Shown: piece after piece, positions 1 through 64,000 of the stretch
Numbering within the stretch: position 1 is the first letter of the stretch
Layout of the letters: each line of letters opens with the position of its first letter
Position numbers and translations under genes: made by a program
Assembly (NCBI RefSeq): GCF_000147335.1
Contig: NC_014534.1
Coordinates: forward strand, 404,773-468,772
Length of the DNA stretch: 64,000 bases
Reading direction: 5' to 3'
Origin: Gloeothece verrucosa PCC 7822
GTDB taxonomy: Bacteria; Cyanobacteriota; Cyanobacteriia; Cyanobacteriales; Microcystaceae
The notes under the pieces: model-generated
Told to the model about the DNA's origin: nothing
Database searches by the model: none
Seen by the model: only the letters and a program-made list of their open reading frames with translations

Positions 1-328
1 CCCATGACCCAGTATGATTGCGAATCCTGAAATTGATATAAGCTTTAATGTGCTGTACAGCATCAGGATTGCTTCCCAATACGTAGCGCGGGTTATCCCA
101 GTTACATATTTTTCCCAAGCCATTGCGCCCCATAAGTCTGTTGTGAACTAAACGAGCTAGAGCATCTTCTTGGTTTCCACTTGGAGAATCTAAATCTGGT
201 GAGTCACTGCCAACAAACATTTGGATACCTTGTTCGCGCAATACTAAAGCTAGAGCAGAAGTTCCCGACCGCGGTCCACCTACAATTATGTAAATTGGTG
301 ATTGTGTTGAGAGATGAGAAGATTTCAT
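1..328 (-). CDS. Sulfotransferase-like P-loop protein, N-terminal part (cut by window edge)
   Basis: The reverse strand reads from an ATG at 328 to the window edge, about 109 codons. The N-terminus has the pattern IYIIVGGPRSGTSAL, a glycine-rich P-loop followed by an RSGTSAL stretch. This matches the 5'-phosphosulfate loop of PAPS-dependent sulfotransferases and related kinases. A later GKICNWDNPRYVLG segment fits proteins annotated as sulfotransferase family. The reaction would be sulfuryl transfer to a hydroxyl or sugar acceptor, which cannot be confirmed because the C-terminal half is outside the window. It lies 38 bp downstream of the TruD-like gene on the same strand and is probably the last visible gene of the minus-strand cluster. 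A nucleotide kinase is the main alternative. Confidence 0.7.
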   Translation of the reverse strand, partial: MKSSHLSTQSPIYIIVGGPRSGTSALALVLREQGIQMFVGSDSPDLDSPSGNQEDALARLVHNRLMGRNGLGKICNWDNPRYVLGSNPDAVQHIKAYINFRIRNHTGSW

Positions 329-366
329 GAAATTTTTTAAAGAAGTCTCAAAACTTATTACTCAGT

Positions 367-1425
367 TTAACGAAACCGACATTCAATTTGTTTGAGCAGC
401 ATTGTAGCATAAGAACCTGTAGGGAGAAAGAAAGACATGGATAGCTTAACTTTACCTGGGTGAAATTCATCGGATTCTGGCTCTTGACAGTAAATTTTGG
501 TTGGGACTACTAAAAGACGGTTTTTCTTAGATGTAACTAGGTTTCCTTCTTCCTTCAATTGAAAAGCATCTATGGATAAATACAAAGGGATTTGTGTTAT
601 GTTCGTCGTCGGAATTTGCAATTTTCCTAGTTCAAGCTCTGGTAAATCTTTTGTATTTAAATATGATAATTCTTTGAGGAAATTAGAGACTTTTTGATTC
701 CAAATATTGCTATTGTAAGAAGAAATAAAGAAAGAGACTAGTTTATATCCTACTTGGTTCAAAAAAAAGTGACGGCAATTTTCTTCAGATTGATTGGTTG
801 GGAGATTGGCTTCGAGTTCTGGAGTTATGTTTTTTGTGCAGCAAAATTCTGCTAAAGCTGACTTCCAATTACCTTGAATGATTAATTCTCCAATTAAGTG
901 GGCGTTGTAGGGTCCACCGGGTAAGCCAAAACGCTGAAGATCGTAATAATTAATAAATTCAAAGTCATTATTTAAGTGGAAAGTTTCTGCTATCTTATCG
1001 GCTAATTCTACTGCGACTGAACGAACTGTGACAGTAAAGGTATTACCATGTAAAGCCTTTGGTGTTACTGTTTTTTTTCCGTATCCCAAAATTTCTTTGA
1101 TAGTGCAGATACCAGGACGATTAATATGTTGATTATTAAAACGAAGAACATCATTTTGATTTAGGTGTTTACGAACTGAAATCGTTTGTAGAGTAATCCC
1201 ATCTTCGTCCTTTAATCCTTGGGCACTAACATCTTTGGGATTGAGATCGAAATATTGACAGATTATTCGCTGCACTTCAAAAGTTGTGTATCCTACTTTT
1301 TCTACCCAAATATAGGTGTATGTAGCATCTTCTCGATCACAAAGTTTTGGAAACAGAGAAACTTCTTTAACTAAAAAGTCTTTTGGTGTATGCTTAACTT
1401 TGAAAATGGATTTTGTATATTTCAT
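367..1425 (-). CDS. TruD-family pseudouridine synthase
   Basis: This 352-residue protein is close in length to E. coli TruD (349). It carries the TruD landmarks in order: an N-terminal FKVKHTPKDFLVKEV stretch, the GLKD motif with the catalytic aspartate at about residue 73, a GNTFTV segment matching the conserved N-x-F around E. coli N129/F131, and NYYDLQRFG, the conserved QRFG region. Family members turn uridine into pseudouridine, normally at tRNA position 13. All visible catalytic residues are present, so the enzyme is probably active. Its setting is not a housekeeping one, because it sits among glycosyltransferases, a phosphatase and an exporter. TruD relatives such as PumJ and MalD make the C-nucleoside of pseudouridimycin and malayamycin, so a biosynthetic role is possible. 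That role is inference; tRNA modification remains the default. Confidence 0.82.
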   Translation of the reverse strand: MKYTKSIFKVKHTPKDFLVKEVSLFPKLCDREDATYTYIWVEKVGYTTFEVQRIICQYFDLNPKDVSAQGLKDEDGITLQTISVRKHLNQNDVLRFNNQHINRPGICTIKEILGYGKKTVTPKALHGNTFTVTVRSVAVELADKIAETFHLNNDFEFINYYDLQRFGLPGGPYNAHLIGELIIQGNWKSALAEFCCTKNITPELEANLPTNQSEENCRHFFLNQVGYKLVSFFISSYNSNIWNQKVSNFLKELSYLNTKDLPELELGKLQIPTTNITQIPLYLSIDAFQLKEEGNLVTSKKNRLLVVPTKIYCQEPESDEFHPGKVKLSMSFFLPTGSYATMLLKQIECRFR

Positions 1426-1959
1426 GAGCTAGGTAATTGTAGGTGTTTTTGGACTCAGTACGAGAAAAAAATTTACAGGTGGGATTTTTTCAGCAACCTA
1501 ACAATTATTATCCTTGACTTGAGCCGACAAAAATATAAAGAAATATTAAAATTTGGGTAAATAGCTATTTCTGTAAAGGTTTCTCTTTAATTATCGAGGT
1601 CAGATTTGACCGTGCTTGGCTTGGCTGGTTGTAGAGATGGGTTTTATCGAAGCGAGATCGCAGTGGACAAGCCATATTACGCGTAACTCCGTCATTCTAT
1701 CAACGCGTATCTTCTAATATATTTGTTTTAATCGGCGCGAAATTTTAATACATTAGTTTTAGTTGTCGCCGGTTATTTAATTTTTTAATATTTCAAGCGA
1801 TGGCTAATTTAAATAGGCCATCATATTCAGCTACACGGATTTTTTTCATTTCTTTACATCAAGACCGCTCTAGTTGTCAGTTTAGCCAAGCCCTGCGTTA
1901 ATTATTTAAAGCTCATTGCGCATCTCGTAGGACATTTTGACTGAGAAATTGGGGAAAAG
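1426..1959. other. Intergenic region inside the minus-strand cluster
   Basis: There are 534 bases between the phosphatase gene and the TruD-like gene with no convincing open reading frame. A short inverted repeat (GATGGC at about 1799 and GCCATC at about 1817) could form a weak hairpin. The gap is large for an operon, so the TruD and sulfotransferase-like genes may have their own promoter, but I see no strong -35/-10 pair. Confidence 0.4.
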
Positions 1960-2517
1960 TTAGGAACGATCTTCTAGGTAAATAAAACCTCCATTCCTAA
2001 TATTATGTGTCTGAAGTCCTTGCTTCCACGACCAGTTATAATGGGCGGCACAGATCATCTTAGCAAGATCGCCGTGGGTAACAACAATAATATTTCGAGA
2101 CAAATAGGTAGTTTTCAGGTTTTCCAAAACTCTTTTAGCCCGGGTTAGTAGCAGAGGAAAGCTCTCAGAACCCTCTGCATCTAGAAAATAGTTGACCCCA
2201 TCAAATTGCAAAATTTGCTTGCAATAATATGGAATGTCAGCGATCTTTTTACCTGTTAAACATCCAAAATCTCTTTCAATCAATTCAGGACACACTTTTA
2301 AATGCTTACAACTTAAATATTCTGATATTATCTTGGCACTAAAATAAGCACGTTTGAGTGGCGATGTGATAATTACTTCAGGATGAACAGACAAAAGTTG
2401 AGTAGCTGTAGATTTTATTTGTGCCTTGCCTGCTTCTGTTAACCCTAAATCTCTGTGCCCGTTAAGTATCCCCTTGGCATTGTCTTCATCTTGACCATGA
2501 CGAACAATAACAATCAT
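1960..2517 (-). CDS. Histidine phosphatase family protein (phosphoglycerate-mutase-like)
   Basis: This is a 185-residue protein of the histidine acid phosphatase superfamily, branch 1. The phosphohistidine motif RHG is at residues 6-8 (MIVIVRHGQ), the LTEAGKAQ helix follows, TSPLKRAYFSA supplies the second arginine, and VVTHGD near residue 148 gives the second catalytic histidine. Members hydrolyse phosphomonoesters such as sugar phosphates, nucleotides and alpha-ribazole phosphate. The substrate cannot be read from sequence. The gene follows a glycosyltransferase gene by 8 bp, so the two are almost certainly co-transcribed. Beside a TruD homologue, a possible substrate is a (pseudo)nucleotide; beside glycosyltransferases, a sugar phosphate is equally likely. 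Confidence 0.82.
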   Translation of the reverse strand: MIVIVRHGQDEDNAKGILNGHRDLGLTEAGKAQIKSTATQLLSVHPEVIITSPLKRAYFSAKIISEYLSCKHLKVCPELIERDFGCLTGKKIADIPYYCKQILQFDGVNYFLDAEGSESFPLLLTRAKRVLENLKTTYLSRNIIVVTHGDLAKMICAAHYNWSWKQGLQTHNIRNGGFIYLEDRS

Positions 2518-2525
2518 TATTCAGC

Positions 2526-3299
2526 TCACTTAAATAAATAAAATTCTTGCCGGATAGTTTCATTTAATTCACAGGGTTGCGTTTCAAGCATACCACTTCT
2601 AGCATAAAGATTCTCTCCATGACCTACATGGTAGATTGCCCCAGGAAACGGCAAAGGATTAAGGTCGTTTCCCTGTTCTGCGAAGTGTTTTTTTAGCCAC
2701 CGGTGACTACCAAGAATATAGAGAAGGTAATATTCATCTATCTCTGTCAAAATTTCTTTCTGAGAAGGTTTATTAGGTAAAGTTTCAGGGATTTGATAAA
2801 GATCAGAGCGAATTATATGACTGGTTCCACAATATAAATAAAACTCTTTAAGCAAGCCCAAAGAGTCTTTTTGGCGGTCATATAGATATCCTTGGTTGAA
2901 AAACCAGCCGTTTTCTTGACTGTTATTGGCAACAAAACCTACTAAACGATTGCTAATATAGTCGTCAGCATCAAAAAACATGATGTGACTACAGGGGTAA
3001 CTTTTTGCATGCTGAAGTCCTAGCAGGTATTTGCATCCGCGATCGATGCGTAATGCTGGCATACCAATAGATGCAGTTTGAAGAGAACTTGGAGGTGGAA
3101 GCTCAACTTCAAGATACTCAATATTGGAATGTTGGAATGTTACCGCTGGTTTCTCATTACAGACTACTAACACTCGAAAACGATCATCAATCTGATTACA
3201 AACGGATTTCAATGTTATCTCTAACAGAGAGGTAACCAGTTCTAGGCTTTTACTATTCCGATTTTGAGGATGCCTCAGAGAAGTGATAAATGTTAACAT
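2526..3299 (-). CDS. Glycosyltransferase (GT-A type, putative rhamnosyl-transferase-like)
   Basis: This is a 257-residue soluble protein with no signal peptide or membrane segment. The N-terminus (MLTFITSLRHP, then TLKSVCNQIDDRFRVLVVCNE) resembles nucleotide-sugar-binding starts of GT-A enzymes and of the putative rhamnosyl transferase family. The HIMFFDADDYISNRLV segment near residue 105 supplies a DxDD metal-binding motif. Glycosyl transfer from a nucleotide sugar to a glycan or small-molecule acceptor is expected; donor and acceptor are unknown. It is tightly spaced with the phosphatase (8 bp) and with the larger glycosyltransferase upstream (32 bp), which indicates one operon. Confidence 0.65.
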   Translation of the reverse strand: MLTFITSLRHPQNRNSKSLELVTSLLEITLKSVCNQIDDRFRVLVVCNEKPAVTFQHSNIEYLEVELPPPSSLQTASIGMPALRIDRGCKYLLGLQHAKSYPCSHIMFFDADDYISNRLVGFVANNSQENGWFFNQGYLYDRQKDSLGLLKEFYLYCGTSHIIRSDLYQIPETLPNKPSQKEILTEIDEYYLLYILGSHRWLKKHFAEQGNDLNPLPFPGAIYHVGHGENLYARSGMLETQPCELNETIRQEFYLFK

Positions 3300-3331
3300 G
3301 AGCCAAAAAATATATTCTGGTAGATTTACGA

Positions 3332-4843
3332 TTAACGTTCTGTTTTATACCCTGACGTTTCGCTTGCTACAAGCTTACGTAGAAGGTACAAACATGGACC
3401 CACAGACTTGAGAAATGGGCGAGTTACGGATGACAAAGCAAAAGGCCACCGGGGTAAGTCGTCGGAGTAAAGATGTGAATCTAATAAGAGTCGAGTTAAA
3501 GACCAGCGAGTCCAAGCTTCAAGAAAGAAGAACCCTATAATAGCTCCTGCTATTAGCCACATACCTGTCAAGAGAGTCACTAGCAAAACCAAAATTCGCA
3601 TAGGCCCTGTGGCAGCCCACAAAATATTGGCCATAGCTTGCTCAAACAAACCTCGAATATGCCGAAATTTAGCTGGAGAACTAAAATAAATAGCCGCACG
3701 TTCATAAGGGTGTTTATAGTCTGACTGACCCTCAAACCAAGTTGCACTTTGCCGTATAAAATCAAAGATATGATTTGGAACACTACAGAAATCAAAGAAA
3801 GGCAGTGGCACAATCTTTTGCTCTGCTAAGGATAGCATGATCCCTGTTGGTAGATCATCGATAGGGGTTGATTCAGGAAATCCTGCCTTTAAAAGCCAAT
3901 CTGCGCGGAGAAACTCGCCGTGTCCTATACAATAAGTAAACGTTCTCCCATAGCGTTTACCCTGTGTAAGTTCAGCGTTAATCTGTAGTTGACGTGGTAT
4001 CTCAATACAAACCGACCGCGCTGTCTGTAACCAAGCCTCATTTTTCATGAATAGGTCTAGGTTGTCTGTATCTTGTAAATAAACTGGGTATTGCTGAAAC
4101 GCTGCTGAACGTTCTTTATTAGCAGCAATGGATAGAGCTATTAGACTTAGACGAGAAGGTCTCGAATCTGCATCATACACTCCGATATAAGTGGAGTCTG
4201 GCGTAGTAATCCTACCCTGCTCAGACAAAACATTCAAGGCATAATTCATCTGACTAGCTTTGTTTCCATGTATATTGGGATAGTGAATATGCAAAATGGG
4301 AAAGCGAAAGTCAATTTCCTTAATAACTTGTTCAATAATGTCTTTTGTAGAGGGTCTTTTAATGAACTGTTTTATAGTATTTTCAACCACTTGAGGCTTT
4401 GTTAAAAAATCTTTAGCCCAAGATTGAAGGCGATGGGTAGCAAAGTTAGATGAATGTTTCCACAAAAAAACATTCCCTCTATGTCCTGCTTTCAAGTCCT
4501 TTACTAGAGCTTCAACAGCTTTTTCTTTCTGTAGCTGTGTTACCTCTTCTCGCTCAGTAGTAATAGGTACAACAAGCACACGATCTACTGAAAAGGATAA
4601 AGCATTTATAGCAGCTAGTAGCGGAGCTACATTTTCCTGTTCGCCGAGCATGGGAAGAAACAGAATAATTTTAATACAAGGAACATGATTTTCATTGGCT
4701 TCTAGTTCCTGGATACTTTGCTGCTGTTCAACCATTTGTGCAATGGTATAGCGGCCAATGTAGAAACGCCAGAGAATATTTATTACTAAACTTAAAGTGT
4801 AAAAGTATACTAAAGCTTTGATAAGAGTCATCAATTGGGTCAT
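3332..4843 (-). CDS. Membrane-associated family 2-like glycosyltransferase
   Basis: This is a 503-residue protein. A transmembrane helix lies at about residues 8-26, a cytosolic catalytic region in the middle, and one or two hydrophobic helices at about 415-445. Catalytic-site features are IILFLPMLGEQENV (nucleotide-binding start), YIGVYDADSRPS near residue 222 (DxD metal motif), PIDDLPTGIML (likely catalytic acidic residues) and RQSATWFEGQ (a QxxRW-like position). This is the layout of polymerising or lipid-linked GT2 enzymes, but the length and weak similarity prevent a substrate call. It is in the same orientation as its neighbours and is probably a core assembly enzyme of the cluster. Confidence 0.7.
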   Translation of the reverse strand: MTQLMTLIKALVYFYTLSLVINILWRFYIGRYTIAQMVEQQQSIQELEANENHVPCIKIILFLPMLGEQENVAPLLAAINALSFSVDRVLVVPITTEREEVTQLQKEKAVEALVKDLKAGHRGNVFLWKHSSNFATHRLQSWAKDFLTKPQVVENTIKQFIKRPSTKDIIEQVIKEIDFRFPILHIHYPNIHGNKASQMNYALNVLSEQGRITTPDSTYIGVYDADSRPSRLSLIALSIAANKERSAAFQQYPVYLQDTDNLDLFMKNEAWLQTARSVCIEIPRQLQINAELTQGKRYGRTFTYCIGHGEFLRADWLLKAGFPESTPIDDLPTGIMLSLAEQKIVPLPFFDFCSVPNHIFDFIRQSATWFEGQSDYKHPYERAAIYFSSPAKFRHIRGLFEQAMANILWAATGPMRILVLLVTLLTGMWLIAGAIIGFFFLEAWTRWSLTRLLLDSHLYSDDLPRWPFALSSVTRPFLKSVGPCLYLLRKLVASETSGYKTER

Positions 4844-5064
4844 AAATATTCGCGCTGGTGATGAATGATATTAATTATTTTTTTGAGGACCGAATATTAA
4901 ATCCAATCCTTACCAATATGATAATGGCTTCTATTTCTTGCCTAACGCTTGAAAAGCGAGTGCAACGGGTTGCAGTCTATTTTTTAGTTTGGCGATCGCC
5001 GTTTCATCTAACCACCTCATTGTAACTTGATTTTGCCCACATTTTTGATGCGTTTGCCCGGCCT

Positions 5065-5868
5065 CTAGCTACCTGTAGAACGGTAATATTTTAAGGACAG
5101 TCTCCAGATTTGCAGACAGATTAGTAGAAAAAGAAAGCCAGCTAAAGGAGAGATCAACTGAAAAATCAGTTTGCTCCCCAATGGATCTTGATGGTCGAGA
5201 ATATTTAAAACTGGATAATAGCTCACACAAGCCAAGGGAATAACAAAAGTAAAGAAACGGCGAAACCAAGGCTGGTAAATGGCTAATGGATACTGAGCCG
5301 TTTCTACACCTCCATAAGTCACAATATTCATAATTTCTAGGCTTTCCGTACTCCAAAAAGATAAGGTCGCCTGAAGGATAATCAATCCGTAGAAGAGACA
5401 AGCACCACTTAAAATAGTTGCCATCAAGAAAAAAATTTTATCTAGATGCCAAGTAATATTAAGAACTGAAGCAGACCAAAATAATACCAATAATCCTTGT
5501 ACTAAACGTCCAAACCGACGTAATGTTATTTCCTGTGCAGCAAGCTGTAGAACCGTGCTTCGTGGTCGTAGTAGGAAGCGATCGAACTCACCACTTTTCA
5601 AAAAACTGGGGAAAAGTTCAAACCCACGAGAATTTGTATCGCACAGAGCAAAGGCTATGTTAACAATACTATAGAAAAAAGCAATCTCCGGCAAACTCCA
5701 ATCCTGTAGGTGATCGAAACGAGTTAGTAGGATAAGAATTGCCACAAATTCAAGTCCTGTACTGAGGAAATTCCCAATCAATAAAAGAATAAAAGATGTT
5801 CGATATTGCATCTGAGAACGAAGGGATGCTTTTAAATACTGACCATAGAGAAATAAATTATCCAACAT
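5065..5868 (-). CDS. ABC-2 type exporter permease (COG3694-like)
   Basis: The start is placed at the ATG at 5868 (MLDNLFLYGQYLKASLRSQMQYR) because a strong AAGGAGG lies just upstream and the preceding gene ends 2 bp away. A longer in-frame extension would overlap that gene without its own ribosome site. The 267-residue protein has about six hydrophobic helices and a cytosolic segment DTNSRGFELFPSFLKSGEFDRFLLRPRS, typical of the ABC-2 permease family that pairs with COG4587 permeases. It would form one half of the membrane channel, with the 5871-6662 product as the other half and the 6659-7639 ATPase as motor. Confidence 0.85.
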   Translation of the reverse strand: MLDNLFLYGQYLKASLRSQMQYRTSFILLLIGNFLSTGLEFVAILILLTRFDHLQDWSLPEIAFFYSIVNIAFALCDTNSRGFELFPSFLKSGEFDRFLLRPRSTVLQLAAQEITLRRFGRLVQGLLVLFWSASVLNITWHLDKIFFLMATILSGACLFYGLIILQATLSFWSTESLEIMNIVTYGGVETAQYPLAIYQPWFRRFFTFVIPLACVSYYPVLNILDHQDPLGSKLIFQLISPLAGFLFLLICLQIWRLSLKYYRSTGS

Positions 5869-5870
5869 AA

Positions 5871-6662
5871 TTATCCTCCTTGAATCACAAGACGACGAGT
5901 ACCAAAAGCGAAAATCAAGCGACCAAAAATAACAAATGTTACAATCCAAGCAAGTTGATGCAATACTGCCGATCCCAATTCATAAGGTGGAATATGTCCG
6001 ACATAAAGTTGTAAAGGAACGTCAACAAGGTCTCGAAAAGGAAGAAAATTAAGAATAGATTGAAACCAGTCTGGAAAGAAAGGTAAAGGTACAATAATCC
6101 CAGAAAAAATCAGCACAAGAATATTTATAAATTGGTTTATACCTTGACCTGCAATTGTCCAAAGTAGAATAATACTAGCTAAAGTAGATATGGCACTTGT
6201 TAACAGCAACGCCCCTAAGAGAGCCAAAATTGCTGCCGCTCCTGCACCGAAGGAAGCAGGTGGTTTCAGCCCAAAAAAAAGCAAAGCCAATGCGAAGATA
6301 GGTAAAGTTCGTAGCAATACCTGAGCAAGACGGCTTGCCATTGCACGGAAGTACCAAAAACTGTAGAGGTCTACTGGTTTTAGTAACTCATAACAAACAG
6401 TACCAACACGCATCATTGTCAGCAGATCATTATCAATTGAGAAGATACTTACAGAAAACATGGCTTGTCCAAGCCAGACATAATCTGTTGTTTCTGAATG
6501 TGTCATTGGTTGTTCAATCACATTAGAACTGTAAAGTGCATTAAAAATCATGACACGGATCAAACCCCAAAATAGTTGGGTAAGTGTTCCAAATATCGCT
6601 GCTGTTCTATATTGTAAAACTGTACGAATTCTAGCACTGAGAATAGCAAAGTAAGGACTCAT
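5871..6662 (-). CDS. ABC-2 type exporter permease (COG4587-like)
   Basis: This is a 263-residue integral membrane protein with about six helices (examples: LLRTLPIFALALLFF, IILLWTIAGQGINQF, LVLIFSGIIVPLPFF). The FRDLVDVPLQLYVGHIPP segment before the last helices is common in this permease family. Its start codon overlaps the ATPase stop by 4 bp (6659-6662) and its end lies 2 bp from the next permease, so the three exporter genes form one translationally coupled unit. Exporters of this type carry lipids, oligosaccharides or small natural products. The cargo is unknown but should be the product of the surrounding biosynthetic genes. Confidence 0.85.
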   Translation of the reverse strand: MSPYFAILSARIRTVLQYRTAAIFGTLTQLFWGLIRVMIFNALYSSNVIEQPMTHSETTDYVWLGQAMFSVSIFSIDNDLLTMMRVGTVCYELLKPVDLYSFWYFRAMASRLAQVLLRTLPIFALALLFFGLKPPASFGAGAAAILALLGALLLTSAISTLASIILLWTIAGQGINQFINILVLIFSGIIVPLPFFPDWFQSILNFLPFRDLVDVPLQLYVGHIPPYELGSAVLHQLAWIVTFVIFGRLIFAFGTRRLVIQGG

Positions 6663-7639
6663 CGTTCTCCTTCGTATAAACGAGCAATAATTTCTTCAAT
6701 GGGTGGATTCTCTACAAAGAGATCCTGTACTGGATATTGAGCAGTGATGCGGCTAATTAGATCGGTAACAGGAGTTGTATCTGGAGAAAAGCGTAGATGA
6801 ACTCGTTGATTCTGATGATAAATGACCTCAGCATCTGGATCTTGGATTTCGGGGATTTCCTCAGCAAGATCGATAATAAGTAGACGTTCTTTGGATACGC
6901 TAGATCTTAAATCCCTTAGGCTACCATCGGAGAGAATTTTCCCTTGATCGATTACGATGACCCGATCACATAGTGCTTCAATGTCATCTAAATCGTGGGT
7001 TGTAAGAATAATTGTTGCTTTTCTTTCCTGGTTGAACTGTCTAATAAAATCACGAACAGCCAATTTGGATACTGCATCTAACCCAATGGTGGGTTCGTCA
7101 AGAAAAAGTAGCGGAGGACTGTGGAGTAAAGCTGCTACGAAATCCGCACGCACTCGCTGACCTAGACTAAGCTGACGTACAGGGATATCCAAGAATGCAG
7201 ATAAGTTTAGTGTGTCAATCAACTCATCTCGTTGGCGGCTATAGTCAGTGGTTGGTATTCGATAAATCCGGCGCAGGAGATCGAAAGATTCGATAACTGG
7301 AAGATCCCACCACAATTGAGTGCGCTGACCAAAAACAACACCGATCTGTCTAACGTGTTCAATGCGGTTTTCCCAAGGTATACGACCAAAAACTTCACAA
7401 TGCCCGGAATCTGGAAACATAATTCCCGCCAGAATTTTTACGGTACTAGATTTACCAGCACCATTAGGACCAATATATCCAACAAGCTCACCTTGCTCTA
7501 AGGTGAAAGAGATATGATCGAGGGCATAGATTTCACGATAATTACGATGAAAAACACCTTGAAATGAACCCCAAAGTCCAGGCTGTCGTTCTGCAATACG
7601 ATAGGTTTTCACTAAATCTTTAACAATAAGTTGAGACAT
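6659..7639 (-). CDS. ABC exporter ATP-binding protein (COG4586-like)
   Basis: This is a 326-residue ATPase. The Walker A motif GPNGAGKSS is at residues 57-65, the signature LSLGQRVRADF near 157, Walker B LLFLDEPTIGLD near 178, and the H-loop LTTHDLDD near 212. A C-terminal extension of about 90 residues follows the nucleotide-binding fold, as is usual for the COG4586/DrrA-like type. It powers export through the two permeases encoded directly downstream, with which it overlaps. The ATPase plus two unlike permeases is a complete importer-independent exporter without a periplasmic binding protein. Confidence 0.92.
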   Translation of the reverse strand: MSQLIVKDLVKTYRIAERQPGLWGSFQGVFHRNYREIYALDHISFTLEQGELVGYIGPNGAGKSSTVKILAGIMFPDSGHCEVFGRIPWENRIEHVRQIGVVFGQRTQLWWDLPVIESFDLLRRIYRIPTTDYSRQRDELIDTLNLSAFLDIPVRQLSLGQRVRADFVAALLHSPPLLFLDEPTIGLDAVSKLAVRDFIRQFNQERKATIILTTHDLDDIEALCDRVIVIDQGKILSDGSLRDLRSSVSKERLLIIDLAEEIPEIQDPDAEVIYHQNQRVHLRFSPDTTPVTDLISRITAQYPVQDLFVENPPIEEIIARLYEGER

Positions 7640-7749
7640 GAGTTTCTTTCAATTATCTATCAAATTATTCTTCTAAAGACTATTCGTAAAATAAACCTTA
7701 AAAAGCTACGGGTCTTGGTATCAAAATATACCGAAGAGAACCCACATTA

Positions 7750-9411
7750 TCATTGCTGGCTCAACAGATGATAAACTTTAATGTCCTTTACAATAGCTAC
7801 CAAATCAGTCTTCTCGTTGGTTTCCCAAAGAATAATACAAATTGATCCCTGTGTAAGTTCATCACTAAAACTTTGAAGTAATAGTTCATCATTCACATAG
7901 AGGCGAAATACTGCTCCACAAATATCAATCCGCAAAGCATACCATGTTCTGACTTTCATGTCGAAAGGAACAGAAGCCATATTATTTTCCCACTTTCCTC
8001 TCACACGGCGATCAAAGAATGCTCGTCCAGCTTCAAATCTATACCGATAACGATTGTCAAAATCTTGATATCTGAAGTTAAAAGCAAATTCTCGAAAGTC
8101 AGTAACTCGCTGTACTTGCATATGCCAAGATAGATTAGTCCAGGAGTAGAATAGAGGGTCAAGATAAACATAGCACCATTGATCTGCGGAAAGAGTTTTT
8201 CCTGAAAAGCTGATTCCCTCGGAGGTAAATTCAACGTCTTGGGGAAGTTGATATTGAGAATACAATTTCCATTCTTTGGCAGAATTTAGTGAATGATAAT
8301 TATACAATAGTTCAGATGTTATTATCCATTCTTTTTTTTCAAGTAATCCTAGTGCTTGTGGTAGTTGGTCAAAGTAGCGATGATTCCAGTTAGGTACTTG
8401 ATAATCTGTACATTTTTTGCATTCTTCGATTAGAGTGGGGACATCTTCCATCTTTTCAGCCCATTTTACGAAAGCAAGCTCTTTAAACCAAAGAATTCCA
8501 AAACTCATCTTGTGTCCAATAGAAGGTAATGCAACACAAGGGCGTTGGCAGACAATAGCAAAGATTAAACCGTGAAATCTATCTGTTACTACTACCTCTG
8601 CTTGCTCAATTTTAGCTAGAGTTTCTTCAACAAATGTCTGTCTTTCATGGGGGAGAACCGGGTCTGACCTTCGAATATCCATCAGTATGCTATTGTGGGA
8701 GAATTTGGCGATTAATGCTTCTTTTTCTTGAAGGGAAAAAGCCGATTCAATATCATTATCATTTCTAAGACAAAAGACAATCTTTGCCTTATGATTTTGG
8801 CGTTTTCTCGGGGGAAGGGTAAGTACAAAATCTGGGATACAGAAGGTGGGTGTTTGTGGTAACAAGCTTTCTGAAAGGTGAGCACTGTATAAATCTCGGC
8901 ATAAGATCGTTAATTTATGATGAGCCTTATAAATTTCACTAGTTTTTACAGTTTGGCTTTTACCATGTTCTGTATTAGTAAAATAAATAGTTTGAGGGAG
9001 ACTAATAATTACATTTTCTTTAAAAGTTTGTATCAATCGTCTTCGAACACTCTCCGTTGACATATAGCGATCGCCTAAATTCCCTCCACTATGAAGTATG
9101 ATGATGTCGTCTTTAGAAATTAAATAACGAAGAGATGGTAGAATTTTTGTAACTTGGTCTTGATCGAGTTCCAAAATTAGTAAGGAGGGAAAATGCTTAC
9201 GAAGCCAATTTTGAATAGCAATAACTTGTGCTTGATCTCCTGCATTTCTAATCCAAGGGGGCGGGAGTAAAGCATAAACTATTTTTCTTTTTTTTATTAG
9301 ATTAAGGTGTTTTAGATAAAAAAGAGTGTTTTTCCATATGCCTCTAATCCCAAGGGGGACTGGGGGCAATTCAGCATAATATAGTCTGCCTTGTTTTGAA
9401 GTAGAGTTCAT
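7750..9411 (-). CDS. Polysaccharide pyruvyl transferase family protein with C-terminal beta-sandwich-like domain
   Basis: This is a 553-residue protein. Residues about 40-350 match the polysaccharide pyruvyl transferase fold: RNAGDQAQVIAIQNWL near the start, HSGGNLGDRYMSTESVRRRLI, then VVTDRFHGLIFAIVCQRPCVALPSIGHK, the conserved donor-binding region with DRFHG. Members transfer pyruvate from PEP or a sugar-like group to glycans. Residues about 380-553 are extra: WKLYSQYQLP onward is rich in short beta-strand patterns and aromatic residues (WCYVYLDPLFYSW, FNFRYQDFDNRYRYRF, WYALRIDICGAVFRLYVND), resembling a concanavalin/laminin-G-like carbohydrate-binding fold. The fusion suggests acceptor-glycan recognition. 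It is the first gene of the minus-strand cluster, 110 bp upstream of the exporter genes. Confidence 0.78.
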   Translation of the reverse strand: MNSTSKQGRLYYAELPPVPLGIRGIWKNTLFYLKHLNLIKKRKIVYALLPPPWIRNAGDQAQVIAIQNWLRKHFPSLLILELDQDQVTKILPSLRYLISKDDIIILHSGGNLGDRYMSTESVRRRLIQTFKENVIISLPQTIYFTNTEHGKSQTVKTSEIYKAHHKLTILCRDLYSAHLSESLLPQTPTFCIPDFVLTLPPRKRQNHKAKIVFCLRNDNDIESAFSLQEKEALIAKFSHNSILMDIRRSDPVLPHERQTFVEETLAKIEQAEVVVTDRFHGLIFAIVCQRPCVALPSIGHKMSFGILWFKELAFVKWAEKMEDVPTLIEECKKCTDYQVPNWNHRYFDQLPQALGLLEKKEWIITSELLYNYHSLNSAKEWKLYSQYQLPQDVEFTSEGISFSGKTLSADQWCYVYLDPLFYSWTNLSWHMQVQRVTDFREFAFNFRYQDFDNRYRYRFEAGRAFFDRRVRGKWENNMASVPFDMKVRTWYALRIDICGAVFRLYVNDELLLQSFSDELTQGSICIILWETNEKTDLVAIVKDIKVYHLLSQQ

Positions 9412-9930
9412 TTTCTTCGCTTTGAAAATTAGCTATTCTTTAGCTACAGATAAGTTAATAAAACCATAATAAACGATTACGGAATAATCTAGGGTGTTTA
9501 AAAGTAAAAACAATCAAAGAAACTTTCATACACAGCTTTTATGTTGTTGAAAGCCCGGTTAATTTCCAGCGAAAATTATTTTGTCCGCTTCCCCAACAGC
9601 AGGAGAAGAGCGCAGCGATCGCCGAGGTGAGCTTGTTAAGTATTTCGGCTACCCGCCCAAATTTTACATCAGCCACCGAGTGCGATCAATCCTGCACGGG
9701 GGTTTGGAGGATGCCCCCAAGTTCTGAGATACTAACGAGTAGATCGATGGGATAATACATTTATATTAATTACTGACTCACCTTACTCTAGCTCGGATAT
9801 TTGATCTTTCAGACATTGAAAAACGCGATCGCTCTTTTTTAAAGATACAACAAATTTGTCCTGACCAATTGGTAAAAGTGAACTTTTTTCCATTAACTTA
9901 AATTTTGGTCATTGTTAATTTGAGTCGAAC
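9412..9930. other. Intergenic region with a coding remnant
   Basis: No intact gene is seen. On the plus strand about 9590-9727 an open stretch without a start reads GELVKYFGYPPKFYISHRVRS, then ILHGGLEDAPKF and a stop. It has GC-richer codon use than the flanks and looks like the 3' end of a decayed gene that I cannot name. The stretch also holds two GCGATCGC sites. The right edge borders the IS630 element. Confidence 0.35.
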
Positions 9931-11418
9931 TAAGTACCTGGACATAAATAAAGTTGACTGTGTTAAGAAATGTAACAGCGAACGCGGCTTGTTCATTCCC
10001 CCTCAAAATAGTATTTTTGTTCTGTCCACCAGCGCGGGAAATATTTAAGGTGCGGCTTGGAACAACTCATAGCGGCTAAAATTAAATTTACTTTAATAAA
10101 TTTGTTAAATTTTCTTTTTAATGAAACAATAATAAGGTACAATTAAGTTGTTAATAATTTATGTCATCTCCTCCATTAAGAGTATTTTTAACCCAAAAAC
10201 AAGAAAAAATATTATTTGAATTAAATAGAAACCAGAACATTCCCATAAGAACGAAAGATAGGGCACTAATTTTACGATTATCCTCTCAAGGGTGGAAAGT
10301 AAAAAAAATTGCTATGTTTCTCCTTTGTTCAACAGTTACAGTCAGAAAAACTATTCATAGATGGAATAAAAAAGGCTTGATGGGATTATGGGATAAGCCC
10401 CGTCCAGGGAGAAATCCAACCTGGAACCCTGAAAATTTTGAAAAAATAGAAGAGTTACTAAGCGATGAGCAATGTACTTATAATAGCGGAAAAATACAAC
10501 AAAAATTATTGACTGAGCAACAAGTTTCTTTAAGTAAGCGACAAATTCGCAGAATATTAAAAAAAAAAGAATATCTGTGGAAAAGAACAAGACAGTCAAC
10601 TAAAAGCAAACAAGATAAAGAATTAAAAGCGGTCAAAAGTGCCGATTTAGATATGCTAGAATTGGCAGAAGCAGTAGGCGAAATTTGTTTAAAATATTTA
10701 GATGAGTCAGGTTTTGTTCTCTGGAGTCCAGTAGGATATAGCTGGATTAAAAAAGCAATACAAAAAAAAATGGAACAGACACCTAAACGAGGAAAAAGAA
10801 TTAGCATTTGTGGATTATTAGAATTAGAAAAAAGCTTTGATTATGCTTTGGTGTTAGGTGGGGTAAAAAAGCATTCTTATATAGAAATAATGAATTGGGA
10901 AGCAGAAAAAGCTAATCAAAGATTATTAGAAACTGGACAAATAACAGTAGTTGTTCAAGATAATGGTTCTAGCCATACAGCTAAAATTGTTAGAGAAAAA
11001 CATCTCTGTTGGGAAAAACAAGGCTTGTATATCTTTTTTTTGCCTAAATATTGCTCAGAAATGAACCGAATAGAAAATGAATGGCTGAGACTCAAAACCG
11101 ATGAAATAGCTGGAGAAATGTTTGAAGACGAATATGATTTGGCAATGGCTGTCATTGAAGTCGTAGAAAATAGAGCAGCAAAAAAAGGATATGTAACAAA
11201 CCGTTACCGATTTCCTTCAAAACTATCTTAAAAAATAAATTTAATAATTTTCAAGTCTATTTTAGTTGCAACTAAAATAGGTTTAAATAATAATGATTAT
11301 CATTATCATACATAAGAAAAATTAAGTAAAATTATCCTAGTTTTTAAAAGAGAGCGGCTAAAATTTTTGGACTTAAAAAAAGTTAATATAGCAAACTTTA
11401 TTTATGTCCAGGTACTTA
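9931..11418 (+). mobile_element. IS630-family insertion sequence, complete with TA target
   Basis: Inverted ends AGTACCTGGACATAAATA (from 9933) and its complement (ending 11416) bound 1484 bp and are flanked by TA at 9931-9932 and 11417-11418, the usual IS630 target duplication. The element holds one transposase gene in the plus direction. It sits inside the 3' part of a HTH-NACHT gene read from the other strand. Ends, target and transposase all look intact, so it could still be mobile. Confidence 0.9.
10161..11231 (+). CDS. IS630 family transposase
   Basis: This is a 356-residue protein with an N-terminal helix-turn-helix region (KVKKIAMFLLCSTVTVRKTIHRWNKKG) and a C-terminal DDE nuclease. 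Catalytic motifs are LDESGFVLW (first Asp), VVQDNGSSHTA (second Asp) and YCSEMNRIENEW (Glu). It cuts and joins element ends at TA targets. Unlike the second IS630 copy in the window (25.65 kb), it has no frameshift or stop. Full length for the family is 340-360 residues. Confidence 0.95.
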   Translation: MSSPPLRVFLTQKQEKILFELNRNQNIPIRTKDRALILRLSSQGWKVKKIAMFLLCSTVTVRKTIHRWNKKGLMGLWDKPRPGRNPTWNPENFEKIEELLSDEQCTYNSGKIQQKLLTEQQVSLSKRQIRRILKKKEYLWKRTRQSTKSKQDKELKAVKSADLDMLELAEAVGEICLKYLDESGFVLWSPVGYSWIKKAIQKKMEQTPKRGKRISICGLLELEKSFDYALVLGGVKKHSYIEIMNWEAEKANQRLLETGQITVVVQDNGSSHTAKIVREKHLCWEKQGLYIFFLPKYCSEMNRIENEWLRLKTDEIAGEMFEDEYDLAMAVIEVVENRAAKKGYVTNRYRFPSKLS

Positions 11419-12823
11419 CCTGATTTAACCATCCGATATCTATTGCTAACTTACACGAGGGTTTATCAATTTCCCCAAGTACCTGAACAAGTTGAGACTG
11501 AGTTATACGAAAGCGAGAACACGGCTGATCTATCGAAACTTTGGCTAATTTTCCTAAAGCTTTATTTAATTTTTTTCGTTGCTTTGAATTTGTGGAAAAA
11601 TATTCATCCTTCCATTGATAAAAGGCATCCACAAACCACTGATAAAGCGCGGCTTTTGTTTCTGGTAACTCTCCCTTTCGTCTGTGCCACGCATAACATA
11701 ATAAAGATAACCGTAGAGGATTTTTAATTAAATCTCTAATCCGTTCTTTTTTAGATTTCAGTAATTCCGTTTTTAGACTATTCCCTAAATCGGGTGATTT
11801 AACAAACCACTTATCAATAAACTCATCCCTTTGAAACTCAGAAAAATTTAAATTTTTATAAACATCAAACCCGTCAAGATAATTTTTCCCTGCATCCCAT
11901 ACATTCAACCGACAAGTTAATACCACATGCGCTGATGCAATCCATCCCCTAATTTGAGAATTAATTGCATATAGAGGGTTATTTACTCCCATTTCATCCA
12001 CCCCATCCAATAATAACCAGACCTTACCCCCATCAAATAACTCTACTAACCCGTCTTCCATCGCTTCAGTAACTCGCCCTACTTTTAAGGCTTCTTTTAG
12101 CCATACTTCTAATAGATACTCTTCTAAAGTTCTTCCCTGGAAATCTGCCAATGATACCCAAATAGCCGCTTCTTGATCTCTTGTTTGAAATACCCAATCA
12201 GCTATTTTTTGTAACTGGGTGGTTTTTCCAGCACCGGGTTCGCCAATAATAGCGATTCGCCGTCCTTGACTTTGAGGACTATTACCCTTTCCTAAAACTT
12301 CTGTAAAAAACTCTTCATTCTCAAATTTCTGGGTTACTTCATAGGTTGAAACTTTATATAAACTCGAACCTTGTTCAGGAGATACATCCCCGTTCTGTTT
12401 TTCCTGCCCTTGCCCTCTTCTTTCTAGTAATCCCAAAGGAACATACATATCTAAATAATTAAACGTTATTCCGTCTTTACTGGTTAGAGGATTAAGAGTT
12501 AAACGTTTTCTCTCTTCCAACATTGTTTGACAAGTTTGATACTCAATGACTATTTTCTGAGGCGAGTTTGTATTCTCATCTTCTCCGATAATCTCGGTTA
12601 ACTCTAAACCTAAGACTTTTGTGATCTCCGTCGCTATATCTATAAAGACTCGTTTTCCATTCAAAAATCTGTTCACACTACTGCGAGACATATTAGATAA
12701 CTCGGCAATACGTTCATAAGCCAAGTGTTTACCGTCTTTTGTCCGTTGAGAGGCTTTAAGCTTTTTTAATCCTGATTCTGTAGCACTAACCCGACTATTT
12801 GATTGACTCATAACTTTAATCAT
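11402..12823 (-). pseudogene. HTH-NACHT STAND NTPase, 3' end cut off by IS630
   Basis: The visible product is 473 residues. An N-terminal XRE-like helix-turn-helix (AYERIAELSNMSRSSVNRFLNGKR, about 35-58) is followed by a NACHT NTPase with P-loop IIGEPGAGKTTQ near 192, Walker B VWLLLDGVDEMG near 270, and the helical region LRLSLLCYAWHRRKGELPETKAALYQWF. The gene runs into the IS630 end after DIGWLNQV, and the last three codons (STW T) come from the element. Family members continue with a HPTFQEYF segment and sensor repeats, which are missing. Removing the element adds only about ten codons before a stop, so the distal part was lost separately. NACHT STAND proteins act in anti-phage defence or signalling; this copy is probably inactive. 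Confidence 0.8.
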
Positions 12824-13009
12824 CAGAAAAATCCTACTGTTAGAGTTCCCGAAAAATCTACTCTCATAACCTGTACTACCGTTAATTTAATAATTTCTCA
12901 CTTTCTCCAACAAGGTCAGATCGATTCAGTAAAGGTGAACCCATCTGACCTTGAGAACTCCCGTCTTTATAAATATCCTCTTTCTTATCGAACATTGAGG
13001 ACAGTGCCA

Positions 13010-13297
13010 ATGAACAGTAAACAGGAAATAAGCCTTATCCTTCAACAAGACATCAATCAAAACCAAATTGGCATATTACAGCCTGCTTTTCGCTCTAAAG
13101 ATCCTCACCATCTCCAACGTCGTCAACAACAACGAGCTATCAATAACGATATGATGAAAATTGCCATTCTTTATGGTCGCAAGCATAAATATGAATGGGT
13201 TGAAGTTAATGCTTATGAAAATTGGACAAGCTTACTTAACTATCTCAAAAAAGTGCTTGACAATTTTGGTTCAGAATATGTAATTAATTTTGTTTAG
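13010..13297 (+). CDS. Small hypothetical protein, DUF4258-like pattern
   Basis: The start is set at the ATG at 13010 because GAGGA lies about ten bases upstream; the longer in-frame start would run through the divergent NACHT promoter. The 95-residue product has HHLQRRQQQRAINNDMMKIAILYGRK, which resembles the H-x2-R-R-x2-QRGI pattern of DUF4258 proteins, often found near toxin-antitoxin or RNA-binding loci. No signal peptide or membrane helix is present. The function is unknown. It is divergent from the broken NACHT gene (about 190 bp apart) and might be regulated with it. Confidence 0.5.
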   Translation: MNSKQEISLILQQDINQNQIGILQPAFRSKDPHHLQRRQQQRAINNDMMKIAILYGRKHKYEWVEVNAYENWTSLLNYLKKVLDNFGSEYVINFV

Positions 13298-14058
13298 GCA
13301 CTTAATAAAGGCGCAATAATATTTACTCTCACCGATCGCACATTATCCAAAACGCCTTATTTCCTTTTCAAAGATTTTCTGAGAGGTTTACGAGTAATTT
13401 GCCTGATCGCACTACCCAACCCCCAAATTCTTACCCCTTATTGGCACACCCACACCAAAAAAACAACCTCAACAAAATTTAAATGCCTTTGCTCTGACGA
13501 TTTTACTGGCTTTCATTGCCAAAATTCTCGATAAATACATTCATCCCTTGCCGTATGAACCCATAATCTCTATGCGATCGCTGCCGTTCAAGGCGAGGGG
13601 TCTTCACTTTTCTATTAAGGGACTTCCAGAGAATAAAATGTCCAACGAAAAAACTGATAAGAAGAAATAAAAACAGTTTTAAGGCAATCTCTTAGTTAAC
13701 TAAAAACGGCTCTAAAAGAACTTTTCTCCCTTTTTGAGAAAGCTTTTCATTTAGCGAATGGATAATTTATTTTCTGAAAGTCCCTAATTTCAATCAAGAA
13801 AAGCTAGATAACCGCTTTTAGGTTTCTAGCTCATACAGATTGAATTTGCCTGTAATACCCTGCCATAAAGAGCTAGAGATAAAGGTAAAAACCAACAGAG
13901 CCTAATCTCTAGCTTTATATGCCACAAGTTGATTTTCCTACCTAATTCAAGGTTTTAAAGCTGTTCTGTCTGCATTCAGTTTTATCATGAAGACTAATTT
14001 ATTAAAACAGGCTAAAAGATAGAGATATCCCTTAGCCTTATACATACAAAGTTTACTT
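13298..14058. other. Intergenic region, about 760 bp
   Basis: There is no gene with a start and ribosome site. One plus-strand open stretch (about 13425-13670) reads QQNLNAFALTILLAFIAKILDKY and could be the remnant of a small one-helix membrane protein. Two imperfect inverted repeats near 13615-13790 (agggacttccagagaataaaa against ttattttctgaaagtccct) span about 170 bp and look like the ends of a small non-coding mobile element. Confidence 0.4.
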
Positions 14059-14733
14059 TTAGGTTTTGAGCATTTTAGTTTTATCACCAAATGCTATTGG
14101 AAAGTAGCTTTGCAAATATGTTAGAGTGAGCCGTTTCGTTTCCACCACCAGGCGCTGTCGAAACGTTTTCTCCTGGCTGAGGGATAACCATATTAATGTC
14201 CCGATCGCTTTTACTAGCACGAAAGCGATCGCTTGATAATCCGCCGGCTCTAATCGGGCATCGCGTCTGGCTAAGGAACTCGCTAAATCCCCAATCAACT
14301 TGACATCGGTTGTCGCATCAATTTCTTCCAATTCACGCATCGTTCCCTGAACCTCCATAAAAATCGCATGGTAGCTAGGGTTCTCGCTAAAGAAGCGATC
14401 GGTGGTATCAATCAACTGGTTCACATAATCTGACAAAGAGAGTGTGGCGAATTCCTCCTCATCAAGGACGGCTAACTCTTGATGCAGCTTTTCTGCATAA
14501 CGGAGTGCCAGAGCCTGCACAATCGCGGTTTTGTCCGGAAAAAACTGGTAAAGCGACCCGATCGGAACCTGGGCTTGAGTGGCGATCGCATTGGTCGTTG
14601 TTGCGGCATAGCCCTGGCGGGCAAACAGGTCTTGGGCCACATCCAGAATGCGATTGACCCGCTCTTGACTACGAGCCTGTCGTGGTTGGCGGCGCATTCC
14701 GCCTGTGGGTGATGGGTTTTGGGACATAGGCAT
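14059..14733 (-). CDS. TetR/AcrR family transcriptional regulator
   Basis: This is a 224-residue protein. The TetR DNA-binding domain is clear at about residues 20-70: RILDVAQDLFARQGYAATTTNAIATQAQVPIGSLYQFFPDKTAIV. The C-terminal helical ligand domain is about 150 residues. The start may instead be the third codon (ATG at 14727), which lies a better distance from the AGGAAG upstream. The gene is divergent from the Coq4-like gene, and the shared region holds three copies of ATGAG-N5-CTCAT, strong candidates for its operators. It should repress itself and the plus-strand unit until an unknown ligand binds. Confidence 0.92.
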   Translation of the reverse strand: MPMSQNPSPTGGMRRQPRQARSQERVNRILDVAQDLFARQGYAATTTNAIATQAQVPIGSLYQFFPDKTAIVQALALRYAEKLHQELAVLDEEEFATLSLSDYVNQLIDTTDRFFSENPSYHAIFMEVQGTMRELEEIDATTDVKLIGDLASSLARRDARLEPADYQAIAFVLVKAIGTLIWLSLSQEKTFRQRLVVETKRLTLTYLQSYFPIAFGDKTKMLKT

Positions 14734-14755
14734 TCTTCCTGGCCTTCAGAAATAG

Positions 14756-14828
14756 ATGAGGATTACTCACATTTTTCTTGACAAAACATGAGGACTGCTC
14801 ATAAACTAAAAACATGAGTGATGCTCAT
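14756..14828. promoter_or_regulatory. Three TetR-type operators with an overlapping promoter
   Basis: Three dyads share ATGAG-N5-CTCAT: 14756-14770 (last base C instead of T), 14788-14802 and 14814-14828. A TTGACA at 14778-14783 and a weak -10 (CATAAA, 14800-14805) with 16 bp between them face the Coq4 side. The middle operator covers the spacer and -10, so binding would block the polymerase. The dyad size fits TetR dimers. Their position between the regulator and its divergent neighbour supports autoregulation. Confidence 0.8.
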
Positions 14829-14862
14829 ATATTAACGGAATTTGTGTGTCTAGAGTCATGTT

Positions 14863-15117
14863 ATGTCCCAGAATTTGCTGATGGAGCAAGCTCGCTGTGC
14901 CAGGATACCTTCTGTGCGTCTGCTGCCATACCTCCACCTTGGGTTTCGCTTTGTGCGCCACCAATGTTTTCCCTGGTTGGTATTGGCGATCTCTCCACTC
15001 AAATTGCTTTTTGCATCAGGAGTGGAACGGACTCATGAACAGGTTCGTTATTTCAACGCGATCGCCCGGATTGATTTTGTCGGTGTCTATGGGTTGCTCG
15101 ATGACTTGCTCTGGTAA
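14863..15117 (+). CDS. Possible small protein between the TetR operators and coq4
   Basis: This is an open frame of 84 codons from ATG. It has a hydrophobic middle (FPWLVLAISPLKLLFASG) and a conserved-looking tail ERTHEQVRYFNAIARIDFVGVYGLLDDLLW. I do not recognise the family. Two other overlapping plus-strand frames exist here, so the stretch could also be a leader or a decayed gene. The tail reads like real protein rather than chance, and the position downstream of the operators would place it in the TetR regulon. No good ribosome site precedes the ATG. Confidence 0.35.
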   Translation: MSQNLLMEQARCARIPSVRLLPYLHLGFRFVRHQCFPWLVLAISPLKLLFASGVERTHEQVRYFNAIARIDFVGVYGLLDDLLW

Positions 15118-15191
15118 AACGTCGAGTGTCTTTGCTGTCTTCAATTTGTCAAGGTTTCGTTAACGCTTAAGTTCTTTTGGAGTGATTTTTT

Positions 15192-15947
15192 ATGCAACTG
15201 CTTAATTCAGCTACGTCCAATCAGTCTGCGAGCGCGAAGCGCCACTCCGTGATCGCTGCTACTCAGCAGCCGACGCACAATCCCATGAAGAAGGGCTTTA
15301 AGTCAGTTGTCTCAAAGCTGCTGATCGTTAAGTCCTTCACCTCAATGCTATTTGGAGACAATAGCCTGGAAACAGTTGGGGAATTGACCTATGGTTTGCT
15401 GGAAACTCCCGCCTACGATCGGGTGGCTCAACATCTCAATCAAGAGCCGGCTTGTGCTGCCCTGATCCGCGATCGCTACATTCCTCCTGCCCACGACCTG
15501 GATGCCTTATTGACCTTGCCCCCCGATTCCCTGGGGTACATCTACGCCGCCTCGATGAAGAAAATGGGATTCGATCCCAATCTCCATGCTGGCATGACCG
15601 CTACATCGGATGCCGAATACGTTGAGCTACGGCTGAGTCAGACCCACGATCTCTGGCATATCATCACCGGATTTGACACCTCTATAGTCGGTGAAATTGG
15701 CTTACAGGCATTCCATTTGCCCCAATTTCCCTACCCACTAGCAACTATGTTGATTGCCAATAGCTTGATATCCACCACACTCAAAGCACCGGAAATGTTG
15801 CCCCAGTTGTTGAAAGTGATCGCCCTTGGATTTCAAATGGGTAAAACCACCAGACCACTCTTTGCCCAAAAGTGGGAGGAGGGGTGGGAAAAGCCCCTGA
15901 GCCAATGGCAGGGGGAGTTGAATATTCAACCGATTCAGCATCAGTAA
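15192..15947 (+). CDS. Coq4 family protein
   Basis: This is a 251-residue protein with the Coq4 metal motif H-D-x2-H-x11-E complete: H152, D153, H156 and E168 in THDLWHIITGFDTSIVGE. Coq4 proteins act in ubiquinone biosynthesis in mitochondria and proteobacteria (oxidative C1 decarboxylation has been ascribed to Coq4). Cyanobacteria make plastoquinone, so the role here is open. GELTYGLLETPAYDRVAQHL and LPPDSLGYIYAASMKKMGF are further family segments. Residues about 11-25 (QSASAKRHSVIAA) are encoded by a short dispersed cyanobacterial repeat that has been read through in frame. The gene is probably TetR-controlled from the 14.8 kb operators, and a hairpin follows it. Confidence 0.85.
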   Translation: MQLLNSATSNQSASAKRHSVIAATQQPTHNPMKKGFKSVVSKLLIVKSFTSMLFGDNSLETVGELTYGLLETPAYDRVAQHLNQEPACAALIRDRYIPPAHDLDALLTLPPDSLGYIYAASMKKMGFDPNLHAGMTATSDAEYVELRLSQTHDLWHIITGFDTSIVGEIGLQAFHLPQFPYPLATMLIANSLISTTLKAPEMLPQLLKVIALGFQMGKTTRPLFAQKWEEGWEKPLSQWQGELNIQPIQHQ

Positions 15948-15954
15948 TTGTTAG

Positions 15955-15990
15955 GAGGAGTATAGGTTTTTAGCAACCTGCATACTCCTC
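15955..15990. terminator. Hairpin between convergent coq4-like and rbp genes
   Basis: GAGGAGTAT (15955-15963) pairs with ATACTCCTC (15982-15990), and an inner AGGTT/AACCT pair extends the stem. It lies 8 bp after the coq4-like stop and between two genes that end toward each other. The T-run is weak, so termination is likely but not certain. Confidence 0.6.
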
Positions 15991-16057
15991 TAATTCTTCG
16001 AGGATAATTTTACTAATTAAACTATAACGCTAATTTTTCAATTAATCGTCATTAAAT

Positions 16058-16387
16058 TTAATAACGATCATTACGTCGAGCATTGCCTCTGCCACCTGAG
16101 TTGTTATTACGCCGATAATTGCCACCGCCACCTGAGTTGCGGTCTTCTCGTTCTCTGGCTTTATTGACTTTTAATTCTCTTTCCATCCACTCTGCTCCAT
16201 CGAGAGCCGAGATCGCCGCATCTTCCATTTCGGCGGTTTCCATTTCTACGAAAGCAAAACCGCGACGCTGTCCGGTTTCTCTATCCGTCGGTATATGAAC
16301 ACGAGTGACTTTACCGTAATCGCTAAACACTTCCGATAGGTGTTTATCTTCTACTTCAAAAGCTAAATTTCCGACGTAAATTGACAT
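16058..16387 (-). CDS. Cyanobacterial RNA-binding protein with one RRM (Rbp type)
   Basis: The start is set at the ATG at 16387, giving MSIYVGNLAFEV, the standard beginning of Rbp proteins; an upstream extension lacks support. The 109-residue product has RNP2 IYVGNL at 3-8 and RNP1 RGFAFVEM near 42, then a glycine/arginine/asparagine-rich tail (GGGGNYRRNNNSGGRG). These proteins bind single-stranded RNA, are often cold-induced and some help localise mRNAs to thylakoids. The gene is convergent with the coq4-like gene. The about 400 bp upstream holds no gene; such genes often have a long 5' leader that controls cold expression. Confidence 0.93.
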   Translation of the reverse strand: MSIYVGNLAFEVEDKHLSEVFSDYGKVTRVHIPTDRETGQRRGFAFVEMETAEMEDAAISALDGAEWMERELKVNKAREREDRNSGGGGNYRRNNNSGGRGNARRNDRY

Positions 16388-16792
16388 AGGATACTTCGTA
16401 CTTAAATTTAATGTGTAGCGAGAATCAAACAAAGGAGACTGACCTGTCAAATAATAACGCGCATAACCCGACTACTATCATCAACCAAGAAAGCTTAACC
16501 ATTTTTGAAAGTCTCTATCGTAAGTTTAGCAGAAATATTTTTGGCTCAAATTTAATTAACATTACGTAATGTGAGCTTCAGTTTCTTTTGTTAAATAATG
16601 TAAGCAAAGTTTGGCAAAGCGTTCCGTACTCCATATTATTACAGGTTCACTTCTCAGTTAGGGCAGTTAAGGGAGCGCTTATTTAGCCTAGAAAACAGTA
16701 GAAGCAGTGGGGCACAAAAAGGCTGGGGTCGTCGGGAGGCTTACTTCCGACAGGAGTGCTATATTTGACGATGTAAGAGCTATGGAGTAGTT
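16388..16792. other. Intergenic region between divergent rbp and SDR genes
   Basis: About 400 bp contain no convincing gene. It should hold the promoter and long leader of the RNA-binding protein gene on the minus strand and the promoter of the SDR gene on the plus strand. No consensus pair stands out. Confidence 0.4.
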
Positions 16793-17494
16793 ATGAGTCA
16801 ACCTGTATGTGTTGTGGTAGGAGTAGGACCAGGTAACGGCGAAGCTTTCGCTCGAAAGTTCACAAACTTTGGTTATAGGGTTGCTCTTTTAGCTCGTAGT
16901 GAAGACTATTTACAAAGTTTGGCGATGCAATTGGAAGGAGCAAGGGGGTACTCTTATGATGTAACTGAGATTGAAAAAGCTCAATCAATCTTCCAACAGA
17001 TAGAGCAAGAAGTGGGAACTATTTCGGTTCTTATTTACAATGCAGGTGCTGGACAATTTGCTAATATTGACCAAGCTAGTCTAGAGGGATTTCAAAAAGC
17101 CTGGGAAGTGAATGCCCTTGGATTATTTGCCGTCGTTAAACAAGTTCTCCCACAGATGCGAAAACTCAACTTTGGGCAAATAGTGATTATTGGCGCAACG
17201 GCATCTCTTAGAGGAGGAGCTAATTTTTTGCCCTTTGCCTCCGCTAAAGCGGCACAAAGAAGTTTAGCTCAATCATTGGCTAGACATCTTAGTCCCGAAG
17301 GTATTCATGTTAGTTATGTAATTATCGATGGGGTTATTAGCTCACCACGCACTCATCAACAAATGCCCACTCGACCATCAGATAATTTTCTCAATCCGGA
17401 ACATATAGCAGAGACAGTTTTTTTCTTAACCCAACAACCCCGTTCCGCTTGGACTTTTGAGTTAGATTTAAGGCCATTTAAAGAAAAATGGTAG
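16793..17494 (+). CDS. SDR family oxidoreductase with Phe in place of the catalytic Tyr
   Basis: This is a 233-residue Rossmann protein. The cofactor motif GVGPGNG is at 10-16 and LIYNAGAG near 80 is the NNAG equivalent. S138 (GATAS) and K152 are kept, but the active-site tyrosine position is F148 (FLPFASAKAA). Classical SDR reduction needs that Tyr, so activity may be altered or absent. Related SDRs annotated as short-chain dehydrogenases also carry Phe here, so this may be a feature of a subfamily rather than a mutation. The substrate is unknown. It starts from an isolated promoter and no operon partner is seen. Confidence 0.85.
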   Translation: MSQPVCVVVGVGPGNGEAFARKFTNFGYRVALLARSEDYLQSLAMQLEGARGYSYDVTEIEKAQSIFQQIEQEVGTISVLIYNAGAGQFANIDQASLEGFQKAWEVNALGLFAVVKQVLPQMRKLNFGQIVIIGATASLRGGANFLPFASAKAAQRSLAQSLARHLSPEGIHVSYVIIDGVISSPRTHQQMPTRPSDNFLNPEHIAETVFFLTQQPRSAWTFELDLRPFKEKW

Positions 17495-17556
17495 AATGAA
17501 AAAAAACCGTTTTTCAAGGGTGTAAGATGAGCGGGTATTTAGTAATTATTAAATAA

Positions 17557-17673
17557 CAATTAGCCTGTGATGCAATAATTTTCGAGTTGGTGGACGGAAA
17601 AATTAAATATTGGCTTTTTGGATTTTACGCCCCCAGAGAACACGATCGGACCGGGTTTGCCCACAATTTTTAA
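17557..17673 (+). pseudogene. Gene-end fragment upstream of the orphan 160-residue gene, copy 1
   Basis: An open stretch without a start ends in FELVDGKIKYWLFGFYAPRE, then HDRTGFAHNF and a stop. The same segment (FYAPRERDRPGFAHNF) recurs at about 30160-30210, also just upstream of the paralogous orphan gene. It is probably the 3' end of a lost gene that formed a pair with the orphan gene. I cannot name the family. Confidence 0.45.
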
Positions 17674-17765
17674 CCTCCACAAATTGCTTATGAGGATCGA
17701 GTTGAACTCTAATACTTAACCTATATCAGTTTTACCGAAACTTTTAATTTCCTCAATTAAGTTTG

Positions 17766-17794
17766 TTGACAAAAATTGTAACTTTCTCTAAAAT
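17766..17794 (+). promoter_or_regulatory. Sigma-70-type promoter of the orphan gene, copy 1
   Basis: TTGACA (17766-17771), a 17-bp spacer and TAAAAT (17789-17794) lie 60 bp before the ATG at 17854. The paralogous site at 30310-30338 keeps the same layout with TTGGCA-N17-TACAAT, which supports function. Confidence 0.65.
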
Positions 17795-17870
17795 GGAATC
17801 AGAGCAATAAGTCACTCCAACCCAGTCCTCTTTATAATGTCAACAAACTTGCCATGAACTCCAACCCCGC

Positions 17871-19766
17871 GGGTGCGCTCAAAACCTGTTGGTCATCCCG
17901 TCAAGCGATCGCCAGAAAACCCCTGGGTGAAGTTCCTTTCTGCCAAATATGGTTGCGCGCATAGCTACTCTGAGATACGCGCGCTACGAAGCGGTACGCT
18001 TAGGAGACAAGGTGTAAAAAGCTTGTCACTCCGTCAATCAAACTAGATTTTGCTCTCAAAAAACACTATATAAATTAAGGGAACAATTAATAGCGTTAAT
18101 TCATCAAGCTAACAGATCTAATTGGATGAAGAAAATAAAAACTGTAAGCTTTATTTGGATTTTTTTAATTTCAACAAAGCTTAATTTCCTTCAAACTTAG
18201 GAATTTCAACCATTGGATTTTGAGCCAAATAATTCCAAAAATCATTCCACCAATCATTCGCGCGTATAATTCTTAAAGCTAACATTGGATTGATACTATC
18301 TGGATGCCATGTAGCACCTGGTAGTTTTAAACGTTTTTGTGGAATATATCTGTGGGCACTTTCAATTTCGCCTGAACCAATAGGTAATCCTTGAATTTTA
18401 TAAAGATTATAGTAACAAGCATCTTGGAAACGTTCTAAATAATTAGATAAATTCTCTAACTTTTTTCTCCCTTTGTGTGCATGAAAATAACGATTAATGA
18501 ATTTAATCGCTTTTTTGGCTTTGCCACGATCTATTAAACTAATTAAATGGCTTGTCCACATTTCTCGATTGATACCTGTTAACTCTACAGCATCCGCAGC
18601 TTGATAAATATGTTGTTTTAGATGAATGCGATCTAAAATAAAATTAAATTTAGGGAATTCTAATTCAAGAGCTTCACGTAAACCATTTCCTCCATCCCCA
18701 ATTCCCGTTACTTCTGTTTTTTGCCCCCATCCTTGGTCAATAGCAGCACTTTTAAGTTGTTGAGCTAGAACCGGATATTTATCCATTTTAGCTACAAATG
18801 TTCTCTCTAATTTGTTATTAACTTGACGAGCAAATCCTACTCTAACTTCACGCCAATCGATTTTTCGGGTTTTCTTTTTTATTTTCCTTTTTTGGGTTAA
18901 TTCTAGTTGCTCAGATAAAAAATTTATTCCTGTACGAATTTGACAACCATCTAATTCCACTATTAATCGAGGAAATTCTTGTTTAAAAAATTCATTGTTG
19001 GCTTTTTCGGTTCTTAATTTTTCAAAACGCGATTCTATATATTCTTGACCTAATGATGCAATAGTTTTTACTTTTCTACTAAGAGCATTTTTTTCAATAG
19101 CAAATCCATAATGTTCTTCAAATCTTTTAGCTGCTCCTTGGAAAGATTCTTCAATTCCAAATTCAGTTAAAGCCCTTTTAACTCCAAGAGAAGCATTGCT
19201 ATGATTAATTAAAAATTTTTCAGCAACAAGACTCACGCCTTTTTTAAATTTTCTATTCCATAAATAGGGAGAGGGAATTTTTAAATATCCGAAAATTGTT
19301 ATATATTTAATTAAGGGACGGCGATGTATAACCCAACCCGATGTTTTAAATTCTTCAGTAACCTGATTGACTAACCAAGCAAACAACATTGACATCACTG
19401 AAAAACCAATATCTCTTAATAATGAAAGTAAATCTCGATCAAATTCATTGATTTTTTTTTAAGATTTGTTTCTCTTTGTATTATAGCATTAAATAACAAA
19501 TAGCTAACTTCTTCTATACAATCATTATATTTTTCATTCATCTTCATGGCTATCTCCCAGATTTTAAATTACTAAGCTCAAAATATACATTATTATTTTA
19601 ATTCTAAAAAAGCTAGTTTTCATTACTATAAAATTATTTCTCACTCTGATCATACTAGACTGTATAGTCTAATGAAACGGGGGCACTTCCTTCGTGGCGC
19701 TCCCGCGAGCGCGAAGCGCCACTTCGTGATCGCTTGACGGATGACCAACAGGTTTTGAGCGCACCC
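17871..19766 (-). mobile_element. ISKra4-like insertion sequence with perfect 9-bp target duplication
   Basis: Ends GGGTGCGCTCAAAACCTG (from 17871) and its complement (to 19766) continue as an imperfect inverted repeat of about 40 bp. CAACCCCGC is present at 17862-17870 and 19767-19775 as a direct target duplication. The element is 1896 bp and carries one transposase gene on the minus strand. The region 17930-18010 and the right end at 19690-19735 contain short dispersed palindromic repeats. Precise flanks suggest a recent insertion. Confidence 0.88.
18181..19547 (-). CDS. ISKra4-like transposase, expressed as two phases joined at an A9 run
   Basis: The main frame (18181-19398) gives 405 residues: FPRLIVELDGCQIRTG, GIGDGGNGLREALELEFPKF, FILDRIHLKQHIYQAADA and GLPIGSGEIESAHRYIPQKR are DDE-type motifs of the ISKra4/UPF0236 group. 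It lacks a proper N-terminus. A first phase starts at the ATG at 19547, preceded by GGGAG, and reads MKMNEKYNDCIEEVSYLLFN to a run of nine A (T9 on the plus strand at 19452-19460). A -1 slip there joins it to KINEFDRDLLSLLRDIGFSV of the main frame, giving about 455 residues, the normal family length. The shift may be programmed or a mutation. Confidence 0.75.
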
Positions 19767-20393
19767 CAACCCCGCCGTGCTGCAACTCGAATCACAAATC
19801 GCTTCATTAGAAGCGTCCGGTGAAGTAGCCGAACCCAACACCTGGATCAGTCGCTTCATCGTCTACAAGCCAAGCGGGAAGCAATACGTCTACTACCGTT
19901 TGATGAGGGCGGTTCGGGATAAGGAAGGGAAACTCAAACGCAAGTTTGTTAGGTATTTGGGTAAGAAGAATAGCACCGAACACGAACAGATGAAGAAGGC
20001 GATCGCCCGACGAAATAAGATCCAGCAGCTACAGAGACAACTGAAACGGTTGATGGCGCAAGGGCAGCCTCAACCGAAGCGGAGAAGCAAGGGGGCTTCG
20101 ACACTTAATAGTCCACTAACTACTGACGATCGGCTGTTATTGGTTCAGTTACAGCAGCAGTTAACCGAGTTGACGGGGAGGTTTGAGCAATTGGAACAGC
20201 TTGTCAAAGGAGGGCAAAATTTGTCTGGGGAAAGCTCGAATTACCGCCCCCGATCTTGACATCAAAGTTGTGTACCCAATTTTCCTCGGGTTCTCTCGAT
20301 TTTCAACAGCCTAGCTCGATCTCTATCTGGCTTTGGCTTTATTTTATTCCTCTAAGATCCTTTTAAAAATATCAAATAATGTCGGATAAGAAT

Positions 20394-20873
20394 TCAACCA
20401 AATTTTTTCAAGAATTTAAAAGAAAGATTTTTGAGGATCGCAGGGAAAAGTGTAGGGCTTGGCAGAAACATAACCCCTAACTGTTGCATTAGCCCCAAGG
20501 CATCGCCGTAGCCCCAATGTTCTATAATTTTGCCATTCTCAAGACGATCGATGTGCATAATGGCTAAATTGACTTGTTTACCGGTTGCCGGAAGCCCCTG
20601 AAACTCGGCAGTATGAATGGCTGTAAAAATTCCACAAGTAACGACTTTATCGCCAGATACGATCACCTCATCAAATCTATGTTGACTCTGGCTAAAAGCT
20701 AAATAAAATTTCATTCCAAACTCTTTAAATTCTTCTTTATTAAGAGGTGTGGACACTCTACCCAAGTGCGCGGTAAAGTTAGGAGAGAGAAGATTTAAAG
20801 CTTGATCGATTTGGCTTTCATCAAAACTTTTATAAAAACGGAGAACAATTGATTTGTTTTGTTCAGGTGACAT
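20394..20873 (-). CDS. SnoaL-like ester cyclase family protein
   Basis: This is a 159-residue protein of the NTF2/SnoaL fold. MSPEQNKSIVLRFYKSFDES, FTAHLGRVSTPLNKEEFKEF, HRFDEVIVSGDKVVTCGIFTAIHTAEFQGLPATGKQVNLAIMHIDRLENGKIIEHW is the typical order, with the conserved G-P-T-G-K and W-x-D-like tail region. Members are small alpha+beta barrels that act as cyclases, isomerases or hydrolases, or only bind ligands. The length is normal. It is a single gene between two IS-disrupted loci, with no partner, so no pathway can be inferred. Confidence 0.8.
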   Translation of the reverse strand: MSPEQNKSIVLRFYKSFDESQIDQALNLLSPNFTAHLGRVSTPLNKEEFKEFGMKFYLAFSQSQHRFDEVIVSGDKVVTCGIFTAIHTAEFQGLPATGKQVNLAIMHIDRLENGKIIEHWGYGDALGLMQQLGVMFLPSPTLFPAILKNLSFKFLKKFG

Positions 20874-21111
20874 AGGCGACTGGTTTTGACAAAATTCAAA
20901 CGGTAAAACAAAATCAAGATATGATATAAAAATATTCCTCTTTTGTCAATTTAGAAATTTTTAACCATCGGCACGTCGTTTCAGGCAACGAAGAATTAAA
21001 GTTTTACCCCCGTTTGACATAAGAAGGTTTATTCATATCTTCAGTTAGATGAAAGCGAGTTTTTAACTTTGCCTAACTTGGTTTCCCACTCAGAGATTAT
21101 TATAGTTTCCC
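20874..21111. other. Short gap without genes
   Basis: Nothing recognisable is present apart from AT-rich sequence that should hold the promoter of the SnoaL-like gene. Confidence 0.35.
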
Positions 21112-21334
21112 CTAGCCTTTAGAATTCAAAAAGGGTAATTTTACCAAAAACTGTTTAGTTCGAGCCTCTCCACGCCGGTAGACAAGATTTCCCCCGTATC
21201 TGCTCAGAATTTCACCGGCTATACTCAATCCCAGTCCTGTCCCTGTAGCTTTAGTGGTGAAGAAGGTTTCAAAAATCCTCTCTTCAAGTTCAGAAGGAAT
21301 TTCGGTCCCATTGTCTTCTATTATCACTCGAATC

Positions 21335-23100
21335 CAGCAATTCTCATTTTGAAGAATAGAACGACTAAGTTCTCTTTTTGACGTAGAGAACTCACCTAAA
21401 ATGCCCCGTTTTTCCTTTACTCTTTTCCTTCTCGGTTTTTAGACTACAATTGTACTACAACAAAAATAAAATAACTGACCATTCCTAATTCTTTTGCTTA
21501 ATATTTTATTAGGTAATTTTTTGATTATTTTTCAGTTTATTTATTCAGTTGCCTTCCCCGCTCACTTGATTTTCTTGTTCTTATTAGCTTGTATTAATTA
21601 ATCTCTTTTGCTCACCTTCTGATATTATATAAACAAATAATTCTGACCAATCTTCAAACCATTCATATTTGACTAAAGCTCTAATATCATTAAAAAATGT
21701 TTTTCTTTTCTCTAATTTACTTCGGGCTTTTTGATAGAGTTCATTAACTAATTCTAAGACGTTATGAAAGAGAAAACTAAGTAAATTTAAAGCCAGCAAG
21801 ATTTCTGATAAATTCTCTTTTCCATGTCCAAAATTATGCTCTAAATTATATCCTTGATTTTTCAGGAGATTATTCCCTTCATTTTCTATCTTCCATCTTG
21901 TCCGCCCACTGGTTATTATTTTTTCCATTCTTTCATCGTTTAATTGATGATTGGTAATAAAACTATTTTGATAAATTACTTTTTCTTTTCCCTTATCATA
22001 AATTTCTACTTCATACCAATTTACGATTAAACTTGGCTCAGTTTCTCTCAATGGAACATTATTTACATACTTATATTTATAATATAATAATTTGTTTTTT
22101 TGATATTTTCTGACTTGCCCTTTAATAATTTTTTTATTCTTTTCTAAAAATTCCAGCCATTCATATAAACTTTTATGAGATGACGCTAAAGCCACAAAGA
22201 TAAAATTATATCCCTGTTCAATAGCTAACTCACATATAGGTTGCCGGGAATAAAGATCATCTCCTAATAAAGTTATTTTTTGATTTTTTTTTGAGGCTGG
22301 ATTTTTTAACAACCATCTCTTGATAGCTGCATTTTCACAATCTTGCTTAGTTTCCCCATCTTGTTTTCTAATAAATTCTGGTTCTAAATTTATAACCTGT
22401 TTTTTATCAGGGGCTACGATAACTGGCGTAATTACTTGATGATAATAAGTCGTTGTTCCATTTCTATGATGCCGACAATTACAGTGAAGACAATTCATCT
22501 TTTTTGACGAATAATATTCTGTTCCATCTAAAGCTAATAAAATTTCCTCATCTAAATACTTAAAATGATTGAGAATCTGATTTTTTTTTAGCCATTCCCA
22601 TACGGTTTGGAAAGGTTCAAAAACTCTTGTAGCTGGAATCCGGTCTAATAAGTTTCTTATTTGATTATCACAAGGAATTTTTTTCAAACCAAATAAGCTA
22701 AGGGCATTATCTTTTCCCCTTCTCTTTTTCATTAAACTTTGATGTTCTAAAAAAGAAGGACATTGTGTAAAAAATACAGAAAACGCAGCTATCACCATAT
22801 CTCGTATTTCATAAGTTTTATTTAACCCTTTTCTCTCATCTGGTAAATTATCCAGTTGAAGAAAAAGAAATTCAATTAATTCTGATGGCGATATGGTAAC
22901 AGGCAATATTTCCATGTAGTCCTACAATTTTAGACCATTAGCTCTTTCTCAAACTAATTGTAGTATAATTTGACTCTGTAACTATCGTCCTCTCTGATTT
23001 GATCGTAAGTATTTGTGCTTAATCTATTTTAAATCTCTCTTACTTTTTTAGTTTCAATACAAAACTAAAATTCTTATTTTTTCCAAAATGAGAATTGCTG
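21335..23100 (-). mobile_element. ISNCY-like insertion sequence in the kinase gene
   Basis: A perfect 17-bp inverted repeat (CAGCAATTCTCATTTTG at 21335-21351 and its complement at 23084-23100) encloses the transposase gene with about 250 and 170 bp of non-coding DNA at the two sides. These are my best candidates for the element ends. No target duplication is visible, which fits a deletion of the flanks. Confidence 0.6.
21584..22915 (-). CDS. DDE transposase, ISNCY/IS4-like group
   Basis: This is a 443-residue protein. ILLALDGTEYYSSKKMNCLHCNCRHHRNGTTTYYHQVITPVIVAPDKKQV contains the first catalytic Asp and a Cys/His cluster; ITLLGDDLYSRQPICELAIEQGYNFIFVA holds the second Asp; SGRTRWKIENEGNNLLKNQGYNLEHNFGHGKEN is the Y/E region with the Glu. 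This arrangement is shared by transposases annotated as ISNCY in cyanobacteria; I am less sure of the family name than of the function. It is intact. Confidence 0.82.
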   Translation of the reverse strand: MEILPVTISPSELIEFLFLQLDNLPDERKGLNKTYEIRDMVIAAFSVFFTQCPSFLEHQSLMKKRRGKDNALSLFGLKKIPCDNQIRNLLDRIPATRVFEPFQTVWEWLKKNQILNHFKYLDEEILLALDGTEYYSSKKMNCLHCNCRHHRNGTTTYYHQVITPVIVAPDKKQVINLEPEFIRKQDGETKQDCENAAIKRWLLKNPASKKNQKITLLGDDLYSRQPICELAIEQGYNFIFVALASSHKSLYEWLEFLEKNKKIIKGQVRKYQKNKLLYYKYKYVNNVPLRETEPSLIVNWYEVEIYDKGKEKVIYQNSFITNHQLNDERMEKIITSGRTRWKIENEGNNLLKNQGYNLEHNFGHGKENLSEILLALNLLSFLFHNVLELVNELYQKARSKLEKRKTFFNDIRALVKYEWFEDWSELFVYIISEGEQKRLINTS

Positions 23101-23597
23101 ATGAAAACATATCTCAACTCGAACTCGTTGCCGACCAGAAAAATATTTTCCTGATAATCTCTGATCACGTTTCTTGTAAATCCTTGGGGACTCTGTATGT
23201 CAAAACGATATGAACCGTGTTTATGGGACTCGTTCACTAGCTTATTTACATCTATTTCTTGTTGAAGATGTTTATCCCTATTTTCGGATAAAACTTCAAA
23301 AAAATAACGATGAATCATTTGACTACTTTCGGATAAAATTTCGGAAATGTTGGTTAAGCGTTTTTGGATTAGCTGTTTTTGTTCACCGAGATCATACTTT
23401 TCATTTCCTAATCTGTTTAAAACGATTTCAGCTACTGATAGTTTTTTAAATATAACTTCATAATCATTAAGAAGATCATGGGCTATGGCTGGCGTTAAAC
23501 TTCCAATCAAAGCTAATTTCTCTTGACCTAACAATTTGGCTCTAAGCCTTAAAATTTCTTGTTCTAAATCAGCCCTTGTGGGAAATTCCTCTAACAT

Positions 23598-23839
23598 TTC
23601 TCAAACCTGAATCCGCTTTTCTCAGATAGCCTTTAAATATATATGCTAGTCATTTAGAGCGCATAGCGCTCGCTTTTGGTTAAACTGAACTGTGAATATT
23701 ATACATTAGACAGATTCATTCTCAAGACTAATACCGTACAAAAGTTGTAGTCGGCCAATTTTTTAATAAACTTTTGCCTCAAATTAAGAATCGGATTTGG
23801 GGATTTGACTTTATACTAAATTTTCATTAATTATACCCA
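23598..23839. other. Divergent promoter region with one short palindrome
   Basis: The gap separates the kinase (minus) and a hypothetical gene (plus). GAGCGCATAGCGCTC at about 23657-23671 is a short palindrome of the dispersed type seen at several places in this window. No gene is seen. Confidence 0.4.
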
Positions 23840-24307
23840 ATGAACAGAAAGTTTTTCGGTCTGATCGACCAAATCTCCGAGCGAGTCGAGGCTCAACTTA
23901 ACCAAGCTAACAGTAACGAGTTTGAGGTAGCATTGGCTTACGCGATCAAATTTTGGTGCAATTATTTAGAAGCCCATCCTCGGTTAAATGTCCTTTTCAC
24001 GTCTGAAGTAACTTATCATATTCTTTCTCTATGTGGGCAAGAACCCATGCCACAACTAACTTACAATATTTATCAAGAGTGGAGGGGCGATAAAGAGGCC
24101 AGTTCCGGGCTAATTCCTAATCCGTTAGAAGTTCCCACGGGCTTAAGTCTATTAATCAATAGAATTTTTAAGTTACTTAAAATTACTGATTCTGACTTAA
24201 ATTTTATTGGGGAGCATCCCATTTTTGTAATTAGACAGTTTAATACGATGCACACGCTTCGCGAGAAACAATCGCGAATTAATTTAAATATTTATTCTAT
24301 TCAATAA
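23840..24307 (+). pseudogene. Hypothetical protein gene, 3' end replaced by an ISKra4 element
   Basis: The open frame gives 155 residues, but the element end at 24210 lies inside it: native sequence ends near KITDSDLNFIG and the remaining 32 codons are read from the IS. The native part (MNRKFFGLIDQISERVEAQLNQ, then ALAYAIKFWCNYLEAHPRLNVLFTSEV) is helical and soluble, with no family that I recognise. The true C-terminus is not visible on the other side of the element, where another IS remnant lies. The product may still be made as a fusion. Confidence 0.6.
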
Positions 24308-24349
24308 ATTCTGACATAATGGGAATGTAAGCATGAAGATTATCTTGTT

Positions 24350-25413
24350 ATGACTCCATCTGAAAGAAAAAAGCTTGAAGCCTGTTTAAGAGAGGCCAGT
24401 GAAATACTTTACAATAATGCAGATCCCTCATCTTTAAACACTCTTGAAGATATCGAAATTGCTGTGAGGGAACAGGTTATAGAGAACGTTAGCCCACAAA
24501 TAGCCCTTTTTTTATTGAAAGAAAAACAAAGACGAGAAAGGGAAGGAGGCGGAAAATAAAAAGTTGTGTCGGACAATTACAAATTACTGAAAAACAATGT
24601 AAAAGATTAGGAATTAATCCATATACTCGTCATAGTCCTTTACTAGAAAAGTGTTGTCTCTTATTAAGTGCCAACGAATCTTATCAAAATGCTGAGCAGG
24701 ATATGTTATTATTAATGGGGCTAAAAGTCGGGCATTCAACCCATCAAAGGAAAGTTCAAAAACTTGACAATTTACTACCAGATGTCAAACAAGGTTGTTC
24801 CGAAGTCTCTGTTGATGGGGGAACGATAAGATTAAGAGGATTATACGGTCAAGCAAGTTATTGGAAAGAATACAAAACGGCGAGATTACAAGGGATTTAT
24901 TATGGTGCTTTTTTCCAAGATAATCAAGGATTAATCGATTGGATTAATAGCCAGAAATTAACTAATCCCCTTTACTGCTTGGGAGATGGACATGATGGAA
25001 TTTGGAATATAATTGCAGAAATAGGAGATGAAACAGAAAGAATTGAAATACTGGATTGGTATCATTTAATGGAAAATCTCTATAAAACTGAAGGAAAAAG
25101 ATATCAAAAAGACCAGGTTAAAGCTTATTTATGGATGGGGCAAGCTTCTGAAGCCATCAACTATTTACTTTCCCAGAAAATCGTCGGGGGGAATCAGTTC
25201 ATTAACTATCTAAAAAAGCATGAAAAACGCCTCATTAATTACCATTATTATAGTTGGCAGAAAATTGCTTCAATTGGCAGTGGAGCCGTAGAATCTGCGG
25301 TAAAACAAATTGGATATCGAGTCAAAATAACTGGCGCACAGTGGAAATCTGAGAATGTTAATAATATTCTACAACTGCGTTGTGCTTATTTGAATGGTCA
25401 ACTAGCTATTTAA
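24350..25413 (+). CDS. ISKra4 family transposase, two phases with -1 frameshift
   Basis: Phase A (24350-24559, 69 residues) is MTPSERKKLEACLREASEIL, then NVSPQIALFLLKEKQ. Phase B follows in the -1 frame across GGAAAATAAAAAG: KSCVGQLQITEKQCKRLGIN, SPLLEKCCLLLSANESYQNAEQD, VSVDGGTIRLRG (first Asp), CLGDGHDGIWNIIAEIG (second Asp), LDWYHLMENLYKTEGK, SIGSGAVESAVKQIGYRVKITGAQWKSENVNNILQLRCAYLNGQLA (Glu region). The joined product is about 350 residues with every family motif. The same A/B split is commonly seen in ISKra4 members, so a programmed shift is likely. Confidence 0.85.
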
Positions 25414-25590
25414 TTCTAATTAAATCATAAAAATGAAGACAAGTTGATTATTAATTCGCATATTATAGTGGCGAATAAATTTAGCCTGGAGTTGGATTTT
25501 TATGGGACGCAGAAGATATATTGAGAGTCAGCAAGATAAATTGGATAGAATACAAAGATTAGCTGAAGCTATTGCAGAAATAGAGTCGTA

Positions 25591-26774
25591 AGTAGGTGGG
25601 CATAATTAAGTGTAAAATAGAAAAACACTTAAAGCTCATTCTTAAAGTTTATGCCAGCCCCCCTTAAAATCCGGTTAACACCTCAAGAAGATGAACAGTT
25701 ATTAGCCCTCAAAAGTGATACAAATGTTCCGAAAAGAACAAGAGACAGAGCAGAAGCAATAACTCTAAATTTTCGGGGATGGAATGTCAATCAAATATCC
25801 TCTTATATTAAATATTCTCCTAATACAATTCGGAAAATTTTTTATCGCTGGATAACAAGAGGAATTGAAGGGTTATATGATGCACCAAGGACAGGAAGAA
25901 AGCCTAGGTGGTCTGAAGAAGATGTAAACTATATAGAAAGTAGTTTGGAAAAAGAGCCAAGAACTTATAATAGTTATCAATTAGTAGAGAAGTTGAAAAA
26001 AGAACGCTCAGTATCATTAAGCCGAGAGCGGATTAGAAAAATTCTAAAAAAAAAGATTGGCGATGGAAAAGGACTAAACATTCGCTAAAAGGAAAACAAA
26101 ATCAAAAACATAAAAAGAAAAAATAAATTGACATACAAACAATTGAAAAATATGCACAGCAAGGATTAGCGAGGTTAAAATATTTAGATGAAGCAGGGTT
26201 CTCTCTCTGGAGTTCCGTTAGCTATACTTATGTAAAAAAAGGAAAGCAAAAAGAAATAAAGCAAACCAAACGTAGAGGTAGAAGATTAAATATTATAGGA
26301 ATTTTTGAAAAAGATGTAAGTTTTGAATATGGATTAGTCTTAGGAAGTATTAAAAGTGATATTTATATAAAAATTATGGATTGGCAAGCCGAGAAACCGA
26401 AAGAGGATTTTGAGAAATCGGGAATAATTACAATAATTGTTCAGGATAATTATACGGTTCACAAAAGTAAAAAAGTTAAAGAAAAAGAAAAAGAGTGGCA
26501 AACAAAAGGATTAGAATTCTTTTTTCTTTCTTCTTATAGTCCAGAACTGAATAAAATTGAACCCGAATGGCATCAATTAAAAACTCATGAATTAGCGGCA
26601 AGAATGTTTGAGGATGAATACGAGTTAGCACAGGCAGTTATCCGAGGGATTGAAGCAAGAGCCGCTAAAACAATTATGTCTGTCAAAGATTTAAATTTAA
26701 TTAAACTCAAACTTAGTCCAAAAGTAGAGTAAGAAAATTATGCAACGTTGTTCGTTTAATTATGCCCACCTACT
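25591..26774 (+). mobile_element. IS630-family element nested in the ISKra4 passenger gene
   Basis: Ends AGTAGGTGGGCATAATTAA (from 25591) and its complement (to 26774) bound 1184 bp. TA at 25589-25590 and 26775-26776 is the target duplication. It carries a damaged transposase gene. The ends differ from those of the 9.9 kb IS630, so the two are different elements of one family. Confidence 0.88.
25651..26732 (+). pseudogene. IS630 transposase, broken by a frameshift and a stop
   Basis: The first frame (25651-26088) reads MPAPLKIRLTPQEDEQLLAL through the HTH to RKILKKK and then shifts at an A9 run near 26048-26056. The other frame continues DWRWKRTKHSLKGKQ, meets a TAA near 26125, and goes on with LKYLDEAGFSLW, IIVQDNYTVHKS and SYSPELNKIEPEW (all three catalytic positions). 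The A-run could allow slippage, but the extra stop makes loss of function likely. The homologous gene at 10161 is intact. Confidence 0.82.
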
Positions 26775-27109
26775 TATTTACAGTTTTTTAATGATAAGGG
26801 AGAACAAGCTGAGGATGGTTGTTGGGTAGCTCGGTATCAAGTACGGCAAAAAGATAAGATTTATTGGTATTATAAGCTACAAGCTGATAAACCTATTTTT
26901 GAGCAAAAAAACGGTCAATCTATGAGTAAATACCAACATTTTGGGAAAGCTGGCACAATTGCCTATGTTGATGCTGTTATGGGAGTCCTGAGAAGAACCA
27001 TCGTCATCGAGTTACAGTCTACCATTAGTTCTTTAAAAAGCTGTTTAGTTGACATTGTATATGATGGAGAACAAGAAAGTAGATAGCTTGCTTTTTAATT
27101 CGCGATTTA

Positions 27110-27952
27110 TTATCGCGAATTATGTTTTACTTTTACAAAAATGGGATGCTCCCTTATCTTACGGTCACGTAAAGAATAACTTTCTGTGAAAACTTCTAAT
27201 ACCTTAATAGATGCACCTTTTTTAATCCGACTTATAAAGTGGATTTCTTGAGCAATTAATTGAAGCCAAAAAGAGAAATGATAAAAGCCTCTATCTAACA
27301 GTAATAAAGTTGAAGGTGTTACTAAACCTAATAAATTTTCTTCAAATTTTGTATCATTAGTTTTCGGATTATCTTTAAACCAAATTTCTACAGGAAGCCG
27401 GGTCATTAAATCAATAACTACCCCAATTTTCCCGGCTAATTGTCCCTTGGCAACATCTTCAAGACTTTTTAGTTTTTTAAATAAAGCTTCTAGAGTTGAA
27501 CCATCTGCTATCCAAATTTTTTCAAATCTAGTTAAAGTGAATTGAACACTTTCTGGGAGTGGCCGTCTATTTCTACTGTGCCATTTTTCCTTTAATAATG
27601 GTAGTATTTCTTTAAAAACTTTTTCAAACAATTCAGCCGGAAAAGTTAAAAATCTTTTTGATAAGGCTTGCTGAGAAACTTGTAAACAGTCACACCATAA
27701 AAAACCTTCCCTAGCTAATATTCTTGTTAATTCCCTAACTCCTGCTACGTCTCTCCACAACATCGTTAGTACAGCCGCCACCATCAGAGGAAGTGTCAAT
27801 ATTCTGTCTCGTAAACCTAATTGACGACAATATTTTTTCTGTTTTTCCAATGCTGGAGTTAATAAAGCTGATATTTGTGCTGCAATCGCCTCATCTTCAA
27901 TCATGGGGCGTTGTTGTCGTTTAGCATGGTCACGGTTCGTTTTTCGACTCAT
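27110..27952 (-). pseudogene. IS4-type transposase, C-terminus lost
   Basis: Of the 280 codons, about 266 align with the 449-residue transposase at 53901-55250 (MSRKTNRDHAKRQQRP, RKYCRQLGLRDRILTLPLMVAAVLTMLWRD, FEKIWIADGSTLEALFKKLK, LLLLDRGFYHFSFW). The frame then enters the ISKra4 end and stops after EHPIFVKVKHNSR. The catalytic Glu region (YRKRWRIEEEF in the full copy) is gone, so the enzyme cannot work. Confidence 0.88.
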
Positions 27953-28078
27953 TGGAAGCTAATCATAGTCTCTTTTTTCTTATTTTAGAACAAAGTTCGT
28001 TTTTCCTTTCCCTTCCGCCCCCAATCACCTAAAAAGTTTCCTTGACATTTGTTTAATTCTCTTAAGTTGTCACAAATG
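27154..28078 (-). mobile_element. IS4-type element, truncated copy
   Basis: The right end CTTAAGTTGTCACAAATG (28061-28078) matches the end of the full copy (55359-55376) with one difference, and the 110 bp next to it are also homologous. The left end and the last third of the transposase are missing: homology stops where the ISKra4 end begins at 27153. Confidence 0.8.
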
Positions 28079-28164
28079 ACTTGAGCGGCTCAATTTTAAT
28101 ACAAAAGAACTAAATCCTAAGTTGTTCTGGAGTTTTGCACCGGGATCTAGTCTAAACTCCAGTA

Positions 28165-28428
28165 ATGATAGCAAGCACAACAACTTTTTCACCCAAATCA
28201 CGCCAAAAATTGATCGCTACACTTTACAAATTAGTTCCAGAGCAATTAGAGCAATTAATATTGATTTTAAATCCTCCTGCTGGCATTATTCCTCCTTTAC
28301 CAGCTTCACAAGGAACTAGAGCATCAGCAGTTGTTAGTTGGGCAGAATCACCATCTGGGCGAGGACTTCTTCAGGTGCAGGAAGCTCTTGAAATTATTTT
28401 AGAGATAAATTTTGAAGATTTAGAATAA
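28165..28428 (+). CDS. Stand-alone effector-associated domain (EAD-like) adaptor
   Basis: This 87-residue protein is one domain: PKSRQKLIATLYKLVPEQLEQLILILNPPAGIIPPLPASQGTRASAVVSWAESPSGRGLLQVQEALEIIL. The pattern PEQLE-x-LI-x3-NPPAGIIPP-x-PASQG-x-R-x2-A-x2-WAESP-x-G-x-GL is that of the effector-associated adaptor domains fused to caspase-like, CHAT or STAND proteins in cyanobacteria. Such domains are thought to recruit a partner with the same domain. It shares the domain with the convergent gene at 28721-29263. The start lacks a clear ribosome site. Confidence 0.7.
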   Translation: MIASTTTFSPKSRQKLIATLYKLVPEQLEQLILILNPPAGIIPPLPASQGTRASAVVSWAESPSGRGLLQVQEALEIILEINFEDLE

Positions 28429-28720
28429 AGCATATTTAATTAAATTGATCCGTCTAATACAACTAAAATAACAATAGCGATCGCAACTCTTTGCCATTGA
28501 GCGTGTTGAATAAAATCTTACTAAAAATACAGAGATTAGTAAGTGCAGCACTTGGCGGGACGTTTAGTCGCTGTTCTTACAGATGTTAAATCCGTTGGCT
28601 GCGAGTGAAAGTTCTGGCTGCTGTAGCAGATTTGAACGAGATCTAAGAGGATTAATAGTAATATTTATATATTAACAGGCAAAATCTCCACAGAAAATTA
28701 TAGTTTAACTCGTTTGTATT
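28429..28720. other. Gap between the two convergent EAD genes
   Basis: AT-rich sequence has no gene. A GGCTGCGAGTGAAAGTTCTGGCTGC stretch near 28600 repeats GGCTGC at both ends, but I see no clear terminator. Confidence 0.3.
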
Positions 28721-29263
28721 TTAAATTAGTGTTTCATCTTCTAGTGTTATATGACCTTTTGACAGGATTACTGCACCTAGCATTTTTTCAGTCATATCCT
28801 GATGTGAACACTTATATAAATGTATTAAATCATTTTTTGCTAGTTCCTTTAAATATACTTTAACTTTATATAAATCTATTCCAAGCTCGTCAGAAAGGTG
28901 GGTGTCCCATATTTCCCGCTTCTCTTCGCTAATTCTTTTTAACAATTTCTTTTTATCTTGTGTTTTTTGGAAATTTATAACGGAAATGTCTTTAATTGAT
29001 GAATCAGATGACTGTTGATAGTTACTGTATGAATTTAAATTAATAATTTCATTTAAAAACTGCTGCACCTCTGCTAATCCACATCCCCCTGGTCCCGAAG
29101 CCCAATTAAGTAACGCTGATACCCTTTGCCCCTGCGATGCCGGCAAGGGCGGTATTAACCCTGCTGGTGGCGATAAAGTAAAAATGATCATTTCCAACTG
29201 CTCAGGCGCGATCGCATTTAGAGTTTTAATTAACTTCAAACGCTCTGATCGAGTCAGTGTCAT
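28721..29263 (-). CDS. EAD-like domain fused to a winged-helix-like domain
   Basis: This is a 180-residue protein. Residues 1-70 (MTLTRSERLKLIKTLNAIAP EQLEMIIFTLSPPAGLIPP, then WASGPGGCGLAEVQQFLNEI) form the same adaptor domain as 28165-28428. After a Ser/Asn/Gln-rich linker, residues about 105-165 (LLKRISEEKREIWDTHLSDE LGIDLYKVKVYLKELAKNDL IHLY) have the helix-helix-recognition helix-wing pattern of a winged helix. The start overlaps the upstream gene by 4 bp, so the two are translationally coupled. A DNA-binding or partner-sensing adaptor of a conflict system is a reasonable reading; no effector enzyme is adjacent. Confidence 0.65.
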   Translation of the reverse strand: MTLTRSERLKLIKTLNAIAPEQLEMIIFTLSPPAGLIPPLPASQGQRVSALLNWASGPGGCGLAEVQQFLNEIINLNSYSNYQQSSDSSIKDISVINFQKTQDKKKLLKRISEEKREIWDTHLSDELGIDLYKVKVYLKELAKNDLIHLYKCSHQDMTEKMLGAVILSKGHITLEDETLI

Positions 29264-29493
29264 TTACCCACTCCTGTATTTGAAGAGGTTCCTTGGGCTA
29301 GTTGCTGCTCTTTTTGTTTGAGAGCGAGTGCGATCGCATTTCTGACAAACTCCTGCCAGTCCTCATCGAGCGACTTTAACTGCATCATCATCTCATCACT
29401 GACCCGAAGCGTAAATCTAGAGTTAAGGGGAGTAGGATGACATAATTTGTACTGATATTGCTTTAAAGAAGGGTTTCCTCCGGGTCTTGGCAT
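29260..29493 (-). CDS. Small ribbon-helix-helix-like protein
   Basis: This is a 77-residue protein. The middle, RFTLRVSDEMMMQLKSLDEDWQEFVRNAIALALKQKE, has a short strand followed by two helices, as in ribbon-helix-helix DNA-binding proteins and antitoxins. It overlaps the EAD-winged-helix gene by 4 bp (ATGA) and is the first gene of that two-gene operon. It may autoregulate the pair. The fold assignment rests on pattern only. Confidence 0.6.
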   Translation of the reverse strand: MPRPGGNPSLKQYQYKLCHPTPLNSRFTLRVSDEMMMQLKSLDEDWQEFVRNAIALALKQKEQQLAQGTSSNTGVGK

Positions 29494-29828
29494 AATAACT
29501 GAACAGGGTTTTATACTCTATTCCTGTTATAGCCTGTGACTTCCTATTCGTCACGGAGATCGTTAAAATTCTTCAGATTTGTTTTAAGGAGCGGGGGCAA
29601 CACTCATGTCTGTTATGGATGCGGATAGAAAAAACTTCTCTTCATTAATCGAAAAAGAATTTTACAGCAGCCTTCCTAACCTAACTGCTCGGACTCTGCC
29701 ATCCCGCCCAATTCATGCAAAAAATCGGACTAAAAGAGTAAACAATTAGTATTTGAGTTCGATTGTAGGATATTTTAGCGGCTTGCCAAGCTAAGTTGAT
29801 GGCTTACCCAAGGGCGCAACCACCCTGG
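29494..29828. other. Intergenic region
   Basis: About 335 bp upstream of the EAD operon contain no supported gene. The promoter of the operon should lie here; I cannot assign it with confidence. Confidence 0.35.
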
Positions 29829-30083
29829 TTATACTAGCCTAGAGGTCAGAGATTGTCTAGCTATTTTTATCGCCCTCTCAAACGTTGGATAAAGCTCTTG
29901 AGTTCCTTCTACTGAGCCATCTGAGTTTAATATGCGGAATTGATAGCCGTATGAGGGTGTATGAAACACCATCAAAATTTTTTGCTCAATACTCAAGACT
30001 TCACAAACCTTGAATTTAGGTGCTGTCATTGAAATATCCGTCTCATCGCTCGATACTATTATTATTCCCGATTTCTGGCGCAA
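29829..30083 (-). CDS. Small hypothetical protein of the DGSV type, member 1
   Basis: This product has up to 84 residues; the start may be at an internal ATG (MTAPKFKVCEV, about 30029). EVLSIEQKILMVFHTPSYGYQFRILNSDGSVEGTQELYPTFERAIKIARQSL aligns with the 33704-34006 product (DGSVERREEIYYTAGGAREAAKNWI). The shape, strands plus a terminal helix, suggests a small single-domain protein. I know of no function. It is divergent from the orphan-gene promoter. Confidence 0.5.
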   Translation of the reverse strand: MRQKSGIIIVSSDETDISMTAPKFKVCEVLSIEQKILMVFHTPSYGYQFRILNSDGSVEGTQELYPTFERAIKIARQSLTSRLV

Positions 30084-30147
30084 AATTCGAGCAGGTATTC
30101 CCTACTCGGATAGTAGTGATTCCCGTGCCCTCCGCGCCACATAAGAT

Positions 30148-30255
30148 ATCTATTACATTTTTGGATTTTTACGCCCCCAGAGAACGCGATCGGCCCGGGT
30201 TCGCTCACAATTTTAAACCTCCACAAACTGTATTTGAGAATCGAGTTGAACTCTA
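30148..30255 (+). pseudogene. Gene-end fragment upstream of the orphan gene, copy 2
   Basis: FLDFYAPRERDRPGFAHNF matches the fragment at 17557-17673. Here the shared stop has changed to a Lys codon and reading continues about 15 codons to VEL. From here to the start codon of the orphan gene the two loci are alignable for about 270 bp. Confidence 0.45.
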
Positions 30256-30309
30256 ATACTTAATCTCTATCACTTTTACCGAAGCTTTTAATTTCCTCAA
30301 CTGAGTTTG

Positions 30310-30338
30310 TTGGCATTTTTTTTAATTCTCCCTACAAT
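30310..30338 (+). promoter_or_regulatory. Sigma-70-type promoter of the orphan gene, copy 2
   Basis: TTGGCA (30310-30315), 17 bp, TACAAT (30333-30338), 60 bp before the ATG at 30398. Same spacing as copy 1. Confidence 0.6.
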
Positions 30339-30397
30339 AGAACCAGAGCAATAACTTATACCTACCCAGTACCCGTTATAATGTCAACAAACTCGCC

Positions 30398-30880
30398 ATG
30401 AACTCCAACTCCGCCGTCCTTCGAATCTCTTCTCAAATCGCTTCTCTTGAAGCTTCAGGCGAAATAGCCGAAGCAAACACTTGGATCAGTCGCTTTATCG
30501 TCTATAAGCCAAGCGGGAAGAAGTACATCTATTACCGGTTGATGAGGGCGGTTCGGGACAAGGAGGGAAAAATCAAGCGTAAGTTTGTCAGGTATTTGGG
30601 TAAGAAGAATAGCAGCGAACACAAACAGATGAAGAAGGCGATCGCCCGTCGCAACCGCATCCAGGCTCTACAACGCCAACTCAAGCGGTTGATGGCTCAA
30701 GGGCAGCCTCAAAGGGAGCGGGGGAATAGAGGGAGTTCTGGGGTTAATAGTCCACTAACCACTTCTGACAGAATGTTACTGGTTCAGCTACAGCAGCAAC
30801 TAGGGGAGTTGATGCAGAGATTTGAGCGGCTGGAACGGTTTGTCGGGGGGAGGCAAAATTCTTCTGCCGCAACCGTTTAA
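30398..30880 (+). CDS. Orphan 160-residue basic protein, intact copy
   Basis: MNSNSAVLRISSQIASLEAS starts the protein; WISRFIVYKPSGKKYIYYRL MRAVRDKEGKIKRKFVRYLG forms a probable beta-rich core with many Lys/Arg, followed by helices KKAIARRNRIQALQRQLKRL and VQLQQQLGELMQRFERLERF (coiled coil). It is about 75-80 percent identical by eye to the IS-interrupted copy at 17.9 kb and shares a core pattern with the ISKra4 passenger protein at 25.5 kb. No signal peptide is seen. The function is unknown; a nucleic-acid-binding protein tied to mobile elements is my inference. Confidence 0.7.
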   Translation: MNSNSAVLRISSQIASLEASGEIAEANTWISRFIVYKPSGKKYIYYRLMRAVRDKEGKIKRKFVRYLGKKNSSEHKQMKKAIARRNRIQALQRQLKRLMAQGQPQRERGNRGSSGVNSPLTTSDRMLLVQLQQQLGELMQRFERLERFVGGRQNSSAATV

Positions 30881-30938
30881 AGTTTATTTCCTATACCTTC
30901 TTGAGTGGAGCGGGTAGAAAAGAAATAAAAAATATTAC

Positions 30939-31946
30939 TTACACATTACAAACTACTCGGAAGCCTATAAAAGCCGTTTGGACTCCTGTGCCGCCACCTA
31001 CTCGAAAAGCACTCCGGCAATCCCAAGGTGGGTCAGAATATGAGCCGCCTCGTAATACCCGATAGTTATTATGCTGAACATTTGAACCACGTCCCCAAGC
31101 ACTACCATCAGTGGGCACTCCTTGATAATCTTCGTGATAGACATCCAGACACCACTCTGATACGTTTCCGTGTAGGTCATATAAACCAAAAGCATTGGGA
31201 GGAAAGTTATCTACTTTTGTAGTTCGAGCGCGGGCAGGTTGTGGCAATTCATCCGCGTAAGTACTATAAGAATTATAATTAGCCAACTCAAACGTCAAAG
31301 TTTCACCTAAATAAAAAGGAGTTGTTGTTCCACCTCGACAAGCATATTCCCATTGGGCTTCCGTGGGAAGATTAAAATTTAATTTAGTTAAAGTTGATAA
31401 TTTTGCACAAAATTCTAAAGCTTCATACCAAGACACTACTGTAACAGGAAAAGAATCTCCTCTATCTCGATGAAATGATGGGTTATTTCCCATTACTGCG
31501 TACCATTGGGCTTGAGTAACGGGATATTTTCCCATGTAAAAGGGTGGCACTGATACCCGATGCCGAGGCTTTTCTTTAAGATCATTTCCCATCTCTTCTG
31601 ACGGCGAACCCATCATAAATTCTCCGCCAGGAATAGCCATCATTTCTAAAAAAGGCTTACCACTTGAAGTAATTCTAAAGGATTTAGAAGAAGCGACTTT
31701 TCTTCGAGTTTCTTCTCCTTTTAAATTAACTGTGATCACCTCAAGATTTTGGCTTAATAGTTTTGTCCCAGAGGGCGGAGGTGGGTAAGATGGAGAGGAA
31801 TTAATAACTGACTTTAAACTTTTATCTTCTTGAGTAAATATAGTTGAAGAATTGTTGCGTTTTAAAGCAGCTAAAAAAGAAAAACCACCAAGACTTATCC
31901 ATCCACATAACGTCATAAATTGTTTGCGGTTAAAATTTTTCTTCAT
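30939..31946 (-). CDS. Formylglycine-generating-enzyme-like (SUMF1/FGE-sulfatase) domain protein
   Basis: This is a 335-residue protein. A hydrophobic N-terminus (FMTLCGWISLGGFSFLAALK) may be an export signal or membrane anchor. The FGE domain spans about 95-335: MMAIPGGEFMMGSPSEEMGND, PPFYMGKYPVTQAQWYAVMG, LPTEAQWEYACRGG, GLYDLHGNVSEWCLDVY and RVLRGGSYSDPPWDCRSAFRV, ending GFRVV. The paired cysteines needed for formylglycine formation are not evident in the C-terminal motif, so it is probably a structural or regulatory relative, common in cyanobacteria. It is a single gene. Confidence 0.85.
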   Translation of the reverse strand: MKKNFNRKQFMTLCGWISLGGFSFLAALKRNNSSTIFTQEDKSLKSVINSSPSYPPPPSGTKLLSQNLEVITVNLKGEETRRKVASSKSFRITSSGKPFLEMMAIPGGEFMMGSPSEEMGNDLKEKPRHRVSVPPFYMGKYPVTQAQWYAVMGNNPSFHRDRGDSFPVTVVSWYEALEFCAKLSTLTKLNFNLPTEAQWEYACRGGTTTPFYLGETLTFELANYNSYSTYADELPQPARARTTKVDNFPPNAFGLYDLHGNVSEWCLDVYHEDYQGVPTDGSAWGRGSNVQHNNYRVLRGGSYSDPPWDCRSAFRVGGGTGVQTAFIGFRVVCNV

Positions 31947-32081
31947 TTGAGTTAGGTGTTAAAGGCTCAGTTATAGTATTCCCAATTTGACGGTTTTTAT
32001 TTCACTCTTCTGTTGCCTGATTTTTTGATTAAATCTATCTAAACTATTAATCATGAGTATAGACTTTTATAATTAATAATT

Positions 32082-32942
32082 TTAAGAGTTCCAGTTTTTC
32101 CAGAGTAAAGGAATCGGATCTCTATCTGATTCTAAAGCTTCTAACGGTAGTAATTCCTCAGTAATCAATTTATGATTATTGAGCATACCAGTAAATTCGG
32201 GTTCTACTATAGCTCGTATTTTTATCCCTGCTAATCTCCAGGGGACAGATTTTTGATTAATAAAATTTATTTCAGAAAATCCTTCTTCTGGAGTTATATC
32301 AATAATAACTCCATTACAAAATATTTGCCAATGATTATTATAGGCTCGATTTTCACGGGCTTGCTGTTTCTGTTGCCGGCTTCCTATAGGATACCAGATG
32401 CCACTAATACTTTGCACATATTTACTCCATTTTATTTTCAAGCTTGTGTCTTTATGTTCAGCTTTAAATTTTCTGATGATTGCGGCTGCTCCCCTGGCCG
32501 TTGAATCGGTAGCATCAAACTTAACATAAATAGTTGTTAAATTATTCCCTGTGCTGTATCTAGCCCCAATAGCGCAAACTTTTTTAGCTATCTTCCTGAG
32601 TAATTTTTTGAGAATTATCTCAGAAGGGATAATGTGCGGCATTTCAACTTTTGTGTTGTTGAGCAAAGGCTTGTAATAATCAATAAAATATTTTTCGGCT
32701 AAGTCTAAATCTTTTTGGCTCCAAACTTTCCAAATTATTTTTACTGGATACTTTTGATGGATCTGTTCTAGCTGATATTTACGGTGGTGATTTTTCCATC
32801 TTTTTTGTAAGTTATCAGCTTTCCCAATATAATGAATAATATTTTTAGAATCTAGAACAAAATAAATAGCTGGACAAGTCGGCAGCAAATTGAGCGTAGA
32901 TAACTCCACAAAAGGTAAATCGGATAAATTAACTTCCCACAT
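32082..32942 (-). CDS. GIY-YIG nuclease family protein
   Basis: This is a 286-residue protein. The GIY-YIG domain is at about 22-95: CPAIYFVLDSKNIIHYIGKADNLQKRWKNHH, then AEKYFIDYYKPLLNN (catalytic Glu). The remaining 190 residues are a domain that I do not recognise, with ATDSTARGAAAIIRKF and SISGIWYPIGSRQQKQ. It lies 18 bp downstream of the SNase gene on the same strand, so the two nucleases are probably co-transcribed. A role in repair or defence is possible. Confidence 0.82.
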   Translation of the reverse strand: MWEVNLSDLPFVELSTLNLLPTCPAIYFVLDSKNIIHYIGKADNLQKRWKNHHRKYQLEQIHQKYPVKIIWKVWSQKDLDLAEKYFIDYYKPLLNNTKVEMPHIIPSEIILKKLLRKIAKKVCAIGARYSTGNNLTTIYVKFDATDSTARGAAAIIRKFKAEHKDTSLKIKWSKYVQSISGIWYPIGSRQQKQQARENRAYNNHWQIFCNGVIIDITPEEGFSEINFINQKSVPWRLAGIKIRAIVEPEFTGMLNNHKLITEELLPLEALESDRDPIPLLWKNWNS

Positions 32943-32960
32943 TTTTTCCTCCTTCTCCTT

Positions 32961-33641
32961 TTATCTTTCACAGCCTATCCCATCCCCATCACTGTCAAAA
33001 TGATGAGGATCTGGTGGGATAACCCTAAATCTTCGTTGCGAAATTTGCCCACAATCGAGATCGGGTGGTGCTGGTGGAATACAGACATCGGGATAAGATG
33101 GGTCGCACTTCTTGTTATTGTTAGCAGTTGATTGGGTATTAGTAGAAGGTCTTTTACCAGCGCGGAAATCCCAAGGCATTACGGGATTGTTTTGATTCCA
33201 AAATCCTAAGCGCTTCTTTTTAGCATTAGCTTCAGCAGCCAAGAATTGATTTTTTGTGGCCGCACAACCATTTAAATATTGTGGGTAAACAACGGCTTTC
33301 CCTTCGGCAACCAGAGTTAAATTAACTGATTTATTATTGAGGTAAATTTCTGCTACTGTTCTCCCATAGCGATCTGTGTCAATGCGCCGTAAGTTAACAG
33401 TTTTACCTTTTGGCAATAGCTGTTGTAATCTATCTCTAGCTTGCTGCCCGTAAGGATTTTGGCCGATTTCTGGACTGTCCACACATCCTAATCTAACAGT
33501 AATACTTTGTCCTCGTTGGTTAACTCTTAATGTATCGCCGTCACCTACACTCACCACTGTAGCTGTTGGTAGATTTTGGGCGGAGGTGGGAATACTGGCA
33601 CTCAATACAACTAGCAAAATACTTGTGACCAATTTAATCAT
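32961..33641 (-). CDS. Secreted thermonuclease (SNase) with C-terminal Excalibur domain
   Basis: The start is taken at the ATG at 33641 because MIKLVTSILLVVLSASIPTSA is a good signal peptide; a GTG 60 bp upstream adds a less typical N-terminus. The SNase domain (VVSVGDGDTLRVNQRGQSIT VRLGCVDSPE, RRIDTDRYGRTVAEIYLN, GKAVVYPQYLNGC) keeps the D, R and E/R catalytic residues. The end, FDSDGDGIGCER, is the Excalibur DxDxDGxxCE calcium-binding motif. It degrades nucleic acids outside the cytoplasm. It is in an operon with the GIY-YIG gene. Confidence 0.85.
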   Translation of the reverse strand: MIKLVTSILLVVLSASIPTSAQNLPTATVVSVGDGDTLRVNQRGQSITVRLGCVDSPEIGQNPYGQQARDRLQQLLPKGKTVNLRRIDTDRYGRTVAEIYLNNKSVNLTLVAEGKAVVYPQYLNGCAATKNQFLAAEANAKKKRLGFWNQNNPVMPWDFRAGKRPSTNTQSTANNNKKCDPSYPDVCIPPAPPDLDCGQISQRRFRVIPPDPHHFDSDGDGIGCER

Positions 33642-33703
33642 TAAAATATTAATTTTAGCTATTACTATTTCAGTATTCCCCGACTTGCCTTTAAAAATCA
33701 CAT

Positions 33704-34006
33704 TTAACCATTATTTTCAAAGTTTTTTAAAGCGATCCAATTTTTAGCAGCCTCTCTTGCCCCCCCTGCTGTGTAATAAATTTCTTCACGCCGCTCTACT
33801 GAACCATCTTCAGCTACAACCCCGAACTGGTAGCATTTAGAGTTGGTGTAAAACACCAATGTCATTACACCACAGTAGATCAAGACCTCTTCAAGACGAA
33901 AACCGGGCTCAAAAGGGTTGTTGACTTCATGATTTGGCTGCATCATTACCGTCCTTAAAATCGAGTTCATCAATAATATTCCCACAATAACGGTTTTGGA
34001 CACCAT
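33704..34006 (-). CDS. Small hypothetical protein of the DGSV type, member 2
   Basis: This product has up to 100 residues; internal ATGs (MQPNHEVNNPFEPGFRLEEV near 33943) are possible starts. VLIYCGVMTLVFYTNSKCYQFGVVAEDGSVERREEIYYTAGGAREAAKNWI resembles the 29829-30083 product. It lies directly upstream of the SNase gene. Function unknown. Confidence 0.5.
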   Translation of the reverse strand: MVSKTVIVGILLMNSILRTVMMQPNHEVNNPFEPGFRLEEVLIYCGVMTLVFYTNSKCYQFGVVAEDGSVERREEIYYTAGGAREAAKNWIALKNFENNG

Positions 34007-34057
34007 TGCCGTCTATTGCTCGGTTTTAGGTCAAGCTACCTTAACCAGTACGAGTTG

Positions 34058-34140
34058 CTAGAAATTTAATCAACAAAGCTTCATTGTCTATAACAAAAGC
34101 GACAAACGCTACGTCTATTACTGAGCAATAAAAGCAGTGA
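34058..34140 (+). pseudogene. Fragment of the orphan-protein family, copy 3
   Basis: The plus strand reads QQSFIVYNKSDKRYVYY, then a stop, then AIKAVRL, clearly like RFIVYKPSGKKYIYYRLMRAVR of the intact gene at 30398. Only about 25 codons remain. It abuts and partly overlaps the 3' end of the truncated secreted-protein gene. Confidence 0.45.
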
Positions 34141-34555
34141 GATTAAGCGTATTGCGCGTGTTTATATCCCGTCCGTTGGCACTAAAATAAGAGCCAGAGT
34201 TAACATCGGGATAGCTGTTGGTAGAAGGAGGATTCCAAAAGAGCCAAGAAGCATCATTTTCATCCCAAGTTCGACCACTAATATTAATTGTTAAGTCCTC
34301 TACTAAGAACAAATTATCAGTTGGGTCAATAACTACATTTTCTGGATATCCCGATGGATAATTACCAATCTCTCCTGAATAAGGAGCATCATTATAGCTA
34401 AATGTTCCACTTCCGATTTTTGCCCCTGTTTCATCAAAGAAATTTAAATTCCAAGAAACCGTTGCCGCTTCTGCGGGTTGAGCGTTAAACCCCGTTAAGG
34501 TTAAAATAACTCCAGTCGCCGTCAAAGCGAGTTTTGAGTATGTATTGTTTTTCAT
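34118..34555 (-). pseudogene. Secreted PEP-CTERM-type protein lacking its C-terminal sorting signal
   Basis: This is a 145-residue product. The signal peptide LALTATGVILTLTGFNAQPA EA is followed by ATVSWNLNFFDETGAKIGSG TFSYND and PTDNLFLVEDLTINISGRTWDEND, as in cyanobacterial PEP-CTERM precursors. Such proteins normally end in a PEP-x-hydrophobic-basic tail, which is absent. The frame runs into the orphan-gene fragment at about 34140, so the 3' end was lost by rearrangement. Confidence 0.6.
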
Positions 34556-34963
34556 GAGGTTGAGCTTAAAGATTTAACTTCTATTAAATGTTTTAACCGT
34601 CAAAAGGCAACCTTCAAAAGTAAGATTTATCTCGAAGCAACTTTTTAGCGGCAGTAGGATTTATAAATGCTGTGCTTGCTACCCTTTCCAAGTTTTTCCT
34701 AGCCCAAAAGCTTATTATCTCAAAGCGAGATCGCCCCTAATATTTCTCCATCTTGCCCGGAGCCGCCCCTTTAAAAAGCTTGCCAAAGCTAACATTAAGC
34801 CTGGTTTGTTCCCACGCCAGCAATTGTAACTTGAGTTCTCTACATTATTTCAACGGAATCAGAACTTATTTGGGATTCCGACAAGGCTACTCAATCTACT
34901 GCTATTTTTACTAACTTGACGTTGAGTTTTCTATCGCCTAGAGATGCCTATTTTAATTTTTCT
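34556..34963. other. Intergenic region, about 400 bp
   Basis: No supported gene. It should include the promoter of the secreted-protein gene on the minus strand. Confidence 0.35.
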
Positions 34964-36076
34964 TTACCTTTGTTGTTGCAATGCTCCAAACATTTGTACG
35001 GCTTGGGCAAATTCAGCATTCCGTTCCATTAAAGCCATGTGTCCGCCGGGTTTGAGGACAAAAAACTCCGCATTGGGGATATCCATACTGATGCGACGAT
35101 TGGCACTCTTGAGGGTAGAAATATCGGATTGACCAGCAATAACCAACACGGGAAGCTCAATATTGGGCAAAGTTTGAGTTTCATTAAAATTTAACATCGC
35201 TATTACCCCTCTTGCCAATATCTTAGGCGATGCGAGTAACCCTAAGCGGGTTGAAAAATCAAGTTGTCCTCGCGTTTCGTGTCCGGTGAATCCTGATAGT
35301 TCTGTGGTTAGATACATCATACCGTTGAGATAACTTAAAGCACTCATCAACCAAAACAAAGGTGATAGAGCGATCACTATATAGAGTAATGGTTCAATTA
35401 ATGGCTTTTGCAGTCGTTTGAGAATTGGATTGAAAATAGCGGTTTTTAGCGGATTGGTGTAGGTTGTATCGAGCAAAATCAAGCCGGCGACTCGTTGTTT
35501 TAAATTTTCTCGAAACAAACGACAGAAACTCAAAATAATCATACCCCCCATACTATGACCGAGCAGAATAGCCGGACGATTTTGAGCTAAACCCAACACG
35601 GCTTCAAGGTCACGAGCATATTTCTCGATGGAATAGTCACGATTTTTAGGGGGAGTTGATTTACCCAATCCGGGTAAATCCCAAACGATGAGGCGATATT
35701 GATTAGCAAGTTGTTTCTTGAGGTAGTACCAGACCGTACTATTGGGTCCCCAACCATGAGTCAAAATTAGAGGAGGAGCATCGGGTGAGCCGTAAAATTC
35801 TACCTGAATTTCACTACCATCGGGACGTAGAATTCGTTGAGTCGCGCTGCTGCGGTGCATTTTCGGTTCATCGACACCCCTGCGCCGTAATAGAAGAGTA
35901 ATCGGCAAAAATCCTAGAAATGACCAAACGATAGCAGTCCAACTCAAAATTAACCAGAGACGGTTAATTAATTCTCCCTCGTACCACTCATGAAGTATAT
36001 AAATGCTACCACCAAGTAAAACCAACGAGAGTAACCCCGTAAGCCACCGCAACACAAAATCAAGGGGCATGAACAT
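34964..36076 (-). CDS. Alpha/beta hydrolase with N-terminal membrane anchor
   Basis: This is a 370-residue protein. Two hydrophobic helices at about 5-25 and 38-62 anchor it. The hydrolase fold follows: LILTHGWGPNSTVWYYL (oxyanion HG), WDLPGLGKS, LLGHSMGGMI with the nucleophile Ser, VLVIAGQSDISTL with the Asp, and KPGGHMALMER with the His. The substrate is unknown; esters or lipids near the membrane are likely. It is a monocistronic minus-strand gene. Confidence 0.88.
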   Translation of the reverse strand: MFMPLDFVLRWLTGLLSLVLLGGSIYILHEWYEGELINRLWLILSWTAIVWSFLGFLPITLLLRRRGVDEPKMHRSSATQRILRPDGSEIQVEFYGSPDAPPLILTHGWGPNSTVWYYLKKQLANQYRLIVWDLPGLGKSTPPKNRDYSIEKYARDLEAVLGLAQNRPAILLGHSMGGMIILSFCRLFRENLKQRVAGLILLDTTYTNPLKTAIFNPILKRLQKPLIEPLLYIVIALSPLFWLMSALSYLNGMMYLTTELSGFTGHETRGQLDFSTRLGLLASPKILARGVIAMLNFNETQTLPNIELPVLVIAGQSDISTLKSANRRISMDIPNAEFFVLKPGGHMALMERNAEFAQAVQMFGALQQQR

Positions 36077-36901
36077 TTTGCCACTTCCTAAACGAGAAAA
36101 TCCCGATAATTAATCATTAATTATTTTAAAAATAAAAATTTAACGGCGATTTCACACCTCTCAAAGGATAGAAAAAAGGCTGTTGTCGCTGCTACTATTG
36201 ATAACGCCAACTGTAAGCTGTTTGTCCCTTGCGATCGTACAGGACGCTTATGCTCACCTCAGATCTTGCACCTGTGTTTAATGGTATTGGTGAGGGTAGG
36301 GTGTGGCGTGTTGAGTTGAGTTGTTTAGATACTTCTCCAATTCGTTCTATTATTCCCATGTTGGGCAGGGCATTAGTGTGACTTTAACGATCACTTTGCC
36401 AAAAAAGCACTGATATACTTTACAAATCAGGGACTACTATTTATGTACTACCCTCAAACGTCGAAAACTCGTGCCTGACATTTTTCCGTAGAAAATATTT
36501 ATTGGATAACAAGCAAGCGATCGCCTAAAATCGTGCTGCGCGATAGTTACCTTTTATGGCTCAAAAAACGGTTTTCTAAATTCTTGTTCTTAAAAAACTT
36601 TAAACCCCTTTTGTGTAAGGCTTTAAGCTAGTTAACCCTCTCTTGTTGTCAATCATATCTTTGCTAAAATAAACCATATATGAATCTCAAAAGGGGCTGT
36701 TTTTAGAAAATTTTTTCTCGCATGAAAACAGAAAGAACTTATGGCACAGTTATCGTTGACTTTTGAGAGTTAGAGCAATCATAGCCGAGGTCACTCAATT
36801 GCGGCAGTGGCGCAAACCCTATGACTTCGTTCTGTTGGGCAAAGTTATGGTTGACGAATTTGGCCTTTTTATCGTGGAAGTCTAAATTAGCACCTCATGG
36901 A
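36077..36901. other. Intergenic region, about 820 bp, with element remnants
   Basis: No gene is supported. CTCAGATCTTGCACC at 36258-36272 is identical to the terminal repeat of the small element at 61693-61813, so a remnant of that element lies here. AAACCCCTTTTG near 36603 and CAAAAGGGGCTGTTTTTAGAAAA near 36688 form an imperfect inverted pair. One GCGATCGC site is present. Confidence 0.45.
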
Positions 36902-37645
36902 TTAATTAATAATTTCTCCTTTGTTGTTGGCCAACTTTTCACGCCATTTTTGAAGTTCATCAGGTGTTGGTCTGTCCCAATCTGTTACTTCCCCAACGAT
37001 TTTTAATGGTGCTTCGGAGCGATATGAGCGTGTCGGATTGCCCGGAAATTTTCGGTTTGTAACATTCGGGTCATTTTCAAACTCCCCTGTCGGTTCGACG
37101 ATATAAACCCGTTCACGTCCATCGCTTTTAGCTAATGCAGCAGCTAGTCCCGCTCCATTAACAATACCTGTAAAATAAATGTGATTCATTTTGAGTCCAG
37201 ATTTGTAATTAGAACTGCCTCCGGCTCTCAGTAAATCGCCAACCGACAAATTGGCTTTCGTCCCATGATAAAAAGGGCCCGATTCAGAAGGTTTATCGTC
37301 AAACGAAGTTGCTAATTCATAATTGTTTTTTGCTCGATCTGGGTCGTTTAAGTCCTCATAGCATTTAGCCATGTTTGAATATAGAGAAGGAAAAGCACTC
37401 TTAACCGTGTCGTCATTGATTTTTAAGGCAAAATGCAAGGCCGTTTCCAGCCATTTTAATCGATCCCAAACATTTTTTTGATGTCGGGCTACATGATAAG
37501 CTGCCATAAATTTTTCCAAGTCATCGATCGCTTCGTTCCAGGCTTGAAGAAATAGTTGACTGGCTTGTTCAGGTTGGCCTTTTTCTTCGATGTCCATACC
37601 TTGAAGACAAAGTTTAACAACATTGTTGTTTGGGTTGAATTCCAT
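36902..37645 (-). CDS. TPR-like domain fused to rifampin ADP-ribosyltransferase (Arr)
   Basis: This is a 247-residue protein. Residues 1-120 are helical repeats of TPR type (GQPEQASQLFLQAWNEAIDD, AFPSLYSNMAKCYEDLNDPDRAKNNYELA). Residues about 123-227 form an Arr domain: GPFYHGTKANLSVGDLLRAG (His), KMNHIYFTGIVNGAGLAAAL (Tyr), RVYIVEPTGEFENDPNVTNRKFPGNPTRSYRSEAPLKIVGEV (Asp). The three catalytic residues known from mycobacterial Arr are present. Arr enzymes transfer ADP-ribose from NAD to rifamycins; other members act on nucleic acids. The TPR fusion may deliver the activity to a protein or cell target. Stand-alone Arr is about 140 residues. Confidence 0.88.
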   Translation of the reverse strand: MEFNPNNNVVKLCLQGMDIEEKGQPEQASQLFLQAWNEAIDDLEKFMAAYHVARHQKNVWDRLKWLETALHFALKINDDTVKSAFPSLYSNMAKCYEDLNDPDRAKNNYELATSFDDKPSESGPFYHGTKANLSVGDLLRAGGSSNYKSGLKMNHIYFTGIVNGAGLAAALAKSDGRERVYIVEPTGEFENDPNVTNRKFPGNPTRSYRSEAPLKIVGEVTDWDRPTPDELQKWREKLANNKGEIIN

Positions 37646-37836
37646 AATGATTTTGTCTCCTAATTATCTTAATATCTATTTAATTGCTTGTCCTTAGACC
37701 CTATTCTAGACAATTACTAGACAGTAAGTGGCGATGGGGTATTCTTTTTTCTTTCCGGTTGTTTTTCTCAGTAGGATAAATAGAATTCTTCCATTTTTTA
37801 GGTTTATTTTTCTATACCATTGCCCATTTTAATCGA

Positions 37837-38022
37837 TTAAGGAGAGCTATTGGTTTGATTGTCCTCATCCTTTAAAAAAAAGCTTTGGATGATGCTCCCG
37901 AAACTCCACGTAACACCAGCAACCAAAAGAATAAACATTAATGGGGCAAGTCCGGCGAAGGGAGCTAAAATAAAACTTATAAGTAAACTTACTATTAAAA
38001 TTCTCGACAAAGTATTATTCAT
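37837..38022 (-). CDS. Small two-helix membrane protein
   Basis: This 61-residue product is mostly two hydrophobic helices (ILIVSLLISFILAPFAGLAP and FILLVAGVTWSFGSIIQSFF) with a charged tail. It overlaps the end of the upstream EcsC-like gene by 8 bp, so the two are coupled. No family is known to me. Confidence 0.6.
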   Translation of the reverse strand: MNNTLSRILIVSLLISFILAPFAGLAPLMFILLVAGVTWSFGSIIQSFFLKDEDNQTNSSP

Positions 38023-39187
38023 CAGCGATTTTTTCTTTACCTATTTGGTTCTGGTCATTAATGTCTATTGTAGAAGCGATCGCCTGTAAGATTTTATCTT
38101 CTTCTGGAGAGATATTATCTTTCAGGAGGGCAATTTGCCGGCACTGAGCCAATAAAGCTAAAGCAAAATCTGGGTTAATTTGCTCTAATAAAATGTCTAA
38201 AGGTTGAGGCGATTGAATATTAGCCTCAATGGTTTTAATTGACTCAGGCTCTAACTTGAGTTCTTCAAGTTCAGGTAGAATATCAGACCAGTTTTTATTG
38301 GGGTAACTTGCCCGGATCTGATAAATTAATATCTGATCCATAATCGCCTGTTGGCCGAGCGCTACATCGAGATAATCTTCACTTTGTTTTTGCAGTGATT
38401 TTAAAGTTTCCGTAGTCGGTTCTTCGGTTAGTTCTTTTTCTTTAGCCTCATAAAAACGGCAGGCAGTGTACCCTAAAGTGTAGAGCATGGTGGCATTGGT
38501 ACTCGCCCCGATCATCGCCCCGGCTAAGGGGATATTTCTCATGAAACCCAAACCCGCTTTAAGCGCATTCCTTCCCCCCAGGGCTAGACCAAAAATGGCT
38601 AGAACCTCTCCCTGTCTGGCCTGATCTTGTAGCTCCTGGTCATAAGCCGCAGCAATTTGATAGATCATTTCCGTCTGTAAGGCGTTAGTTGCGGCAAAGT
38701 CTACCGCCAACAGTGCAGCCGCAGAACCCGGCAAAATACTACTGACAAATCCTATCCCACTTGCTTGTGTAGCCTTTGAGAGTATGATTCGATGAGCGAT
38801 CTCAAAGGACGATTCATGATTGTACTTGGCTTTGAGCCGTTTAACCTCATCAGAGGCTTTAATTAAATCCACAGAACTGCTCATTCCCACCAGCCAATCT
38901 AACTTAAAAACTCCTGCTAGTTTTTGCACGAAGGGATTTTTAACCAAAGGAAGATTACCTATAGCCGTCATCGCCCGTCCCGCCTCTGAGGTAGCTTGCT
39001 CGATCAACTGATAGGTCTTAGAAGCCGCTTTTTCCCCAACCGAGTGAGTCCTCTTAACAACTTCTGCACCGGCATTATGAATAAAGGAAGTTACAAATGC
39101 GGCTTTATGCCGAGAATTCCCTATTGAAGAATTAAGAGCGCGATCGATTTTTGGGTCAGATGAAGAGGGGGAATGATCTTTACTCAT
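38015..39187 (-). CDS. EcsC/DUF697-like protein
   Basis: The start is moved to the ATG at 39187 (MSKDHSPSSSDPKIDRALNS) because the longer frame begins at TTG. The product has about 390 residues. The central region AEVVKRTHSVGEKAASKTYQ, then SSILPGSAAALLAVDFAATN ALQTEMIYQIAAAYDQEL, and GFMRNIPLAGAMIGASTNAT MLYTLGYTACRFYE has the glycine/alanine-rich amphipathic helices of EcsC/DUF697 proteins, which associate with membranes. The C-terminal 120 residues are acidic and helical. It forms an operon with the small membrane protein that overlaps its stop. Confidence 0.6.
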   Translation of the reverse strand: MSKDHSPSSSDPKIDRALNSSIGNSRHKAAFVTSFIHNAGAEVVKRTHSVGEKAASKTYQLIEQATSEAGRAMTAIGNLPLVKNPFVQKLAGVFKLDWLVGMSSSVDLIKASDEVKRLKAKYNHESSFEIAHRIILSKATQASGIGFVSSILPGSAAALLAVDFAATNALQTEMIYQIAAAYDQELQDQARQGEVLAIFGLALGGRNALKAGLGFMRNIPLAGAMIGASTNATMLYTLGYTACRFYEAKEKELTEEPTTETLKSLQKQSEDYLDVALGQQAIMDQILIYQIRASYPNKNWSDILPELEELKLEPESIKTIEANIQSPQPLDILLEQINPDFALALLAQCRQIALLKDNISPEEDKILQAIASTIDINDQNQIGKEKIADE

Positions 39188-39603
39188 TTTTATTGGGAGC
39201 GAGTTCAACTAACGAATCTTTTAAAATTAAAAGAACTTTATTTTTTGATTATGATTTATTTAAACTCAATTCACTTCAACCCTTTGAGGCATTGTTGAAA
39301 TAGCGGGATCATCCAGGGGTTAGAGATTAGATTTATTAAGTTTTATGACAAATCGAGTCAAGGCTTGACAAAATCCCAAAATTCATTTAACTTAGCTGAA
39401 TAGAACACGCAGTCCCTTTAACCAGTAAGTTATCAAAAAGTTAAGCGGAGCGTGCCGTCAAGAAATTATTCAGACCTGGCAAAGGCTAAACAAAGTTTTT
39501 CGTTAACTCAATAAAAGATCCTCTTCAACTAAGAGATCTGTTCTTCGGCTCAATTCGAGTCAACCCGATAAAGCGCAACATCATAAAAAGGAAATCAGCC
39601 ATT
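39188..39603. other. Divergent intergenic region
   Basis: About 415 bp between the EcsC-like gene (minus) and a plus-strand hypothetical gene hold no gene. AACTTAGCTGAAT and similar AT-rich stretches give no clear promoter. Confidence 0.3.
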
Positions 39604-40017
39604 ATGGATAATTTACGTCACATAGCTCAAGGCTTGCAAGCCGGAGATCAAATTAATCAAGCCGTAACTGGTATTATCGTTGATAAAAGCGTTTTAATGT
39701 TCAAAAACGCCTTAAACACTGATTTTAACACCGTTTTAGAATCCAGGCTTACCGAAGCGGTATCCAACGTCCTCACTGAACACGCGGAAAGTTCCCAACA
39801 ATTTGCCCAACAATTTTTACTGCAAACAAAGACAAAACTAGCCGGACATTTGGTACAAAGCCAGCAAAGTCACCCAATTGCATCGATCCCGAAAGCGATC
39901 GCATTTGATGAACTAGAAAACTTTGATGTCTCCCTAGATGCTGAGGTAGCCCGTATCGCTAATGAAGCGGGAACGCTAACTATTGATGTAAACCCAGAGA
40001 GTCTCATAGGATTCTAA
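39604..40017 (+). CDS. Hypothetical plasmid-type protein
   Basis: This is a 137-residue product with AAGGAAATCAGCC upstream as ribosome site. It is helical (MDNLRHIAQGLQAGDQINQA, then FNTVLESRLTEAVSNVLTEH) with an acidic tail. No signal peptide and no known domain. It starts the plus-strand gene series that leads to the partition genes. Confidence 0.55.
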   Translation: MDNLRHIAQGLQAGDQINQAVTGIIVDKSVLMFKNALNTDFNTVLESRLTEAVSNVLTEHAESSQQFAQQFLLQTKTKLAGHLVQSQQSHPIASIPKAIAFDELENFDVSLDAEVARIANEAGTLTIDVNPESLIGF

Positions 40018-40087
40018 ATGCAATTGCTTTGATCTCATCGGGGGCAATTGCCCCTAATGTCCCATCAGATAAAGAAAGGAGAAAAAA

Positions 40088-40776
40088 ATGTACACACAGC
40101 AACAAATTTTAGAAATCGCGCAGCTTCCAGAAACTTGTTTTCGCTACAGATGCCACATCGACAACCTAATTAACTTTTATAAGTGGGCAAAAAATCAATG
40201 GACGGCCACAGCCGTTAAAGAATTTAGTACAGAGCATAACTTAAACTTGAGGAAAAATAGCGATCTGCGGAGCAGATCCGCGTAGCGGTGCGGGCCAGAC
40301 TTGGCTGGCTGATGGCCCAGGAGTATGTCAAATGCCTTCCCCCGGCCCAAGCCGAACCCTCGGCTGAACCTAAAAACTCCCAACAGCCTGAGCGGGAGCA
40401 ACAGTTGCAACAGGATCACAAACGAGAAGCGCAAGTCGTTAAGGTTCTGGCCACGGCAATCGCATACCTTCCACCAGTACCGCCGACTAATGGACTCGAA
40501 CAAACGCCGCCTTACTGTATTTTAGGGAAGCCTATTTATTTTGACGAATTAGTGCGTAACTATAAAATCTTAGCGCAGAAATGGCATCCGGATTTATGCT
40601 CTCATCGAGAAGCTAAAGATCGTTTTCAGTTAGTCACAGCGATTTTTAAAGAACTCCGTGACGGGTGGTTCAAAAAATACTCACCGCTTATAGCAGCTTG
40701 TACTATTGGTAGCGAAAACCTTAAAAGGGCAAGAAATAAAACATTTCCTTTTACGGCTGAAAGTTTTTGGGAGTAA
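40088..40776 (+). pseudogene. J-domain (DnaJ-like) protein gene split by a short palindromic repeat
   Basis: The first frame (40088-40285, preceded by AGGAGAAAAAA) reads MYTQQQILEIAQLPETCFRY to LNLRKN. A second frame (40288-40776) continues RARLGWLMAQEYVKCLPPAQ, a Gln/Glu-rich linker, then YCILGKPIYFDELVRNYKIL AQKWHPDL with the J-domain HPD triad. Between them lies GATCTGCGGAGCAGATC (40261-40277) plus CGCGTAGCG, a palindrome of the dispersed type, which shifts the frame. The original protein would have about 220 residues. J-domain proteins recruit Hsp70, and plasmid replication often needs this. If the second frame starts at its GTG, the J-domain half may still be made. Confidence 0.6.
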
Positions 40777-40811
40777 AATTAAGGAAGCTTAAAATATTAC
40801 GTTCCCTAACC

Positions 40812-41012
40812 ATGCCCAGTAAGAAAATCCGCGTCAACGAATATACTGTTAAATCTCATTATCGCACGATTCATACAAGAGTTTTTCATTTAATCTGTAG
40901 TTATTGTCACGACGATGTGCAAAGAGAAACTTACGCTACAGTTTGCCCGAAATATGGCAATCAGTGTAATGGAGTTGCTGGCAAATGTAAAAGATGTGAA
41001 AAGAAAAGTTAA
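40812..41012 (+). CDS. Small zinc-ribbon-like protein
   Basis: The start is set at the ATG at 40812 (MPSKKIRVNEYTVKSHYRTI), giving 66 residues; the longer frame overlaps the preceding gene. CSYCHDDVQRETYATVCPKYGNQCNGVAGKCKRC has six to seven cysteines arranged as one or two zinc sites. It may bind nucleic acid. Function unknown. It lies 35 bp after the J-domain gene. Confidence 0.55.
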   Translation: MPSKKIRVNEYTVKSHYRTIHTRVFHLICSYCHDDVQRETYATVCPKYGNQCNGVAGKCKRCEKKS

Positions 41013-41166
41013 AGTTTTTTTTTCAAAGAACAGGAATTTTAACCGATGTGCTATTTTCTTAAATTATCCCTCGGTAAAATTTGAGAAGTGAAGAGTTTTC
41101 ACTCAAGTCACAACAAGCTAAATGACTTTTTTAATCGAGACATTTAAATTAATGAAGCCAGAACTA

Positions 41167-41210
41167 ATGAGAGAGTAAAATTTAATAGCCAGTTCATTTT
41201 ACTCTCTCAT
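41167..41210. terminator. Strong hairpin terminator
   Basis: ATGAGAGAGTAAAAT (41167-41181) and its exact complement (41196-41210) form a 15-bp stem with a 14-nt loop, followed by TTTAT. It lies about 155 bp after the zinc-ribbon gene and before the ISL3-split gene. Confidence 0.75.
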
Positions 41211-41594
41211 TTTATCGACAAAAATCCCATGAGTAACTCAAAAAAAATTGGCTCATGAACTCGAAAATAAACTACAATAAAACTGATTCAATTAATAATA
41301 CATGATGGAAGCTGTAGCACCACCAAATAATGAACCAACTACTGAGGCTCAACCAACCACATCAATCCAATATTCAGCATTTGGTTATGTCCTGGGGCAT
41401 TTGGAACTAGATCCCCAATCTCCCAAGATGGGAAAACTGTTATTGGCTGATGGGACGAGTTTATCTGTTTACCTGTTTCATCAAAAAAAACTAGACCAAA
41501 TCTCATTAGATAAACTTTACGCCTGGCGAATTTACTTTCGCACTGACAGGCAACAAAACTTAAGCGGACTAAAACTCGGGTTCTTCTAAACTTA

Positions 41595-42866
41595 TTATGC
41601 TAAACTATCAGCTAAGTGCCAAAATAATAAAGCTCTTTTTTGATAGTTATCGAAATTTTTAAAGCCAAATCCGCAACGCTTTAAAACCTTTAATCTATTA
41701 TTAATTCCTTCGACTACGCCATTAGTTGTTTTACGCTCAAAATAACCAACTATTTCTGCAAACCAATTTTTCATAGTTCGGACAGTTTTTGGAAAATATT
41801 TTTGAGCTTTGAGCATCCATTCTGCCAGATTTAAAGTTCCTTCCCCCAAATTTTGACTTTTTTCAAAAATATAGGTAAACTCTTCTTTTAAATTGTGCAT
41901 TATTTCTATAAGAGGAGAAGCTTCTTTCATTTGATACAACTTTATTTTTTGTTTATCTTTTAACTTGCTCTCTCTTTTTAGTAAGACATATTTTCCTCCT
42001 TTTATGGCTGCAAATATCTGCTTTCGCTGCTCAATCTCTAAAGATTCAGCCGTTTTTTTTTGGTCGCGGAATGCGACCCCCCGCTTGCGACCTGGAACTT
42101 GTTCCAGGTCGGTCGGGGGGTCAATTCGACCTTGATTTAGTTCTTCATGTAATAGTTTCGTCAGGTGAAATCTATCTGCTGTTACCACAGCATTAGGACA
42201 GACTTTTTTGATTATATTTTTATACATTTTACACAAATCTATACTAACTTCTTCTATCTGTTCTAAAATTTCATTTCCCCAATTCTTTAAATAATTTTCT
42301 AAAATTTTAGCTTTTCTATCTTTAATCAAACCTATTAATTTTCCTTTTTCTAAATCAACTAAAACAACAACAAACTTTCCTTGCCCTTTAACTAAACTGA
42401 TTTCATCAATTCCTAGCCTTTTTAAAGATTTTAAATTTATTGGCAAAACTTCTTGACTAATTTGATTAATCATTGATTAAACTTCTGCTTCGGTTAAATT
42501 ATTTCTTTGAGCTACACTTAAAAGGTCGCTATTAACAACTTGTTCAGTAATAAATTTTGCGTATCTCTGAGTATATTTTTTTCGAGAGCCAACAAATTCT
42601 AACTGTTCACTAAAAGGTTTCTGACAATTATTACATTTAAACTGTCGTCGATTTACTTTTAAAATAATTTCTTTTTCTCCCCAAGGTATATCTTTAACTA
42701 AAAAATAATGGTTTTGATGAAGGCGGTGACTTATTTTACAACAATTAGGACAACGGGCTGCTTTATATTGAAGCTCTACCTCTAAAATCAAAGTATTTTC
42801 ACAAGTTTTTTTATCTTTAACTAAAACTCCTGGTAAATCAAGAATTTTGGTAAGTTGCCGTTTCAT
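41595..42866 (-). pseudogene. ISL3 transposase with an in-frame stop
   Basis: The N-terminal part (42477-42866) has the zinc-finger start YKAARCPNCCKISHRLHQNH and a second CNNCQKPF. A TAA at 42477-42479 interrupts the frame, which continues in the same phase at 42476: LGIDEISLVKGQGKFVVVLV (first Asp), VVTADRFHLTKLLHEELNQ (second Asp), GVVEGINNRLKVLKRCGFGF (Glu). Restored length would be about 423, normal for ISL3. The second half contains an in-frame palindromic insert (42062-42120). The stop makes the enzyme probably inactive unless it is read through. Confidence 0.85.
42062..42120. repeat. Palindromic repeat inserted in frame inside the transposase
   Basis: GACCTGGAAC (42089-42098), TT, then its complement (42101-42110) make a perfect 10-bp hairpin. 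CCCCCCG (42077-42083) and CGGGGGG (42114-42120) form an outer stem, and GGTCGC/GCGACC (42062-42078) a second hairpin. In the protein it adds about RIDPPTDLEQVPGRKRGVA. It is much richer in GC than the flanks. The core GAACTTGTTC recurs at 61.1 kb. Confidence 0.7.
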
Positions 42867-43377
42867 TTGATTTATATTTCAAGTATATTTACTAACAGTT
42901 TAGCATAATAAGTCTAGAAGAACCGGAATAGGAACTAACTCAACTACTGTTACTGACTCAGCAGCTACAGCAACACAAGTTACAGCCACAGATCCTACAT
43001 CAGTCACTACATCAACCACTACAGCCGAGACAAATTCACAGACAGGAGTAATTATGATCAATGGCAAAACACCAGAGGTAACAATTAAATTTAGCGAAAG
43101 GCCCCAATTACCCGAAACAGGGAAAAAAATAACGTTACAGATCACGGGAGATAATGGAGTTGTAGTAAGAGCCGAAGTAGACCGCAAAAAACTTCAGAAA
43201 AACGTTGAGAAAATGGACTCCTACTCAGCATGGACAGCCGCTTTGTCCGGCAAGATAGTTAAAATTGATGCTGATGGAATCATCGAGCTAGAAGGTGCTG
43301 GAATTAATGTATTCGAGAAGAAAACGAAGGGTGAGGCAGATCCGGGTGATGGAAGAACAAAGGATTCTGAAAGTTAA

Positions 43378-43724
43378 TACATAAGAGTAATTAATAGTAA
43401 GTAAGGTGCGTTCAAAACAATCTTCCTCAGTTCCGTTGATTGGCTCTGAGCAAGATTGTAGAGAGAAACTTGAATATAAACCAGTCTCGATATTAAGTTG
43501 TGCCGACTGGGGTCTTTAAGTATATTTTCTGGCTTGAATTTAACAGATTATCCGCTTTCGGTCAGTGATATAAATCATTTTCAACCCAGGATTCTCCTCA
43601 CTGACAAAAAAAAACAATTGACTAGCATTCTCTTTTAGGATGGAAAATTTGAAAGTTTTATTGGAGAAAAATAGTCCAATTAAAGCTAAAATTAATATTT
43701 ATCGCTCATTAAGGAGGCCAAAAA
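43378..43724. other. Intergenic region
   Basis: About 345 bp hold no gene. AATCTTCCTCAG near 43420 and CTGAGCAAGATT near 43445 are a loose inverted pair that could form a hairpin after the split orphan gene. Confidence 0.35.
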
Positions 43725-44360
43725 GTGAGTCAACCTATACGGGGGTGTCAAGTGCTTGCCGTGTTGCTTCTCACTTCAGTGTTGGTAGGATTTCCGTTAA
43801 AAATTAAGGCTTCTTCGCTTGTTAATTTTAATCAAATCGAGGGAGCTTTAAAATCGGGAAAATTTGAACAAGCTAATCAAGAAACGTTAAAAGCTGTTTT
43901 ATCGATGGAAGAAACGGCTAACAAAGAGGGTCAATTTCCCTGTAATGATTTGCAGACCCTGGAACAGCTTTGGCAAAAATATACACAAGGGGTTTACGGA
44001 TTTAAAGCTCAAGCCGAAATTTGGGACAGAGTTAACCAACAAGAAAAGGAAAAAAATCAACAACAACAATATTGGATAGGAGATGTAGTAAATCGTTTTT
44101 GTCAAGAATTAGGATGGATCAGTTGTGGAGTTGTCTATGGAGAAATCAACTTCAAGCTATCAGCGCAAAAAGGTTACTTGCCAACAACAATATTATCCTT
44201 GGCCGACAATGGCTACAATCAACAAGGAAATTGGAAATCCAATCAAGAAACTTTTAGCTCTGATGATTGGCTATTTTTAGAACTCAATCCGGGCATGGTT
44301 GAATCTTTAGCCGGAGTGATGGAAGATTTTTACCAACAAGTTCAGCAGTGTAAGCTTTAA
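43725..44360 (+). CDS. Exported GUN4-domain protein
   Basis: This is a 211-residue protein. The signal peptide CQVLAVLLLTSVLVGFPLKI KA precedes a GUN4-like domain: FNQIEGALKSGKFEQANQET LKAVLSMEE, FPCNDLQTLEQLWQKYTQGV YGFKAQAEIW. In chlorophyll synthesis GUN4 binds protoporphyrin and Mg-protoporphyrin and activates Mg-chelatase in the cytosol or stroma. An exported form cannot do this in the same way, so a tetrapyrrole-binding or sensing role outside the cytoplasm is my inference. The RBS AGGAGG precedes the GTG start. It is upstream of the partition locus. Confidence 0.75.
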   Translation: MSQPIRGCQVLAVLLLTSVLVGFPLKIKASSLVNFNQIEGALKSGKFEQANQETLKAVLSMEETANKEGQFPCNDLQTLEQLWQKYTQGVYGFKAQAEIWDRVNQQEKEKNQQQQYWIGDVVNRFCQELGWISCGVVYGEINFKLSAQKGYLPTTILSLADNGYNQQGNWKSNQETFSSDDWLFLELNPGMVESLAGVMEDFYQQVQQCKL

Positions 44361-44403
44361 AAGCTCATTTTTAATTACAAAGTCATTCGGAAAAGCAGAC
44401 GTA

Positions 44404-44733
44404 TAGAATAACATTATCCTACATTTGAATCGCGGCCAAAATTTTGATGATGAAAAAAAACAGATTTATGGGAGGGACTCGTAAAGTGGTGGGCTACGAT
44501 AGTAGTTACATCGAGTCTGATATCAATCGGGTTACTGATTGAGCGAAAGTCCGCTTCATCGTAAAAGTGTTGGGGTACTTTACTGGAAAACAGATTTAAG
44601 GGCAATGCGCCCATAGGATAATGTTATTCTATGCACGAACCTCATGACTGACTTTTAGCACCGAGGACAAACTGAACTTAACTAATGGGAAACAAATTTG
44701 AGGGCAGTGCGCTCATAGGATAATGTTATTCTA
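44404..44733. promoter_or_regulatory. Three 18-bp near-palindromes upstream of parA (candidate parS/operator)
   Basis: TAGGATAATGTTATTCTA occurs at 44614-44631 and 44716-44733, and its exact complement at 44404-44421. The two forward copies lie inside a longer direct repeat of about 45 bp that begins near TTTAAGGGCAATGCGC. Two looser repeats (actcgtaaagtggtggg and catcgtaaaagtgttgggg) lie between. The last copy ends at the first possible parA start codon, so ParA or ParB binding could repress the operon. Partition sites commonly have this location. Confidence 0.7.
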
Positions 44734-45587
44734 TGGGACAGCCTCCGGGCCGGTTTGACTTAACCATGCAACAGCTACGTTTGGCAATCCTTTCCAATGC
44801 CGGTGGGAGTGGGAAAACAACTTTAACCACTCACTTGACTTATCTATTAGCTAAAGCTCGATACTCAGTAGTCACGATCGATCTTGACCCACAAGGGTCA
44901 ATTAATCTTTTCTGTGGGCTGGAGCGGCCAACTTCAGAACGGACTATTTCTAAAGTTCTCTGTGACGACAAGTTTAACGGACGATGGCCTCTGGTCAAGT
45001 TATGGGAAGATCAAGTAAAAAATGCTTATGCAATTCAAGGAGATCTAGGACTGGTAAAAAGTATAAATGAACTGGTCTTACATGATCGAGGCGCATATTT
45101 ATTAAGCGATCGCTTATCCGATTATCCTTTAGAGCAGGATGTGGTCATATTTGATTGTCCCGCCACGTTGGGACCACTAACCACAATTGCAATTACCTCT
45201 GCCACCCATATAATTATTCCCATACAAGTCGAGCCGAAATCTACCTGTGGAGCTTCAAGATTATTTGAATGGCTTTATGAAAGATTTACTACTCTTAGGC
45301 TTAAACCTCAACCTAAAATATTAGGTATTGTTCCGCTTCAGTATGATTTGAACACAGCAATTCATCGCAACCTATTGAAGCAGTTACCACCGATGTTAGA
45401 GCCATTGGGAATACCCTGTTTCAATCCTATCCGCTATTCAAAAGAATTTAAAAACGCTAGTGCGATGGGATTACCACTACATCTTTATAAAGGTAAACAT
45501 CCAGCTTGCCAAGATTTTAATGAAGTTCTCAAAACTTTAAAAGCTGAACTCGTCGAGGAGCAACAACAACTATGGGCCGCCGGATAG
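44733..45587 (+). CDS. parA: ParA partition ATPase
   Basis: This is a 284-residue protein. Walker A SNAGGSGKTTLTTHL is near residues 20-34, IDLDPQGSINLFCGL near 50, Walker B VVIFDCPATLGPLT near 140, and IPIQVEPKSTCG follows. It belongs to the ParA/Soj ATPases that move plasmid or chromosome copies on the nucleoid. The start could be the ATG at 44766 (MQQLRLAILSNAGG), which leaves the last upstream near-palindrome outside the gene; I cannot decide. It overlaps parB by 16 bp. Confidence 0.92.
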   Translation: MGQPPGRFDLTMQQLRLAILSNAGGSGKTTLTTHLTYLLAKARYSVVTIDLDPQGSINLFCGLERPTSERTISKVLCDDKFNGRWPLVKLWEDQVKNAYAIQGDLGLVKSINELVLHDRGAYLLSDRLSDYPLEQDVVIFDCPATLGPLTTIAITSATHIIIPIQVEPKSTCGASRLFEWLYERFTTLRLKPQPKILGIVPLQYDLNTAIHRNLLKQLPPMLEPLGIPCFNPIRYSKEFKNASAMGLPLHLYKGKHPACQDFNEVLKTLKAELVEEQQQLWAAG

Positions 45588-46738
45588 GAGATAATATAAT
45601 TTCATCTCAATTTGCTGATGTATCTTTACATCAACAGCTTAATCAAGCTAACCAAACAATTGAAGAATTGACGGCTGAAATTGAGCGCTTAAGAGGACTA
45701 GAAGATAAAAAAGCTTTTGAGAACAAGGTGGTCGAACTTCGTTCCTCACTTTTACCTCAAGGAATACAGAAAATCCCTTTATCTCAAATAGAGTTCAATC
45801 CCTCTCAATCACGTCAAACCTTCAGCCAAGAAAGTATTCGCTTATTAGCTTGCTCCCTTCTTGAACATGGACAACAACAACCCATCTTAGTTTTTCAAAA
45901 AAGCTTCAATTCATATTTGTTATTTGAAGGAGAGCGCAGATGTAGGGCAGCACGATCAATTGATTGGGCAACGATTGATGGAATTATTATACCGAAAAAA
46001 GAATCTGTTTGTTTAGAAAAACCCGAAACTTTACGCCGTTATTCGATTTTAATCAATCATCATCGAGAAAACCTAAATCCTTTAGATTTAGCTGAAGCGT
46101 TAATTAAAGACATCTCGGAAACCTACGGAATTGATGCTCAAGAAATTCCGAGATTACTAAATGCTCTCATGGCTCGATTAACTCGGAAAAAGTTAGTTGA
46201 CGAATTAACGAATTTAACTTTTTTAGATAAAGAGCAACAAGAGGAAAAATTAAAACAACTAGAAGCACAAGATATTATTAAGGAATCTGAGGGAATAATC
46301 GCCAGGTTTTTACTTTCATTACAACTTAATCCAGCGTCAATAAAAGCTAATGTTTTTCCAGCTTTAAAATTTCATGAGGATTTAAAAATAGCAATTCGCA
46401 CCCAAGGCTTAGGGGGACATCATGCTAAAGTGTTACAGCAAATTTCAGCCGAAAAATTAGGCTTAACTGACCAAGAAGCGCAAAAAATTCGTTCTTCTAT
46501 CATTTCTGAAGTGATCGAGCAACGCCTATCGGTTGCTGCTACGAGGCAACGAGTAGCTCAGGTAATTTCTTCGGTGGGAGAATCAAACAAATCTCAAAAA
46601 CAAGAACCTGGGGCAGTAATGCTCGAAACTCTGGAAAAAATTCAAGTTAATGAAATCTCACCCAACAATTTAAAAGCCTTGGAAACTTTGTTAAAGCAAA
46701 AGCTTAAAGAAATTAAAACGATTCTCAAGCCAAGCTAA
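45572..46738 (+). CDS. parB: ParB/RepB/Spo0J family partition protein
   Basis: This is a 388-residue protein. A coiled-coil N-terminus (LHQQLNQANQTIEELTAEIERL) is followed by the ParB N domain: IPLSQIEFNPSQSRQTFSQESIRLLACSLLEHGQQQPILVF and YLLFEGERRCRAARSI (GERRxRA CTP-binding motif). A helical DNA-binding region follows with HHRENLNPLDLAEALIKDI. The frame overlaps parA by 16 bp. With the upstream repeats it forms a complete partition cassette, typical of low-copy plasmids. Confidence 0.92.
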   Translation: MGRRIGDNIISSQFADVSLHQQLNQANQTIEELTAEIERLRGLEDKKAFENKVVELRSSLLPQGIQKIPLSQIEFNPSQSRQTFSQESIRLLACSLLEHGQQQPILVFQKSFNSYLLFEGERRCRAARSIDWATIDGIIIPKKESVCLEKPETLRRYSILINHHRENLNPLDLAEALIKDISETYGIDAQEIPRLLNALMARLTRKKLVDELTNLTFLDKEQQEEKLKQLEAQDIIKESEGIIARFLLSLQLNPASIKANVFPALKFHEDLKIAIRTQGLGGHHAKVLQQISAEKLGLTDQEAQKIRSSIISEVIEQRLSVAATRQRVAQVISSVGESNKSQKQEPGAVMLETLEKIQVNEISPNNLKALETLLKQKLKEIKTILKPS

Positions 46739-46924
46739 AAAACGCCGATCGGGTTTAAGCGTTTATCAAAAGTCAAAGCCATCGAACATAAATGAGAGGC
46801 GGTAGGGCGATCGCCCGTGATGGCGGCTTCTTCATGTAGTCCTGAGTTTAGGTTTAGCGCACCGGATTTTGGGTTTAGTTTTCTTTGACTGGCTAATTTT
46901 AGCCAGATCCCAAAAATCGGTAAT

Positions 46925-47488
46925 TCACTGCTTTAAATCTCCTTCTAATATCAAACTTATCGGAAAGCTCATCTGAGAAATTAAATCAGGATCTGAGTCA
47001 ACAAGTTCAACGATCGCCCTAGTGCGATGTTGTCCGTCAATAATACCGACACGAGTGCAGTTAGGAATAAAAACCATGTAGAAATCCTCCCAAATCCTCT
47101 GATACTCAACAGCCGCAGGATCTACATTCGCTGTAAGGGTTCCTAAAATCCATTTTTTGCCGGCTTGTGCCCGTTCTCTAATGTAGTTTTTGATATCTTC
47201 AACGCGCTTTTTATTGATTGGGCGTTTTTTAGGGACTTTCTGGCTATTACTGTTTTTATTCTCCTCTTCCCATCTCACGAGAGCCGGGATTTCAGTTGCG
47301 TGAACATTGATTTGCAGCATTAAACGACCGCCGTGTTTCGCGCCAATAGCCAGAAAAATCTTGCCTTGGTTATATCGCTCAAGCATTAGTGGTTGAACAT
47401 AAATATTGAGCGCAGACGCAAGCCCAGGCGGAACTAGAGCCGCATTCCCTTCTAAAAAGTCAAATTTTTGGGTTATTGGATTTAACAT
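46925..47488 (-). pseudogene. DGQHR-domain (DndB-like) protein, C-terminally truncated
   Basis: This is a 187-residue product. IIDGQHRTRAIVELVDSD carries the DGQHR motif shared by DndB and related proteins of phosphorothioation and other conflict loci; RPINKKRVEDIKNYIRERAQ is the preceding family segment. Full-length members have 330 or more residues, so about half is missing after ILEGDLKQ. No dnd genes lie near. It is convergent with parB. It may be a remnant or a naturally short form. Confidence 0.65.
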
Positions 47489-48133
47489 AAAGCTTTAATT
47501 CTCCTTTGGCAATATTTTTAACTGAGCCGTTCGGGGTTGCGATCGCCAACAAAAGGCGATCATCGCAGTTGTATGGTTAATAGCTCTGTTACCGTTCTCA
47601 AGTGGAAGCCGCTACCTCGCCTCGAATAAGATTTGAGAGCGAGCGCTCCGCGCCACGAAGGGATCGCCGTGTACGCTGCTTTGGCGAGGAATGATGAGTT
47701 TTTGTTTTTGCGCCTGGGACAATCTTTAATGCCGGGTTAGGGGTTGTTTTAAAATCTGTAATCGCTTGTGTAACGGATTGGGTGATTATAGAAATGGTAG
47801 CTGATATAAGGTAATTTTGTTGCCAATGAGCCAGGGGATTAACTTGAAATGTTTTAACTCGGCACTGGCTTTTACATTAATGTAACACCTGCGCTATTAT
47901 CTGTCAATATCAAAGGTAAATTTAACATTCTTAATAAAAAATTTATCGCTTTAATTTTTTCTCATCCTTAAGATATATTTTATTGATTAATTAATCAGAA
48001 TTATTTATCATTTTTATCCCTGCGATCAGATATATTTGCGTTTAAACTATTGACGCATCCTTGCAAGATTGATATTATAAAGACATGAAATAAATCGCTA
48101 CACCGCTACAAAGATTTATAAGGATTTAAGACA
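47489..48133. other. Intergenic region, about 645 bp
   Basis: No gene is supported. GGTTGCGATCGCCAACAAAAGGCGATC near 47535 is a HIP1-bearing inverted repeat, and GAGCGAGCGCTCCGCGCC near 47637 is a dispersed palindrome. The right end (about 48060-48130) should hold the promoter for the block A genes. Confidence 0.4.
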
Positions 48134-48319
48134 ATGCAAATACCTAACTGTTCCTTCTTCGTTCAGAAAACCATCTGCCCCCACTACGATGTAGAAATCT
48201 TTATTTTAGAAGTTGATGACGCTCAAGAGTATCAATATTGGGCATCAGATTTAACCCCAGAAGATTACCGACTGCTAGATGAATACGCAACGGCTCATCA
48301 ACAGTATTTCAACCACTAA
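48134..48319 (+). CDS. Small acidic hypothetical protein
   Basis: This is a 61-residue product, MQIPNCSFFVQKTICPHYDV, then EVDDAQEYQYWASDLTPEDY, with AAGGATTTAAGACA upstream as ribosome site. It is soluble and acidic, of unknown family. It is the first gene of block A and has no counterpart in block B. Confidence 0.5.
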   Translation: MQIPNCSFFVQKTICPHYDVEIFILEVDDAQEYQYWASDLTPEDYRLLDEYATAHQQYFNH

Positions 48320-48388
48320 TCAATCAAGAGAGAGTGCCTTGAATAATGACACTCTCTTCAGAGAAAAGCTATCTATGGAGATTTAACA

Positions 48389-48856
48389 ATGCAATTATAC
48401 CAACTAGACTTAAGCAATATCAAGGCAATCGGACACGACGGAAACGCACCTTTAGGCAAGCTACAGGTCATGATTTCCAAACCCGATGGAACGTTGGAAA
48501 TCAAAGACGTACCCGCCCCACCGCAAGCATTAGAAGGAATTAAATTAATAGCACAGTTGGCAGCAGGGCAACAAATAACTGTTGAGCCAACTCCCGCTTT
48601 AACCGATGCTGAACTATTGAAAAATATAACCATGATTCCTACAGATACATTGCGCTGTGGAGGTAGCTCGAATATTGAAGCTATCGGTTATGAATCATCT
48701 CTTAGAGTGTTACAGGTTGAGTTTAAGAATGGGTCAATATATCGTTACTTTGATGTCCCGTTTGTCAAATTTGCTCAATTGATTAAATCCGATTCAGTTG
48801 GACAATATTTTAACAGAGAAATTAAATCTGATTATCGCTACGAAAAAGTTGCTTAA
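48389..48856 (+). CDS. KTSC-domain protein, block A copy
   Basis: This is a 155-residue protein. The N-terminal half (MQLYQLDLSNIKAIGHDGNA PLGKLQVM) is a beta-rich domain. The C-terminal half, SSNIEAIGYESSLRVLQVEF KNGSIYRYFDVP, then FAQLIKSDSVGQYFNREIK, is a KTSC domain, a module also found at the C-terminus of some lysyl-tRNA synthetases and as stand-alone proteins in phages and plasmids. GGAG precedes the ATG. About 90 percent identical by eye to the 55398 product. Confidence 0.8.
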   Translation: MQLYQLDLSNIKAIGHDGNAPLGKLQVMISKPDGTLEIKDVPAPPQALEGIKLIAQLAAGQQITVEPTPALTDAELLKNITMIPTDTLRCGGSSNIEAIGYESSLRVLQVEFKNGSIYRYFDVPFVKFAQLIKSDSVGQYFNREIKSDYRYEKVA

Positions 48857-48943
48857 AAACTTGGACTGGAGGAGATTTTTAACTATCTCCTCTACCGAAT
48901 TACCGTTCATTTTAATACGATTATTCAATAAGGAGATAATTAA

Positions 48944-49297
48944 ATGACTAATTCTTTTGTTACCCAACTTTTAGAGCAGCTTGGGGGCTATCCTCGTCTT
49001 AAAGCTTTCATTGGAGCTTATGACTTTGTATATTCAGAACAAACATTAACGTTTAAATTTAAGGGGTCTTCGTGCTTTAATTGCTGTACAATTTCTTTGA
49101 ATTCTTTAGACCTTTATGATCTCAGCTTTCAAAAAATCATCCGCCGCCAAGGGATACCCGAATTAGTCCAAGAGGCTACGGTTGAAGTAAAAAATGTTTA
49201 TTGTGACCAACTCGTTCCTATTTTCACTGAATACACGGGTTTGTATTTATTTTTTACCACCGAACAAGAAGCGGCACATTTAGCAAGATTTTCTTAA
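48944..49297 (+). CDS. Block A hypothetical protein X
   Basis: This is a 117-residue protein, MTNSFVTQLLEQLGGYPRLK, then SFQKIIRRQGIPELVQEATV EVKNVYCDQLVP. The domain is small, with a conserved YCDQLVP and an FTTEQEAAHLARF tail. The pattern resembles short phage/plasmid proteins without known function. AAGGAG precedes the start. Its paralogue is at 55940. Confidence 0.6.
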   Translation: MTNSFVTQLLEQLGGYPRLKAFIGAYDFVYSEQTLTFKFKGSSCFNCCTISLNSLDLYDLSFQKIIRRQGIPELVQEATVEVKNVYCDQLVPIFTEYTGLYLFFTTEQEAAHLARFS

Positions 49298-49310
49298 GCA
49301 CCGTCAAAAC

Positions 49311-49374
49311 ATATTAACGGGTTGGGTATGTGCTACTCACCCTGTCCCCTCACCTGAAAAATTGATAGAAAATT
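49311..49374 (+). promoter_or_regulatory. Strongly conserved 64-bp spacer between proteins X and Y, block A
   Basis: From ATATTAACGGGTTGGGTATG to the ATG at 49375 this spacer differs at one base from 56314-56377, although the flanking genes differ at about one base in eight. It contains GGGTATGTGCTACTCACCC, which can fold as a short hairpin, followed by a pyrimidine run. A cis-acting RNA or protein site is likely. Confidence 0.65.
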
Positions 49375-49905
49375 ATGGACAGATTTAAAACACTTTTAAC
49401 CGAACGAACCTCAGATTATGATATCTGGATAGGTCTAGATACACAACCGGTATTTAGTAACAACAATTATCTCGTTGAAGCTTTCTTAAAATTGACAGGA
49501 GGCATTCATCATTTAGTAAGACGTTACGAAAAAAAACCATCCATTAAGCAAATTTTAAGCGACGCTAAAAAAGCTATTTTTAGTAAGCGTCCCTATACTC
49601 CAGGACAAGCTTGCGATGGTTCTATTACAACTTCTGTATTGGCACTGTTTAAGAATTTCTGCGATTATTTCAGTTTAAACCCAACTAAATTATATCAACA
49701 AGCTTATCCAACGGACGAACCTATATCTATTGACCAATACAAACAAGTTGTAGAATTTGCCCAATGGCAAGGCGGTGTAGAATATCCTACGACTTGGGAT
49801 AAAACTGCGATTTTTGGACTTATTGAAAGTTTGAGAGAAATTAATTACCATTCCTTAAATGAGTTGGTGATCGAATATTTAGACAACGGGAGTTTTTGGA
49901 GTTGA
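49375..49905 (+). CDS. Block A hypothetical protein Y
   Basis: This is a 176-residue protein, MDRFKTLLTERTSDYDIWIG LDTQPVFS, then RRYEKKPSIKQILSDAKKAI and VEFAQWQGGVEYPTTWDKTA. It is mixed alpha/beta, soluble, with no domain that I recognise. Its start directly follows the conserved spacer, so its translation may be regulated. The paralogue is at 56378 (174 residues, about 85 percent identical by eye). Confidence 0.6.
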   Translation: MDRFKTLLTERTSDYDIWIGLDTQPVFSNNNYLVEAFLKLTGGIHHLVRRYEKKPSIKQILSDAKKAIFSKRPYTPGQACDGSITTSVLALFKNFCDYFSLNPTKLYQQAYPTDEPISIDQYKQVVEFAQWQGGVEYPTTWDKTAIFGLIESLREINYHSLNELVIEYLDNGSFWS

Positions 49906-49930
49906 TTTATTTCTAACTATTCTGGCAAAA

Positions 49931-50017
49931 ATGAAAAGAACTAAAGCCAAAAGATATTTAGCTTTTCTGTTCAAATTTTATTTGAAGCCGGTTAAAATCT
50001 TAGTTAAAAAGAAGTAG
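49931..50017 (+). CDS. Possible 28-residue cationic peptide
   Basis: An ATG-initiated frame reads MKRTKAKRYLAFLFKFYLKP VKILVKKK and stops. Ten Lys/Arg residues around a hydrophobic middle give an amphipathic cationic shape. There is no clear ribosome site and no counterpart in block B, so it may be chance. Confidence 0.25.
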   Translation: MKRTKAKRYLAFLFKFYLKPVKILVKKK

Positions 50018-50102
50018 ATTTTTCTCTACAACGACTTCTTAAATTTTTTCAAAACTTAATCTTTTTCTTTCACTCAAATCGCTACAAAAGGGAGTAAATA
50101 TT

Positions 50103-50959
50103 ATGTCAACTCGTGCCACCTACGCATTTATAACCGAAGACTATACCAGGGCAAACGCATCTAAATCTGAGATCCCTGATGGGGTCAAGATTCCCTGATT
50201 TCAGTACAAATGCTCCGTGAGTGCTAAACCCTTTATCCCGGCTACTTTTAAAAAATTAGATGCGTTTGCCCTGAAGACTATACCGTGACTTTTTATATTC
50301 ATTCGGATGGATACTTAGAAGGAGCAGCACATTACTTTTTACAGATGCTTCTTTTAGATCATCAAAGAGGTTCATTAGCCGATAAATTTTTAAGGGCTAA
50401 TCCCGAAGCGGAAATAACCGGTTGCCATGATAGTCATGGTGATACGGAATACCGCTACACAGTTAATTGTGAGCAAAAAGTTTTTCTTTTAGCCGAATCG
50501 GTTGACGGGGAAGACCATGAAGAAAAAGCCATCACTACTACAATTTATCAAGGAAATTTGGCTGGCTTTATTAATCCCTATTATCCTTATAACTTGCTCA
50601 TGCAAGTAATAGATGATACTCCCTATCAATGTTTGCTCGAAAGCTTAATTAAATCCTTAGAATCGATTCAAACCCTCTTGAGTAAAAAAGAGCTAGGACA
50701 ACTTACTTATCCGGCCAAACAGGCGTTGGCGATAGCTCAAAAAATGATGAGTGTTAATAAAAATTTTGGTTGGGAGTCCTCTTGGAGCCAAAAAGTTATC
50801 TTTCCTATAGAAACATTGATTCAAGAAGGGATGGATTATTTGCACAGCCGGACAGATTATCTTCAGATAGCACTCTTATTCACATTACTTGAGGGCATTT
50901 TTGGTGAAGTGCGTTTTCATCTGACACAAATTAAACCTATCTTCGAGAGGGAAACCTAA
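50103..50959 (+). pseudogene. MSTRATY-type plasmid/phage protein gene interrupted by a 125-bp element
   Basis: The start MSTRATYAFITEDYT is separated from VTFYIHSDGYLEGAAHYFLQ by the small element at 50148-50272. Removing it with one copy of the 12-bp duplicate gives an unbroken 239-residue protein. Proteins starting MSTRATY and containing FYIHxDGYPEGAA are common on cyanobacterial plasmids and phages; their role is unknown. The 3' frame (50285-50959) lacks the first 15 residues but could use a GTG. Block B lacks this gene. Confidence 0.75.
50148..50272. mobile_element. 125-bp MITE with 17-bp inverted ends and 12-bp target duplication
   Basis: AGGGCAAACGCATCTAA (50148-50164) and its complement TTAGATGCGTTTGCCCT (50256-50272) are perfect. 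GAAGACTATACC is present on both sides (50136-50147 and 50273-50284). No coding capacity. A similar end, AGGGCAAACGCATCTAG, lies at 61012. The 12-bp duplication suggests mobilisation by an IS4- or IS701-like transposase; none with these ends is in the window. Confidence 0.9.
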
Positions 50960-51040
50960 AAAGAAATCGAAGCTATAGGGGAAGTAACAATTATTTCCCC
51001 CGACTTCAATTTTAAGATCAGTAAATTTCTTTAAAGAAAA

Positions 51041-51502
51041 ATGAAAAACAAATTATATCCACAGCAAACCGAAGTTTATCAATTCCTGGTTGAATACATC
51101 GATAAATATCAGCATTCTCCAAGTCGCCAAGAAATAGCACAAAAACTTGAAAAGCACGTTTCCACCATCAAAGAACATTTGAGGATTCTCAAGCTCAAAG
51201 GGTATATCGATTGGGAACAAGGCGGAAAAAGAAATATTATCATTGTTGGACAATCCCCACCCAAATGCCCTCCTATTCCTAATGATTTTTGGAAAGATGT
51301 TGATGAGAAAGACTATTCTTTATATTTTTTTATTAGGAACTATATAGCTGAACACCAACAATCGCCAACTATTAAAGAATTAATGGAAGGATTAAAAATT
51401 AAATCGAGCAATACTGTACAAAAGCAATTACGGCGGCTGAAAAAAAGCGGCTACATTGATTGGCTTGATAATAAACGGCGTTCTATTACAGTTTTAAAAT
51501 AA
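51041..51502 (+). CDS. Tandem LexA-type winged-helix protein without peptidase domain
   Basis: This is a 153-residue protein with two copies of the LexA DNA-binding domain: QTEVYQFLVEYIDKYQHSPS RQEIAQKLEKHVSTIKEHLRIL (about 8-50) and SLYFFIRNYIAEHQQSPTIK ELMEGLKIKSSNTVQKQLRRL (about 92-133), each with the PT/PSxxEIA motif and ending in GYIDW. There is no S24 self-cleavage domain, so it cannot respond to DNA damage in the LexA way. Two domains in one chain could bind a palindrome as a monomer. It is probably a transcription regulator of the plasmid genes. Confidence 0.75.
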   Translation: MKNKLYPQQTEVYQFLVEYIDKYQHSPSRQEIAQKLEKHVSTIKEHLRILKLKGYIDWEQGGKRNIIIVGQSPPKCPPIPNDFWKDVDEKDYSLYFFIRNYIAEHQQSPTIKELMEGLKIKSSNTVQKQLRRLKKSGYIDWLDNKRRSITVLK

Positions 51503-51559
51503 ATAGAATTTGGACGAATTCATTACACTTTTATTTTCGACGCAGAGGAGAATTAAGTT

Positions 51560-51754
51560 ATGACGACAACAGACGCAGTTTTCAAACAATTATTGATTCA
51601 GGCAGCAGCCGAAAAACAATTACTTCCTTTCACCGAAAAGTTAGCGACGATGCTGGCTCTTAAAATAAAAACTGAGATGCCCCATTTAACTGATGTAGAA
51701 TGTGGGGAAAACGCCAAACAAATTCTATTAGAGTTATTAAAAGAAATTAAATAA
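51560..51754 (+). CDS. Small hypothetical protein Z, block A
   Basis: This is a 64-residue helical protein, MTTTDAVFKQLLIQAAAEKQ LLPFTEKLATMLALKIKTEM P, with GAGGAG upstream. The paralogue is at 57030 (68 residues). It is soluble with no known domain. Its order after Y is kept in both blocks. Confidence 0.55.
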   Translation: MTTTDAVFKQLLIQAAAEKQLLPFTEKLATMLALKIKTEMPHLTDVECGENAKQILLELLKEIK

Positions 51755-52113
51755 GAAAACCGTTAAAGAGCATTTTGACACCCTTGTGTTTTTCAGTTAC
51801 AGTATTAATCAATGAGGTGTACAATATCCTTTCATCGTTCCAAGCCGATTTCTCACTAGCCTAGATTTGTTTATGGGTACAGCCTAGAATAGTAGGTTAA
51901 AAACTCTCAGCCGTTGTTGATGTTGCCTGATGAATATTAAAATGTATAGGGGAAAAAGTAGTAACCACTCTTTCTTCCCGATGATTTAAAGGTCTTACTC
52001 GAAAAAGAAAAAGCAGCTAACTCACGCGCCACCACCACTACCCTTCCCTAGCTCTGCCATGCAGTATTGTAATAATACAATTATAAGCCTTAAAATATCA
52101 TGTTTAAGTTTAT
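51755..52113. other. Intergenic region matching the spacer after the LPD29 gene of block B
   Basis: GATTTGTTTATGGGT near 51865, TCAGCCGTTGTTGATGTTGC near 51911 and AGGGGAAAAAGTAGTAACCACTC near 51949 align with 58080-58190 in block B. The LPD29 gene between Z and this spacer is missing in block A, so it was lost here or gained there. Confidence 0.5.
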
Positions 52114-52848
52114 ATGCCTTCTGTATCGATTATTATCCCGACTTTAAATGAAGCTACCGTAATTGAACGTACCTTGCGTTGTCTGAGCATTCTTGAGCCG
52201 CCTGCCTTGGAAATTGTGGTGGTTGATAGGGGAAGTTCTGACGAAACCGTTAATATTGCTCAAAAAGCCGGAGCCTGTGTGATCAGATCGTCAAAATCCA
52301 GTCGCGCGATTCAGATGAATACAGGAGCCAGTCAGGCTATGGGAGAATATCTCTGTTTCCTTCATGCTGATACCCTGGTGATGGATGATTTGGTAACGCT
52401 CGTCAACAGGACTTTAGCCGAGCCGACGGTGGCTTGTGCTGCCTTTATCCCCGTTATTCGAGGTACGACAAGAATTCGCTGGTGGTTTTTGCTGCACAGT
52501 GCTTTAAAAACTTACTACATACCTTTAGTATTTCGACCTCAGTTATTTTTTCTTAAACGATTCCGACTCTTATTTGGCGATCAAACCATGTTTTGCCGCC
52601 GTGTTCAGTTTTTGGCCTGTGGTGGCTTTAATGCTGAGTTACCCATAATGGAGGATGCTGATTTATGTATAAAGATGCTTCAATTTGGGAAAATCCGTCA
52701 AATCAATCGTTTTGTAGAGACTTGTGATCGTCGTATAGCTAAGTGGGGCTTCTTGAAAGCTAATGTGATTTATCTTGGGATTGGTGTTCTTTGGGGATTA
52801 GGAGTGCCGGCTATTTATCTGAAGAAATTTTACGAAAATGTCCGGTAG
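52114..52848 (+). CDS. Glycosyltransferase family 2, TIGR04283-like
   Basis: This is a 244-residue protein. VSIIIPTLNEATVIERTL is the GT2 start, VVVDRGSSDETVNIA the nucleotide site, YLCFLHADTLV the DxD position, and DQTMFCRRVQFLACGGFNAELPIMEDADLCIKM the acceptor/catalytic ED region. A hydrophobic C-terminal helix (VIYLGIGVLWGLGVPAIYL) may anchor it to the membrane. Enzymes of this subfamily are found near radical-SAM and arsenic/sugar loci; the substrate is unknown. It is inserted between Z and the P gene of block A and has no copy in block B. Confidence 0.85.
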   Translation: MPSVSIIIPTLNEATVIERTLRCLSILEPPALEIVVVDRGSSDETVNIAQKAGACVIRSSKSSRAIQMNTGASQAMGEYLCFLHADTLVMDDLVTLVNRTLAEPTVACAAFIPVIRGTTRIRWWFLLHSALKTYYIPLVFRPQLFFLKRFRLLFGDQTMFCRRVQFLACGGFNAELPIMEDADLCIKMLQFGKIRQINRFVETCDRRIAKWGFLKANVIYLGIGVLWGLGVPAIYLKKFYENVR

Positions 52849-53064
52849 TTAAAGATTTTTTGGGATAGCTATTTGAAGCCCCCAAAAGGCTCTATAAGAT
52901 CCTGATATTACTCAAGCCGCCTAAATTACCTGCTAAGTTGGGCAGACAGGATTTGCGCTTTTTGTATTGGACATCCTATTCAATTTTGCACTGATCTCGG
53001 CTTTACCCAGAACGCATTACAATAAAAATTACACTTGTTATGGGATCAACAAAAACAGTTTTTA

Positions 53065-53487
53065 ATGACTAACCCCCCTGTACGATTAATTAAAAAGCAA
53101 AGCTCTGTAACGGACTCTTCACCATCTCAAACAGAAGCATTATCCTCACAAGGAAATACTACTGGTGAACAATTTACAACAGGTGACGAGCCGAAAAATC
53201 TTCCCGACTCCGATGAATTAGACCTCTCTACAATTAAACTCCCTCCAGACTTTGAAGCCAAGCTCGAAGCGGAAAGGGCAGCCAACTCCTTTACACCACC
53301 GGCATCCGTGCCAATTGCTGTTGTTCATGGAGGGGGCAACCCGTTAAATGAGATCAAAGCTGATTTTTTACTGGATGGGTTTCAAGAGTTTGGCGATGAG
53401 GAATTTTGGGATGTTGATAGCGATTTGAGGTGGGATTTGGCAACTTTATCGTCGGATTATGTAGATTTTCTGCTCAGTTATGAGTAA
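53065..53487 (+). CDS. Acidic orphan protein P, copy 1
   Basis: The start is set at the ATG at 53065 (MTNPPVRLIKKQ) because the other copies begin there after the same leader. The 140-residue product has a basic start, a Ser/Thr/Asp-rich low-complexity segment, then LDLSTIKLPPDFEAKLEAER, ASVPIAVVHGGGNPLNEIKA and an acidic end EFGDEEFWDVDSDLRWDLAT. No known domain. It is one of three paralogues (58270, 59479) sharing a TACAAT-bearing 5' leader. Its last 100 bp are nearly identical to copy 3, which suggests gene conversion. Confidence 0.6.
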   Translation: MTNPPVRLIKKQSSVTDSSPSQTEALSSQGNTTGEQFTTGDEPKNLPDSDELDLSTIKLPPDFEAKLEAERAANSFTPPASVPIAVVHGGGNPLNEIKADFLLDGFQEFGDEEFWDVDSDLRWDLATLSSDYVDFLLSYE

Positions 53488-53508
53488 AAAAGAGCCGAAT
53501 CAGGATAA

Positions 53509-53721
53509 TTACTTCTCCCTTTTTCTTGAAACAGCATAAACACTCCACCGTCTTTTGTCAGCTTGTGGAGAAATCTCTTTTAATGAATGAAGCTCTCTCA
53601 AACAAATATTAACCATTGACACGGGACGGTTAAGGGCTTGACTAATTTCCGTAACTGTCATCCCGAAGCATTCGTGACAACTTAAGGCTGTAAGCCAGAT
53701 GTCAAGAGAGTTTAAAAACAA
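53509..53721 (-). pseudogene. Winged-helix protein gene, 5' end removed at the IS4 end
   Basis: From the stop to about 53668 it encodes MTVTEISQALNRPVSMVNIC LRELHSLKEISPQADKRRWS, nearly identical to the end of the gene at 59923. Upstream codons come from the IS4-type element (left end at 53669). Only two differences occur in about 180 bp against the intact copy. The wing and recognition helix remain but the start is lost. Confidence 0.75.
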
Positions 53722-55376
53722 GTTTAGTTTTCCTAATCAGTAAAAAATGGAAGAAATTAAGCTAGAAATTAGTTAGCGTAAAATTTACGCTAACTAAAGT
53801 TATCTTTTTTATATCTATGAGCAACAGGAGTATTTTTCATTATTCCTGTTGATTACTATTGATTTTTACCAGTTTTTTTTCAAAAACTACCTCAAGATTC
53901 TTAGCTATACGTCAGAGATTTAGCCGAAAAGAAAAACTCAGGAGTATTCCGTTGTTCTTCCGGAAAAGGTGCTACAATTAATTTAGTGTTATTTTTTCGT
54001 AGCTGTTTCACAATTCCTAAATCTTTGTTCTCAGGAGCCGCAAAATACTTCACGGGGTCTTTTGCTTTGCCTTTTTGATTCGCTACTCCAAAATGATAGA
54101 GACCTCGATAAACCATTTCTAAAGAAATGCAGTCAAATGGAAATGAAAGTTCATCGGCTACGGCATCTCCCAAATCAATTAAAATGGCATAAAATAGCCA
54201 AGTCCCCCATATCTGTAATTTGACTCCATTGATAGAACCAACCCATAAATAACTCAAACCTAAAAGACGTTTAACAATGTTAAATTCTTCTTCAATCCGC
54301 CATCTTTTTCGATATAAATCCGCTACAACGTAAGGGGGTAAAATATCGGGTTCTAAAACTGAGGTTAAGTAAGAATGCCAAGCTTTTCCTGACTTAACTT
54401 CGACCAAACGGAGGATTATATAAGGAGTTATTTTTGTTCCAGAACCCAATCTTATCTTACGGTCCCGAAGAGAATAACTCTCTGTAAAAACTTCCTCTAC
54501 TTTTATAGCTGCACCTTTTTTTATCCGACTTATAAAATGAATTTTTTTGTCAATTAGTTGAAGCCAAAAAGAAAAATGATAAAAGCCTCTATCTAATAAT
54601 AACAATGTCGATTTTTCTACTATTTTAAATAAATCTTCTTCAAACTTTGTATCATTTGTTTTCGGGTTTGCTTTAAACCAAATTTCTATGGGTAGTCTAG
54701 TCACTAAATCTATAACTACTCCAATTTTTCCCGCCAATTGACCTTTTGGTACATCCTCAAGACTTTTCAGTTTTTTAAATAAAGCTTCAAGAGTAGAACT
54801 ATCAGCTATCCAAATTTTTTCAAATCTTGTTAAACTAAATTGTACACTTTCAGGCAGTGGTCGATGATTTCTCGTTTGCCATTTTTCCGCCAATAATGGT
54901 AGTATTTCCTTAAAAACCTTTTCAAATAAATCAGACGGAAAAGTGAGAAATCTTTTCGATAAAGCTTGCTGAGAAACTTGTAAACGGTCACACCATAAAA
55001 AACCTTCCCTAGCTAATATTCTAGTTAATTCTCTCACTCCTGCCACATCTCTCCACAACATCGTTAGTACAGCCGCAACCATCAGGGGAAGGGTCAATAT
55101 TCTGTCTCGCAAACCGAGTTGACGACAATATTTTTTCTGTTTTTCCAGTGCTGGAGTTAATAAAGCGGCTATTTGGGCTGAAACTGTCTTATCTTCCATC
55201 ATAGGGCGTTGTTGTCTTTTGGCGTGGTCGCGGTTGGTTTTTCGACTCATTCAAAGTTAATCATGGTTTATCTTCTCTTATTTTAAGGCAAAGTGCGCTT
55301 TATCTTTCCCATCCGCCCTTAATCACCTAAAAACTTCTCTTGACATCTGCTTGATTTTCTTAAGTTGTCACGAATG
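53669..55376 (-). mobile_element. IS4-type insertion sequence, full copy
   Basis: CATTCGTGACAACTTAAG (53669-53686) and its complement (55359-55376) are the ends of a 1708-bp element. Flanks differ (TCCCGAAG against AATAAAGA), so no target duplication is visible and the element marks the junction of blocks A and B. A short hairpin TTAGCGTAAAATTTACGCTAA lies at about 53773 inside the left end. Confidence 0.82.
53901..55250 (-). CDS. IS4 family transposase
   Basis: This is a 449-residue protein. FEKIWIADSSTLEALFKKLK has the first Asp, LLLLDRGFYHFSFWLQLI the second, and YRKRWRIEEEFNIVKRLLGL the Y(2)R(3)E(6)K-type motif with the Glu. A helical N-terminus (LRDRILTLPLMVAAVLTMLWRD) is typical of the ISH8-like branch. 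It is complete, with all motifs, and could mobilise the truncated copy near 27-28 kb only if that had both ends, which it does not. Confidence 0.92.
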   Translation of the reverse strand: MSRKTNRDHAKRQQRPMMEDKTVSAQIAALLTPALEKQKKYCRQLGLRDRILTLPLMVAAVLTMLWRDVAGVRELTRILAREGFLWCDRLQVSQQALSKRFLTFPSDLFEKVFKEILPLLAEKWQTRNHRPLPESVQFSLTRFEKIWIADSSTLEALFKKLKSLEDVPKGQLAGKIGVVIDLVTRLPIEIWFKANPKTNDTKFEEDLFKIVEKSTLLLLDRGFYHFSFWLQLIDKKIHFISRIKKGAAIKVEEVFTESYSLRDRKIRLGSGTKITPYIILRLVEVKSGKAWHSYLTSVLEPDILPPYVVADLYRKRWRIEEEFNIVKRLLGLSYLWVGSINGVKLQIWGTWLFYAILIDLGDAVADELSFPFDCISLEMVYRGLYHFGVANQKGKAKDPVKYFAAPENKDLGIVKQLRKNNTKLIVAPFPEEQRNTPEFFFSAKSLTYS

Positions 55377-55397
55377 AATAAAGAGGAGTTATTTACT

Positions 55398-55865
55398 ATG
55401 CAGCTATATCAACTAGACTTAAGCAATATCAAAGCGATCGGACACGACGGAAACGCACCTTTGGGTAAGTTACAGGTACTAATTTCCAAACCCGATGGAA
55501 CGCTGGAAATAAAAGACGTACCCGCCCCACCACAAGCATTGGAAGGAATTAAATTAATAGCTCAACTCGCAGCAGGGCAACAAATAACTGTTGAACCCAC
55601 TCCCGCTTTAACCGATGCTGAACTATTAGAAAATATTACCATGATTCCTACAGATACCTTGCGCTGTAGCGGTAGCTCGAATATAGAAGCTATCGGTTAT
55701 GAATCTTCATTAAGGGTATTGCAAATAGAGTTTAAGAATGGGTCAAGATATCGTTACTTTGATGTTCCCTTCTTCAATTTTGCGTCTCTAATCAAAGCTG
55801 ATTCAGTTGGACAATTTTTAAACAGAGAAATTAAACCCAATTACACCTACGAAAAAATTTCTTAA
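55398..55865 (+). CDS. KTSC-domain protein, block B copy
   Basis: The start is set at the ATG at 55398 (MQLYQLDLSNIKAIGHDGNA) because AGAGGAG lies just upstream and the block A copy begins there. The 155-residue product has the KTSC domain SSNIEAIGYESSLRVLQIEF KNGSRYRYFDVP and FNFASLIKADSVGQFLNREI. The first 100 residues are almost unchanged relative to block A; the C-terminus is more diverged. Upstream DNA belongs to the IS4-type element. Confidence 0.8.
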   Translation: MQLYQLDLSNIKAIGHDGNAPLGKLQVLISKPDGTLEIKDVPAPPQALEGIKLIAQLAAGQQITVEPTPALTDAELLENITMIPTDTLRCSGSSNIEAIGYESSLRVLQIEFKNGSRYRYFDVPFFNFASLIKADSVGQFLNREIKPNYTYEKIS

Positions 55866-55939
55866 AAATGTGTTAGAGGAGATAGCCTGTAATCTCCTCT
55901 CCCCTAATAATCCCATTCCCTCATACGGAGATAATTTCA

Positions 55940-56296
55940 ATGACTAATACTTTTGTCACCCAACTCTTAGATCAGCTTGGAGGCTATCCCCGTCTTAAAG
56001 CTTTCATTGGTGCTTATGATTTTGTTAGTTCTGAGCAAACATTAACATTTAAATTTAAAGGTTCTTCTCGGTTTAACTGCTGTACAATTTCTTTAAATTC
56101 TTTAGACCTCTACGATCTCAGTTTTCAGAAAATAACCAGGCGTAACGGGATACCCGAATTAGTCGAAAGTGCTACCGTTCAAGTAAAAAATGTTTATTGT
56201 GACCAGCTTGTTCCTACTTTCACTCAACAAACAGGCTTGTACTTATTTTTTACTGAAAAAGAAGAAGCTGCACATTTAGCGCGGTTTGGCTCTTAA
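55940..56296 (+). CDS. Block B hypothetical protein X
   Basis: This is a 118-residue protein, MTNTFVTQLLDQLGGYPRLK AFIGAYDF, then YCDQLVPTFTQQTGLYLFFT EKEEAAHLARF. About 87 percent identical by eye to the block A copy. Kept residues include the GGYPRLKAF start and YCDQLVP. CGGAGAT precedes the ATG. Function unknown. Confidence 0.6.
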   Translation: MTNTFVTQLLDQLGGYPRLKAFIGAYDFVSSEQTLTFKFKGSSRFNCCTISLNSLDLYDLSFQKITRRNGIPELVESATVQVKNVYCDQLVPTFTQQTGLYLFFTEKEEAAHLARFGS

Positions 56297-56313
56297 TTTC
56301 CCTTCGTCAAAAA

Positions 56314-56377
56314 ATATTAACGGGTTGGGTATGTGCTACTCACCCTGTCCCCTCACCTAAAAAATTGATAGAAAATT
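56314..56377 (+). promoter_or_regulatory. Strongly conserved 64-bp spacer between proteins X and Y, block B
   Basis: One base differs from 49311-49374 (G to A in the CACCT-x-AAAAAT part). It holds the same GGGTATGTGCTACTCACCC hairpin candidate and runs up to the start codon of Y. Confidence 0.65.
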
Positions 56378-56902
56378 ATGGACAGATTTAAAGTAATTTT
56401 AACTGAACGAACCTCAGATTATGATGTTTGGATAGGTCTAGATACACAACCGGTATTTAGTAACGAGAATTATCTTGTTGAAGCTTTCTTCAAAGTGGCA
56501 GGAGGCATTCATCATTTAGTAAGACGCTACAAAAAAAAACCATCCGTTAAGCAAATTTTAAGGTACACTAAAAAAGCTATTTTTAGTAAGCGCCCCTATA
56601 CGCCGGGACAAGCTTGCGACGGTTCGATAACATCTCCTGTAGTGGCACTGTTTAAGAATTTCTGTGATTATTTCAATTTAAACCCAACTGAATTATATCA
56701 ACAAGCCTATCCAAATCACGAAACTATATCCCTAGATCGATACGAAAAAATTGTAGAATTTGCCCAATGGCAAGGGGGTGTAGAATATCCTGCGACTTGG
56801 GATAGAACTGCCCGACTTGGGCTTATTGAAAGTTTGAGAGAAATCAATTACCATTCTTTAAATGAATTGGTCATTGACTATTTAGAGAACCAGAGTTTTT
56901 AG
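56378..56902 (+). CDS. Block B hypothetical protein Y
   Basis: This is a 174-residue protein, MDRFKVILTERTSDYDVWIG, then RRYKKKPSVKQILRYTKKAI and VEFAQWQGGVEYPATWDRTA. Changes against block A are mostly conservative, so both copies seem to be under selection. The conserved WQGGVEYP and LIESLREINYHSLNELVI segments may be functional. No domain recognised. An inverted repeat CTAACTATTCTGAC-AGGAATAGTTAG follows at about 56918-56943 and may terminate transcription. Confidence 0.6.
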   Translation: MDRFKVILTERTSDYDVWIGLDTQPVFSNENYLVEAFFKVAGGIHHLVRRYKKKPSVKQILRYTKKAIFSKRPYTPGQACDGSITSPVVALFKNFCDYFNLNPTELYQQAYPNHETISLDRYEKIVEFAQWQGGVEYPATWDRTARLGLIESLREINYHSLNELVIDYLENQSF

Positions 56903-57029
56903 AGTTTATTGATTTCTAACTATTCTGACAGGAATAGTTAGAAATTAATAAAAAATTTATCTAGCTTTCTCTTGACATTTTAATTAGACTCGGTTAAAAC
57001 CTTTATTTCAGAAACAGGAGGATTAAGCC

Positions 57030-57236
57030 ATGACCACAACAGATGCAATTTTAAAACAATTATTCATTGAGGCAGCCGGACAAAAACAGTTACTTCCTTT
57101 TACCCAAAAGTTAGCGACGATGCTGGCTCTTAAAATTAAAACTGAGATGCCCCATTTAAGTGATGAGCAATGTGGAATAGAAGCTCAAAAAACTCTACTC
57201 AACTTGTTAAAAGAAATTGAATCTGAATTGATTTAA
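57030..57236 (+). CDS. Small hypothetical protein Z, block B
   Basis: This 68-residue paralogue of 51560-51754 reads MTTTDAILKQLFIEAAGQKQ LLPFTQKLATMLALKIKTEM P, with CAGGAGG upstream. The helical pattern and the LATMLALKIKTEMPHL core are kept. Function unknown. Confidence 0.55.
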   Translation: MTTTDAILKQLFIEAAGQKQLLPFTQKLATMLALKIKTEMPHLSDEQCGIEAQKTLLNLLKEIESELI

Positions 57237-57447
57237 CCTATCTATTGACTTTTGAATTTCTTTGAGCTATATCAATGATTAGCTGAGGTTAAGTTCTTCA
57301 CTCCATCAACCTCATTAAAATTTAAAGGTAATCTTAATCTGCTACAGCATGGGAAACAAAAAAGATTAAATTTGGCTCCAAATTTTTTCTAATAAATAAC
57401 TTGAACTTCTTCCCCTAATCGATACATAGATACATAAGGAGAAAAAA
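57237..57447. other. Spacer before the LPD29 gene
   Basis: No gene is seen in about 210 bp. AAGGAGAAAAAA before 57448 is the ribosome site of the LPD29 gene. Confidence 0.4.
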
Positions 57448-58056
57448 ATGCAGCTATCAAATAATCCGCCTCGCGTCGAAGTTAAAGAAATAGCCAAAGA
57501 AGTTAAACTAGAACTGTCCCAAGCCTTTCAAGGCGTTAAATTTTCCGTAAAATCTACTCTCGATAAAATTACGATCGCGTGGACTGATGGCCCAACTCAA
57601 AAGGAAGTGTTACCAATAGCCAAAAAATACTTGGGTATTAAAAACAATTACGCCGACGACACCCGCCTGTATGAGCCAGTGAAATTTAGAGGAAAAATGG
57701 TTTCTACATATTTAGAATATGTTTTTACCGATCGCAAAGAAAGCAGTGAGCTTTATTTAAAAGCGCACGAGTATTTTACCAAAAAATATAACTGTGAAGT
57801 TAATATTACGGTAAACGAAAATCGCGTAGAGATTGAAACCATTGTCATCAATGGAGAGTTAGCCGCCTCTCAAATCACCCGACTGGCCAGACAGAACACT
57901 TTGCAAAGTTTAAATCAATCGATAGAAGAACTAGCGACTGAACCTAAAACGGATGAAGCTCAAACTTCTGAAGCGGTTGAGGCACTTGAAATTAAATCTA
58001 ACCTTATTCTATTTCCTGTAGTCGATTCAGAACCGGCCTCTATTGTACGTAATTAA
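57448..58056 (+). CDS. LPD29-domain protein
   Basis: This is a 202-residue protein. VKEIAKEVKLELSQAFQGVK FSVKSTLDKITIAWTDGPTQ KEVLPIAKKYLG matches the LPD29 module (KFSV and WTDGPT), one of the large polyvalent protein associated domains found in phage and conjugative-element proteins injected or used during transfer. The C-terminal tail is acidic and probably disordered. It is absent from block A. It supports a plasmid or conjugative origin for the region. Confidence 0.75.
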   Translation: MQLSNNPPRVEVKEIAKEVKLELSQAFQGVKFSVKSTLDKITIAWTDGPTQKEVLPIAKKYLGIKNNYADDTRLYEPVKFRGKMVSTYLEYVFTDRKESSELYLKAHEYFTKKYNCEVNITVNENRVEIETIVINGELAASQITRLARQNTLQSLNQSIEELATEPKTDEAQTSEAVEALEIKSNLILFPVVDSEPASIVRN

Positions 58057-58269
58057 GTACAAGTATTATTATAACTTGAGATTTGTTTATGGGTTTAGTT
58101 GACTTTTACTTGTAGGAAGCTATCAGCCGTTATTATTGCTGCCCGCTCAATATTACAACCATTAGGGGAAGTAATGACTACTTCCCTTATCCGGGTTAAA
58201 AATGACACCATTCTTGTTCTAAAGCATTTACAATAAATAAGCAACCACGTTTTTTAAAAACAGTTTTTA
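58057..58269 (+). promoter_or_regulatory. Spacer and conserved 5' leader of P copy 2
   Basis: 58080-58190 aligns with block A. From about 58224 to the start codon the leader ACAATAAATAAGCAACCACG followed by TTTTTTAAAAACAGTTTTTA is almost the same as that before copy 3 (59436-59478) and partly the same as before copy 1. TACAAT fits a -10 box. Confidence 0.55.
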
Positions 58270-58692
58270 ATGACCAACACTCCCATAAGAATAATCCGTA
58301 AACGATCTTCTGCTAGTGACCCCACGCCCACACCAACCGACACATCATCTGTTACTGGTTCAGACACCGGTGTTGAAATCTTAACAGATAACGATAGCAT
58401 CCCAGAAATAGACTCAGATGAATTAGACCTCTCCACAATCAAACTCCCTCCCGACTTTGAAGCCAAGCTCGAAGCAGAAAGGGCAGCTAACACAGTTGCA
58501 CCACCGGCATCCGTACCAATTGCTGTTGTTTATGGAGGGGGCAACCCCTTAAATGAGATTAAAGCTGATTTTTTATTGGATGAGTATCAGGAATTTGGGG
58601 ACGAAGAATTCTGGGATGCCGATAGCGATTTGAGGTTTGATATTGGGAGTTTGTCCTCGGATTACGTGGATTTCTTGCTCAGTTATGAGTAG
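58270..58692 (+). CDS. Acidic orphan protein P, copy 2
   Basis: This is a 140-residue product. MTNTPIRIIRKRSSASDPTP starts a basic then Thr/Ser-rich segment; DELDLSTIKLPPDFEAKLEA, GGGNPLNEIKADFLLDEYQE and EEFWDADSDLRFDIGSLSSD are the shared blocks. Its middle diverges from the other copies while both ends are kept, which suggests that the basic N-tip and acidic C-tail are functional. Unknown function. Confidence 0.6.
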   Translation: MTNTPIRIIRKRSSASDPTPTPTDTSSVTGSDTGVEILTDNDSIPEIDSDELDLSTIKLPPDFEAKLEAERAANTVAPPASVPIAVVYGGGNPLNEIKADFLLDEYQEFGDEEFWDADSDLRFDIGSLSSDYVDFLLSYE

Positions 58693-58746
58693 TTAGGGCT
58701 AAAATAATCATTACCATCATCTCTAATTATAAATGCGAAGGTAGTC

Positions 58747-59422
58747 ATGAGTATTACACCTGAGCAAGTTGAAGCCGGACAGGCTATTTATACCAAGGGG
58801 ACTCTTGCTGTCTATGACGAACGGAGTGCTTGGCTTGTCGAATCAGTTCATCTGGAAATGTCCTACCCGCCGACTGCTAGAACATTACAACAAACATAAG
58901 AGCGCCAATCATCTAGACGTTGGAGTGGGCACGGGATATTTCCTGGCTCGATGTCAGTTCCCGTGTGCCGAGCCACGCATAGCCTTGATGGACCTCAACG
59001 AGAATAGTTTGGAGTTCGCTCAAAGGCGAATTGCGCGATATAAACCTGAAATTTATCGGCGCAATGTTTTAGAGCCGATTCATATAAATGCCGAAAAGTT
59101 TGATTCGGTGGCCATCAATTACCTGCTTCATTGCCTTCCGGGTTCTATAGAATCGAAATCGGTAGTATTGGCTCACCTCAAAGCATTGATGAATCAGTCA
59201 GCCGTTATTTACGGTTCAACTATTTTATATGATGGTGTAGCGCGATCCCGGTTGGCAAAGTGGTTAATGGATAAATATAATAACAGGGGTATTTTTTCCA
59301 ATCAAAATGACGACCTTGAGGGTTTACAAAAGGCAATGGCCAAGCATTTTGAAGATATATCTATAGAAGTCATCGGCTGTGTGGCCCTGTTTTCTGGGCG
59401 ATTATCAAGCCCAACGCCGTAG
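58747..59422 (+). pseudogene. SAM-dependent methyltransferase gene with an early frameshift
   Basis: The first 24 codons from the ATG at 58747 read MSITPEQVEAGQAIYTKGTL AVYD. The frame then shifts near 58825 and continues GVLGLSNQFIWKCPTRRLLE HY, HLDVGVGTGYFLARCQFP (SAM motif I), IALMDLNENSLEFAQRRI and VAINYLLHCLPGS. Restored length is near 225 residues, normal for class I methyltransferases. The shifted frame could also start at a later ATG or GTG and still hold the full SAM fold, so loss of function is likely but not certain. It lies between P copies 2 and 3. Confidence 0.7.
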
Positions 59423-59478
59423 TGGTAGCTCTTTCATTACAATAAAGAAGCAACCACGTTTTTTAAAAACAGTTTTTA

Positions 59479-59901
59479 ATGACCAACTCCCCTATTAGAA
59501 TAATCCGCAAACGATCAACTGCGGCCAACCCCACATCCACACCAACCGACACATCATCTCTTAGTGGTTCTAGCACAGGTGAAAAAACCCCAACAGATAG
59601 CGATAGCACCCCAGAAATAGACTCAGATGAATTAGACCTCTCTACAATCAAACTCCCTCCAGACTTTGAAGCCAAGCTCTCTGAAGAAGCGGCATCTAGC
59701 TCAGTTACACCACCGGCATCCGTACCAATTGCTGTGGCAACTGGAGGAGGCAACCCATTAAATGAAATCAAAGCTGATTTTTTACTGGATGGGTTTCAAG
59801 AGTTTGGCGATGAGGAATTTTGGGATGTTGATAGCGATTTGAGATTTGATATTGAGGGTTTATCGTCGGATTACGTGGATTTTTTGCTGAGTTATGAGTA
59901 A
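59479..59901 (+). CDS. Acidic orphan protein P, copy 3
   Basis: This is a 140-residue product, MTNSPIRIIRKRSTAANPTS, then DELDLSTIKLPPDFEAKLSE, GGGNPLNEIKADFLLDGFQE and EEFWDVDSDLRFDIEGLSSD YVDFLLSYE. The leader before it (59436-59478) nearly equals that of copy 2. The 3' end and the following convergent winged-helix gene are close to identical to the block A counterparts. Unknown function. Confidence 0.6.
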   Translation: MTNSPIRIIRKRSTAANPTSTPTDTSSLSGSSTGEKTPTDSDSTPEIDSDELDLSTIKLPPDFEAKLSEEAASSSVTPPASVPIAVATGGGNPLNEIKADFLLDGFQEFGDEEFWDVDSDLRFDIEGLSSDYVDFLLSYE

Positions 59902-59922
59902 AAAAGAGCCGAATCAGGATAA

Positions 59923-60291
59923 TTACTTCTCCCTTTTTCTTGAAACAGCATAAACACTCCACCGTCTTTTGTCAGCTTGTGGAGAAATCTCTTTTAATGA
60001 ATGAAGCTCTCTCAAACAAATATTAACCATTGACACGGGACGGTTAAGGGCTTGACTAATTTCGGTGACTGTCATCCCGAAGGGGTGTTGTCGCAGTAAT
60101 TTCAGTATCAGCGTTTTAGTATCAGGCCCTGGCGTGGCTTTGATGATGCAGATTTTGATCAACTTTTTTCTATTCTTAAGGACATTTTTATTATTCCCAT
60201 GTTGAGAGAAAAAATTACTGGCCATCCTCGATCGCTCGACTATGATTGCTAAGAAAGATCGCAGCCGTAAAGATAGCGATGGAATCATCAT
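59923..60291 (-). CDS. Winged-helix DNA-binding protein
   Basis: This product has up to 122 residues; the likely start is the ATG at 60225 (MASNFFSQHGNNKNVLKNRK), giving 100. TKTLILKLLRQHPFGMTVTE ISQALNRPVSMVNICLRELH SLKEI has the winged-helix pattern of MarR/IclR-type DNA-binding domains. KRRWSVYAVSRKREK is the basic wing and tail. Its end is convergent with P copy 3 (21 bp between stops), and the same pairing occurs in block A. It could regulate the P genes. Confidence 0.6.
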   Translation of the reverse strand: MMIPSLSLRLRSFLAIIVERSRMASNFFSQHGNNKNVLKNRKKLIKICIIKATPGPDTKTLILKLLRQHPFGMTVTEISQALNRPVSMVNICLRELHSLKEISPQADKRRWSVYAVSRKREK

Positions 60292-60523
60292 GTCTCAAGC
60301 TGGCATTCTGGGCTACCATTAACCTTCAATATTAATACCTATCAATACGGCAAGAGAAGAGTGTCATTACAGATACAGTAGTTAGTATTTCTGACTCCAA
60401 CACAATCTTATCAATGTACTTGGAGATAGTTCGGTTGTAGGTATGTAACTTATGTAGCAACAGTTGAAAGCATTTCAACCAATGACCCATCTAATATAAC
60501 TTTGAGCATTTGAAAAAATGTTA
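60292..60523. other. Gap upstream of the winged-helix gene
   Basis: No gene or repeat that I can support. Confidence 0.3.
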
Positions 60524-60796
60524 TTATTGATTCTGGTTAAGTTGCTCATATTCGACGGCAATTTTATTTTTGACTCGCTCAAACTCATCCCAGATTTCCT
60601 GAGTTGATTTAGAAGGTGTAACCATTGCTCGTTTTAAACTAAGAGCGATAATTTCATTAACTATTTGGCTTTCTTCTTCTGTTGGTGGTGTCTTTAAACC
60701 TTGTTGAAGGAAATCTAGAAAATGTAATACTTCTTGTTGTTTTTCTACAGATAGTTGACGAAGTTTGCTTAAAATGGTCTGTTCAAGCTCTGTCAT
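60524..60796 (-). CDS. DUF2281/VapB-like small protein without a toxin partner
   Basis: This is a 90-residue protein. MTELEQTILSKLRQLSVEKQ QEVLHFLDFLQQ is the typical start of DUF2281 proteins, which usually act as VapB-type antitoxins for PIN toxins in cyanobacteria. The acidic helical C-terminus would wrap the toxin. No PIN-domain gene is adjacent, so it is an orphan antitoxin, or its partner is elsewhere. Confidence 0.7.
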   Translation of the reverse strand: MTELEQTILSKLRQLSVEKQQEVLHFLDFLQQGLKTPPTEEESQIVNEIIALSLKRAMVTPSKSTQEIWDEFERVKNKIAVEYEQLNQNQ

Positions 60797-61011
60797 AAAT
60801 TTAGGTTATTTATATTTATTTATAGCTTTTTATATATTTTAACAAAGAGTGTTTATATCTGCCTTTTTTTTTAATTCTTTATTTGACGTAAGAATTATTG
60901 AAAAATAGTTAATTAATCGCCAATCGAAAAAATCTCGGCGCACTCGATTGAAGATTTATTCTCATTTATCTTTTTTTAATGACATTAATAGCTTTAAACG
61001 TACCCCATCCC

Positions 61012-61282
61012 AGGGCAAACGCATCTAGGCTCTTTCGGCCTCGTGGGGAAAAATGTTCATCTAGATACAAAATTGTCTCTGGTGGGAAGGGAGCGCGGCT
61101 CAAAAGTTGAGGACGCGGATTGTCGCTCTTGCTGTGGTCGGAACAAGTTCCGAACAGACTCTCAAATGATGCAGAACTTGTTCTGCATCCGAGTCCTCCC
61201 TTTAAAAACGCCCCGTCCCTGAGCTGTTGCTCAGGGCAAGCTCTGCACGGACAATCATTTGAGCGTCCGTATCCTTTTTTCA
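61012..61282. repeat. Cluster of palindromes with a MITE-type end
   Basis: AGGGCAAACGCATCTAG (61012) equals 16 of 17 bases of the MITE end at 50148. To its right are perfect hairpins: TCGGAACAAGTTCCGA (61138-61153), GATGCAGAAC-TT-complement (61168-61189), CCCTGAGC-TGTT-complement (61217-61236) and ACGGAC/GTCCGT (61247-61270). CTCAAATGAT (61161) and ATCATTTGAG (61254) enclose two of them. One long minus-strand frame here (60966-61286) is cysteine-rich with unusual composition and probably not a gene. Confidence 0.6.
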
Positions 61283-61579
61283 TCAACAGTGGTCACTTGG
61301 GATAGGAAAAGTTTCTTTTTCTCCCATTGGGGCTGCTACTTTGGCTCCGGTTAAAGCGGCGATTTCAGCCGCCGCTCGGATATGGTCAGAGTTAGTAATG
61401 ACAATCCATGCCGCACCACCGAGGGAATTGAGGTGATTTAAATCGTGGGTTGAGAGGGGAAGAGGATCGATGAGGACATTTCCTTCCGGGCGAATCCAGG
61501 CGATGCTGTTACAATCAATGTTCCGTTCAGTGTCAAAGAATGACCAGCTATAAAGGTCGGGGCGGTGTAGGGATTTCAT
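61283..61579 (-). pseudogene. MBL-fold hydrolase gene, N-terminal piece only
   Basis: The 98-residue piece MKSLHRPDLYSWSFFDTERN, NSIAWIRPEGNVLIDPLPLS and GGAAWIVITNSDHIRAAAEI AALTGAKVAAPMGEKETF is the start of a metallo-beta-lactamase-fold protein; NSDHIRA sits where the THxHxDH motif would be (degenerate). The rest is cut off at about 61290 by the palindrome cluster. Not functional as seen. Confidence 0.65.
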
Positions 61580-61692
61580 AATCGATTGGGAACTTTGCTC
61601 TTAATATTATAGGGGGTTTGAGAGCATTTGCGATCACTTAAAAAAAGTATGGAAATGATTGGTTTTTATATTGGCATAAAAGTTTTGTTTAC

Positions 61693-61813
61693 CTCAGATC
61701 TTGCACCAGTATCAAAAAGCCAAAAACCCCGATTTTTAGATCCCTGAAACCCTATTAACTTTGTTATTGTTTGACTAAAAATCGGGGTTTGAACATGAGG
61801 TGCAAGATCTGAG
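61693..61813. mobile_element. 121-bp inverted-repeat element (MITE-like)
   Basis: CTCAGATCTTGCACC (61693-61707) and its complement (61799-61813) are the ends; an inner pair AAACCCCGATTTTTAG (61724-61739) and complement (61775-61790) strengthens the fold. No target duplication is clear. A single end is repeated at 36258-36272. Confidence 0.7.
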
Positions 61814-61856
61814 TTTTAGAGCATTTTCAACACCCTAGGATGGTTGATGAGTTTTT

Positions 61857-62555
61857 TCATCGATGTTTTTGCATTTTATTTCTTGTTTGTTTAAACAATG
61901 TACTAAACCCTACGGCTGTTCCCACACCCAATAAAGTTAAAGGTTCAGGAATAGAGCGAATATCTTGAGATTGTTCAAAAACGATCTCTCCTAAACCTAC
62001 TATAGAACTTCCATAGTTAGTTAGAGTATTTAAACGGAAAAATCGAGCAGTGGTTGGGGTAAAAGTAAACACCCCATTATTAGGCGTTGGGTCGGCTGTT
62101 GGTCGAGGTACTGTAAATGAACCTAAAGTGATCGGACTGCTAAAATCTGATGTGGATGAGGCTTGTAAGGAGAAGTCCCTTAAACTGACCCCTTGGGGCG
62201 CAAGTATCCCAGATATGTTCCAGATAGCAAGACTTTCTAAGGTGGTGGCTGTACCAAAATCAAAGGTGATTGAACCTTTTATTGATCCAGTACCTGTGAA
62301 AAAACTAGTTGCTGATCCACCCTTATGAGTGGGATTACTGGCTAAATAGGCATCGAAATCAGCCCCTGCTGTATAACCAACAGATAAGCCTGATTGGTTG
62401 ATAATGTTATTAAGGGCTACACCGGCGGAAGGATTTGTTGATAAGGTGGTAGAAACAAAGTTCGGAACAACAATGGTTCCTGCTTGTGCAATACCCATTA
62501 TTCCCAAGGTCAGGGTGGCGGTGGTAATAGCGAATAACGATAATTTCATAAACAC
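61857..62555 (-). CDS. PEP-CTERM secreted protein
   Basis: This is a 232-residue protein. The signal peptide MKLSLFAITTATLTLGIMGI AQA is followed by a beta-rich domain (ITFDFGTATTLESLAIWNIS, FFRLNTLTNYGSSIVGLGEI VFEQ) similar to F5/8-type or discoidin-like folds. The end RSIPEPLTLLGVGTAVGFSTLFKQTRNKMQKHR is a PEP-CTERM sorting tail: IPEP, hydrophobic helix, basic end. It is sorted by an exosortase and probably surface-attached or part of the extracellular matrix. It is divergent from the NB-ARC gene. Confidence 0.88.
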   Translation of the reverse strand: MFMKLSLFAITTATLTLGIMGIAQAGTIVVPNFVSTTLSTNPSAGVALNNIINQSGLSVGYTAGADFDAYLASNPTHKGGSATSFFTGTGSIKGSITFDFGTATTLESLAIWNISGILAPQGVSLRDFSLQASSTSDFSSPITLGSFTVPRPTADPTPNNGVFTFTPTTARFFRLNTLTNYGSSIVGLGEIVFEQSQDIRSIPEPLTLLGVGTAVGFSTLFKQTRNKMQKHR

Positions 62556-62637
62556 TACTCGTTTTCCGTAAGAATGACTTAAAAGTTAATGTCTGAGAAA
62601 ATTAATTAACTTCAGCTTAAAGACAACAAAAGTTGTT

Positions 62638-62683
62638 ATCTCCTAACACCGTTAGGATCAACGTTAGGATTTTGCGTTAGGAT
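62638..62683. promoter_or_regulatory. Iterated GTTAGGAT repeats before the NB-ARC gene
   Basis: GTTAGGAT occurs at 62651-62658, 62663-62670 and 62676-62683, 12-13 bp apart, and its near complement TCCTAAC at 62641-62647. The spacing is close to one helical turn and a quarter. They lie between the divergent PEP-CTERM and NB-ARC genes and could be sites of a regulator. Confidence 0.5.
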
Positions 62684-62724
62684 TATGGTTAAGTTTTATT
62701 ACCCTACGCTTTGTTTAAGCCTAT

Positions 62725-64000
62725 ATGCCCAAATTGCGCTCATCGTCCTCAACAGATGGGTTTGCTGATAAATTCCTTGATGCAGCTAACCAATGGCAGT
62801 TAGAACGTCTCTATACTGATTTAACCGCTATCAAACAGCTTCATTTTCCTCATCGACGAGCTAAACTTACCCCTCTCGAAAAAGCTTGTCTAAGAGGTTT
62901 TTTATGCCAAAAGAGTCCTTCAGATATCGCTAATATCCTAAATCGCGAACCAAAAGGATTAAGAGTCGATTTATCTAGAAGTCTCTACCGTTATCTAGAA
63001 AGTCTAACTAACCAACCGATTAAAGATTGGAGTCATATCCCGATCCAATTAGCAAATTATCGACAAGGGGAACATAAAATAGTTAATACTCCTAAAATAG
63101 AACAAAATCAGGTTTCATGGGGAGAAGCAATTGATGTCTCTGTCTTTTATGGCAGAAGTCAAGAGATTACACTATTAACACAATGGATCATTCAAGATCA
63201 TTGTCGTCTAGTGGCTATCTTAGGAATGGGAGGGATGGGAAAAACGACCTTATCCGTTAAATTAGCGCAAAATTTGGAATCTCACTTTGATTTTGTTTTT
63301 TGGCGATCGCTGCGTAGCGCTCCGGATTTAAGCGCATTATTAAAAGAAATTGTCTCTTTTTTATCGCAACAGCAAGAAATTAACGGAAATTTATTTGATA
63401 TATTGCATTATTTGAAATCTTCTCGTTGTCTCATCATTTTAGACAATTGGGAAACCTTACTTGATCCTCATCATGGCGGTCAATTTTTGGCTAAATATCA
63501 GGATTATAGTGAGTTATTAGAGAAAATAGGGACTATTTCCCATCAAAGTTGTCTGTTGATCACCAGTCGCGAAAAACCTGCTATCTTTGCATCCTTAGAA
63601 GGATTAGAATTAACCAACCGTTCCCTTTTCTTAACGGGAATAGGAGAACAAGGGGAAGCTTTATTAAAAAATCAAGGTTTATTTGGGTCACAATCGGCAC
63701 AAAAGCAACTTATTCAAGCTTATAGCGGAAATCCTTTAGCGTTAAAGATTGTCTCAACCTCTATTCAAGACTTATTTGATGGGGAAATAGAAGCTTTTTT
63801 GCGGGAAGAAACCTTTATTTTTCACGGAATTCGACGCTTATTACAACAACAGTTTAACCGTCTCTCTCCTCTCGAAAAAAACATCATGAGATGGTTAGCA
63901 ATAAATAGAGATTGGACAAGTATTAAAGAATTACAAGAGGATATCATTCCCCCAGTGACTAAAAGTAAGCTATTAGAAGCGTTAGAAACCCTAAGTTGGC
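62725..64000 (+). CDS. NB-ARC STAND NTPase, N-terminal part (cut by window edge)
   Basis: About 425 codons are visible. Residues 1-100 (LTPLEKACLRGFLCQKSPSD IANILNREPKGLRVDLSRSL YRYLESL) resemble the helix-turn-helix start of vMAP-type cyanobacterial STAND proteins. The NB-ARC domain has FYGRSQEITLL, P-loop VAILGMGGMGKTTLSVKLA, Walker B RCLIILDNWETLLD, CLLITSRE, and GNPLALKIV (GLPLA motif). WD40 or TPR sensor repeats usually follow beyond the edge. Such proteins act as NLR-like switches in defence or signalling. A short dispersed repeat (GCGATCGCTGCGTAGCGCTCC near 63304) is read in frame. Confidence 0.88.
   Translation, partial: MPKLRSSSSTDGFADKFLDAANQWQLERLYTDLTAIKQLHFPHRRAKLTPLEKACLRGFLCQKSPSDIANILNREPKGLRVDLSRSLYRYLESLTNQPIKDWSHIPIQLANYRQGEHKIVNTPKIEQNQVSWGEAIDVSVFYGRSQEITLLTQWIIQDHCRLVAILGMGGMGKTTLSVKLAQNLESHFDFVFWRSLRSAPDLSALLKEIVSFLSQQQEINGNLFDILHYLKSSRCLIILDNWETLLDPHHGGQFLAKYQDYSELLEKIGTISHQSCLLITSREKPAIFASLEGLELTNRSLFLTGIGEQGEALLKNQGLFGSQSAQKQLIQAYSGNPLALKIVSTSIQDLFDGEIEAFLREETFIFHGIRRLLQQQFNRLSPLEKNIMRWLAINRDWTSIKELQEDIIPPVTKSKLLEALETLSW

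What the first reader, a model, noticed from the sequence alone, without database searches (positions are those of the whole stretch)
1..9411. TruD-type pseudouridine synthase in a glycan/export cluster: possible C-nucleoside or nucleoside-glycan pathway
A TruD homologue with intact GLKD, N-x-F and QRFG motifs lies on one strand with a histidine phosphatase, two glycosyltransferases, a pyruvyl-transferase-like enzyme, a sulfotransferase-like gene and a dedicated ABC-2 exporter. TruD relatives supply pseudouridine in pseudouridimycin (PumJ) and malayamycin (MalD) biosynthesis, where a phosphatase step is also expected. A cyanobacterial cluster of this type would be new to my knowledge. The link to a nucleoside product is inference.
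Basis: partly seen in the sequence, partly recalled or inferred. Interest (0 to 1): 0.78.

Follow-up and report, generated by a model that had tools for sequence, protein, structure and literature searches.

The report
Cyanobacterial pseudouridine-glycan gene cluster
A cyanobacterium carries a rare gene cluster in which an enzyme related to those that make pseudouridine for antibiotics sits with sugar-, sulfate- and pyruvate-transferring enzymes and an exporter, which points to an unknown secreted compound built on pseudouridine.

Summary
Window 367-1425(-) is a TruD-family protein with intact motifs, in a one-strand block with a histidine phosphatase, two glycosyltransferase-like proteins, a PS_pyruv_trans protein, an ABC-2 exporter and a sulfotransferase-like gene that runs off the window. 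(1) In a 34-row tree the protein falls in a 19-row clade (support 100/99) with TruDs of pseudouridimycin-type and malayamycin-like loci; E. coli, archaeal and two other TruDs of its phylum lie outside, and grouping with those two is rejected. (2) It is the genome's only TruD, but only 3 of 386 genomes of the phylum have any. (3) A genome of another family has the same set beside a TruD fragment at a contig edge: sulfotransferase 72%, glycosyltransferases 60% and 66%, PS_pyruv_trans 60%, phosphatase 59% identity. Core enzymes of the pseudouridimycin and malayamycin pathways were not found in the set, so it looks like a third, uncharacterised type of TruD-dependent pathway. The product, the enzyme's substrate and every tailoring step are inferred. 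One correction: MalD is the malayamycin carbamoyltransferase, not its TruD.

The parts
1..328 (-). Sulfotransferase-like gene (N-terminal part in the window; whole gene 235 aa, G000:C6:404393-405100)
   Evidence: Sulfotransfer_3 0.0047, below cut-off; 72% identical to L053:203-883
367..1425 (-). TruD-family pseudouridine synthase of the clade that holds TruDs of natural-product loci, 352 aa
   Evidence: Pfam TruD 1.7e-41; tree; AU test; model mean pLDDT 89.2; fold match to TruD/PUS7
1960..2517 (-). Histidine phosphatase (branch 1), 185 aa; substrate unknown, proposed nucleotide or sugar-phosphate phosphatase
   Evidence: Pfam 2.5e-33; best PDB relative phosphoserine phosphatase 1; below the CobC and other NCBIfam cut-offs; 59% to L053:6258-6809
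2526..3299 (-). Glycosyltransferase-like protein, 257 aa
   Evidence: weak Glycos_transf_2, 0.03, below cut-off; 66% to L053:2433-3206
3332..4843 (-). Glycosyltransferase-2-like protein, 503 aa, with hydrophobic ends by my reading
   Evidence: no Pfam hit itself; its 60%-identical relative L053:901-2403 hits Glyco_trans_2_3 at 2.8e-4, below cut-off
5065..5868 (-). ABC-2 permease (ABC2_membrane_6); the listed TTG ORF starts at 5949, an internal ATG at 5868 abuts the upstream gene
   Evidence: Pfam 2e-44; start choice is my reading
5871..6662 (-). ABC-2 permease (ABC2_membrane)
   Evidence: Pfam 4.2e-07
6659..7639 (-). ABC exporter ATPase; best NCBIfam model DrrA, below its cut-off
   Evidence: Pfam ABC_tran 1.7e-24; 42% to the chromosomal copy G000:C1:5705275-5706225
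7750..9411 (-). Polysaccharide pyruvyl transferase domain plus a C-terminal domain that is perhaps lectin-like (weak matches only), 553 aa
   Evidence: PS_pyruv_trans 2e-27; PDB 5ax7 pyruvyl transferase 9.5e-08, levanase/galectin at 0.04-0.65; 60% to L053:3274-4938

Best explanation
The cluster is a dedicated pathway that makes pseudouridine outside RNA and converts it into an exported, glycosylated and probably acidic (sulfated and/or pyruvylated) compound. The TruD-like enzyme would isomerise a free uridine nucleotide to the pseudouridine nucleotide. The histidine phosphatase would release the nucleoside or remove a cryptic phosphate. The two glycosyltransferases would add sugars, the PS_pyruv_trans and sulfotransferase-like enzymes would decorate it, and the ABC-2 system would export it. 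SHOWN: the TruD's place in the clade that holds TruDs of natural-product loci, and conservation of five partner genes beside a TruD fragment in a second genome of the order. INFERRED: the substrate, the order of steps, the acceptor of each transferase, and the exporter's cargo.
For: Tree: the window TruD lies in a 19-row clade (100/99, stem 1.19) with TruDs from pseudouridimycin-type and malayamycin-like loci and apart from 15 other TruDs. Holding it with the two other TruDs of its phylum costs 109.7 log units, p-AU 1e-70. Differences outside the search pattern: W242 in 19/19 against F in 15/15; Q346 in 19/19 against E in 14/15; D162 in 17/19 against 2/15; a block of 30 columns missing. It is below the cut-offs of all 7 NCBIfam TruD models listed. 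Five partners are 59-72% identical in G418. The 503-aa protein has a match at 1e-20 in 1 of 386 phylum genomes, itself; the G418 version matches 3 of 388 order genomes: itself, G000 at 60%, and a partial 32% match in G386. TruDs of the clade also lie beside group 1 glycosyltransferases in two Lachnospiraceae bins (one by Pfam in L025, two in L026). Genetics of PumJ, read as passages: delta-pumJ gives 20 against 200 units of pseudouridimycin and is rescued by added pseudouridine (PMC7955054); a proposal pairs PumJ with a phosphatase (PMC7835738).
Against: No product is known. Only two genomes were found with the set. G418 is a 71%-complete genome in 400 contigs, so its contig could be misbinned, and only about 46 residues of its TruD are on the contig. 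The nearest TruD relative, L010 (39%), has quite different neighbours (guanylate-kinase-like, dihydroorotate-dehydrogenase-like, CYTH). The kinase-like and BpsA-like genes next to the set in G418 have no relative in G000, so the pathways may differ or the window's may be incomplete. The exporter is not on the G418 contig. 534 bp separate truD from the phosphatase gene. Glycosyltransferase and sulfotransferase assignments are below Pfam cut-offs. Histidine phosphatases are common: 55 of 58 related genomes have a distant match and G000 has 5 matches. PumJ itself was not in the tree.
Confidence: 0.68

Rival explanations
1. The TruD makes free pseudouridine, but the product is a cell-surface polymer or glycolipid in which pseudouridine is an attached building block, not a small diffusible molecule.
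For: The 503-aa protein has hydrophobic ends by my reading and a weak GT2 match in its relative; PS_pyruv_trans proteins and ABC-2 exporters are common in surface-glycan clusters (general knowledge).
Against: No polymerase, flippase, lipid-carrier primer enzyme or chain-length regulator was recognised among the nine genes of the block; the exporter ATPase scores best with the DrrA model, below its cut-off; nucleoside-bearing glycans of this kind are not known to me.
Confidence: 0.17
2. The TruD is an RNA modification enzyme that was acquired horizontally and merely sits beside a glycan cluster.
For: It is the only TruD in the genome; catalytic motifs and fold are those of TruD/PUS7.
Against: Clade and fixed differences; recurrence of the same neighbours beside a TruD at another locus; most genomes of the phylum sample have no TruD (383 of 386 without), so a role in tRNA is not expected.
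Confidence: 0.08
3. The TruD works on the uracil of a nucleotide-sugar (for example UDP-sugar to pseudo-UDP-sugar), giving an activated donor with altered fate for the two glycosyltransferases.
For: Co-location with two glycosyltransferase-like proteins here and with glycosyltransferases in L025 and L026; the phosphorylation state of the early substrate is called an open question (PMC10127198, passages).
Against: No precedent known to me; a phosphatase fits release of a nucleoside better.
Confidence: 0.05

Closest known systems
PumJ/SapC of pseudouridimycin biosynthesis (Streptomyces)
   Same: TruD-family enzyme of similar length (SapC 346 aa); stand-ins chosen by gene content (L030, L012, L014) are in the same clade; sits in a dedicated cluster with transporters
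   Different: 28% identity to the L030 protein; the window set shows no amide ligase, amidinotransferase, GMC oxidoreductase or class III aminotransferase
Malayamycin-like TruD loci (here L008, L013, L016, Xenorhabdus L019-L021, L023, L024; in part L011 and L018)
   Same: Clade TruD, with a phosphatase partner in those loci that hold one; both sets hold an enzyme type that draws on PEP (EPSP-synthase-like there, PS_pyruv_trans here; an analogy from general knowledge, the folds differ)
   Different: No EPSP-synthase, radical SAM, 2OG oxygenase, aminotransferase or carbamoyltransferase recognised in the window set
tRNA pseudouridine(13) synthase TruD
   Same: Fold and catalytic motifs
   Different: Other clade, below NCBIfam cut-offs, shortened insert, W/Q substitutions
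Lachnospiraceae TruD loci L025/L026
   Same: Clade TruD near group 1 glycosyltransferases and a tyrosine phosphatase (L025) or PHP domain (L026)
   Different: Different glycosyltransferase family; no PS_pyruv_trans or sulfotransferase in the ORFs scanned (11 of 19 in L025, 10 of 17 in L026, TruD apart); TruD only 26-27% identical

Membership tests
tRNA pseudouridine(13) synthase TruD | Scores above curated TruD equivalog cut-offs | tested here: not met
   TIGR00094 108.7 bits against cut-off 172.2; NF002160 110.5 against 428; all 7 listed TruD models below cut-off; no control TruD was scanned
tRNA pseudouridine(13) synthase TruD | Groups with E. coli or other ordinary TruDs in a tree | tested here: not met
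tRNA pseudouridine(13) synthase TruD | Modifies U13 of tRNA | not testable with these tools
   needs biochemistry
TruD superfamily (fold and catalytic motifs) | GLKD, GNxF and QRFG motifs and pseudouridine synthase fold | tested here: met
   (VIA Z 23.0 to 5kkp, 302 aligned, rmsd 3.7; Z 21.8 to 1si7, 268 aligned, rmsd 4.3)
PumJ-like TruD of C-nucleoside pathways | Falls in the clade of TruDs from C-nucleoside clusters | tested here: met
   100/99 support; PumJ itself was not in the tree, Streptomyces loci of matching gene content stand in
PumJ-like TruD of C-nucleoside pathways | Encoded with pathway genes conserved with it | tested here: met
   five partners at 59-72% identity in G418, beside a TruD fragment; the nearest TruD, L010, does not share them
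PumJ-like TruD of C-nucleoside pathways | Supplies free pseudouridine in vivo | not testable with these tools
   needs knock-out and LC-MS
Pseudouridimycin gene cluster | Amide ligases, amidinotransferase, 5'-oxidase, aminotransferase | tested here: not met
   no such Pfam family in the window set; apart from TruD, only the ABC ATPase matches an L030 ORF at E<=1e-3 (the ORF choice for GC-rich loci was a simple longest-first one)
Malayamycin gene cluster | Enolpyruvyl transferase, radical SAM, 2OG oxygenases, carbamoyltransferase | tested here: not met
   no such matches among window or G418 cluster proteins
Polysaccharide pyruvyl transferase | PS_pyruv_trans domain above cut-off | tested here: met
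   97.3 bits against 25.3; the acceptor is unknown and the CsaB cut-off is not reached

The most novel reading that the evidence does not exclude
Pseudouridine is used as a building block or aglycone of an exported, pyruvylated and sulfated glycan: a third kind of TruD-dependent natural product besides pseudouridimycin and malayamycin, and a first case of pseudouridine entering glycan chemistry, with a possible parallel in Lachnospiraceae.
Probability: 0.3. Interest if true: 0.87.

Novelty: new variant of a known kind. Interest (0 to 1): 0.68.

Why it matters
C-nucleosides resist enzymes that cleave ordinary nucleosides (general knowledge), and the two TruD-derived ones in the review seen here are antibiotics (PMC8724604, passages). 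A set with glycosyltransferases, in which the core enzymes of those two pathways were not found, would define a new structural class. The clade of TruDs seen here in Actinomycetota, Pseudomonadota, Bacillota, a Parcubacteria bin and this genome also offers material for the open question of what substrate these enzymes take.

Tried and rejected
Housekeeping TruD: rejected. Cargo of the neighbouring type V-K CRISPR-associated transposon: rejected, since that element's ends appear to lie near C6:383.2 and 390.0 kb (the first end rests on one short motif), before the cluster at 404.4-414.2 kb. Plasmid status of the 474-kb contig: the two end pieces tested share no similarity, so circularity is not shown. 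Relatives in phages and viral contigs: none found. E. coli genomes: no megablast match, which only finds near DNA. The 534-bp gap matches only itself in the pieces compared. Relatives of the 503-aa protein on Streptomyces plasmids (L073, L074) and in G386 (L072) are 26-31% identical; no other cluster protein, TruD included, matches in those stretches. A PDB profile search with the 503-aa pair found nothing credible. A second structure prediction was not run.

Biases to keep in mind. The genome scan that gave most clade members used the patterns P[EK]DFLV[QK]E and [YA][AQ]GLKDED. The E74/D75 signature (19/19 each, against 0/15 and 1/15) is therefore circular and is not used as evidence, and the sample of both groups is shaped by these patterns. 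Rows left out of the tree: L038 (partial), L017 (near-copy of L016), L009 (near-copy of L008), and the G418 fragment (too short). The tree tool flags unusual composition in 13 of 34 rows. PumJ, SapC and the malayamycin TruD themselves were not fetched; Streptomyces and other loci stand in by gene content. Synonymous sites between the two copies of five genes are saturated (pS 0.77-0.86 against pN 0.20-0.29); this shows constraint on protein sequence but gives no rate ratio.
Full report
WHAT IS THERE. The window is G000:C6:404773-468772 of a 7.84-Mb, 7-contig genome. Matches elsewhere in the window to plasmids of Calothrix, Gloeothece and Rippkaea fit a cyanobacterium. On the minus strand, in order of transcription, lie: a PS_pyruv_trans protein (9411-7750), an ABC ATPase (7639-6659), two ABC-2 permeases (6662-5871; 5868-5065), a 503-aa glycosyltransferase-like protein (4843-3332), a 257-aa one (3299-2526), a histidine phosphatase (2517-1960), a gap of 534 bp, TruD (1425-367) and a sulfotransferase-like gene (328 to beyond the window start; 235 aa in full). 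By my reading of the ORFs, transposase-like genes flank the block at window 10161-11231 and L002:16719-18852.

ONE TRUD, IN A PHYLUM THAT USUALLY HAS NONE. The genome has one TruD. A TruD family search finds a match in 3 of 386 genomes drawn from the phylum: this one and two of another family. A protein search over 291 genomes of the order finds 2: this one and a fragment in G418. "Only copy" therefore does not mean housekeeping.

WHERE THE TRUD BELONGS. A scan of genome contigs gave 31 relatives and a plasmid search two more. In a 34-row maximum-likelihood tree the window protein pairs with a Parcubacteria bin's protein (L010, 39% identical; 100/99) inside a 19-row clade (100/99). That clade holds Streptomyces loci whose gene content fits pseudouridimycin clusters (L030: class III aminotransferase, GMC oxidoreductase, ATP-grasp, arginine-deiminase-family protein) and loci with malayamycin-like content (Xenorhabdus L019; Legionella bin L016; L013). 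E. coli TruD, archaeal and Phycisphaerales TruDs and the two other TruDs of the phylum are outside. Forcing the window protein together with that pair is rejected. The clade differs from the other 15 rows at W242 (19/19 against F 15/15), Q346 (19/19 against E 14/15), D162 (17/19 against 2/15), and by loss of a 30-column block. The E74/D75 signature is not counted, because the scan pattern selected for it. The predicted structure (29-row alignment, mean pLDDT 89.2, pTM 0.84) matches PUS7 5kkp (Z 23.0) and E. coli TruD 1si7 (Z 21.8).

THE NEIGHBOURS TRAVEL WITH IT. Contig C55 of G418 (same order, another family, 71% complete) begins inside a TruD (64% identical over 45 residues). It continues on one strand with the sulfotransferase-like gene (72%), the 500-aa protein (60%), the 257-aa one (66%), the PS_pyruv_trans protein (60%), an unknown 352-aa protein, the histidine phosphatase (59%), a BpsA-like protein and a kinase-like protein. 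The 503-aa protein has a match at E<=1e-20 in 1 of 386 phylum genomes (itself). The G418 version finds 3 of 388 order genomes: itself, G000, and a 32% partial match in G386 whose fetched stretch holds none of the other genes. For the phosphatase, 55 of 58 related genomes have a match at E<=0.001, but outside itself the best is 1e-9 at 28% identity, and G000 has 5 matches; so a close relative was seen only in G418. For the exporter ATPase, 17 of 24 genomes (G000 included) have a match at E<=1e-60; G000 has a second, chromosomal copy at 42% identity, like the copies of its relatives. BpsA-like and kinase-like relatives are absent from G000 (1 of 4, 1 of 2 and 1 of 7 genomes, each time G418 itself). 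Against a single conserved unit: the nearest TruD, L010, has other neighbours.

HOW IT PROBABLY WORKS. In the pseudouridimycin pathway, PumJ is proposed to turn uridine nucleotides into pseudouridine nucleotides and a phosphatase to release pseudouridine (PMC7835738, passages). In a pumJ mutant the product is 20 against 200 units, and feeding pseudouridine rescues it (PMC7955054, passages). The origin of the nucleoside and its phosphorylation state are described as open, with evidence that the next two enzymes use unphosphorylated nucleosides (PMC10127198, passages). By this analogy the window's TruD and phosphatase supply pseudouridine, the two glycosyltransferases glycosylate it, the PS_pyruv_trans and sulfotransferase-like proteins add acidic groups, and the ABC-2 system exports the product. 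Only the analogy of the first step rests on clade membership; the rest is inference from gene families. A BpsA-like gene also lies by a clade TruD in Plastoroseomonas (L015, with an AdoMet decarboxylase; 25% identical), so aminopropylation may belong to the G418 variant. Group 1 glycosyltransferases also lie near clade TruDs in two Lachnospiraceae bins (one by Pfam in L025, two in L026).

WHAT IS KNOWN. A passage of PMC7955054 says that earlier work, its reference 17 (which I take to be Sosio et al. 2018, not held), found PumJ in diverse microorganisms and foresaw undiscovered C-nucleosides. The general idea is therefore in print. Seven paper searches (I read listings and the passages cited) showed no report of a cyanobacterial TruD-type C-nucleoside cluster or of one with glycosyltransferases, PS_pyruv_trans and sulfotransferase genes. 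The library lacks most subscription papers.

VERDICT. A real, conserved and rare cluster, and by gene content a new variant of TruD-dependent C-nucleoside biosynthesis. Its product is unknown.

Noticed in passing
L075:9402-11390 and L002:391-4997 (G000:C6 about 383.2-390.0 kb, outside the window): A type V-K CRISPR-associated transposon by my reading of the ORFs, not by a family search: TnsB, TnsC, TniQ, a Cas12k-like gene in two overlapping frames, a two-repeat CRISPR array and end-like repeats with terminal TGTACA.
   Followed up: partly
L019, L020, L021, L023 (and L024 in part): Xenorhabdus loci combine a malayamycin-like set (in L019: EPSP-synthase, radical SAM, 2OG oxygenases, aminotransferase, phosphatase, AAA kinase-like, MFS) with three proteins related to ones next to TruD in the Streptomyces loci L012 and L030.
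   Followed up: partly
L016, L017 (Legionella bins), L008, L009 (Mesorhizobium plasmids), L013: Malayamycin-like TruD loci outside Streptomyces.
   Followed up: partly
L025:2048-10957 and L026:1896-11011: Lachnospiraceae TruDs near group 1 glycosyltransferases (one by Pfam in L025, two in L026), PP-loop domains, and a tyrosine phosphatase (L025) or PHP domain (L026).
   Followed up: partly
L015:9905-16577: Plastoroseomonas TruD with AdoMet decarboxylase, BpsA_C, spore-photoproduct-lyase-like and condensation-domain genes.
   Followed up: no
L010:11666-12799, L022:12257-13453, L016:4284-5543: Dihydroorotate-dehydrogenase-family iron-sulfur proteins recur near three clade TruDs; dihydropseudouridine chemistry is only a thought.
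   Followed up: no
L073:1898-8844 and L074:660-8719: A Streptomyces plasmid block seen twice: FAD oxidoreductase, glycosyltransferase, a distant relative of the window's 503-aa protein, NUDIX protein, phosphotransferase.
   Followed up: no
window 11402-12823: A NACHT-domain protein with a helix-turn-helix start, 473 aa, beside the cluster.
   Followed up: no
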